From: Lachnospiraceae bacterium
GTDB taxonomy: Bacteria; Bacillota; Clostridia; Lachnospirales; Lachnospiraceae
DNA length: 32,329 nucleotides
Direction of reading: 5' to 3'
Assembly: GCA_910575155.1 (NCBI GenBank)
Contig: CAJTDX010000035.1
Coordinates: 1-32,329 of the forward strand
The notes under the pieces are model-generated. The model ran no database searches. It was given only the letters and a program-made list of their open reading frames with translations, and was not told the origin of the DNA. The number at the start of each line of letters is the position of its first letter. Positions within the stretch are counted from its first letter, which is position 1. Below, one piece after another: positions 1 through 32,329 of this stretch. The position numbers were made by a program, and so were the translations under genes.

Positions 1-45
1 ATATTTACAATTCCATTTTGTATGTGATAGACTATTATTATCCAT
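1..45 (-). CDS. tnpA: IS200/IS605-family transposase TnpA, N-terminal fragment (runs off left edge)
   Basis: Fifteen codons are visible, reading MDNNSLSHTKWNCKY, before the window ends. This matches the usual N-terminus of IS200-type Y1 (HUH) transposases, in which a short leader is followed by a K-x-CKYH-like strand. The start ATG is preceded by a strong AAAGGAGG ribosome site seven bases upstream. The catalytic HUH and Tyr residues lie outside the window, so integrity cannot be judged. The hairpin-rich stretch 46-155 immediately upstream fits the left end of such an element. The family assignment rests on a short peptide plus this context. Confidence 0.75.
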   Translation of the reverse strand, partial: MDNNSLSHTKWNCKY

Positions 46-155
46 ATGGATACCTCCTTTGTTTTTAATGTGGCTGGCAAACCAACATTATTATAACATT
101 GGAGGTTTTTACTGTAAGCTGAAGCAACTCCAACCACCCGCAGAGCAGGTGGTTT
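46..155 (-). mobile_element. Left-end region of IS200/IS605-type element
   Basis: Two hairpins are visible. One at 132-154 has the 7-bp arms AACCACC/GGTGGTT, as expected for the subterminal hairpin recognised by a Y1 transposase. The other at about 82-102 has arms CCAACATTAT/ATAACATTGG and lies ahead of the tnpA ribosome site, where IS200 elements typically have translation-limiting structure. The 12-mer GGCTGGCAAACC (72-83) recurs in the opposite orientation at 31552-31563 next to a second AACCACC hairpin. The exact outer boundary, somewhere around 155-160, cannot be fixed without the empty site. Confidence 0.65.
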
Positions 156-158
156 ATT

Positions 159-211
159 TGTTTACCAATATGGAGTTTTTCGGAACACGAAAAACTCCAT
201 ATTGGTAAACA
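159..211. repeat. 23-bp perfect inverted repeat with 7-nt loop
   Basis: The arms 159-181 and 189-211 are exact reverse complements around the loop GGAACAC (182-188). No U-run follows on either strand, so it is not a canonical terminator by itself. It lies between the tRNA operon terminator and the IS200-like left end. It could be part of the insertion target, a second termination structure, or a remnant of another element. Confidence 0.85.
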
Positions 212-225
212 GGCCCTTGGCCTAA

Positions 226-268
226 CAAAAAGAAAACTCAATCTCTGCTTTCGCAAAAATTGAGTTTC
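226..268 (-). terminator. Terminator of the six-tRNA operon
   Basis: Read on the minus strand just after tRNA-Leu, the arms AAACTCAAT and ATTGAGTTT enclose a loop containing a small GCGAAAGC hairpin. They are followed by TTCTTTTTG. This is a standard intrinsic terminator placed 12 bp past the last tRNA. Confidence 0.8.
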
Positions 269-279
269 TCATAAAATAA

Positions 280-363
280 TGCCGGCGACCGGAATCGAAC
301 CGGTACGATGTCGCCACCACAGGATTTTAAGTCCTGCGCGTCTGCCAGTTCCGCCACGCCGGC
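280..363 (-). tRNA. tRNA-Leu (anticodon TAA)
   Basis: On the minus strand the acceptor stem GCCGGCG pairs with CGCCGGC. The anticodon loop CTTAAAA carries TAA, and the long variable arm is typical of class II tRNA-Leu. The T-arm contains GGTTCGATTCC. CCA is not encoded. It is the last tRNA of the operon. Confidence 0.95.
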
Positions 364-368
364 ATCAA

Positions 369-441
369 TGGGACCTACAGGGCTCGAACCTGTGACCCTC
401 TGCTTGTAAGGCAGATGCTCTCCCAGCTGAGCTAAGATCCC
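369..441 (-). tRNA. tRNA-Val (anticodon TAC)
   Basis: The acceptor stem GGGATCT/AGGTCCC, the D-arm GCTCAGCTGGGAGAGC, the anticodon loop CTTACAA and the T-arm ACAGGTTCGAGCCCTGT give a complete cloverleaf of 73 nt. CCA is not encoded. Confidence 0.95.
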
Positions 442-489
442 ATTACTTATACAGTAAATACTGACTACAGCAGTCGCACTCACTGCAAA

Positions 490-563
490 CGACCCAGAAG
501 GGACTCGAACCCTCGACCTCCGCCGTGACAGGGCGGCGCTCTAACCAACTGAGCCACTGGGCC
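490..563 (-). tRNA. tRNA-Asp (anticodon GTC)
   Basis: The acceptor stem GGCCCAG/CTGGGTC has one G-U pair. The anticodon loop CTGTCAC carries GTC, and the discriminator base is G, as usual for tRNA-Asp. The D- and T-arms are intact. CCA is not encoded. Confidence 0.95.
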
Positions 564-586
564 ATACATAATCATAGTTAATAAAA

Positions 587-660
587 TGGACCTTCGGGGA
601 CTCGAACCCAGGACCGACCGGTTATGAGCCGGTTGCTCTAACCAACTGAGCTAAAGGTCC
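587..660 (-). tRNA. tRNA with CAT anticodon (elongator Met; Ile2 not excluded)
   Basis: The acceptor stem GGACCTT/AAGGTCC, the anticodon loop CTCATAA and the T-arm GGGTTCGAGTCCC form a complete 74-nt tRNA. It lacks the C1-A72 mismatch of initiator tRNA, so it is not tRNA-fMet. Whether it is elongator Met or a lysidine-modified Ile tRNA cannot be settled by eye; the overall sequence resembles clostridial elongator Met. Confidence 0.9.
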
Positions 661-680
661 AAGTTGAACTTATCAACGTA

Positions 681-753
681 AGCCGATGATCGGACTCGAA
701 CCGATAACCTGCTGATTACAAATCAGCTGCTCTGCCAATTGAGCCACATCGGC
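681..753 (-). tRNA. tRNA-Thr (anticodon TGT)
   Basis: The acceptor stem GCCGATG/CATCGGC, the anticodon stem CTGAT/ATCAG with a TTTGTAA loop, and the T-arm ATCGGTTCGAGTCCGAT form an intact 73-nt tRNA. CCA is not encoded. Confidence 0.94.
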
Positions 754-772
754 ATATTATTAACTATGTGAA

Positions 773-844
773 TGACTCCTACGGGAATCGAACCCGTGTT
801 ACCGCCGTGAAAGGGCGATGTCTTAACCGCTTGACCAAGGAGCC
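773..844 (-). tRNA. tRNA-Glu (anticodon TTC)
   Basis: The acceptor stem GGCTCCT/AGGAGTC, the D-arm GGTCAAGCGGTTAAGAC and the anticodon loop CTTTCAC give a 72-nt tRNA-Glu. It is the first gene of the operon, lying about 60 bp after the promoter. CCA is not encoded. Confidence 0.94.
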
Positions 845-905
845 TGATACTTATAAACTTGTCTGTATTTCTTCTGTCTGACGCCACTGCATCAACAACG
901 AATTT

Positions 906-934
906 ATATTATCATAAGTTCACCCATATTGCAA
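906..934 (-). promoter_or_regulatory. Sigma-A type promoter of the tRNA operon
   Basis: On the minus strand the -35 TTGCAA (934-929) is followed by a 17-bp spacer and the -10 TAATAT (911-906). This would start transcription near 899 and read into tRNA-Glu. Confidence 0.7.
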
Positions 935-966
935 GCTCTTTTTTTAATTATTTTTATTTTTGTACT

Positions 967-1452
967 TTACTGCATCAGATAGTTAATTGAGAAATGCGCT
1001 TCTCCATTTTCATCAAGTTCCATTAAGGCGTATGAAGGTCTGTGTCCTTCCTGTCTGGGGTAAGAGACGCTTCCCGGATTCAAAACAACAACCCCTTTGC
1101 CGGAATCCAGCAGCGGTCTGTGCGTATGGCCAAACATAACGATATCCATACCGCGTCCCGCCGCCTCCTTGCGAATATCCTCTATGCCCATGGAAACATA
1201 ATAATAATGGCCATGGGTAATTAATACATGGTACTTTCCAATGTTCAGTTCTTTCTCACGTTCCAAATCTGAGAAAAAATCATTATTTCCCCCCACAATC
1301 TCCAGGGGACAGTCCACCAGACCTGCAATATATTCTTCACATCCTTCTGAATCCCCAAGATGAATCATCATATCAATATGCCCCGCGTTCCTTATTATTT
1401 CTTCCAGGGCTTCGTGTTTCTTATGCGTATCGCTGACAATTAATACTCTCAT
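967..1452 (-). CDS. YfcE/MJ0936-family metallophosphodiesterase
   Basis: This is a 161-residue single-domain calcineurin-like phosphoesterase of the bacterial/archaeal MJ0936/YfcE class. Members are two-metal phosphodiesterases whose physiological substrate is mostly undefined. Metal ligand motifs are all present: SDTHKK (D8, H10) at the start, HLGD near 32-35, GGNND near 54-58, THGH near 80 and GHTH near 108-111. The start is ATG with AAGGAAGAG upstream. It lies 30 bp downstream of rdgB in the same orientation, a common pairing in Clostridia, so it is probably the last gene of that operon. No clear terminator is visible before the tRNA promoter, and some read-through into the tRNAs is possible. 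Confidence 0.9.
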   Translation of the reverse strand: MRVLIVSDTHKKHEALEEIIRNAGHIDMMIHLGDSEGCEEYIAGLVDCPLEIVGGNNDFFSDLEREKELNIGKYHVLITHGHYYYVSMGIEDIRKEAAGRGMDIVMFGHTHRPLLDSGKGVVVLNPGSVSYPRQEGHRPSYALMELDENGEAHFSINYLMQ

Positions 1453-1482
1453 AACTCTTCCTTTATCCCTCTTGTTCGTGTA

Positions 1483-2076
1483 TCAATCTAATTTTTCTTT
1501 GACCGCGCGCAGCGCTTTTCCACGGTGGCTCAATTGATTCTTCATTTCTTCTGACATCTCCGCTGTGGAACAATTGTATTCATCCACATAAAAAATCGGA
1601 TCATAACCAAAACCATTCTCCCCTGCAGGCTGAAAACCAATATATCCTTCAATTGTCCCCCGGGTGACGCAGGTCTCTCCATTGGCAAATACCGCGGCGA
1701 TCGCGCACACAAACCTCGCTGTGCGCTGCTGTTTGGGAACGCCTTCTAACCGTTGTAAAATATTCTGGTTCTTCACTTCGTAAGACGTATCCTCTCCCAG
1801 ATATCTTGCAGAATAAACCCCGGGCTCTTTGTTCAGATAATCCACCTCGAGCCCGGAATCGTCCGCGAGCACTGTCACATCTTCTCCTGAAACCTCTTCT
1901 GCAATTCTCTTTGCCTTAATCATGGCATTTTCTTCAAACGTCTTGCCATCCTCAACAATATCCACTGCAATCCCGGCCTCTTTCATAGAGATAATCTCCG
2001 CCTGAACATCTGACAGAATACTTCGTATTTCTCTCATCTTGCCTTCATTTCCTGTCGCAAATATAATCTTTCTCAT
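1483..2076 (-). CDS. rdgB: XTP/dITP diphosphatase (RdgB/HAM1 family)
   Basis: This 197-residue protein hydrolyses non-canonical purine nucleoside triphosphates (XTP, dITP/ITP) to the monophosphate and PPi, keeping deaminated bases out of nucleic acid. Family signatures are the N-terminal IIFATGNEGKMREI (about 4-17), the ADDSGLEVD loop (about 71-79) and the C-terminal FGYDPIF and SHRGKALRA segments. Length is normal for the family. The start ATG has AAAGGAAC upstream and sits 20 bp after the amidase stop codon, so the gene is cotranscribed with the cell-wall genes. It lies immediately upstream of the phosphoesterase gene, an arrangement seen in many Firmicutes. Confidence 0.95.
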   Translation of the reverse strand: MRKIIFATGNEGKMREIRSILSDVQAEIISMKEAGIAVDIVEDGKTFEENAMIKAKRIAEEVSGEDVTVLADDSGLEVDYLNKEPGVYSARYLGEDTSYEVKNQNILQRLEGVPKQQRTARFVCAIAAVFANGETCVTRGTIEGYIGFQPAGENGFGYDPIFYVDEYNCSTAEMSEEMKNQLSHRGKALRAVKEKLD

Positions 2077-2096
2077 TTATGTCTGTTCCTTTCCCT

Positions 2097-3125
2097 TTAG
2101 TATCCTTCTTCCAAAGCCCTGAGAATCGCATTATAAATTCCCTGAGCCGCTTTCTTTTGATATTCTGCGGAAGCCATCTTATTCAGTTCTTCCTGATTTG
2201 TCATAAATCCCACTTCAATCAAAGCTGCGGGAACTTCACAGTTGCGTATAATGTAAATGCTGTTGCCATACATCACGCCGTTACTCTTACTTCCCATGGC
2301 GGCCGTCGCCTCCTCCAGGCAGATTTGCGCCAGCCGTTTGCTGCTGAATCCTTCCTCGCTTTTTTGTTCATCATACAGGACTTCCGTACCATTATACTGG
2401 GACATCTCCCCCTCTACGGTGGAATTACTGTGAACGCTGATGAACAGATTCGCTTCCGCCTTGCCGCCCAACTGCGCCCGCTGCACAAAAGTAGGATTTA
2501 CATCCTCAGTCCTGGTATAATAGACGCCGATGTTCCGGTCATTCTGATCCAGCAAGGCTTTAAGCTCCCGTACAATTGCAAGATTGATATCCTTTTCCAT
2601 AATTCCCTGTTTAATAGCTCCCGGCGCGCCGCCCCCATGCCCAGCGTCTATGACGACCACTTTCTCATAGATTTCCTGCGGCTTTACAAAATCCAGATAC
2701 AGATAGCCGTCTTCCACTTTACAGTCCGGCTCATAGACTGCGTCCATCGTCAGCTCAATCCTTCCATTTTCCATATACAAATCATTGATGTGGTTGCTCC
2801 GTCCCAGCAGGGGATGATTTACAAAATAATCTTTTTCCACATTGGGAATGCGAATGATCATGTTCTGCCTCACGTAATCATTCTCAATTTCCACCTCCTG
2901 CAAACTTATGCCTGCGGGCAGCTCTACCCGTAACTGATGCTGTAAACTGATATCCTCCTTCTGTTGTGCCTGTTTGGTATTATAGGCAAGCATCTGAAGG
3001 CCCGACATCTGTTTCCGTTTCAGCTCCCGACTGTGGATGCTGGAAAACCGGCCAAATACAACTGCGGACGCCATGAGCGCTGCCATGAGAATTAATGATG
3101 AAAATTTCAGTATTTTCCCTTCCAT
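2097..3125 (-). CDS. Membrane-anchored N-acetylmuramoyl-L-alanine amidase (Amidase_3)
   Basis: This 342-residue protein cleaves the bond between MurNAc and the L-Ala of the stem peptide. It has an N-terminal membrane segment or uncleaved signal (about 6-26), a roughly 110-residue linker domain of unknown fold, and an Amidase_3 domain from about 155 to the end. Zinc ligands are visible as H163 (DAGHGG), E177 (MEKDINLA) and H232 (SVHSNS). The catalytic Glu is E304 in ALIEVGFMTN. All are intact. It follows the papain-like peptidase gene by about 54 bp and precedes rdgB. Its domain order resembles CwlD-type germination amidases, but nothing else links it to sporulation here. Confidence 0.93.
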   Translation of the reverse strand: MEGKILKFSSLILMAALMASAVVFGRFSSIHSRELKRKQMSGLQMLAYNTKQAQQKEDISLQHQLRVELPAGISLQEVEIENDYVRQNMIIRIPNVEKDYFVNHPLLGRSNHINDLYMENGRIELTMDAVYEPDCKVEDGYLYLDFVKPQEIYEKVVVIDAGHGGGAPGAIKQGIMEKDINLAIVRELKALLDQNDRNIGVYYTRTEDVNPTFVQRAQLGGKAEANLFISVHSNSTVEGEMSQYNGTEVLYDEQKSEEGFSSKRLAQICLEEATAAMGSKSNGVMYGNSIYIIRNCEVPAALIEVGFMTNQEELNKMASAEYQKKAAQGIYNAILRALEEGY

Positions 3126-3179
3126 ATGTTCCTACCGCCTCTTTGTGTGCATTTGTTACGCCTCTCACGTCCATGATAC

Positions 3180-4889
3180 TTATTTTCGCGTATTACTGTA
3201 CACCTTCAGGCACAGGTTGCAGTTCTGCGCTTCTTCCGTACTTTCCCAGACATATCCTCTGGAACTGATATAGCCTTTCCCGTCTTTCAAATCCACATCT
3301 TCTGTAAATTCATCCGCCTGGTACTCAATTGCGATCGGATGAACCGAACCAGGCGTTGTGATATGTAAGACCACTGCAAATTCTTCTTCTGGCTCCACCT
3401 GGATTTCCTGATCAAATTTAATGGTATAATAACCTGCATTCGCCAGGCTTCCCTTTGCCACCGAAACCCGCTCCTGTAAAGAGTCTGTATTTTTAAAATC
3501 CTTCACAACAAAAAGTTCATAAGACGTTTCCTTTCCCGTGGCGTAAAATCCTGCTGCCTGCAAAACCTCCCCGGACTGCGCCTGATAGACATTTGCTCCA
3601 TATACACTGTCCTTATTATATCCAAGCTGCCCTACCCAGCCGCACAGATCTGACTGGTAAATATGATCATAATTGTCCGGTTTTTCCACTCCTGTATAAA
3701 CCACATTATGGCTTCCAATGTTAACGTCATAATAACTGACATAGAAAACACCGTTGTCTCCAAATTCCTCTCCCCAGCTGTTCTGACAGAGAAATGCTCC
3801 GTTTCCTTCCACGTCCATATTAAAATTCTCTTTGGGATAATTATCATCCCATCCGATAATGAGAATCTCATGATTGGGCTTTTCCGTTCCGATATAGCAA
3901 TACGAAAATGTCTCCTGATTATAATAAGGAGAGTACACCTGAGGACTGCTGAGCGCACTGTAAATCGAAGTCTGCACTCCCCCATATTTAAACACAGACT
4001 CCTTCACCTGCTCGAAATCTTTGCCCTCAATAAGCTGTATCTCCTGCACATGCCTGACTGCCGTCAGATTCTCCGGCGACTCGCCGTCCCCATATGGGTC
4101 ATCCTTCTCTAACACCGGCCCCTGCCATGCCGTCAGGTACGCCATGCCCATCGTATATTCTCCCCCCTCTGCCTGCTGTATTTGAAAACTGTTCCTGAGG
4201 GACATATGATCTGGCGAAAATTCCTGCTCCTCTTCCGGCAAAAGGACTGATTCCATGGCGGACAGCGCTGCAAATGCCCAGCAGGTACCATAAGAACCCT
4301 GATTTTTCACTCTGGACGTCCGCTGTCTGTCACGCAGGTCATATTGAGGCGGCAGAATACTTGTCTCCTCTGCTTTGTCCACTGCAATTGCCTGATTCTT
4401 CTCAATATTCCACTCGTAATTAAATTTCAGTTTGTCTGCAACCGTTCCTAATGAAACGTAATATTCGCCCTCTTTGCCGGTCAGCGGAGATTGAATGTCT
4501 TCCTGTTCCCCATTTACTGTTACCTTTTTCTCATTTAGCTGAAATGTAATGACATCGGAACGTTTTTCCAGCACCAGCTTCTCCTTATCATAGAAATGCG
4601 CTCCGCAGTTAAAGCTCTCTTCCAGAGTGGAACACGGCACCATAATGTTAAGATTCTGATCCATATAAATACCGTCTTTCTTATTGGTCAGTTTCCTGTG
4701 ATCCACCAGTACGGATAAATCCTTCTCATTGACCGTCCCGGCAATCAGCGGATTCCAGATTTCCTGTTCCAGCCTGGCTCCACGAAAGTGTTTTACTTCC
4801 TCGCTTTTCCCGCCTATATTGGTAAATTTCAGCGCCAACGCCAGGACAAGAACGGCCGACATAACAATATATTTTTTTGAATATCTCAC
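3180..4889 (-). CDS. Secreted/membrane-anchored papain-family (C1A) cysteine peptidase with Cu-amine-oxidase-like N-domain
   Basis: This is a 569-residue exported peptidase. A membrane segment at about 8-21 is followed by a stretch at about 85-170 resembling the copper-amine-oxidase N-terminal stalk domain of clostridial surface proteins (VTVNGE ... YYVSLGTVADKLKFNYEW). The C1A domain begins at PPQYDLRD (180). Catalytic residues are Q197, C203 (YGTCWAF), H340 (NHEILIIGW) and N370 (QNSWGEEFGDNG). The C-terminal ~170 residues look like the lectin-like domain that accompanies these bacterial C1A enzymes. The start codon is GTG with AAAGGGG upstream. It sits 35 bp after the methyltransferase gene. 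A role in surface protein or peptide processing is inferred; the substrate is unknown. Confidence 0.88.
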   Translation of the reverse strand: MRYSKKYIVMSAVLVLALALKFTNIGGKSEEVKHFRGARLEQEIWNPLIAGTVNEKDLSVLVDHRKLTNKKDGIYMDQNLNIMVPCSTLEESFNCGAHFYDKEKLVLEKRSDVITFQLNEKKVTVNGEQEDIQSPLTGKEGEYYVSLGTVADKLKFNYEWNIEKNQAIAVDKAEETSILPPQYDLRDRQRTSRVKNQGSYGTCWAFAALSAMESVLLPEEEQEFSPDHMSLRNSFQIQQAEGGEYTMGMAYLTAWQGPVLEKDDPYGDGESPENLTAVRHVQEIQLIEGKDFEQVKESVFKYGGVQTSIYSALSSPQVYSPYYNQETFSYCYIGTEKPNHEILIIGWDDNYPKENFNMDVEGNGAFLCQNSWGEEFGDNGVFYVSYYDVNIGSHNVVYTGVEKPDNYDHIYQSDLCGWVGQLGYNKDSVYGANVYQAQSGEVLQAAGFYATGKETSYELFVVKDFKNTDSLQERVSVAKGSLANAGYYTIKFDQEIQVEPEEEFAVVLHITTPGSVHPIAIEYQADEFTEDVDLKDGKGYISSRGYVWESTEEAQNCNLCLKVYSNTRK

Positions 4890-4924
4890 AAAAACCCCTT
4901 TCTGTATCTCAGTTTCCAGAAAAC

Positions 4925-6085
4925 TTAATTACTGGGATTAGAATGCCGTTTTGGCGGTTTGGGACCCAAAAACTGATAAAAATATGTTTTCAGCATACCA
5001 TTGTAAATCTTGCGGTTTTTGTCCGCCTTTCTTCCTATATAACGTTCTGCATCCTCATAGCTGGTAATCAGATACGCCGACCAGCAATCCAGACGTTTTA
5101 ACGCTTCGCCAATCTCTTTGTACAATCCCGGAAGCGCTTCCTTTTCCTCCAGACGTTCTCCATAGGGCGGATTGGTTATGACAAATCCGTACTTCTTCGG
5201 ATGGCTCAGCTGATGCAGCGGACGCTGCTGAAAATGAATTAAGGTCTCCACGCCTGCACGTTTTGCATTTTCTCTCGCCGCTTTTACAATCTCCCCGTCA
5301 AGATCGTAGCCCTGAATGTCCACAGAAATATCGGTATTCACCAATTCGTCCGCCTCTTCCACCGCATCGTACCACAACTGCCGGGGAATCAGATTTGTCC
5401 AGTTTTCAGCCGTAAAACTACGATTCATACCCGGTGCAATATTTGCTGCGATCATTGCCGCTTCAATGGGAAAAGTTCCGCTGCCGCAGAAAGGGTCCAC
5501 AAGAATACGATCCTGTTTCCAGGGTGTTAGAAGAATCAAAGCCGCTGCCAGGGTCTCTGTAATAGGCGCCTTGCTTGCCAGGGTGCGGTACCCTCTCTTA
5601 TGTAGGGAATCTCCGGAGGTATCTATCGCCGCTGTCACTTCGTCCTTCATCAGAAAAAGACGCAGCGGAAACTCTGCTCCGTTCTCTGAAAACCATTCTT
5701 TATGATATTTTTGTTTCATCCGTTCTACCATCGCTTTTTTGGCGACAGATTGAATATCCGAAGGACTGAACAATTTACTTTTGATGGAAGACGCCTTTGC
5801 CACCCAGAACTTTCCATCCTCTGGAATATATGTTTCCCAGGGAATTCCTTTGATGCCCTGAAACAGTTCTTCGAACGTTTCCGCATGGAACTGTCCTGCT
5901 TTCAAAAGAATGCGTTCCGCTGTGCGCAGGAAGATATTCGCGCGGCAGACTGCCTCCGCGTCTCCTTCAAAGGTCACTCTTCCATCCTCCACCTTTGTAA
6001 TTTCATATCCAAGATCGTATATTTCTTTTTTTAATACCGCTTCTAATCCAAAATGACAGGGAGCGATTAATTCATATGTTTCCAT
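4925..6085 (-). CDS. THUMP-domain class I SAM-dependent RNA methyltransferase (RlmL/YpsC-like)
   Basis: This 386-residue protein has an N-terminal ferredoxin-like/THUMP region (about 1-165), then a Rossmann methyltransferase domain. SAM-binding motif I is LVDPFCGSGTFPIEAAM (about 195-211), and the amino-methyltransferase motif IV is NPPYGERL (about 305). This is the N2-guanine 23S rRNA methyltransferase family (RlmL N-half, YpsC). It lacks the second methyltransferase (RlmK) domain of the E. coli fusion protein, as is usual in Firmicutes. The start ATG has TGGAG upstream. A good promoter lies at 6118-6146, so this is probably the first gene of the operon running down to the phosphoesterase at 967. 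Confidence 0.9.
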   Translation of the reverse strand: METYELIAPCHFGLEAVLKKEIYDLGYEITKVEDGRVTFEGDAEAVCRANIFLRTAERILLKAGQFHAETFEELFQGIKGIPWETYIPEDGKFWVAKASSIKSKLFSPSDIQSVAKKAMVERMKQKYHKEWFSENGAEFPLRLFLMKDEVTAAIDTSGDSLHKRGYRTLASKAPITETLAAALILLTPWKQDRILVDPFCGSGTFPIEAAMIAANIAPGMNRSFTAENWTNLIPRQLWYDAVEEADELVNTDISVDIQGYDLDGEIVKAARENAKRAGVETLIHFQQRPLHQLSHPKKYGFVITNPPYGERLEEKEALPGLYKEIGEALKRLDCWSAYLITSYEDAERYIGRKADKNRKIYNGMLKTYFYQFLGPKPPKRHSNPSN

Positions 6086-6117
6086 TCAGTTTCTCCATTA
6101 CAAATTATGATAACTCT

Positions 6118-6146
6118 ATATTATCTTTTCACTTCCTGGCTGTCAA
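6118..6146 (-). promoter_or_regulatory. Sigma-A type promoter for the methyltransferase-peptidase-amidase-rdgB operon
   Basis: On the minus strand there is a perfect -35 TTGACA (6146-6141), a 17-bp spacer and a -10 TAATAT (6123-6118), about 33 bp upstream of the methyltransferase start codon. Confidence 0.75.
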
Positions 6147-6186
6147 TATTTTTGTAAATTTTGAAATCTTCACTTACCAGCCGTTC

Positions 6187-6489
6187 TTATTTTTTCACCT
6201 TTTGGAGAACTGCCTGAATGCCACCCACCACTGTCACTGTCCGATAACCTTCCTTGCTCAATTCCCTGGCTGCCATCAGACTGCTGGAACCTCTGTCACA
6301 GTATAGAATATATAATTTGTCTTTGGGAAGATATTTCTGATACATTTCCAGATTCTCATAGGGAATATTTCTTGCTCCCTCCACATGAACTTCCTCAAAC
6401 TCTTCCTTACTGCGCAGATCAATCACCCATGCATCCGGATCTTTGCGGTATTCGTTAAATTCCCGAACACTGATTGTCTGAAACTCCAT
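6187..6489 (-). CDS. Single-domain rhodanese-like protein
   Basis: This 100-residue protein is the size of a single rhodanese (sulfurtransferase) domain. It shows the DLRSKEEFEEVHVEGARNIP core (about 24-43) and an active-site loop YCDRGSSS with the sulfur-accepting cysteine C64. The six-residue loop after Cys fits a sulfurtransferase rather than a Cdc25-type phosphatase. No targeting signal is visible, so it is cytoplasmic. The ATG is preceded by GAGGTG. It follows the terminator at 6505-6551 and precedes the methyltransferase promoter, so it seems to be a single transcription unit. The substrate is unknown. Confidence 0.88.
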   Translation of the reverse strand: MEFQTISVREFNEYRKDPDAWVIDLRSKEEFEEVHVEGARNIPYENLEMYQKYLPKDKLYILYCDRGSSSLMAARELSKEGYRTVTVVGGIQAVLQKVKK

Positions 6490-6504
6490 AGAATCACCTC
6501 TTTA

Positions 6505-6551
6505 AAAATGCAGGAACAGATTACCGGAAATGTTTCCGACAATCTGTTCCT
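6505..6551 (-). terminator. Terminator after the Asn/Ser-rich small gene
   Basis: The outer arms AGGAACAGATT (6512-6522) and AATCTGTTCCT (6541-6551) are exact complements and enclose an inner CGGAAA/TTTCCG hairpin. On the minus strand the structure is followed by GCATTTTTAAA, giving a plausible intrinsic terminator between the small gene and the rhodanese gene. Confidence 0.7.
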
Positions 6552-6587
6552 ACATTATATTATGCAGTATTCTGTTTTCAGTACCTA

Positions 6588-6788
6588 CTATCGGTCATAA
6601 GATTTGTGGCAGTTGGAGCCGCTTGCATTTGTGCTGTTCTGAGAATTTGCATTCTTGCTGCTGTTCTGAGCGTATGCATTCTTGCTGTTATTCTGAGAGC
6701 TTGCATTTGTGCTGTTCTGAGAATTTGCATTTGTGCTGTTTTGATAGGAATTTGTTCCCTTGTTTTTCATATCGCTGTTTTTTGCCAT
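6588..6788 (-). CDS. Asn/Ser-rich repeat microprotein, function unknown
   Basis: This 66-residue protein is dominated by about five imperfect 8-9-residue units of the form NSTNANSQ / NNSKNAYAQ / NSSKNANSQ. It ends in GSNCHKSYDR, with a single Cys. I do not recognise the family. There is no signal peptide or membrane segment, and it is predicted to be disordered and hydrophilic. It is likely a real gene because a strong ribosome site, TAGGAGGG, lies nine bases before the ATG and a good terminator follows. The repeat is also visible in DNA: a 32-bp stretch at 6622-6653 recurs exactly at 6700-6731, 78 bp (26 codons) apart, suggesting recent repeat duplication. Spore or coat peptides of similar composition exist in Clostridia, but that link is only a guess. 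Confidence 0.7.
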   Translation of the reverse strand: MAKNSDMKNKGTNSYQNSTNANSQNSTNASSQNNSKNAYAQNSSKNANSQNSTNASGSNCHKSYDR

Positions 6789-6900
6789 GATAGTTTCCCT
6801 CCTAAAATGTTTACTGCAATGTCTTTGTTACTGCTTTTTTATTATCTGAAAAAAACTTATTTTTTATTCATAAAATTTCAACAGTAATTTATTTACAGTT

Positions 6901-7530
6901 TCAAAAGTCCATGCGCTCCCACTCTTCATGGTTGATTTTCCTGTCCTTAAAATAATATGTCCGGTCGTGTTCACTGACTTCACGCATGACTCTGCAGGGA
7001 TTTCCTGCCGCGACTACATTGGAAGGAATATCTTTGGTCACAACGCTCCCGGCTCCAATTACTACGCAATCGCCGATTGTTACGCCCGGCACAAAGATGG
7101 CTCCGGCTCCGATCCAGCAGTTCCTGCCAATATGAACGGGCATATTATACTGCAGTCCTTTTTCACGAAGTTCCGGTAAAATGGGATGTCCCGCTGTCGC
7201 AATGGTTACATTGGGGCCGATCATGGTATAATCGCCGATATAAATATGGGTATCATCCACACAGGTCAGATTGTAGTTGGCATATACCATCTTGCCAAAA
7301 TGGCAGTGATGCCCGCCAAAGTTGGAATAAAAGGGAGCTTCTATATATACGCCCTCGCCGCAGTCGCCCAGCATTTTTTTCAGCAGTTCCGCTCTTTTAC
7401 TTCCCTCCGACGGTTTTGTCAGATTATATTCACAAAGCAAATCCTGATAAACCATCTGTTCTTTCATAATCTCTTTATCTCCCGGAAAATAAAGTTCTCC
7501 TGTATGTATTCTTGCTTTCATATCACTCAT
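6901..7530 (-). CDS. maa: Sugar O-acetyltransferase, maltose/galactoside type (left-handed beta-helix)
   Basis: This 209-residue protein transfers an acetyl group from acetyl-CoA to a sugar hydroxyl. The N-terminal Mac domain (about 5-60) is followed by hexapeptide repeats (IGDYTMIGPNVTIAT, IGRNCWIGAGAIFVPGVTIG, VIGAGSVVTKDIP). The catalytic His is H115 in ATAGHPI. Length and order match the Maa/LacA/NodL group. The true acceptor sugar cannot be deduced. The ATG is preceded by AGGAGG at good spacing. It appears to be monocistronic, with the neighbouring Asn-rich gene separated by about 110 AT-rich bases. Confidence 0.9.
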   Translation of the reverse strand: MSDMKARIHTGELYFPGDKEIMKEQMVYQDLLCEYNLTKPSEGSKRAELLKKMLGDCGEGVYIEAPFYSNFGGHHCHFGKMVYANYNLTCVDDTHIYIGDYTMIGPNVTIATAGHPILPELREKGLQYNMPVHIGRNCWIGAGAIFVPGVTIGDCVVIGAGSVVTKDIPSNVVAAGNPCRVMREVSEHDRTYYFKDRKINHEEWERMDF

Positions 7531-7786
7531 TTCAAATCCTCCTGTATTATATAATGCGTCTGTTTCATGTTCTGTATCATGATAACATATTTGTATTTAA
7601 ACTTCTTTCAATATATCTTATAATTCTATAACAATCTTCTTTATTTAAATATGTTCTGCATTTTTTCTTTCATTATTATTGCAATCAGGATATCAAAAAA
7701 ATACTTTTTTGCCGCTTTCCTCTGAGATAAATTCAGCAGTGTCAGAAACAGCCGTCCAGGCTTTGACGCCGTCTTATACTCATGTC
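7531..7786. other. AT-rich intergenic region, no gene seen
   Basis: The region between the acetyltransferase start and the tRNA-Leu promoter is AT-rich. It has no ORF with a ribosome site and no strong structure. A TATAAT is present at the acetyltransferase end but lies too close to the ribosome site to be its -10 box, so that gene's promoter was not identified. Confidence 0.5.
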
Positions 7787-7815
7787 TTGACTTTCTATAT
7801 ACTGGATGCTATAAT
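7787..7815 (+). promoter_or_regulatory. Sigma-A type promoter of tRNA-Leu(TAG)
   Basis: The -35 TTGACT (7787-7792), a 17-bp spacer and a perfect -10 TATAAT (7810-7815) sit about 35 bp before the mature 5' end of the tRNA. Confidence 0.85.
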
Positions 7816-7856
7816 CAAAAAAGTTCAGATCGTTTCGTTTTTTGTATTAAAAATAA

Positions 7857-7941
7857 GCGGATATGGCGGAATTGGCAGACGCGATAGATTTAGGTTCTAT
7901 TGTCAGCAGACGTGCAGGTTCAAGTCCTGTTATCCGCACCA
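7857..7941 (+). tRNA. tRNA-Leu (anticodon TAG), CCA encoded
   Basis: The acceptor stem GCGGATA/TATCCGC, the anticodon stem ATAGA/TCTAT with loop TTTAGGT, the long variable arm and the T-arm GCAGGTTCAAGTCCTGT form an intact class II tRNA. Unlike the six tRNAs at the left end, the 3' CCA is encoded (7939-7941). It is transcribed alone from its own promoter. Confidence 0.95.
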
Positions 7942-8005
7942 GAACGTTCTTACTCCAACCCTTACCAAAAAAATTTAATAAGGGGCTGGGTATTGAGGAT
8001 AGGAA

Positions 8006-8040
8006 GGGGCTGTCGCACTAAGTACTTAGTGCGACAGCCC
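8006..8040. terminator. 34-bp perfect palindrome between tRNA-Leu and the HD-GYP gene
   Basis: Bases 8007-8040 are a perfect inverted repeat, reading GGGCTGTCGCACTAAGT and its complement with no spacer. It lies between two convergent units, so it may stop transcription from both sides, although neither side has a clean T-run. It begins with the same ten bases, GGGGCTGTCG, found at 31684-31693 beside the IS256-type gene. An origin from back-to-back insertion-sequence ends is therefore possible. Confidence 0.55.
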
Positions 8041-8068
8041 TGCTGATTTCCAAAAACATTATATAATT

Positions 8069-9157
8069 CTACATATCATTGTCTGCATAAGAAAGTTTTC
8101 CCTCTGTAGCCTGGAAAAACTCGCTTTTTGCCATCTCAAAACACTGCATAATCTTGGGAGAAAATACGCCGCATTCATTATTCTTGATCATGCGGATTGC
8201 CTCGTCCACCGCATAAGGCGCTTTATACACACGCTTGCTTACCAGGGCGTCATAAACATCCACAATAGAAACAACCTGCGCCCAGATCGGAATTTCTTCG
8301 CCTTTCAGACGGTCGGGGTAGCCATTCCCATCGTAACGCTCATGATGGTGGCGGCAAATATCATAACAATAGCCGTAAAATTCGTTTTCCTCCTGCTTGA
8401 AGTTTTCCAGAAGCTGACAGCCATAAACGGTATGCTTTTTCATCTCTTTAAATTCTTCGTCTGTCAGTCTGCCGGGCTTTAAGAGAATGCTGTCCGGAAT
8501 AGCAATCTTTCCAAGGTCATGAAGCGCTGATGCATTGACAATAAGATTTACGGATTCATCCGTAAGCTCATATTCTGGATATTCTGTCTTTACATATTTT
8601 AAGAGAAGCTTCGTCAGATATTTTACCCTCTGGATATGTTCGCCGGATTCCAGGCTGCGGAACTCCACTACAGAACTCAATGCATTCACCAGGAATTCAT
8701 TGTTGCGTTCCAGCTTTTCCTTGCTCTCGCGAAGCTGCCTGGTACGCTTTTCCAGCTTCCTCTCGATATCCATTCTGTTTTGGAACAATTCAATGATATT
8801 CTGCGTACGGCGCATAACCACCTTAGAATCAAAAGGTTTGTAAATGATATCGGAAACCCCGTATTCATAGGCCTTAACTTCACTTTCCGCCGTTGCCTCT
8901 CCGGTAATCATAATCACCGGAATGGTACTCATATATCCTCTTTTGAACATAAATTCCAATACGTCAAGACCTGATCTGTTCGGCATTATCAAATCAAGGA
9001 AAATAAGCGACAACGTGTCTTTATGTTTCTCAAGCAGCTCTATCGTCTCAACGCCGTCTGCCGCTTCCAAAATCTCATACTGTTCTTCAAAAATAAAACT
9101 TAACATTGTACGGTTGATTTCTACATCGTCCGCTATCAAAATAACATGTTTCTCCAT
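8069..9157 (-). CDS. Response regulator with HD-GYP output (putative cyclic-di-GMP phosphodiesterase)
   Basis: This 362-residue two-domain protein starts with a receiver domain (1-120) bearing acidic residues at 10-11, phospho-acceptor D55 in FLDLIMP and K107 in YKPF. A coiled-coil linker (about 128-155) leads into an HD-GYP domain with the HD pair at 213-214 (LHDLGKIAIPD), HHHE at 270-273 and the GYP signature at 279-281 (DGNGYPDRLKGEEIP). HD-GYP proteins hydrolyse cyclic di-GMP, and some hydrolyse cGAMP. All motif residues are intact. No adjacent histidine kinase is present, so its phosphodonor is unknown. It has its own promoter at 9213-9242, and the start ATG has GGAGG upstream. Confidence 0.92.
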   Translation of the reverse strand: MEKHVILIADDVEINRTMLSFIFEEQYEILEAADGVETIELLEKHKDTLSLIFLDLIMPNRSGLDVLEFMFKRGYMSTIPVIMITGEATAESEVKAYEYGVSDIIYKPFDSKVVMRRTQNIIELFQNRMDIERKLEKRTRQLRESKEKLERNNEFLVNALSSVVEFRSLESGEHIQRVKYLTKLLLKYVKTEYPEYELTDESVNLIVNASALHDLGKIAIPDSILLKPGRLTDEEFKEMKKHTVYGCQLLENFKQEENEFYGYCYDICRHHHERYDGNGYPDRLKGEEIPIWAQVVSIVDVYDALVSKRVYKAPYAVDEAIRMIKNNECGVFSPKIMQCFEMAKSEFFQATEGKLSYADNDM

Positions 9158-9212
9158 TGTTAACCTCCACTTACAAAACTTCTGTATGACAAATTCAGAA
9201 TAACCGATGATT

Positions 9213-9242
9213 ATTTTAACATACTACAATTTCCAAAGTCAA
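9213..9242 (-). promoter_or_regulatory. Promoter of the HD-GYP gene
   Basis: On the minus strand the -35 TTGACT (9242-9237), an 18-bp spacer and the -10 TAAAAT (9218-9213) lie 56 bp before the start codon. Confidence 0.65.
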
Positions 9243-9275
9243 CACCCCTGTAAGAGACAGGACTGTTAATTTACG

Positions 9276-11504
9276 CTACAATTTTAATTTTGCCAGCGCG
9301 TCGGCAAACGCATTATTTACCGGCTCTTTCGCTTCCTGCTTCATCTTGTTCATATAGCGGGAAACATCTTTCCTGGAAACCCCGCCTCCGCTTTCTTTTT
9401 TTCGTTTTTCAAAAGCAGACAGTTTCTCCCTGTAGCCGCAGACACAGGTAAATCTTCGGTTGTCGCCTTCCCCCACCAGTTCCATTTTCTTATGACACTG
9501 TGGACAGCGGGCATTGGTAATCCTGGATAAAGTTTTGCGATAGCCGCATTCCCGGTCCTGGCACACCAGCATCTTGCCATTTTTATGATTGACTTCCAAC
9601 ATCAGTTTACCGCATTCCGGGCATTTCTTTCCGGTAAGGTTATCATGGCGGTACGTCTTGGAGGACGACTGAATATCTTTGACAATATCCACGGTATAGG
9701 TACGGATTTCAGCCTCAAAATCCTTCTTTTTTGTTTTTCCGGCAGCAATATCTGAAAGTTCCTGTTCCCATTTTGCCGTCAGTTCCGGAGAGGTTAAGCC
9801 CTGCGGCGCCAGATTCAGCACCTGCCGTCCCTTTGATGTCAGATGAATATACTGATCTCGTTTTTCAATCATAAAGCTATTGAACAATTTCTCAATGATA
9901 TCCGCCCTGGTGGCAACAGTTCCCAGACCCCCTGTCTCCCCTAAGGTTTTTTTCAATTTCTGGTCTGTACTCTCCATATATTTAACCGGGTTTTCCATGG
10001 CTGCCAGAAGGGTCGCTTCCGTAAAAGGCAGAGGCGCCCTGGTCTTTCCTTCGGTAAGTTTCCCCTCCATAAATAAAATTTTCTGCCCCTTCACAAAATC
10101 CGGAATACTTCCCGTTATGATTTCTCCCTTTGCCGCCCCGCCTGTCTCCGGGTCTTCGTCGTCAAAAGCTTCCCCGGTATTAATTCCGGCTTCTTTTTGC
10201 AGAAGTTTTATTTCCTGCCAGCCTGGCTGCTCTAAAATCCTGCCCTTTAGGGTAAACCGCTGTCCCTCGCAGACTGCCGTTACTTCCGTCTGCTGATATT
10301 GACAGGGAGGCAGCAGCACGGCAAGGAAACGGGAAACCACAAGCTCATAAATTTTCCGTTCCCCGTACTCTAAATCTTTTATATGAATTCCCTGCTCGGT
10401 AGGAATGATGGCATGGTGGTCTGATACCTTCTTATCATCCACAAAAGATTTATTTCCTTTCACAGACGATTTCAGCAATTTCCCGCAGACAGGCGCATAA
10501 ATGCCGCTGCGGCACGCTCTGAGCCGTTCAGGGATAGTTTCCACAATATCCGCTGTCAGATAGCGGGAGTCCGTTCGGGGATAAGTTAGCGCCTTATGGC
10601 GTTCATACAGGCTTTGCATATAATCTAAGGTCTGTTTTGCAGAAAAACCAAACATCCTGTTTGCATCCTGCTGCAGTGAAGTCAGATCATAGAGCTGGGG
10701 CGCATATGATTTCTGCTGTTTCTTTTTCACCTCTGTGACCACAGCCGTACCGTTCAACACCTGGCTTTGTACTTTCTGAATTTCTTCTCTGGAAAGGGTA
10801 CTGCTGCTGTTCTGGCCGGATTTCCAGATCCACAGAGCTTCCCTGCTCTTCATTTTCAGTCCGTAATATGACTGCGGCTGAAATTTTTTAATCTGTTCTT
10901 CCCGCCTGGCAATAATGGCAAGCGTCGGCGTCTGCACTCTGCCGCAGGAAAGCTGCGCATTATGTTTCACCGTCAGAGCTCTGGTCGCATTTAATCCTAC
11001 CAGCCAGTCGGCTTCGGCGCGGGCAACTGCCGCTTCGTATAATTTCTGGTATTCTTTCGCCTCTCTGAGGCTGGAAAAACCCTGGCGGATCGCCTTATCG
11101 GTAACAGAAGAAATCCACAGACGTTTCATAGGCTTTTTCACACCGGATTTTTTGATAATCCATCTGGCCACCAGTTCTCCTTCTCTTCCCGCATCGGTGG
11201 CAATAATAATCTGTCCGATATCCTTGCGGTACATCTGCTTTTTCACAGTCTGATACTGATGCCCTGTTTTTTTTATCACCTGAATTTCCAGTTGTTCCGG
11301 CAGCATGGGAAGCGTTTCCATTTTCCATTCTTTCCACTGATCTCCATAACTCTCCGGATCTGCCAGTTCCACCAGATGCCCCAGCGCCCAGGTCACTACA
11401 TATTCCCGACCCTCCAGATAACCGTTTCCTCCCTGTTTACATCCCAAAACTCTGGCAATATCCCTGCCCACGCTGGGCTTTTCTGCAATTACTAATGATT
11501 TCAT
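9276..11504 (-). CDS. topB: DNA topoisomerase III (type IA)
   Basis: This 742-residue protein breaks and rejoins one DNA strand, relaxing and decatenating DNA. The TOPRIM domain is at 1-145, with E8 in IAEKPS and acidic residues in TDAGREGE (103-110). The catalytic Tyr is Y308 in LTYPRTDSRYL. The C-terminal region from about 625 has two zinc-ribbon-like cysteine clusters (CPECGKLM ... CQDRECGY and CPQCHKKM ... CVCGY), followed by a basic tail. Length matches Firmicute TopB proteins. It lies 26 bp downstream of a DEDDh exonuclease that carries a related zinc ribbon, so the pair is probably one operon transcribed from 12239-12267. Plasmid or ICE topoisomerases look similar, but no conjugation genes are nearby. 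Confidence 0.95.
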   Translation of the reverse strand: MKSLVIAEKPSVGRDIARVLGCKQGGNGYLEGREYVVTWALGHLVELADPESYGDQWKEWKMETLPMLPEQLEIQVIKKTGHQYQTVKKQMYRKDIGQIIIATDAGREGELVARWIIKKSGVKKPMKRLWISSVTDKAIRQGFSSLREAKEYQKLYEAAVARAEADWLVGLNATRALTVKHNAQLSCGRVQTPTLAIIARREEQIKKFQPQSYYGLKMKSREALWIWKSGQNSSSTLSREEIQKVQSQVLNGTAVVTEVKKKQQKSYAPQLYDLTSLQQDANRMFGFSAKQTLDYMQSLYERHKALTYPRTDSRYLTADIVETIPERLRACRSGIYAPVCGKLLKSSVKGNKSFVDDKKVSDHHAIIPTEQGIHIKDLEYGERKIYELVVSRFLAVLLPPCQYQQTEVTAVCEGQRFTLKGRILEQPGWQEIKLLQKEAGINTGEAFDDEDPETGGAAKGEIITGSIPDFVKGQKILFMEGKLTEGKTRAPLPFTEATLLAAMENPVKYMESTDQKLKKTLGETGGLGTVATRADIIEKLFNSFMIEKRDQYIHLTSKGRQVLNLAPQGLTSPELTAKWEQELSDIAAGKTKKKDFEAEIRTYTVDIVKDIQSSSKTYRHDNLTGKKCPECGKLMLEVNHKNGKMLVCQDRECGYRKTLSRITNARCPQCHKKMELVGEGDNRRFTCVCGYREKLSAFEKRKKESGGGVSRKDVSRYMNKMKQEAKEPVNNAFADALAKLKL

Positions 11505-11530
11505 GTATTTTCACACTTTCCTTTAAATTA

Positions 11531-12220
11531 TCATATTTTTCGTGTTCCCCGGCAGCGGGGAAAATCGCTGCATCCATAAAATTCTCCGAATTTTCCGCTG
11601 CGCCTGACCATTTCGGCTCCGCACTTCGGGCACAATATTTGCGGCTGTGTCTTTTGTTTCTGCTCCAGAATTTTCCCCAGTTCCTCATAACATTTCTGAT
11701 TCATAATACAGTCGTTCAAAGCGCGATGGGCGCCTTGCGTACTGATATGAAAATGAGCTGCCACATCTGACAGCTTATGATGGGACAGCTCCGGCAGATA
11801 CCGCCTTGCCATATAAAGTGTATCTATGTAATCATTTTCTATCTGGACGCCCAAAACACGCATTGTTCCCTGATGAATGAAATTCAAATCAAAGGTGTGA
11901 ATGTTATGTCCCACCAGAATGTCGCTCCCCACAAATTCCAGGAAATCCCCCAGAACTTCTTCCAGTTTCGGCGCTTCTTCTACCATGTCATCGGTAATAT
12001 GGTTAACCCTGGAAGCTGCCGGCGGGATATGCATACCCGGATTCACCAATGTTGAAAATTTGTCTGCTGCTTTATGTCCCCGCACCCGGACAGCAGAGAT
12101 CTCTATAATCTCGTCTGTATCCGGACGGACCCCTGTAGTTTCTAAGTCAAAGACCACATAGTCGCTGATATATTGATTCAATCGTTTTCCTTTGTTCCCT
12201 GCCACGGCGTTCGCCCTCAT
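11531..12220 (-). CDS. DEDDh 3'-5' exonuclease with C-terminal topoisomerase-type zinc ribbon
   Basis: This 229-residue protein joins a DnaQ/PolC-epsilon exonuclease domain (about 20-187) to a four-cysteine zinc ribbon. Catalytic residues are D25 and E27 (FDLETTG), D111 (HTFDLNF), H165 (GAHRALND) and D170. The ribbon has C197, C200, C217 and C223 (CPKCG ... GCSDFPRC), the pattern found at the C-terminus of type IA topoisomerases. The exonuclease family removes 3' nucleotides from DNA or RNA. It sits directly upstream of topB, so joint action on single-stranded ends is an attractive inference. The ATG at 12220 has AGGAG only two bases away; GTG at 12202 with GAGGG upstream is an alternative start. 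Confidence 0.88.
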   Translation of the reverse strand: MRANAVAGNKGKRLNQYISDYVVFDLETTGVRPDTDEIIEISAVRVRGHKAADKFSTLVNPGMHIPPAASRVNHITDDMVEEAPKLEEVLGDFLEFVGSDILVGHNIHTFDLNFIHQGTMRVLGVQIENDYIDTLYMARRYLPELSHHKLSDVAAHFHISTQGAHRALNDCIMNQKCYEELGKILEQKQKTQPQILCPKCGAEMVRRSGKFGEFYGCSDFPRCRGTRKI

Positions 12221-12238
12221 TTCTCCTTTGATTTCATC

Positions 12239-12267
12239 ATTATAAATGGAATTTCATAGATTTGCAA
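12239..12267 (-). promoter_or_regulatory. Promoter of the exonuclease-topB operon
   Basis: On the minus strand the -35 TTGCAA (12267-12262), a 17-bp spacer and a perfect -10 TATAAT (12244-12239) predict a start near 12232. The leader would then be only about 12 nt if the first ATG is used. Confidence 0.7.
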
Positions 12268-12352
12268 GCTTCTGGCCGCAAAATTGCCATATACACCGTT
12301 TTTCTTTCGATTTCAATGACGCCTTTGATACAATTTTTAGCAGCCCCCTTTA

Positions 12353-12381
12353 TGGATATATCGGAATTTTTATGATATAAT
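12353..12381 (+). promoter_or_regulatory. Putative promoter of the DUF5714-like gene
   Basis: A perfect -10 TATAAT (12376-12381) lies 17 bp after a weak -35 TGGATA (12353-12358). A GGAG ribosome site follows just before the ATG at 12421. The strand and position fit; the weak -35 lowers confidence. Confidence 0.5.
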
Positions 12382-12420
12382 CTCTTTAAGCAGATCACAG
12401 TTCGGAAAGCGGAGGATAAC

Positions 12421-13113
12421 ATGAAAGAAGAATGTTTACTATGCAGAGCACAGCTTGAATATCTGGAAACAGATGAAGTTATGGAGTGCGCCATATGCCA
12501 TAAAAAAGAAAACAGCAAAACCAGATGCACAAGCGGACATTACATATGTAATGCATGTCATATGGATGGCATGGACGCTGTTATTGGGCTGTGTTTAAAA
12601 GAATCTTCAAAAAACCCATTTGAAATTATAATGAAAATGATGGATCTGTCTTTCTGCCATATGCATGGACCGGAACATCATGTCATGGTCGGTTCTGCTT
12701 TGCTGACTTCATATAAAAATGCCGGAGGCAGCATAGATCTGCATCAGGCGCTCATTGAAATGATGAACAGAGGGAAAAGCGTTCCCGGCGGAGCATGTGG
12801 TTTCTGGGGCGCCTGCGGCGCAGGTATAAGCGCCGGTATGTTTGTATCCATCATTTCAAAATCTACGCCGCTGACTGCGGAACCTTTCGGCCTTTCTAAT
12901 TTAATGACGGCAAAAGCGCTTGAACAAATCGGAACAGTCGGCGGGCCGCGCTGCTGCAAAAGGGACTCCTATCTTTCCCTCCTTGCTGCTATTGATTTTG
13001 TGGCAGACCATTTCAAAGTTAAGATGGAAAAATCAGAAATAGTATGCAGACATGCAGCACAAAATAATCAATGCATTGGAAAACGCTGCCCATTCGCGAA
13101 GGCTGATCATTAA
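12421..13113 (+). CDS. Cys-rich DUF5714-like protein, function unknown
   Basis: This 230-residue protein opens with a zinc-ribbon-like region with paired cysteines (CLLC, CAIC, CNAC, about 5-43). A conserved-looking core follows, with the HGPEHHVMVG segment (about 82-91), the glycine-rich GGACGFWGACGAGISAG stretch (about 123-139), GGPRCCKRDSY and a C-terminal C-x-GKRC motif. The overall pattern matches, from memory, the DUF5714 family found in Clostridia and methanogens; no biochemical function is assigned to it that I know of. At least 15 cysteines, several in pairs, suggest metal or redox chemistry. It is one of the few plus-strand genes here, and its 3' end overlaps the convergent GNAT gene by 4 bp. 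Confidence 0.7.
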   Translation: MKEECLLCRAQLEYLETDEVMECAICHKKENSKTRCTSGHYICNACHMDGMDAVIGLCLKESSKNPFEIIMKMMDLSFCHMHGPEHHVMVGSALLTSYKNAGGSIDLHQALIEMMNRGKSVPGGACGFWGACGAGISAGMFVSIISKSTPLTAEPFGLSNLMTAKALEQIGTVGGPRCCKRDSYLSLLAAIDFVADHFKVKMEKSEIVCRHAAQNNQCIGKRCPFAKADH

Positions 13114-13574
13114 ATATTCTTCATACGTTTCTCCATTACTTCATACACTAATTTTGCATTTCCATCCACTGATAATTCCTGGTGTCTGAGCGTTTTATAT
13201 CCTCTGTGCTCATAGAAACAGGCTGCCGCAAGTGAAGCGTCCAGGTAAATGGTATCGTTATTAAGAGATATCTCTTTTTCAAGACATTGCATAATATAAC
13301 TGCCATATCCTTTGTTCTGGAGATCAGAAACAACAAATAATCTTAAGATATGATTTTTATCGCAGCTTCCTGTTCCCACTAAGCAATCATCTGATAATAA
13401 AACTCTGACCAAACCATTTTCTATATCTGCGGCAATATTTTCCCTTGAATGATGTTCACAAAAAAATTGGACCACCGCCTGCGGATAATATACAGGATAG
13501 ACCGTGTTAATCGTATTCTGTACCAGTTGATAAATCTCTTCAAGGTTTTCTTTTTTTGCTATTTCATATTTCAC
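13110..13574 (-). CDS. GNAT-family N-acetyltransferase, third gene of the ATPase cassette
   Basis: This 154-residue protein has the GNAT fold order. An N-terminal strand-helix region (EENLEEIYQLVQNTIN-like) is followed by the acetyl-CoA-binding segment HILRLFVVSDLQNKGYGSYIMQCLE (about 75-100; the Q/R-x-x-G-x-G/A element is QNKGYG). It ends with the typical ACFYEHRGYKTL segment near 125. The start codon is GTG and overlaps the stop of the TOPRIM-like gene in a 4-bp GTGA, so translation is probably coupled. The acceptor substrate is unknown. GNAT enzymes are frequent as metabolic cargo and as toxins, and the sequence alone does not separate these. Confidence 0.85.
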   Translation of the reverse strand: MKYEIAKKENLEEIYQLVQNTINTVYPVYYPQAVVQFFCEHHSRENIAADIENGLVRVLLSDDCLVGTGSCDKNHILRLFVVSDLQNKGYGSYIMQCLEKEISLNNDTIYLDASLAAACFYEHRGYKTLRHQELSVDGNAKLVYEVMEKRMKNI

Positions 13575-14062
13575 AAACAGACCTCCGTATTAGCCATTTT
13601 AAAAAGTTTCTTCAATTTATCATATCCATTTCTCCCGGATACTTTTGTTTTCTTAGATAAACGCAAAAATGAAATTATTCCATCCAGATCAAACAAAAAC
13701 CAATCCTCTATAGAGTGCCTGGCCTTTATATGAATAACTTCTTGCACTCCATTCTTTTTTAAATCAGCTTCTACTTCATTCCATTCTATCGGAGGTTTGG
13801 GAGATAATTCAAAAACATCTGTATCTCTGCATAAAGCGACAAAAAATTCACATCCTTCTTCATATTTAGGTTTTATGTCTTTTATAAATTTACGTAAAGC
13901 AATGTTTTTAAATCCTCCCACACCTTTGATATTTTTATATTCAATGTTAATATCAAATCTTCCATTTGCCCGTTTTTTTCTGGCGTTTGATATTACATGT
14001 TTATAAAATTCAACCTCTGTATCTCCTTCCACAAACAATACCAGGCACTTACTCACATACAT
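13571..14062 (-). CDS. Small TOPRIM-like protein (OLD/RloB/DUF4276-like), partner of the AAA ATPase
   Basis: About 163 residues from the ATG at 14062. That start lies inside the last codons of the upstream ATPase gene (14-bp overlap), so it is preferred over the longer frame beginning at 14098. The sequence shows a TOPRIM-like set of acidic motifs: LFVEGDTEVEFY near the N-terminus, the D-x-D in ALCRDTDVFE in the middle, and ARHSIEDWFLFD further on. Such small TOPRIM proteins next to AAA ATPases form the nuclease half of OLD-like and other two-gene antiphage systems. Here the pair is followed by a coupled GNAT gene. The exact family is not certain by eye; assignment to TOPRIM is an inference from the motif spacing. 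Confidence 0.7.
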   Translation of the reverse strand: MYVSKCLVLFVEGDTEVEFYKHVISNARKKRANGRFDINIEYKNIKGVGGFKNIALRKFIKDIKPKYEEGCEFFVALCRDTDVFELSPKPPIEWNEVEADLKKNGVQEVIHIKARHSIEDWFLFDLDGIISFLRLSKKTKVSGRNGYDKLKKLFKMANTEVCL

Positions 14063-15335
14063 CACACTCCAGATAATCTTCCCAATTACTTTCTTCATCA
14101 GATAACATTGAAAACAGGTAATCTCCCATGCTCATTTTAAAATCAATGGCATCTTGTTGTAATAATCGCTGACCTGATTTCTTCAATGTATAAAACTTGG
14201 CAATTCCTGATTGCCTGCTTATTCCCACATGTATCCATGACGGATCTAAATAACTTACAATATAAGGAGAATGACTTGTTATTATGATCTTACAATCATC
14301 CAGTAACTGACTCATTATTTGAATATAAGCCTGAAACAGACTTGGATGTACAGAATTCTCTGGTTCCTCGATCGCAATCAATGAAACATTCCTCTCATTC
14401 GCCAGGATAATTCTCGCCAAAATCATAAATACTCGTTTTGCCCCATCTGACATCATTGCAAAATCTATTGGATGTTTCAAATTTTTATCTTTCACAAATA
14501 AAACCTGGATTGTATTTGCTATGATAAATGGAACATCATCTGGTAATTTATCATTGTCTCCGCCATTTAATCTGTATTGCTTTACTATAATATCCTCAAT
14601 ATTGGGAAATAAATCTTTATATACTTCTTTCAGCAGAGCATATTTATTGGGATTTTTCTCTTGTAATTGATAGATTACACGCGGGAGGCTTTCTACATCA
14701 ACAGACAGATCTTCTAAACCTTTTCGAATAATCGGGTCCGGCTGATAAAAACTTTTTGCATCCAGATTATTTTCCATATAAAATCTCATACGGTTCATTT
14801 TTTTGATAAGATCAGCATAAAATATTTCATCATATGCACGCAGTTTATTTACAGCAAGTTCTGTTGACTCAGTATTTATTTTGGATGAACACCTGCCAGT
14901 TTCTGAACTTTTGTATAATGCCTCTTGACTATTTCTCTTAATTAATTGCGTATATTTCTGACCTTTCTCTTCCGGCCTGATTTTCAAATACTCAGACACA
15001 ATCTGCGGTTCCACATTCTCATCGCACTTCCAGGCAAACTCGTAACCATACAGCACACGATATTCTATGCCATCCAATTCTGTTAAAATTTCCATTTCAA
15101 ATTTATAATTTCTACCATACATTGAACTATTAATTGGTATTAAACTCGAATTGGCCATCATATCAGCCTTATCTTCCATCGCAGCTTTCATAAATGTCAA
15201 TCCGAAATCAATTGCTGCAAGTACGTTCGATTTTCCAAAATTATTCAATGACACCAACGCTGTAATGTTATCAAAACCGATTTTTATATTTGAAAGATTC
15301 TTAAATCCATCAATAAAAACTGCCTGTATTTTCAT
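14049..15335 (-). CDS. AAA_15/AAA_21 ATPase (OLD-like/SMC-type), defence-associated family
   Basis: This 428-residue single-polypeptide ABC-type ATPase has a split head domain. Walker A is at 29-37 (SLNNFGKSN), with the first glycine replaced by Ser but GKS intact. An inserted arm region of about 200 residues follows. The signature-like MSDGAKRVFMIL comes next, then Walker B LIAIEEPENSVHP and the switch histidine in IITSHSPYI. This order is that of AAA_15/AAA_21 proteins such as OLD, RloA, AbiLi and AriA. It lacks a fused C-terminal TOPRIM, which instead appears as the next, overlapping gene. Codons are more AT-rich than in flanking housekeeping genes, consistent with transfer. The promoter and repeats are at 15372-15476. 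Confidence 0.85.
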   Translation of the reverse strand: MKIQAVFIDGFKNLSNIKIGFDNITALVSLNNFGKSNVLAAIDFGLTFMKAAMEDKADMMANSSLIPINSSMYGRNYKFEMEILTELDGIEYRVLYGYEFAWKCDENVEPQIVSEYLKIRPEEKGQKYTQLIKRNSQEALYKSSETGRCSSKINTESTELAVNKLRAYDEIFYADLIKKMNRMRFYMENNLDAKSFYQPDPIIRKGLEDLSVDVESLPRVIYQLQEKNPNKYALLKEVYKDLFPNIEDIIVKQYRLNGGDNDKLPDDVPFIIANTIQVLFVKDKNLKHPIDFAMMSDGAKRVFMILARIILANERNVSLIAIEEPENSVHPSLFQAYIQIMSQLLDDCKIIITSHSPYIVSYLDPSWIHVGISRQSGIAKFYTLKKSGQRLLQQDAIDFKMSMGDYLFSMLSDEESNWEDYLECDVCE

Positions 15336-15371
15336 GACAATGCACCCTTCATTTAATAATATTATATTTAT

Positions 15372-15399
15372 ATTATATCAATATTTTTTGAAAACGCAA
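15372..15399 (-). promoter_or_regulatory. Promoter of the ATPase-TOPRIM-GNAT operon
   Basis: On the minus strand the -35 TTGCGT (15399-15394), a 16-bp spacer and a perfect -10 TATAAT (15377-15372) predict a start near 15365, about 30 nt before the ATPase ATG. The -35 lies inside the proximal copy of a 22-bp direct repeat, so a protein bound there would block RNA polymerase. Confidence 0.6.
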
Positions 15400-15476
15400 T
15401 TATTTTTTCGTTTTCTCTTTTATTTTATTTATAATAAAAGAATTATATTCAAACAACGCAATTATTTTTTCGTTTT
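15393..15476. repeat. Perfect 22-bp direct repeat pair in the ATPase operon promoter region
   Basis: The 22 bases starting AACGCAATTATT and ending TTCGTTTT occur at 15393-15414 and again, without mismatch, at 15455-15476. A 40-bp AT-rich spacer separates them and contains a TCTTTTATT/AATAAAAGA inverted repeat. The proximal copy covers the -35 box. Possible readings are a two-site operator, a duplicated promoter segment, or the scar of an inserted element. Confidence 0.85.
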
Positions 15477-15595
15477 TGTATTTATTTGTTTAAAAAATAA
15501 AGCCCCCGCGAATTTACTATTTTTTATTTTAAAATAACCTAAAATTTTGTTCCTCTTAAATTTCTGCTTTTGTCCCGTCTGGGTCATTGGAATTG

Positions 15596-16156
15596 TTAAT
15601 ATCTGTCCCGGTACAAAAGCCTTGCTTTTTCTGTATATTTTTGAACAAATTCGGTTTTCGCATTTGTATATCCATCTCTGTTATACTCATATTCTTTCCA
15701 TAGCTTCAATTTCATTTTCTCATATTCGCCTGCAGTATGGGGATGCCCAATCAGATAATCTCTAAAATACAGTTCGTTGTTATCTCCAATATATCTTAAA
15801 TGTAAATGAAACACCTTTTCGTCAAATCCATTTTCTGTATATCCTTTGTTAAAAGAAATGCGATTGATCTGTTGATCCATACAAATGTAGCCGCTATTTA
15901 AAATCAAATCTTTATAATTTAATAATTGAGACTGTTTTGGAACTTCCACAAGAATATCAATAATCGGTTTTGCCCAAATAAAACCGACCGCCGTACTCCC
16001 AATATGACTTATTCTTACAGCCTGCGGTATTGCTTGTTTCAAAAGTATTTCTTCCTCTGAATACCATTCTCTCCAGTTCGTCTGATTTTCTGTCAAAAAG
16101 ACAGGAAACAACTGCCATAACTCTTTTAAACTCATTTCTGATAATTTCTTATTCAT
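15596..16156 (-). CDS. GrpB/UPF0157-family nucleotidyltransferase-fold protein
   Basis: 186 residues from the ATG at 16156. GAGGG five bases upstream favours this start over the in-frame GTG at 16168. The GrpB family has a nucleotidyltransferase-like fold with the hallmark RISHIGSTAVGFIWAKPIIDILVEV-type segment (about 48-73, numbered from this ATG). The residues after GST and the D of IID correspond to the nucleotidyltransferase G-S ... D-x-D/E region. A second conserved stretch is FHLHLRYIG (about 116-124). Length is normal. The family has no firmly established biochemical role; some members sit beside acetyltransferases or resistance genes. It lies in the AT-rich accessory region but is separated from the ATPase operon by about 200 bp of noncoding sequence. 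Confidence 0.85.
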   Translation of the reverse strand: MNKKLSEMSLKELWQLFPVFLTENQTNWREWYSEEEILLKQAIPQAVRISHIGSTAVGFIWAKPIIDILVEVPKQSQLLNYKDLILNSGYICMDQQINRISFNKGYTENGFDEKVFHLHLRYIGDNNELYFRDYLIGHPHTAGEYEKMKLKLWKEYEYNRDGYTNAKTEFVQKYTEKARLLYRDRY

Positions 16157-16423
16157 TGGATCCCTCACAAACTCCTGACGACCATAATTTTACAGACAAT
16201 TCTCTTATCCCACAGAGCGTCAATCAATCCTCAAAACATTTTTCAAAACAAAATGTGGTAATCACAAAACTGCGGCATATATGCCAGTATATTATACGAA
16301 AGGATTTTAAGATGGACAAGTACATTTCATAGAACTAAGCAGTTACGCATCAACTTTTCCAGGAGTATGTTACGGATTTAACCTGTGTTCAAAAAAATTC
16401 CCTGAAAGTTAACAGCCGTTCAA
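16157..16423. other. Intergenic region with little structure
   Basis: No ORF with a ribosome site is seen between the GrpB-like gene and the XRE promoter. A 12-bp palindrome, GGCATATATGCC (16274-16285), is the only notable motif. It could be an operator, but nothing else supports that. Confidence 0.4.
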
Positions 16424-16452
16424 TTGTTGTAAACACGATCCGGTGTTATAAT
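16424..16452 (+). promoter_or_regulatory. Promoter of the XRE-family regulator gene
   Basis: The -35 TTGTTG (16424-16429), a 17-bp spacer and a perfect -10 TATAAT (16447-16452) lie 47 bp upstream of the ATG. Confidence 0.65.
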
Positions 16453-16499
16453 AAAAACATCAAAATCTTTTGTATTATTTTAACTGAGGAGATCATATT

Positions 16500-17567
16500 A
16501 TGCCTATGAATCTGGTAATTCAGGAAAAGCGAAAAGAATTAGGATTGACGCAGGAGCAGGTAGCTGAATATCTCAATGTTTCAAGCCCTGCCGTCAGTAA
16601 GTGGGAAAAAGGCTCTACAAGCCCGGATCTCTCACTTCTGGCGCCGTTAGCCCGCCTGCTCAAAACAGATCTAAATACCCTGTTCTGTTTTGAGGAAGAT
16701 TTATCACAACAGGAAATCGGGTATTTTTGCAGAGAAATTGCGGAAATTACTCAGAATAATGGAATTGCGTCCGGCTTTGAAATGGCAAAACAAAAAATCC
16801 ATGAATATCCGCATAACGAAACATTACTGCACTGTCTTACCGTTCAGCTTGACGGCCTGCTGACCATATCCGGACTGTCTGAGGAAGAGCTGCGCCCCTA
16901 TAACGCTACGATCAGCCAATGGTATCGCCGGCTTGCAGAGAGTGAAGACAGCAAAATCAGTAACAGCGCAAACTATATGCGGGTATGCAAATTGATCCAT
17001 AACGGCGATTATGATAAAGCGCAGGAAATTTTGGATCTGATGCCAGATAAAGAGGACTTTATCAGCAGCATGGCAGATAAACGCATACTGCAAATTAACA
17101 TCTTTCTGTGTCGGGGAGAAACAGAAGCAGCTATTAAGGAATTGCAGAATGCACTGCTTATGGCTCTTGACAAACTTCAAATGCTGCTCTGCAAAATAAT
17201 TGATGCTGAATTAGCAGACGGTAACATACAGACTGCAAAAAATATCGCGGATAAAACAAGTCAACTGGCCGTACTTTTTGACTTATGGGAATATAATTCC
17301 TTCCTGGCGCCTTTACAGATAGCCGGCGCAGAAAAAAATGCCGGTGAATGTATTGGTCTTCTGCGAAAAATGTTTGCGGCAATGCGCACGCCATGGGACA
17401 TGAGTAATTCTCCATTGTTCTACCGTATTGCCAGAACTTCTGACCCGAAACAAATGCTGCCGGCAATTCTGTCTGAATTAGAACACGACTCCGCATATGC
17501 TTTTCTTCAAAATCATAGGGAATTTAACGCTTTAATTTCTGAATACAAAGCGCTGCTGGAAAAATAA
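16500..17567 (+). CDS. XRE-family transcriptional regulator with C-terminal helical-repeat domain
   Basis: This 355-residue protein has an N-terminal helix-turn-helix of the Cro/C1 type (about 5-62), in which LTQEQVAEYLNVSSPAVSKWEKG is the recognition region. The remaining ~290 residues are all-helical and look TPR-like (for example NGDYDKAQEILDLM, RGETEAAIKELQNALLMALDKLQ, DGNIQTAKNIADKTSQLA). This layout is that of Firmicute HTH regulators sensing a peptide or protein partner. No partner peptide gene is visible beside it. The ribosome site GAGGAG precedes the first ATG; a second in-frame ATG two codons later is a weaker alternative. An imperfect terminator-like structure follows at 17571-17631. 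Confidence 0.85.
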   Translation: MPMNLVIQEKRKELGLTQEQVAEYLNVSSPAVSKWEKGSTSPDLSLLAPLARLLKTDLNTLFCFEEDLSQQEIGYFCREIAEITQNNGIASGFEMAKQKIHEYPHNETLLHCLTVQLDGLLTISGLSEEELRPYNATISQWYRRLAESEDSKISNSANYMRVCKLIHNGDYDKAQEILDLMPDKEDFISSMADKRILQINIFLCRGETEAAIKELQNALLMALDKLQMLLCKIIDAELADGNIQTAKNIADKTSQLAVLFDLWEYNSFLAPLQIAGAEKNAGECIGLLRKMFAAMRTPWDMSNSPLFYRIARTSDPKQMLPAILSELEHDSAYAFLQNHREFNALISEYKALLEK

Positions 17568-17570
17568 ATG

Positions 17571-17631
17571 TTTGCGCGAATTTCAATTTAAAGACAGATC
17601 TGTGTGCTCAAAGCGCAAATCCGCTGTTTTT
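17571..17631 (+). terminator. Weak terminator-like structure after the XRE gene
   Basis: The arms TTTGCGC (17571-17577) and GCGCAAA (17613-17619) enclose a 35-nt loop and are followed shortly by TTTTT. The large loop makes this a low-confidence call. Confidence 0.35.
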
Positions 17632-17691
17632 ATGTATAGAAAAGAAGCAGCCAGAATATTTCCTGCCAAATAATATTTTTCAAACTTGCTG

Positions 17692-17720
17692 TGGAAATCT
17701 CTGCTGTTTTTCTTTATAAT
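17692..17720 (+). promoter_or_regulatory. Possible promoter of the DNA glycosylase gene
   Basis: A perfect -10 TATAAT (17715-17720) sits 17 bp after a poor -35 TGGAAA (17692-17697). The gene's ribosome site AGGAGG begins ten bases further on, so the transcript leader would be very short. Confidence 0.4.
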
Positions 17721-17743
17721 ATAAACAAAAGGAGGTGCCCCCC

Positions 17744-18265
17744 ATGTCGGATTATCAACGCCTGAACCACGAATTTTCCCCTGTTTATAACAAAGAATCC
17801 CGGATTCTGATTCTTGGAACGTTTCCTTCGGTAAAATCCAGGGAACAGAACTTTTATTATGGACATCCGCAAAACCGTTTTTGGAAAGTTCTCGCGCATC
17901 TGACAAAAGAACCGCTTCCCACAACCATAAATGAAAAACAGCAGCTTTTACTCTCCCACCGCATCGCCGTCTGGGATGTGATCCAAAGCTGTGAAATTAT
18001 CGGTTCTTCCGACAGCAGCATCCGCGACGTAATTCCTGCAGATCTCAAAGGTTTACTGACTCAGACTTCCATCTCGGCAATCTTTGGCAATGGAGCAAAA
18101 GCCTGCCAGCTCTTTGAAAAATATACTGCGCCTGCGCTTTTAGATTTTCCAAAATTACAGGCAATAAAAAAACTGCCTTCCACCAGCCCCGCCAACGCGT
18201 CCTGGTCTTTGGAACGTCTGTGCAGGAACTGGCAGAAACAATTACAGCCTTATCTCCAAAGTTAA
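17744..18265 (+). CDS. Uracil-DNA-glycosylase-superfamily enzyme, deoxyinosine glycosylase type
   Basis: 173 residues from the ATG at 17744. AAGGAGG is spaced eight bases before it; the in-frame GTG at 17735 lies within the ribosome site and is rejected. The motif RILILGTFPSVKSREQNFYYGHPQNRFW (about 22-49) is the active-site loop of the Mug/UDG-like family that includes bacterial DNA-deoxyinosine glycosylases. The C-terminal KKLPSTSPANA corresponds to the leucine-loop SP-SPANA element. The enzyme would excise deaminated bases (hypoxanthine or uracil) from DNA. No repair genes adjoin it. An intrinsic terminator follows the stop codon. Confidence 0.87.
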   Translation: MSDYQRLNHEFSPVYNKESRILILGTFPSVKSREQNFYYGHPQNRFWKVLAHLTKEPLPTTINEKQQLLLSHRIAVWDVIQSCEIIGSSDSSIRDVIPADLKGLLTQTSISAIFGNGAKACQLFEKYTAPALLDFPKLQAIKKLPSTSPANASWSLERLCRNWQKQLQPYLQS

Positions 18266-18266
18266 A

Positions 18267-18316
18267 ACATCAAAAGGCCTGAACTTCCTTTATAGGTTAA
18301 TCCAGACCTTTTGATT
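18267..18316 (+). terminator. Terminator after the glycosylase gene
   Basis: The arms ATCAAAAGG-C-CTG and CAG-A-CCTTTTGAT pair across a ~20-nt loop and are followed by TTTC. The gene at 18363 is convergent, so the element may serve both directions. Confidence 0.6.
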
Positions 18317-18362
18317 TCTAATTGCGGAGTTTTTCTGCCTGTACGCCTGTATTCCCAGCCTC

Positions 18363-18854
18363 TCATTCTCTGTCAGGCAATTCCATGGCAGCGCCATTCA
18401 ATACCGCCTGCGTCAGCCGGTCTGACTGATAACTCAGCTTCAGGGAAAAAAACGGCGCGTCTTCCATCAGCAGACGGAAAAAAATCTTATCTCCCTCCCA
18501 CAGATTCAGCGACATAATACGCTCTTTTTCCACCCATTCCAAAGTTCCCTCATCACATTCCGTCAGGGTTCCTTCAAAAGCGTCCGCCGTATACAGACAC
18601 ATGTACTCTACCGGCCATCCTTCCGCTATAAATGTGATAAGACCCCGAAAAGAAAAACTGGTCAATGTCAGACCAGTTTCCTCTTTCACCTCCCTGAGCA
18701 GACATTCTTCGGGGCTTTCCCCTTCTTCAAAATGCCCGCCGATTCCAATCCATTTATCTTTATTTACATCTTTTTGCTTTTTTACCCTGTGCAGCATCAG
18801 ATACTGATCCTCTTGTTCAATATAGCACAGAGTGGTCAATGGTGATCTTCGCAT
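18363..18854 (-). CDS. Nudix hydrolase (MutT-like), last gene of the thiamine operon
   Basis: This 163-residue protein has a complete Nudix box at 40-62 (G40, E46, R54-E55, E58-E59, G61), the metal site for hydrolysing nucleoside diphosphate-X compounds. The N-terminal half resembles 8-oxo-dGTP diphosphatases of the YtkD/MutT type. It starts 14 bp after the lipoprotein gene, which itself starts 14 bp after thiD, so all three are likely cotranscribed under the TPP riboswitch. Some Nudix enzymes hydrolyse thiamine precursors or damaged thiamine diphosphate, so a thiamine-related clean-up role is possible. The sequence does not decide between this and nucleotide sanitation. The ribosome site AAGGCGG is acceptable. 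Confidence 0.88.
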   Translation of the reverse strand: MRRSPLTTLCYIEQEDQYLMLHRVKKQKDVNKDKWIGIGGHFEEGESPEECLLREVKEETGLTLTSFSFRGLITFIAEGWPVEYMCLYTADAFEGTLTECDEGTLEWVEKERIMSLNLWEGDKIFFRLLMEDAPFFSLKLSYQSDRLTQAVLNGAAMELPDRE

Positions 18855-18868
18855 AGTATTTACCGCCT

Positions 18869-19819
18869 TTATTGGTTCTGGATATAATCAGGATTCATAA
18901 CTGCTTTCAGAGCGTCATAGGGCACCTCCACTTCAATCGTACCTGCCGCATAGGAAGTCACCATATCCGGATTGCAGATTACCACAAGCCCCTTATCGTT
19001 TAAGTAAAATACATTCTCGGTCAGAACATCCGCAAGATAGCTCTCATAATCTTCCAGCAGAGCATCCTTATAAGGATCTTTGGTGATCGTGTCCGTAATA
19101 TGCTTCTCCACAATTTCTTCCGCCTCTGCCTTATCCGTAAAAATATCCGATAAATACAGCAGCGCGCCCGTTGTGGCGTCAAAACAGTAAGAAGTTGTCC
19201 AGGTATTTGGATGCGCGTTTCCCTGCCATTCGTAATTTTCCGCCATAATACTTAAAATGCGGGTGGAAGCATACACCGCTTTATAGCTGCAGCCATAACC
19301 GTAACCGCTCCAGTTATTGGCGGCCTCTTCTTCGGATAATTGCCTATAGGCGTTTCGGGCTTCTTCTGCGTCCTCCTGTATATAGGTCTCGTTCGCAGTA
19401 TGCTGCTGTTCAAATACCATATTCATTTTCTCTGCCGCCGCTTTATTTTCCGGTATGGAAATGACCGGACAGTTTTCTGTGACGGCAAGCAGCAGCGCTC
19501 CGCTGTCCTCATCCTGAATATTCTGAGAATAATCGGTAAACGTCACCTCCGGCACATTGGAAAGCTCCTCTCCGGGTTCCTCTGGCGGCGCCTCTTCCTG
19601 TTTCTTTGGCGGCGCTTCCTGTTCCTTTTTTGTATTTGTCTTTTTCTTTTCGTCTGTCTTCTCCGACTCTTCGCTTTTCTGAGGCTTCTCACCGGATTCT
19701 GTACTGCCGGAATTATTTTTCACTGTATTGCCGGAGTTATTTTCTTTGGCTCCTTTGCCGCTGCAGGCCGCTGCCAGTAAACAAATGCCCAGGCCAAATA
19801 TCACGATTTTCTTTCTCAT
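18869..19819 (-). CDS. Lipoprotein with RsiV-like DUF3298/DUF4163-type domain
   Basis: 316 residues from the ATG at 19819 (a TTG two codons earlier is an alternative). A signal peptide with lipobox LLAAAC puts the lipidated Cys near residue 19. Next comes a ~70-residue low-complexity linker rich in Lys/Glu/Thr/Pro (EEAPPKKQEEAPPEEPGEE), then a globular domain from about 95 onward. That domain shows the features of DUF4163/DUF3298 proteins such as PdaC and RsiV: YTWQG-like YEWQGNAHPNTWTTSYCFDATTG, an LYLSDIFTD segment and an AAGTIEVEVPYDAL end. It is exported to the outer face of the membrane. RsiV-type domains bind lysozyme or peptidoglycan, but no sigma factor gene is adjacent. Its place in the thi operon is unexpected. 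Confidence 0.82.
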   Translation of the reverse strand: MRKKIVIFGLGICLLAAACSGKGAKENNSGNTVKNNSGSTESGEKPQKSEESEKTDEKKKTNTKKEQEAPPKKQEEAPPEEPGEELSNVPEVTFTDYSQNIQDEDSGALLLAVTENCPVISIPENKAAAEKMNMVFEQQHTANETYIQEDAEEARNAYRQLSEEEAANNWSGYGYGCSYKAVYASTRILSIMAENYEWQGNAHPNTWTTSYCFDATTGALLYLSDIFTDKAEAEEIVEKHITDTITKDPYKDALLEDYESYLADVLTENVFYLNDKGLVVICNPDMVTSYAAGTIEVEVPYDALKAVMNPDYIQNQ

Positions 19820-19833
19820 ACACAAAGTCCCCT

Positions 19834-20622
19834 TTACGTTTCTTTCATACGGTACATATGGTTCAGCGGTCCGGTTCCTCTGCCCAAATCCATGCCGTCT
19901 GCGATCGCTCCGGTGATATATTCCTTCGCCATCCTCGCGCTGTCCGTACAGTCCAGACCTCTGGCAAGACCGCAGGCAATCGCCGCAGACAGCGTACAGC
20001 CTGTTCCATGAGTATTGTTGTTGGAAATATGCGCTGCCTTTAACCAGACGATATCCTTACCGTCAAAAAGAAGATCGTCTGCGGCAAAACCGTCATGTCC
20101 GCCTTTTAAATAAACCATTCCTCTGTATTGTAACGCAAACTCCCTTACTGCCGCAACCCTTTCTTTTCTTGTTTTCACGGTTCTTTTTAACAAAAACTCT
20201 GCCTCCGGAAGATTGGGCGTATAAATTTCTGCCAGCGGAAGCAGCTTTTGGGCATAATAATCGAATGCCTCCGGCTCCATGAGACGCCTGCCGCTGGTCG
20301 ATACCATCACAGTATCCATCACCACATGTTTTGCCTGGTATTTTACCAGGAAGTCGCGGATTACACGCATCTGTTCTTTCCCGGTAATCATTCCCACTTT
20401 GACCGCATCCGGTACGATATCTGTAAAAACGCATTGCAGTTGTTTTTCCAAAAACTCAGGGGATACCGGCAAAAGATCCGCTATCCCCATCGTGTTCTGT
20501 GCCGTCAATGCTGTGATCACGCTCTCGCCGTACAGCCCCAAAGCCGTAATTGTCTTTAAATCCGCCTGTATGCCGGCTCCGCCGCTGCAGTCGCTGCCAG
20601 CTATCGTAAGCACTGTCTTCAC
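19834..20622 (-). CDS. thiD: Hydroxymethylpyrimidine/phosphomethylpyrimidine kinase
   Basis: This 262-residue ribokinase-fold enzyme phosphorylates HMP to HMP-P and then HMP-PP. Signatures are the N-terminal LTIAGSDCSGGAGIQADLKT (about 4-23), VMDTVMVSTSGRRL (about 101-114) and the ATP/anion-hole motif NTHGTGCTLSAAIA (about 209-222; Asn-Thr-His-Gly-Thr-Gly-Cys). The start codon is GTG with AGGAGG upstream. It lies 20 bp after thiE. With ThiC making HMP-P in the same operon, its second phosphorylation step is the essential one. Confidence 0.96.
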   Translation of the reverse strand: MKTVLTIAGSDCSGGAGIQADLKTITALGLYGESVITALTAQNTMGIADLLPVSPEFLEKQLQCVFTDIVPDAVKVGMITGKEQMRVIRDFLVKYQAKHVVMDTVMVSTSGRRLMEPEAFDYYAQKLLPLAEIYTPNLPEAEFLLKRTVKTRKERVAAVREFALQYRGMVYLKGGHDGFAADDLLFDGKDIVWLKAAHISNNNTHGTGCTLSAAIACGLARGLDCTDSARMAKEYITGAIADGMDLGRGTGPLNHMYRMKET

Positions 20623-20642
20623 GTTTTTCCTCCTGTCGTCTG

Positions 20643-21251
20643 TTATGAATCTGCAAATTCTTCTAAGAGCCGCCGCACCTTTCTGACCTCATCCACGGGA
20701 TTTTGCGCTTTTAAAATCCCGGAAGAAAGCGCAAGGCCGCTTGCTCCGCATAAGAGGGGTTTTCTGCCATTGTCAGCATTAATTCCCCCTACGGCCACAT
20801 TGGGAATGGAAGTTTCCTGTAAAATCGCCCGGTATGTTTCTTCTGAAATCGGCACGGCATCCTGTTTGGTCTGTGTATAAAACCATGCGCCGCTGCCCAG
20901 GTAATCCGCGCCTTCTTCCACCGCCCGGCGCGCCTGTTTTACAGTCCGCGCCGTCGCCCCGATGATTTTTTCCGGACCAAGGCAAGATCTGGCGTCCTTT
21001 ACCGGAATGTCGGACTGTCCTAAATGCACCCCGTCGGCGCCGCTGAGCAGCGCGATATCCACACGGTCATTGATAATCAGCTTTGCCGCTGTTCCTCTCG
21101 TCATTTCCCGCAGTTTTCTGGCGCGTTTTAAATATTCCGCTGAAGAAATCTGCTTCTCACGGAGCTGAATAAAATCAACCCCCGCATGTAATACCGCCGC
21201 TAAAGTCTCTTCTTTATAAGAAAAATCCGCAATCAAATACAGCCAGCGCAT
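20643..21251 (-). CDS. thiE: Thiamine phosphate synthase
   Basis: This 202-residue TIM-barrel enzyme joins HMP-PP and thiazole phosphate to give thiamine phosphate. Diagnostic segments are VDFIQLREKQ (about 25-34), LIINDRVDIALLSGADGVHLGQSD (about 58-81), IIGATARTVKQARRAVEEGADYLGSGAWF (about 95-123) and PNVAVGGINADN (about 149-160). TENI-type isomerases lack this full set. AGGAGG lies before the ATG. It is between thiM and thiD at 20-30 bp spacings. Confidence 0.95.
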   Translation of the reverse strand: MRWLYLIADFSYKEETLAAVLHAGVDFIQLREKQISSAEYLKRARKLREMTRGTAAKLIINDRVDIALLSGADGVHLGQSDIPVKDARSCLGPEKIIGATARTVKQARRAVEEGADYLGSGAWFYTQTKQDAVPISEETYRAILQETSIPNVAVGGINADNGRKPLLCGASGLALSSGILKAQNPVDEVRKVRRLLEEFADS

Positions 21252-21281
21252 GTTCCGTCCTCCTTTGTATCGTTTCCCTGT

Positions 21282-22100
21282 TTATTGCAGCAGCCACCTT
21301 TCAAAATCCGGCTCTGAAAGACGGGATAATCCATCCAGCAGGGCGGTCTTCGCACTTCCATAGCCGCCGGCTGTTCCCGCCTGCTCCAGCGCAAACGCCA
21401 TCCCCAAAGAAGCTGCCGACGCTGCCAGGATATATGTCTGCTGCTGATTCTGTCCGGCTGCCACACTGCTACAGGCGCCTGTCACTGCTCCCACAAGACA
21501 TCCGCTTCCTGCGATATTGTACCGGGTTCTTTCCTGTACAATGCACGGTTTTAACAGCTCCCGCTGCTTGTCATCCCATAAAATACAGTCTGCCTTTCCT
21601 GTCACAAAATACACTCTGCCTTCGGGAATCTGTAAAGACAATTCCCGCATTTCTATGGCGTCGACCCCCTCTCTTGTACACTGGTTTCGCTGGATACTGT
21701 ACAGTTCAGAGCGGTTGCCTTTTACAATTCCGTTCCAGGGCAGGGCAAGAAGTTTCTGTACCTCCTGCAGGCGAAAGCCGGAAGCCCCGCATCCCACCGG
21801 GTCCAATACCAGCGGCTTGCCAAATTCTGCCGCGCATCTTAATAACTGCCCGGCAGCCTCTGTTTTCTCCTGGTTCAATTGTCCCAGATTTACCACGCTG
21901 GCATCTGACTGCTCCGTAATTTCGCGTAGTTCCCGAACGTCCACTGCCATCAGGGGACGCGCTCCCAAAGCGGAAAGGCCGTCCGCGCACAGAGCCGCGG
22001 ATACTGTATTCGGCAGCATATGTACCAGAGGTTTCCGTTCTCTTATATCCCGGAACACCTGTGCAATCTGCGCCGCTGTCTGTTCCCTTGCACCGTTCAC
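21282..22100 (-). CDS. thiM: Hydroxyethylthiazole kinase
   Basis: This 272-residue ribokinase-like enzyme phosphorylates salvaged 4-methyl-5-(2-hydroxyethyl)thiazole. Characteristic segments are KPLVHMLPNTVSAALCADGLSALGA (about 18-42), PLVLDPVGCGASGFR (about 95-109), VKGNRSEL (about 125-132) and the anion-hole-like NIAGSGCLVGAVTGA (about 194-208). The start codon is GTG and overlaps the thiW stop in a GTGA, so translation is coupled to the thiazole transporter. That matches the job of trapping the imported thiazole. Confidence 0.95.
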   Translation of the reverse strand: MNGAREQTAAQIAQVFRDIRERKPLVHMLPNTVSAALCADGLSALGARPLMAVDVRELREITEQSDASVVNLGQLNQEKTEAAGQLLRCAAEFGKPLVLDPVGCGASGFRLQEVQKLLALPWNGIVKGNRSELYSIQRNQCTREGVDAIEMRELSLQIPEGRVYFVTGKADCILWDDKQRELLKPCIVQERTRYNIAGSGCLVGAVTGACSSVAAGQNQQQTYILAASAASLGMAFALEQAGTAGGYGSAKTALLDGLSRLSEPDFERWLLQ

Positions 22101-22636
22101 AGCCGCTGCTCTCTTCCGGCGGCAGACGGATCTTCCAGCATACTTCTGAGATAATGAAACACGCCTGATTTATACAGGATACCAAGAAGTACAGCCGCCA
22201 ATATGCAGCCTCCGGTGGAACTGATCAAAAAGGGCACGACATAGGTAAACAGCGCCGCCTCCTGATTTCCCATCAACAGCAGTGCGAACGGATAACACAA
22301 CATGCCTCCCAGAATTCCTGTGCCCATCAATTCCCCGGCAAAAGCTGTCCACAATTTCTTAGAGCAGCGATACAAGACAGCGCCCAGAAAAGCGCCCGCC
22401 ATACTTCCTGGAAATGCCAGAAGACTTCCGGTTCCTAAAAGATTACGAATCAGCGACGTGGAAAAGGCGAACCCCAGCGCATATCCCGGCCCTAAAAATA
22501 CGCCGGAAAGCACATTGAGCAAATGCTGTATAGGAAAACATTTAGAAGCCCCCACCGGAATGTAACATGCAGACAGACACACACCCAGGGCAGTCATCAT
22601 ACCTGCCAACGCCAGTTTTTTTACATTGAATCTCAT
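22097..22636 (-). CDS. thiW: ThiW, S-component of a thiazole ECF-type transporter
   Basis: This 179-residue integral membrane protein has about five to six hydrophobic segments. The ThiW hallmark is ACYIPVGASKCFPIQHLLNVLSGVFLGPGYA (about 23-53). ThiW proteins are substrate-binding components thought to import hydroxyethylthiazole with a shared energising module. No EcfA/EcfT genes are in the window, so it probably uses a global module encoded elsewhere. It precedes thiM with a 4-bp overlap and follows thiC by 34 bp. Confidence 0.93.
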   Translation of the reverse strand: MRFNVKKLALAGMMTALGVCLSACYIPVGASKCFPIQHLLNVLSGVFLGPGYALGFAFSTSLIRNLLGTGSLLAFPGSMAGAFLGAVLYRCSKKLWTAFAGELMGTGILGGMLCYPFALLLMGNQEAALFTYVVPFLISSTGGCILAAVLLGILYKSGVFHYLRSMLEDPSAAGREQRL

Positions 22637-22670
22637 GAATTTCCTCCTTACTTTGCAAAACTCTGATTAC

Positions 22671-23975
22671 TTATAAAATGTCAATATATGCTCCGGACAA
22701 TGCTTTGTTCATGCTGCGCACCGCGCAGAATTTCCCGCACATGGAACAGGTATCGTCATGCTCCGGTTTTCTGTCATTACGAATCTTTCTGGCTGTTTGC
22801 GGATCTATGGCGCATTCCCACTGCGCCTCCCAGTCGAGACTTCGCCGCGCCTCTGCCATCTGATCGTCTATCTCCCGCGCTCCCCGCACGCCCTTGGCAA
22901 GATCCGCCGCATGCGCCGCGATCTTAGCGGCAATAATTCCCTGTTTTACGTCCTCCACATTGGGCAGCGCCAAATGTTCGGCAGGCGTCACATAACACAG
23001 AAATGCCGCCCCATTCTGAGCTGCTATGGCTCCGCCGATTGCCGAGGTAATGTGGTCATAGCCCGGCGCAATATCTGTCACTATCGGCCCCAGTACATAA
23101 AACGGCGCTCCCATACAAATGGTCTGCTGCAGTTTCATGTTCGCTGCAATCTGATCCATAGGCATATGCCCCGGTCCTTCCACCATTACCTGCACATCCC
23201 GCTCCCAGGCACGTCTGGTCAGCTCTCCCAGCCGTACAAGCTCTTCAATCTGGCATACGTCAGATCCGTCTGCAAGACATCCCGGACGGCAGGCGTCTCC
23301 CAGAGAAATGGTCACATCATATTCCCGGCAGATTTCCAGGATTTCATCATAATACTCATAGAATGGGTTTTCTTCTCCCGTCATGCTCATCCAGGCAAAT
23401 ACCAGCGAACCGCCCCGGGACACAATATTCATTTTCCGTTTGTGCTTTTTAATCTGCTCAATGGTCTTTCTGGTAATTCCGCAGTGGAGGGTAACAAAAT
23501 CCACACCGTCTTCTGCGTGAAGGCGCACCACATCCATAAAGTCTCTGGCTGTCAAATCGGCAAGATCCCGCTGGTAATGAATCACAGAATCATATACCGG
23601 AACCGTTCCAATCATCGCCGGACACTCGGAAGTAAGTTTCCTGCGAAAGGGTATGGTATCTCCATGGGAAGACAGATCCATAATCGCGTGTACCCCCATA
23701 TTTACAGCCTCCATGACTTTCTGCATTTCCGTGTCATAATTTTTACAGTCTCTGGACACGCCAAGATTGACATTAATCTTTGTTTTGAGCATGGAGCCTA
23801 TCCCTTCCGGCTCAATACAGGCGTGCTTCCTGTTGGCGCAAATAACCGCCTTTCCTTCCGCCACCAGAGGCATAAGTTCCTCCACCGTCATCCGCTCCTT
23901 AACAGCCACTTTTTTTAGTTCCGCTGTTGCAATCCCTTTGCGGGCCGCTTCCATCTGCGTTGCATATTCTCTCAT
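22671..23975 (-). CDS. thiC: Phosphomethylpyrimidine synthase (radical SAM)
   Basis: 434 residues from the second ATG. AAGGAG is spaced better for this than for the ATG three bases earlier. ThiC converts AIR into HMP-P by radical chemistry. Visible signatures are [17 protein letters not shown] (about 67-83), HGDTIPFRR (about 104-113), [13 protein letters not shown] (about 158-170), [10 protein letters not shown] (about 243-252), EGPGHMP (about 277-283) and the C-terminal cluster-binding CSMCGKFC (about 410-418). It has the short clostridial length without the N-terminal extension of proteobacterial ThiC. First gene of the riboswitch-controlled operon. Confidence 0.97.
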
Positions 23976-24044
23976 CATCTTCTCCTTTTTGCTCGGGACC
24001 CAGGCAGCTCATCCAGAACGCAGAAGCGTATATTATCTTCAAAT

Positions 24045-24156
24045 TATAATTATAAAAACAACGAATCCTGCTCTGCAGGATTCTCCGCCTGCGGCGGGTC
24101 GCTTTAGCGGCATATTTCTTTTCCGCCGCAGTGCGATCATTGTTTTTTATTTTATA
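24045..24156. repeat. Hairpin-rich segment in the thiC leader, possible small palindromic element
   Basis: The segment contains GAATCCTGC (24063-24071) with its exact complement (24075-24083), a CTGCGGCGG ... CCGCCGCAG pair further in, and a CGCTTTAGCG hairpin between those two. The ends resemble an inverted repeat (ATAAAAACAA near 24052, TTGTTTTTTAT near 24140). It sits between the riboswitch terminator and thiC. It could be a MITE-like intergenic repeat or an additional regulatory structure. Confidence 0.5.
24053..24083 (-). terminator. Second terminator-like hairpin in the thiC leader
   Basis: Read on the minus strand, GAATCCTGC-AGA-GCAGGATTC is followed by GTTGTTTTTAT, which has the form of an intrinsic terminator. 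It lies downstream of the riboswitch terminator and about 80 bp upstream of thiC, so operon transcripts must pass it. Whether it attenuates is unknown. Confidence 0.45.
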
Positions 24157-24180
24157 GGGAATCCGAAGGAATTTCCTAAT

Positions 24181-24214
24181 AAAATAAAAAAAGACGCTGT
24201 TACGACAGCGTCTT
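24181..24214 (-). terminator. Riboswitch expression-platform terminator
   Basis: On the minus strand AAGACGCTGT-CGTA-ACAGCGTCTT is followed directly by a T-rich run (A-rich 24181-24190 on the plus strand). It is a strong intrinsic terminator about 30 nt after the TPP aptamer, as expected for transcriptional control by thiamine pyrophosphate. Confidence 0.85.
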
Positions 24215-24242
24215 CTTCTATAATCAATATCATCTATATCCG

Positions 24243-24327
24243 TTCCGCTCCCTACGACAGTATTAACTGACAGGTTCAAAGAGTCAGGTTTTAACCTTCT
24301 CAACTGCTATGCAGTCCCTCTGCGACC
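24243..24327 (-). promoter_or_regulatory. TPP riboswitch (THI element)
   Basis: The minus strand shows the conserved TPP aptamer blocks in order: GCAGAGGGACTGC (P1/P2 side), TTGAGA after the P3 arm, ACTCTTTGAACCTGTCAGTTA (the CUUUGAACCUG core) and ATACTGTCGTAGGGAGC closing P4/P1. Binding of thiamine pyrophosphate would favour the terminator at 24181-24214 and shut off thiC and the genes behind it. Confidence 0.93.
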
Positions 24328-24372
24328 ATTATATTTTTATACTTCTGATTTACATCATCAGATGTGCTTACT

Positions 24373-24401
24373 ATCATAGCGTATTTTATACCGTTTGTCA
24401 A
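24373..24401 (-). promoter_or_regulatory. Promoter of the thi operon
   Basis: On the minus strand the perfect -35 TTGACA (24401-24396), a 17-bp spacer and the -10 TATGAT (24378-24373) predict a start near 24366, about 40 nt before the aptamer. Confidence 0.8.
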
Positions 24402-24476
24402 TCATACAATGTGCAAAAATCCGGAAACTCTGTAATAAATACATATGCGCATTGAAAACTTTTCACCTTGTTTTCA

Positions 24477-25262
24477 TTAATCTGCTCCCTCTCCCTTTAG
24501 AATCTTCTCAATTTCCACCAACAGCTTATCCTTCACCGCCGGTTTCAGAAAATATCCTGCCGGTTTCAGCTTCAGCACGGCTTCAATATTGGCCCTGTCG
24601 TTGACTGCTGTCAAAAACACAACCGGAATATCCTTCATATCATCATCCGCGCGTATCATTTCAAGGGTCATTCTTCCGTCACAGACCGGCATTTCATAAT
24701 CCAGCAGAATCAGATCCGGCCGTTTTTTGCCAATGGACGTCATAGCCTGCGCGCCGGAGATGGCGATCGCAACGTCATAATGGTCTTCCAACATTACTTT
24801 CATGGTCCGAAGCGTGGTTCCATTATCGTCAACAACCAGAATCCGCTTCTTACCAAATGTACCTTTCCTCTCCTCTGCCGCTTCCTGTTCCACCTTTTGC
24901 TTATCTACGCCAAGTCTGCGGCAGACAGCGTCCATGATCACGGTATTCTCCACCGGACGAATCAGGTTTTCAAACTGCCCTTCTTCATAATATTTAAAAA
25001 ATGTGCTGCTCTCTTCCTTCGTACCAATGGTCAAAACCGGAATCTGGGAATATTTATCACTAATCATAAAAAACATGGACGTGTCAATATCATAGGCGCC
25101 TATCAGACTGATTAAAATCAAATCAGGATTTACAATTTTTAACATCCCCTCCAAAACACCGGCATTTTCAGAACATAATTGTACATGAAAAAACTGCGAC
25201 AGAAACGTATTCGTCTCTTTCATTACCGTATTCAGCTTTCCTATCAGTAAAATCTTTCTCAT
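24477..25262 (-). CDS. Response regulator with a degenerate and an intact receiver domain
   Basis: This 261-residue protein has no DNA-binding or enzymatic output. Residues 140-256 form a normal receiver: D145/D146 (VVDDN), phospho-acceptor D188 (LLDYEMP), the T of FLTA at 218 and K240 (FLKPA). Residues 1-118 look like a second receiver fold that has lost its chemistry: IGK in place of the acidic pair, ISL where the Asp should be, and RPV instead of KP. It follows the hybrid kinase gene by 14 bp, so it is likely a phosphoacceptor or competitor for that kinase's Hpt domain. With no output domain it may act by protein-protein contact. Confidence 0.85.
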   Translation of the reverse strand: MRKILLIGKLNTVMKETNTFLSQFFHVQLCSENAGVLEGMLKIVNPDLILISLIGAYDIDTSMFFMISDKYSQIPVLTIGTKEESSTFFKYYEEGQFENLIRPVENTVIMDAVCRRLGVDKQKVEQEAAEERKGTFGKKRILVVDDNGTTLRTMKVMLEDHYDVAIAISGAQAMTSIGKKRPDLILLDYEMPVCDGRMTLEMIRADDDMKDIPVVFLTAVNDRANIEAVLKLKPAGYFLKPAVKDKLLVEIEKILKGEGAD

Positions 25263-25276
25263 CTTTCATCCTCCAA

Positions 25277-28200
25277 TCACTGATTGATCTCCTCCATCTG
25301 TCCAATCAGCAAATCCGCAATCCGGTCTGCTTCCTCAGAATCTAAATTTGTAACCGCTTCCATAAGTTTTTCAATATTCTGATTCATTTCCTCCGGATAT
25401 TCATACGCACGCAATTGCCCCGTCAACTGGTCCGCCTGGTCAATGTCCAGCTCCTGCATACTGATACGCACCATTTCCACCAGCGCCTGTATCACAGAAT
25501 AATCCGACACTTTTTCTTTTATTGCAGTCCCTATACCAAAAACACCCTGCAGTTTTTCCTGATAACTGCGCCATTCTTCCAAAAACGATGGTGTGATGGA
25601 TATGATCGTTTCTATTTTACCACTTTTTGCCGCATATTCCAATATCTTTGCCACACCAGATAGCGGCATAATTCCCACAGTCGCCGCAAGACTCTTCATA
25701 GCATGTACCTGGATTCTGTACTGATCAAGTTTTTCCGGCTCTGTGATCTGCGCATAGGACTGTTCCAGATGATTTGCAGACGCATTAATCTGATCATAAA
25801 ATTCTTTCACCGTATATTCTAACAATTCCCTGTCCGGCAGATGCATCCAGGCATACTGCCAGTCCAGTCCATCCACCTGAGGAAGCTCTTCCAGAAAATC
25901 ATCTGAACTTTTCGCCTGCTGCAACGCTTCCTGCTGTTCACTGACAGCCATTTCCTGCAGCAATTCCTCCGGCAGCATCGTTTGTATCATATGCTCCAGT
26001 TTTTCCGGAACAATCGGTTTTGAGAGGAACTCGTCAAAGCCTTCTGACAAATATTTCTCTTTCGCCCCCGATACGGCATTTGCCGTCAATACAACAATGG
26101 GCGTATCCTGGCATGGAAAATCAGACAGTTCTTTGATATGGTGCAGCGTTTCCACCCCGTCCATCTCAGGCATCATATGATCCAGGAAAATCAGGTCATA
26201 ATAATTGTTCTGCACCAGTTCCAGGCATTCCCTCCCCCCTTCTGCCTCTGTAACCTGAATCTGCGTATCTTTCAGAAGGTTGCGGAATACTTTGCGGTTT
26301 ACCGCATTGTCATCCACCACCAGCACTTTTGCATCCGGCGCACAGAATCTGGTGCCATAAGTGTAATCTTCTGCCATCTGATGAACTCTGGCTTCAAAGT
26401 CTCCAATCGGCGTATGATCCACAATTTTCTGTTCCAGTTCAAAGTAAAATTTAGAGCCTTTTCCATAAACGCTCTCTGCTTTCAGTTTGCTGCCCAGCAG
26501 AGTGAGAAGCTGAATCGTAATACTCATGCCAAGCCCAGTTCCCTCAATATTGCGGTTTCTGTCCTCTTCAATCCGTTCAAACTCTGCAGACAGTTTGGGC
26601 AGATCTTCTTCTTTAATTCCAATCCCCGTGTCTTCCACTTCAAACCGGAGTACCGCGGTATCTCCCGCTTCCCTGCTCTGAATCCGCAGCCACACCTTCC
26701 CCTCATGGGTATATTTTACGGCATTGGTCAAAATATTGGTCAGTACCTGACGGATACGCACATCGTCTCCATAAAGCCGGGATGGTATTGTCCGCTCCGT
26801 CTCCACATGAAATTCAATATTTTTATCTTTTGCCCGCTGCGAAGTCATGTTGGCCAGATCATAAATGAGGCTGCTCACATCGTACTCTACGGGTATAATC
26901 TCCATTTTGCCGGAATCTATCTTCGAAAAATCCAGGATATCATTAATCAATGACAAAAGCGTCTGCCCGGCCATATAAATATCCATGGCATATTCCCTGA
27001 TGACTGGTTCTTTTGATTCCCGCAGAATCATTTCGTCCATTCCCAGCACCGCATTAATCGGCGTACGGATCTCATGAGACATATTTGCCAGAAATCTTCC
27101 TTTCGCCTCATTGGCTGCCAGCGCTTCCTGTCTTGCCACATCTGCATCATGTTTCGCCTGAACAAGCTGGGTATTCTGCTGTTTGGCCACCTTAACCTGT
27201 TCCTTTAGCAGTTGAGCGTTTTCCTCTGCATTCACCCGGTATTCTTTGGACAGACGCAAGGTATGCATGATGGCCATGATGGTGCTGAACAGCGCCATAC
27301 TGTACTGTCCGGCCGCATTGCCCCGGCTGTGATGAAAAAACCAATTTATAATCACATTGGCAATTCCTCCTGACAGCAAGACCACCACGCCAATCACCGG
27401 AAGCACGGTCTGGTAACTTTTATTTTTATAATCATAATGTATGAGGCTCACAATTGCCGTCACGCACACTGCGCCGACAGCAGCGGCAGATACATTCATC
27501 ATATCTTCCAGAGTTCTGATCCCCATTAGCTGCAGAAAAATCTGCACGACTGCATTGGCGCATACACACCACAAAAGTACTGTAAAACGGCGTGGATATA
27601 CCGTATGTAAATTGCGGTCAAAATACAGTGCAAGCAGTATAGGCATCAACAATACCAGATATTCCTGCATCTCATAGGCTTCCTGCACATTATAAAAAAT
27701 ACTCAGAGTGTCTGTACTGATAAAGCAGTATATTCCGGATGCAAATCCCGCCAGCCCCAAAAACAGTTCTCCACGGGCCGGCTGGCGCGTATACACCCTG
27801 ATCAGCGCAAGCACAAACGTGATAATTGACATAAGCATAATCAGCAGGCAGCAGCCAATATCTGCAATATTATTGCCGACAACTCCGATAACCACCATAT
27901 CCCGTGTCTCAACTTTGACCTCTGCAAGAGACGCCGCCGCATTCATCCGGGAAGAAGTCTGCACAATCCACAATTCCCCTTCGGAAAAAGATTTCGGAAT
28001 ATTTACAAAATTATCATTCTTTCCGGACATTCCCTCACCAGGCTCAAATTGATATACAAGTTCTTCCTTCAGAAATACATATACGTTTGTATCTACCGAA
28101 GAAAAATTTATGGTCAGCCCTTCATATTCTTCAAAAAGTATGTTTTTAAACACCACTACTTCATCTGTACCGCTCTCCCCTTCATAAGGCAGGGTAACGC

Positions 28201-28450
28201 TCTGGCCGTCTCCATGTTCCTCTGCAGTTCTTACCAGACTTTGCAGTTTATCATAATCCTGCAGTTCTGACTGTGCGATCTCCTGGTTATTCAGTGTAAT
28301 TTTCGTCCAGCCTTCACTCATATAGTACTCAATCTGATCCGGCAGTAAAGACATTTCCTCTCCTTTTTGCTGATACTGAAACAATGCAATTATCATAAAA
28401 ATAAGAATAAACAGAATTAAAATCCCTGCTAATTTTCGTAAATTTTTCAT
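25277..28450 (-). CDS. Hybrid sensor histidine kinase with 7TM region, receiver and Hpt domains
   Basis: 1057 residues from the ATG at 28450, which has TGGAG upstream; a longer frame to 28555 overlaps the preceding kinase gene and is rejected. Order: TM (about 8-26), extracytoplasmic domain (about 30-185, 7TMR-DISM-like), a run of about seven membrane segments (about 186-400), a coiled coil (about 403-450), HisKA with H459 (MSHEIRTP), HATPase with NAVKYT near 576 and the GTGLGM box near 637, a receiver with D757 and K811, and an Hpt domain with H916 (HAMKSLAATVG). It is a phosphorelay kinase of BarA/ArcB layout. The signal is unknown. It is third in the operon that starts at 30631. Confidence 0.9.
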   Translation of the reverse strand: MKNLRKLAGILILFILIFMIIALFQYQQKGEEMSLLPDQIEYYMSEGWTKITLNNQEIAQSELQDYDKLQSLVRTAEEHGDGQSVTLPYEGESGTDEVVVFKNILFEEYEGLTINFSSVDTNVYVFLKEELVYQFEPGEGMSGKNDNFVNIPKSFSEGELWIVQTSSRMNAAASLAEVKVETRDMVVIGVVGNNIADIGCCLLIMLMSIITFVLALIRVYTRQPARGELFLGLAGFASGIYCFISTDTLSIFYNVQEAYEMQEYLVLLMPILLALYFDRNLHTVYPRRFTVLLWCVCANAVVQIFLQLMGIRTLEDMMNVSAAAVGAVCVTAIVSLIHYDYKNKSYQTVLPVIGVVVLLSGGIANVIINWFFHHSRGNAAGQYSMALFSTIMAIMHTLRLSKEYRVNAEENAQLLKEQVKVAKQQNTQLVQAKHDADVARQEALAANEAKGRFLANMSHEIRTPINAVLGMDEMILRESKEPVIREYAMDIYMAGQTLLSLINDILDFSKIDSGKMEIIPVEYDVSSLIYDLANMTSQRAKDKNIEFHVETERTIPSRLYGDDVRIRQVLTNILTNAVKYTHEGKVWLRIQSREAGDTAVLRFEVEDTGIGIKEEDLPKLSAEFERIEEDRNRNIEGTGLGMSITIQLLTLLGSKLKAESVYGKGSKFYFELEQKIVDHTPIGDFEARVHQMAEDYTYGTRFCAPDAKVLVVDDNAVNRKVFRNLLKDTQIQVTEAEGGRECLELVQNNYYDLIFLDHMMPEMDGVETLHHIKELSDFPCQDTPIVVLTANAVSGAKEKYLSEGFDEFLSKPIVPEKLEHMIQTMLPEELLQEMAVSEQQEALQQAKSSDDFLEELPQVDGLDWQYAWMHLPDRELLEYTVKEFYDQINASANHLEQSYAQITEPEKLDQYRIQVHAMKSLAATVGIMPLSGVAKILEYAAKSGKIETIISITPSFLEEWRSYQEKLQGVFGIGTAIKEKVSDYSVIQALVEMVRISMQELDIDQADQLTGQLRAYEYPEEMNQNIEKLMEAVTNLDSEEADRIADLLIGQMEEINQ

Positions 28451-28475
28451 TTGTTCTCCATTCTCATTACATACA

Positions 28476-29945
28476 TTATAAAACATCTTCCATTTGACAG
28501 AACTCTGGTTCAAAGATAAAAGAAAATGTGGTGTGATCCTGTCCGTTGCTTTCACACGCTATTGCGATATTATGGCGTTCAGCAATCTGTCTGGCAATGG
28601 GAAGCCCCAGGCCGCTGCCGCTTTTGTTCTGTTCAGAACGTCCTTTGTAAAACCGGTCAAACACATGAAGAATGTCTTCCGGCAGAATCCCTGCTCCGCA
28701 GTCAGTTACAGAAATCTGATACTTTTTTTGTCTTTGGCAGATTTTAACCGTCACCCTGCAGCCGGACGGTGAAAATTTTACTGCGTTGTCGAGTATGATC
28801 ACAAACATCTGCCGCAGCCTTCCATAATCTCCCTGAAAAGAAATGCTTCCGATTTCATTTTCCAATTGAATCTCAACCTGTTTTTGCTGCGCAATCTGGC
28901 GCAGTGAGCGAATCGCCTCTTTTATAATATCCGTAAGATTTAATTCCGTCTTATAAATTTTAAAATCTGTATTCTGAAGCCTTGAAAGTTCCAGTAAATC
29001 ATTGATCAGACGCTGAAGCTGCGTGGTGTCTGCACTCATCTGGCGAACATATTCCTGTATTTCATCCGGATCCGTTATCATTCCCTGTTCAAGAACCTCC
29101 AGAGAACCTTTGATCACTGTCACAGGCGTACGAAGCTCATGAGATATATTTGAAACAAAGTCCCGCCTCATTTTGTCCAGCCGTTCCCGTTCTTCTTCTA
29201 CCTCTGACAACTGCGCAAATAATTGATCCATATTACCTGCTAGAAAACCGATTTCATCGTTTTGGTTCACTCCTGTCCGCGCAGAATAATCGCCTCTCAT
29301 TACTTTTTCCGCCGCTGCTTTCATACTTTTTAACGGCTCTATAAAACGGCGAACCAATAACACAGAAAGAAAAAACGCAAGCAAAAGCGCTGTAAAAAAG
29401 CAAAGCGCAAGTATCAGCATTCCCTCACGCTGCGCGCTGTTGATCCCTGTAACCGGACTGTGCAGAAGAAGCGCCTGCGTGACGGTTCCTTCCGTATCAT
29501 AAATGGGCGCTCCCACGGTAATGGAAGGCGCGTCAAGTACCGGGGTAAATTCCCTGTTTGACACCACATTTCCTTCAAATACCTGTTTGATTAAATCTTC
29601 TGCTCCCGGAGGCAGTTCCCCATAAGACAGGGAGGTATGCTTCCGGCACGTCTGGATTGTCCGGGCATTTTCATCCGCCAGCCACACCTCGCTCATTGCA
29701 ATGTCGTCTAAAAACCGCAGATAAGCGCCGTAACCTCCCGACATGCCCCTTCCCCTGTTTTTTTGCCGGGAAAGCTGTGAAAGGGTTTCGGCAATGGAAA
29801 CAGCTCTTGCTTTTAATTGCTTTTCATGCAGTCCGGCTGTGTGCCAGGTAAATAATGACCAGAACAATACGCCTGCAATCACAGAAAAAGACAACAACGC
29901 TGCCGAAAAATATCCCATCAGACGATAAGTCATCTTATATTTCAT
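28476..29945 (-). CDS. HAMP-domain sensor histidine kinase
   Basis: This 489-residue membrane kinase has TM1 (about 13-33), an extracytoplasmic sensor (about 34-173), TM2 (about 176-199), HAMP (about 200-250), HisKA with H269 in ISHELRTPVTVIKG, and an HATPase domain with N-box ILDNAVKFSPSG, DCGAGI and GSGLGLPIA. It is a typical PhoR/ResE-class partner of an OmpR regulator. Its ATG overlaps the regulator's stop codon in ATGA (29942-29945), indicating translational coupling. It is followed after 25 bp by the hybrid kinase. Confidence 0.93.
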   Translation of the reverse strand: MKYKMTYRLMGYFSAALLSFSVIAGVLFWSLFTWHTAGLHEKQLKARAVSIAETLSQLSRQKNRGRGMSGGYGAYLRFLDDIAMSEVWLADENARTIQTCRKHTSLSYGELPPGAEDLIKQVFEGNVVSNREFTPVLDAPSITVGAPIYDTEGTVTQALLLHSPVTGINSAQREGMLILALCFFTALLLAFFLSVLLVRRFIEPLKSMKAAAEKVMRGDYSARTGVNQNDEIGFLAGNMDQLFAQLSEVEEERERLDKMRRDFVSNISHELRTPVTVIKGSLEVLEQGMITDPDEIQEYVRQMSADTTQLQRLINDLLELSRLQNTDFKIYKTELNLTDIIKEAIRSLRQIAQQKQVEIQLENEIGSISFQGDYGRLRQMFVIILDNAVKFSPSGCRVTVKICQRQKKYQISVTDCGAGILPEDILHVFDRFYKGRSEQNKSGSGLGLPIARQIAERHNIAIACESNGQDHTTFSFIFEPEFCQMEDVL

Positions 29946-30631
29946 GATACACCTTCAAATTTATATCCCATTCCCCAAATGGTTTTTATCTGCCAGTTCG
30001 GATGAGGCGCCTGGTCCAGTTTCGCCCGTAATCTCTTGATATGGCTGTCCACCGTACGGTTATCCCCATAATAGTCATATCCCCATAAATTATTTAACAA
30101 ATTATCCCTGGAAAATATTTTTTCGCGATTCTCAAGCAGCGTCCAAAGAATTTCCAGCTCTTTTTTCGTCAGCGCAATCTGCTGCTCCTCAATCGTAACC
30201 GCACCGTTATCCAGGCAAACGCAAAGATTGTCATAAGTCAGGATCTTCTGTTCTGACCCTTTGTAAGATCCATCTATTCTGCGCAGCACCGCGCGAACCC
30301 TTGCCATTACCTCGCTGCCGGAAAAGGGTTTGACAATATAATCATCCGCGCCGATATCCAGTCCCATAATCTTCTCAAAATCCTCTCCTCTGGCCGTTAT
30401 CATGATAATCGGCACATTAGAACTTTTGCGTATTTCCCTGCACACCTCAAATCCATCTTTTTTCGGCATCATCACATCCAGCAGAATCACCGAATATTTA
30501 TATAAACCAAACAATTCCATCACTTCATCCCCATTATAAGCAACGACAGGTTCATATCCCTCCTGCCTGGCAAATTCACTGAGAATCCTGGTAATCTGTA
30601 CATTGTCGTCCGCAATCAAAATCTTATTCAT
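29942..30631 (-). CDS. OmpR/PhoB-family response regulator
   Basis: This 229-residue protein has a receiver domain (1-120) with phospho-acceptor D52 (LLDVMMP) and K101 (IVKPF), and a winged-helix DNA-binding domain (about 132-228: LTKKELEILWTLLENREKIFSRDNLLNNLWG, then VDSHIKRLRAKL and WGMGYKFE). It pairs with the HAMP kinase that overlaps it. The start ATG has CGGAGGG upstream. A 9-bp tandem repeat with 10-bp period lies 32-50 bp ahead of the start codon (30663-30681), a natural binding site for this class, so autoregulation is likely. Confidence 0.94.
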   Translation of the reverse strand: MNKILIADDNVQITRILSEFARQEGYEPVVAYNGDEVMELFGLYKYSVILLDVMMPKKDGFEVCREIRKSSNVPIIMITARGEDFEKIMGLDIGADDYIVKPFSGSEVMARVRAVLRRIDGSYKGSEQKILTYDNLCVCLDNGAVTIEEQQIALTKKELEILWTLLENREKIFSRDNLLNNLWGYDYYGDNRTVDSHIKRLRAKLDQAPHPNWQIKTIWGMGYKFEGVS

Positions 30632-30662
30632 TCCACCCTCCGTTTAGATCTCAGGAGTCACA

Positions 30663-30681
30663 AACAGTTCCTAACAGTTCC
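30663..30681. promoter_or_regulatory. Candidate OmpR-type operator: tandem AACAGTTCC, 10-bp period
   Basis: AACAGTTCC occurs at 30663-30671 and 30673-30681, exactly one helical turn apart. OmpR/PhoB proteins bind such direct repeats. The site lies between the regulator gene and the divergent DUF2680-like gene, close to a possible minus-strand -10 (TAAAAT, 30693-30688). A related TTTCCCTGT occurs again at 30733-30741. Confidence 0.55.
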
Positions 30682-30736
30682 CTGTTTATTTTACCACAGA
30701 TTTGACTATATAAAAACATAATTTTGCCATAGTTTC

Positions 30737-30751
30737 CCTGTATGATACAGG
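30737..30751. promoter_or_regulatory. 15-bp palindrome over the DUF2680-like gene's -10 region
   Basis: CCTGTAT-G-ATACAGG is a perfect 7-bp inverted repeat with one central base. It covers TATGAT (30741-30746), the best -10 for the plus-strand gene, which has no matching -35 at 16-18 bp. This suggests control by an activator or repressor. Confidence 0.5.
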
Positions 30752-30780
30752 TAAATAAAGAACACAAGGAGGCATATGTC

Positions 30781-31239
30781 ATGAAAAAATTCAAACGCAA
30801 TTTACTTCTTTTATCTGCTGTTTCCATACTCACTGTTGGTTCCGCTGCCACAGCTTGGGCCGCCGACAATCCGACTCCTGCTGAAACAGTGGCTTCCCTC
30901 ACCGGAACATCTGTATCAGAAGTAATACAGGAAGCAATTGATACCGGAAAAACTTATGGAACAATCGCTGCAGAAGCCGGCAAATTAGAAGAATTCAAAG
31001 AAGAACGGCTCAGCGTCAAAGAACAAATCCTGGATGAAAATGTAGAAAACGGTGCAATCTCACGGGAAGACGCCGACAACATCCTGGATGAGATCAAAGA
31101 ACGCCAGGCAGTCTGCGACGGCACTGGCTACGGCGCTGGCAGAGGTTACGGCTGCGGTTACGGCCAAGGCGCCGGCAGAGGTTACGGTCAAGGCGCCGGC
31201 AGAGGCTGCGGTTATGGCAGAGGCGCCTGTATCTACTAG
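30781..31239 (+). CDS. Secreted DUF2680-like protein with Gly/Tyr/Cys-rich tail
   Basis: 152 residues from the ATG at 30781, chosen because AAGGAGG precedes it by eight bases. A signal peptide (1 to about 27, cleavage after AWA) is followed by a helical domain (about 35-112) that matches the DUF2680/YckD pattern: SVSEVIQEAIDTGKTYGTIAAEAGK, then EQILDENVENGAISREDADNI and the VCDGTG turn. The tail (115-152) consists of repeats of GYGQGAGRG with four cysteines (C112, C125, C143, C150) and seven tyrosines. Exported DUF2680 proteins have no defined activity that I know of. The gene is divergent from the two-component operon and is its likely target; a sensor for envelope stress or metals is speculation. 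Confidence 0.8.
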   Translation: MKKFKRNLLLLSAVSILTVGSAATAWAADNPTPAETVASLTGTSVSEVIQEAIDTGKTYGTIAAEAGKLEEFKEERLSVKEQILDENVENGAISREDADNILDEIKERQAVCDGTGYGAGRGYGCGYGQGAGRGYGQGAGRGCGYGRGACIY

Positions 31240-31242
31240 AAA

Positions 31243-31347
31243 AATCGTAAGCGTCAAATAAGATAGTTGATAGAAAAATAACCACCGGCCTCTTATACTA
31301 AAGGAGCAGTGGATTTCTCTACACTTTCTTATTTGATGCTTACGATT
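31243..31347. repeat. 20-bp inverted repeat flanking an 65-bp core
   Basis: The arms 31243-31262 (AATCGTAAGCGTCAAATAAG) and 31328-31347 are complementary with one mismatch (a G-U pair in RNA). The structure begins four bases after the DUF2680-like stop codon. It could be a very long 3' hairpin or a small MITE; no target duplication is apparent and there is no T-run. Confidence 0.7.
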
Positions 31348-31472
31348 CAGAAGAAACATTTTGGGGAAAGAAAAAAGATATCGTATATGTAGTGTCAGAA
31401 AACGGAGCGTATAGGAAGGCTACAATTTGAGTTGTGGTAATTTAATTTACAAATAAATACGAATTAAATCAG

Positions 31473-31595
31473 AACCACCGGCTTAGCCGGTGGTTTGCTC
31501 ACGCCCTATAAGGGCTCATTACCGGCTCTGGAGTCTAAAGACTCATCGAAAGGTTTGCCAGCCGCAACATCATTTTGTACTAAGTCCTAAAGGAC
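31473..31595 (+). mobile_element. Solitary IS200/IS605-like left end (hairpin array, no transposase)
   Basis: Four perfect short hairpins follow one another: AACCACCGGC-TTA-GCCGGTGGTT (31473-31495), GCCCT-ATA-AGGGC (31503-31515), GAGTCT-AA-AGACTC (31531-31544) and GTCCT-AA-AGGAC (31584-31595). The 12-mer GGTTTGCCAGCC at 31552-31563 is identical to one in the IS200-like end at 72-83 and at a similar distance from the first hairpin (56 versus 48 nt). No tnpA or tnpB frame follows, so it is a remnant or an independent structured RNA. Confidence 0.5.
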
Positions 31596-31914
31596 GAGGC
31601 TGTAAAAAATCTTGTGTCTATGAAATTTAGACTTTCCTGATAAGAAATAGATATGTAAAATTTTTTGTCGGTTTTATGTTTTTGGGGCTGTCGAATTAGT
31701 TCTTCTATTTATAGTATAACCAAAGGAAAACGTCTTATACATTTTTTTCTATTTTTTTGTATGGCAAACAGGCATTGTATCTTATTGCCATTTCCGTGGG
31801 CTCTGCCCACACCCGGCCTCCGGAATAAGGTTGGGATTTTCTGGCAATATTATAAATGCCGATGGAATAAGGCTGGGATGGCGGGCGTTTTCATATGCTG
31901 CCATCCCCGTCTTT
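31596..31914. other. Noncoding flank of the IS256-type gene
   Basis: No gene is seen. GGGGCTGTCG at 31684-31693 may mark an element end. The near-identical 16-mers GGAATAAGGTTGGGAT (31822) and GGAATAAGGCTGGGAT (31864) form a direct repeat, and GGGATGGC/GCCATCCC pair just downstream of the transposase stop codon. Confidence 0.4.
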
Positions 31915-32328
31915 TTACAGGTATCCCGTAAGCCGTTCCCCATACAGGACGGTCAGCTGGTTCAGTACCTGGTCCCAGTTCCGGTATCTCTGCGTCCATT
32001 TCTTTGTTACATTCTGGCTTGCCAGGTACAGCATCTTTTCCAGGGACATGTCGCTCGGGAACACGCTTTTTGTCCTGGTCACTTTCCGGTACTGGCGGTT
32101 CAGCCCTTCTATGATGTTCGTGGTGTACATGATCCGGCGGATATCATCCGGGAACTGGAAGAAAGGACTGACGTCCTCCCAGTTGTTTTCCCAGTTGCTG
32201 ATGGCAAATGGGTATTTCTTCCCCCATGTTTCCTTTACGGTTTCCAGTTCTGAAAGCGCTGCCGCCTCGTTCGGGGCATTATAGACCGCCTTGAAGTCGG
32301 AGGCAAATTTCTTCAGGTCTTTGTAACT
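31915..32328 (-). CDS. IS256-family (mutator-type) transposase, C-terminal part (runs off right edge)
   Basis: About 137 residues are visible and open at the right edge; they read SYKDLKKFASDFKAVYNAPN onward to the stop at 31915. The segment YTTNIIEGLNRQYRKVTRTK with the preceding DIRRIM is the hallmark around the third catalytic acidic residue (the Glu of NIIEGLNR) of the IS256 DDE transposases. The end, WTQRYRNWDQVLNQLTVLYGERL, is also typical. No frameshift or stop interrupts the visible part. The N-terminal two-thirds, including both catalytic Asp residues, lies outside the window. Confidence 0.93.
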   Translation of the reverse strand, partial: SYKDLKKFASDFKAVYNAPNEAAALSELETVKETWGKKYPFAISNWENNWEDVSPFFQFPDDIRRIMYTTNIIEGLNRQYRKVTRTKSVFPSDMSLEKMLYLASQNVTKKWTQRYRNWDQVLNQLTVLYGERLTGYL

Positions 32329-32329
32329 G

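Follow-up and report, generated by a model that had tools for sequence, protein, structure and literature searches.

A probable two-gene anti-phage ATPase-TOPRIM module in a Lachnospiraceae bacterium, with its nuclease gene truncated beside an unrelated acetyltransferase gene

We identified three overlapping genes in a contig of a Lachnospiraceae bacterium (the window, i.e., the whole stretch of DNA analyzed, 32,329 nucleotides; Table 1). They probably represent a two-gene anti-phage ATPase-nuclease module of a known type, the nuclease gene of which lost its 3' end beside an unrelated GNAT acetyltransferase gene. The original prediction was a cassette of three coupled genes, and its three ORFs were found where claimed, with overlaps of 14 bp (ATPase and TOPRIM-like genes) and 4 bp (TOPRIM-like and GNAT genes). 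The AT-rich island that it described was also evident: GC content was 0.31–0.34 in 1-kb intervals of the region 13001–16500 vs. 0.38–0.54 in the remaining intervals. For the middle ORF, an alternative start at position 14098 is possible; most homologs begin at the position equivalent to 14062 or two codons downstream of it.

Table 1. Features of the ATPase-TOPRIM locus and adjacent DNA in the window.
Feature	Position	Strand	Description
ATPase gene	14049..15335	(-)	OLD/PtuA/AriA-type ABC ATPase; intact ORF of 428 aa
TOPRIM-like (DUF4276/OLD-like) gene	13571..14062	(-)	3'-truncated, 163 aa vs. about 194–216 in intact homologs
GNAT acetyltransferase gene	13110..13574	(-)	154 aa, GTG start; independent gene, put beside the pair by the junction
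Junction	13590..13597	(-)	Pairwise alignments to L003 and L004 (TOPRIM) and L060 (GNAT of G001)
Proximal element	15392..15413	(-)	Imperfectly palindromic, over -35; counterparts in 37 related loci
Distal element copy	15454..15475	(-)	62 bp upstream of proximal element; second site at 61–64 bp in 33/38 loci
Predicted promoter before ATPase gene	-35 TTGCGT 15394–15399; -10 TATAAT 15372–15377	(-)	

Domain searches gave clear assignments for two of the three proteins. The ATPase matched AAA_21 (1.3e-19, 71.8 bits) and AAA_15 (1.7e-19, 71.1 bits), both above the Pfam cut-offs, and the GNAT protein matched Acetyltransf_10 (1.3e-12). Matches of the middle protein were weak and below cut-off (DUF4276, 2.7e-4; OLD-like_TOPRIM, 0.0047). 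Nevertheless, the E, DxD and ED motif order that had been noted in this protein was confirmed by an alignment of 32 TOPRIM sequences, in which E12, D80, D82 and S117 were invariant and E16, E119 and D120 were at least 90% conserved; these metal-ligand positions were kept in the window's copy. The family thus had the OLD-type TOPRIM nuclease ligands E, (E/D), DxD and SxE, and its pattern E, E(+4), DxD, SxE matched the reported metal ligands of TsOLD, E377, D381, D431, D433, S478 and E480 (PMC7049728). In addition, residues 4–195 of the predicted structure of the L003 TOPRIM protein aligned with residues 392–591 of BpOLD. Searching PDB sequences with either the middle protein or its profile yielded nothing relevant, and a Foldseek search with the TOPRIM model gave background-level matches.

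The predicted coupling of an OLD-like ABC ATPase to a TOPRIM-like gene in a defense-type unit was well founded, as the pair was conserved and the two genes overlapped by exactly 14 bp in 21 of the 35 loci in which both were placed by script (L090, L091, L093, L094 and L099 were dropped from the pair loci as duplicates). No recurrent partner gene was found among the families listed (25 of 30 from PADLOC and 25 of 128 from Pfam; 108 of 199 neighbor genes, 37 pair loci). The ATPase was not found in phage and plasmid collections (tblastn, E≤1e-20), and one TOPRIM relative, L089, was present on viral contigs. The patchy distribution of the pair and its low GC content suggest that it was acquired horizontally.

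The pair probably belongs among known AAA-ATPase/OLD-type TOPRIM defense pairs, the nearest models being HEC-01 and AbiL. HEC-01, a PADLOC candidate system, likewise consists of two genes (HEC-01A, an ATPase, and HEC-01B). HEC-01A was the best PADLOC model for the window's ATPase (2.4e-30), whereas TOPRIM matches were weak: one HEC-01B model was detected in 22 of the 32 TOPRIM sequences (E≤0.01), with a best value of 9.5e-8 and 0.012 for the window copy. Neither HEC-01 together with PADLOC nor DUF4276 was mentioned in the literature searched. AbiL (AbiLi and AbiLii, Lactococcus) and the AAA:TOPRIM_OLD pairs, as reported (PMC10440598), also combine an ATPase gene with an adjacent gene for a TOPRIM/RloB-like effector. 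The AbiLi model matched the window's ATPase (2.2e-22) and AbiLii matched 6/32 TOPRIM sequences (best 3e-5), but the sequence relation of the pair to AbiL is weak. Pfam domains in the same 32 sequences were DUF4276 (28), OLD-like_TOPRIM (17) and RloB (6).

Other OLD-related systems differed from the pair. OLD proteins of classes 1 and 2 (TsOLD, BpOLD, GajA) share the TOPRIM metal-ligand pattern and the C-terminal region, but have ATPase and TOPRIM in one chain rather than in two genes. PARIS (class 4 OLD; AriA and AriB) is detected by an AAA_15 or AAA_21 ATPase (32 and 27 bits, respectively) and DUF4435 (PF14491) in AriB (PMC9122126). The window's ATPase scored above both thresholds; however, DUF4435 was absent from all 32 TOPRIM sequences (E≤0.01) and the pair is therefore not PARIS. 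Gabija was also rejected, as the ATPase and TOPRIM are separate genes and no UvrD-like helicase occurred among the scanned neighbors in the window (GrpB, HTH regulator, GNAT, DUF5714, exonuclease and topoisomerase by Pfam). The mode of action of intact homologs most likely resembles that of AbiL and of the AAA:TOPRIM_OLD pairs, which reportedly act as antitoxin:toxin (PMC10440598). In such an abortive-infection module, an SMC/Rad50-like ABC ATPase would restrain the TOPRIM-like nuclease and serve as a sensor; upon infection, the metal-dependent nuclease may cut nucleic acid (perhaps tRNA, which AriB is reported to cleave, PMC12409363), and the cell would be stopped.

Twin DNA elements located before ATPase-TOPRIM pairs, with no regulator gene in sight, are a new and unexplained feature. 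Two sites 61–64 bp apart were present in 33 of the 38 loci of the element set, compared to a mean of 1.7 in shuffles, and 26 of the 38 distal matches individually reached p≤0.05; the distal copy at this distance was missing in L019, L022, L030, L035 and L092. The anchor TTGC[GAT][TCA] was picked by script and its presence in 38/38 loci is therefore by construction, and the strict two-arm pattern was observed in 33/38. Outside this set, the strict pattern was absent from L098 (a distant locus, 33% ATPase), L097 and L011 (damaged ATPase 5' ends). Five of six arm positions were complementary in the consensus; covariation of the variable arm positions was not found (C/T-G/A pair in 21/38 loci vs. 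18.4 in shuffles). The original prediction had a single promoter serving all three genes; a promoter consensus scan of positions 12900–16300 found 15 sites vs. 16.8 expected from shuffles, i.e., no excess, and the site before the ATPase gene was not among these matches; this promoter is predicted from comparison between genomes. The exact twin pattern (46-base gap) occurred in 13 viral contigs, but no relative of the ATPase or the TOPRIM was present in the stretches examined, and twin elements alone therefore do not serve to find the pair. No mention of such elements was found in the available text of PMC10440598, which deals with AAA:TOPRIM_OLD pairs.

A bold but possible reading is that the pair represses itself in a sequence-specific manner: the two symmetric elements, which lie about six helical turns apart, would be bound by the ATPase, by the TOPRIM nuclease or by both in complex, and the promoter would be shut. 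No helix-turn-helix gene is present in the cassette, and the infection sensor would then double as the switch of its own expression. Such an arrangement would have persisted in Lachnospiraceae, in other Clostridia and in Succinivibrio, with a weaker form on a viral contig. Nearly as possible is that the elements belong to the promoter architecture and are recognized by a regulator of the host, as the proximal element overlaps the -35/-10 region and neither protein has a helix-turn-helix-type DNA-binding domain according to Pfam. However, the 22-mer (≤3 mismatches) was matched in the window's genome only by the two copies before the ATPase gene, and the element was kept in hosts as distant as Succinivibrio. 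A looser two-arm pattern occurred in one other place of this genome and in ten dispersed palindromes of congener G017, a genome without an ATPase match.

In the window, the TOPRIM-like protein lacked a complete C-terminal region. Intact homologs were 31–53 residues longer, and K159, Y161, K163, G164, L174 and I179, each at least 90% conserved among the 32 sequences, were absent. Pairwise alignments showed that homology to the TOPRIM genes of L003 and L004 stops at approximately 13590, and homology to the region upstream of the GNAT gene of congener G001 begins at approximately 13596, with the crossover falling within a few similar bases. The middle ORF is short because the DNA switches at this junction to the GNAT upstream region; the 3' end was probably lost through short-homology deletion or recombination. 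In BpOLD, K562 of the C-terminal helical domain was reported to be required for processive cleavage, and cleavage was impaired without this domain (PMC6755086). With the conserved C-terminal segment lost, the window's effector is therefore probably inactive, impaired or altered despite the kept metal ligands, which would leave the ATPase largely alone.

Decay of the TOPRIM gene was not confined to the window. The TOPRIM was damaged and the ATPase intact in 6 of 41 judged copies, with the reverse in one (binomial 0.005; post hoc, based on seven loci, several of them from metagenome assemblies, and with most pair loci found via the TOPRIM sequence). Three loci (L026, L029, L036) were not judged due to contig ends; the L011 TOPRIM, open at a contig end, was taken as undamaged, and that of L098, an open frame matching profile positions 44–194, as intact. 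This bias fits the expectation if the TOPRIM is the costly partner, and decay that starts with the TOPRIM would fit a toxic role such as that described for AAA:TOPRIM_OLD pairs in the available text of PMC10440598. It is unlikely that the truncated arrangement is still functional, either as a short TOPRIM subunit with the ATPase or as a protective ATPase alone: the kept metal ligands, the intact ATPase, the six copies of the same kind and the anti-phage phenotype of YbjD, which persists without its TOPRIM domain, are consistent with it, but nearly invariant residues were lost from the window copy, and lesions in the other damaged copies differed in kind and place, as expected for decay.

The GNAT gene proved to be unrelated to the pair. 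When 44 pair loci (one duplicate) were scanned in six frames with a profile built from the window's GNAT and 17 genus relatives, a single weak match was obtained (L035, 9e-6), on the opposite strand and >2 kb away. Omitting L011, L013, L034 and L036, which had too little downstream sequence, from the 43 non-redundant loci, the GNAT gene adjoined none of the other 39 pairs. The strict GNAT coupling of the original prediction is thereby refuted by the very tabulation it had proposed, and no support was found for acetylation as modifier or effector. Among 29 genomes of the genus, GNAT relatives were present in 23 (E≤1e-3) and the ATPase in three (E≤1e-60). In 19 congeners, neither the ATPase nor the TOPRIM was found within 1.5 kb of the best GNAT locus or up to the contig end, and for 10 of these loci larger regions contained none either. 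As for the flanks, the DUF5714 gene was found in 1/29 genomes and the HTH gene in 15/29, and the pair did not adjoin the latter in the 15 other loci read. A separate ribosome-binding site, GGAGGT, lies 6 nt 5' of the GTG of the GNAT gene, and the accessible part of the literature searched on GNAT, the OLD family and anti-phage defense did not tie GNAT to an OLD-TOPRIM pair. The coupling is a recombination scar, the 4-bp overlap resulting from the truncating junction. A genuine three-gene defense system, with GNAT modifying the pair or its target, is highly improbable, as the overlap, the shared direction and the reported proposal of GNATs as DNA-modifying parts of BREX-related BRC systems (PMC12839542) are set against 39 pairs without it, congener relatives located elsewhere and the truncation of the TOPRIM gene at the junction.

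These findings remove a false lead, namely an acetyltransferase component of a split-OLD system, and illustrate how genes joined by chance can mimic an operon. The decay of a TOPRIM effector whose ATPase partner persists, a pattern like that of toxin-antitoxin pairs, is open to experimental test. So is the twin DNA element, which goes with the pair in distant hosts, with no dedicated regulator, and could tell how such defense systems stay silent.

Re-reading of the window confirmed three open reading frames that overlap by 14 bp and 4 bp and lie in AT-rich surroundings. The product of the first contained AAA_21/AAA_15 domains, consistent with an OLD-like ABC ATPase, and a domain search also supported the assignment of the last protein as a GNAT acetyltransferase. 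The middle protein, described as TOPRIM-like in the original prediction, did match DUF4276/OLD-like TOPRIM, but weakly. When it was used as a query against genome contigs, 35 loci were identified, mostly in Lachnospiraceae, 32 of which had the ATPase gene directly upstream; the exceptions were L025, which lacked the ATPase, L029, which begins at a contig end, and L026, in which a contig end leaves just the final codons of the ATPase. ATPase searches, counting the window itself as well as repeats, gave matches in 3/29 genus, 9/397 family and 4/392 order genomes, and a viral contig contributed one further locus. Removal of duplicates left 43 non-redundant copies of the ATPase-TOPRIM pair besides the window.

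Strict coupling of this pair to GNAT, which had been proposed, was not borne out. No GNAT gene was detected beside middle-protein homologues in the 35 loci (tblastn and phmmer). Six-frame translations of 44 loci, with the L035 copy represented twice, were also searched with a profile built from the window's GNAT and 17 of its relatives in the genus; the single match was weak, in L035, on the opposite strand and >2 kb off. Four of the 43 loci (L011, L013, L034 and L036) have too little sequence beyond the TOPRIM gene to be judged, so the tally of GNAT genes adjoining the pair elsewhere stands at 0/39. Among the 29 genus genomes, GNAT relatives occurred in 23 (E≤1e-3) and the ATPase in three (E≤1e-60). 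At the best GNAT locus in 19 of 22 other genus genomes, the pair was absent within 1.5 kb or up to the contig end, and it was absent as well from 10 larger regions around congener GNAT loci. GNAT was rejected as a system component on these counts.

What looked like a three-gene cassette was created by a junction. The middle protein has 163 residues in the window versus about 194–216 in intact homologues, and its last five residues differ from those aligned with them. In DNA alignments, homology to the TOPRIM gene of two related loci (L003/L004) stops near 13590, and alignment of the window with the GNAT upstream region of a congener (G001), including the ribosome-binding site, starts near 13596. 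The two stretches overlap across a few similar bases. The best explanation is that deletion or recombination at short homology put the truncated TOPRIM gene against GNAT, an event whose timing and partner are inferred. The pair belongs to a known kind, and its effector is probably broken in this genome.

Other features of the window include the gene for a DUF5714 protein (12421–13113), which converges on the GNAT gene with a 4-bp overlap and was found in 1/29 genus genomes (E≤1e-20). An RNase_T family exonuclease (11531–12220) that ends in a topoisomerase-type C4 zinc ribbon is encoded immediately upstream of the gene for a type IA topoisomerase (9276–11504). A protein with papain-like cysteine protease, lectin-like and copper-amine-oxidase N-terminal domains is encoded at 3180–4889.

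Gene integrity was judged in 41 of 44 copies including the window; contig ends prevented judging one gene each of L026, L029 and L036. Both genes were open in 32 copies, a damaged TOPRIM gene accompanied an intact ATPase in six (the window, L013, L027, L032, L092 and L095), both were damaged or absent in two (L025 and L097), and the ATPase alone was damaged in one (L011). Of the single-gene losses, 6/7 affected the shorter gene (nominal binomial 0.005, post hoc), a bias that fits the expectation for an effector that is costly. The TOPRIM lesions in L013, L025, L027, L032, L092, L095, L097 and the contig-cut L026 were of several kinds: loss of the 3' end, rearrangement, a frameshift or in-frame deletions, and reduction to a short stump.

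Twin elements upstream of the ATPase gene
Feature	Coordinates	Strand	Description
Proximal element	15392–15413	(-)	22-bp imperfect palindrome
Distal element	15454–15475	(-)	22-bp imperfect palindrome

The twin elements are near-identical and 62 bp apart, and allowing ≤3 mismatches the 22-mer matched the window's genome at these two places only. Counterparts precede the ATPase in 37 related loci, including one gammaproteobacterium and one viral contig. In all 38 upstream regions compared (window and 37 loci), an element anchored on TTGC, the script's anchor, was located at -51 to -82 from the start codon and followed after 15–19 bases by a -10-like hexamer. Its left arm, which the script did not anchor, had G in 38/38, and A in 37 and 38 regions two and three positions further; the strict two-arm pattern was present in 33/38. 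With a leave-one-out matrix, the best second site lay 61–64 bp upstream in 33/38 (200 shuffles: mean 1.7, maximum 6), and in 8/10 representatives below 70% ATPase identity. Both elements were kept in L033 (Succinivibrio), whose ATPase is ≤55% identical to that of any other locus. Counting both strands and without matching for composition, the strict pattern occurred across the 37 loci 36 times in the 220-bp upstream regions versus 17 times elsewhere in 363 kb. No covariation of variable arm positions was found. In a congener (G017; L105 and L109–L113) without an ATPase match, palindromes like AAACGCAA-N7-TTGCGTTT were observed at ten places and are possibly terminators or a repeat family.

Among 108 genes scanned beside the pair, no regulator recurred within the families listed (helix-turn-helix families, ≤3/108); therefore, the simplest reading, an inference, is that a protein of the pair would bind the twin elements. 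It is these elements that are the part of the locus meriting experiment.
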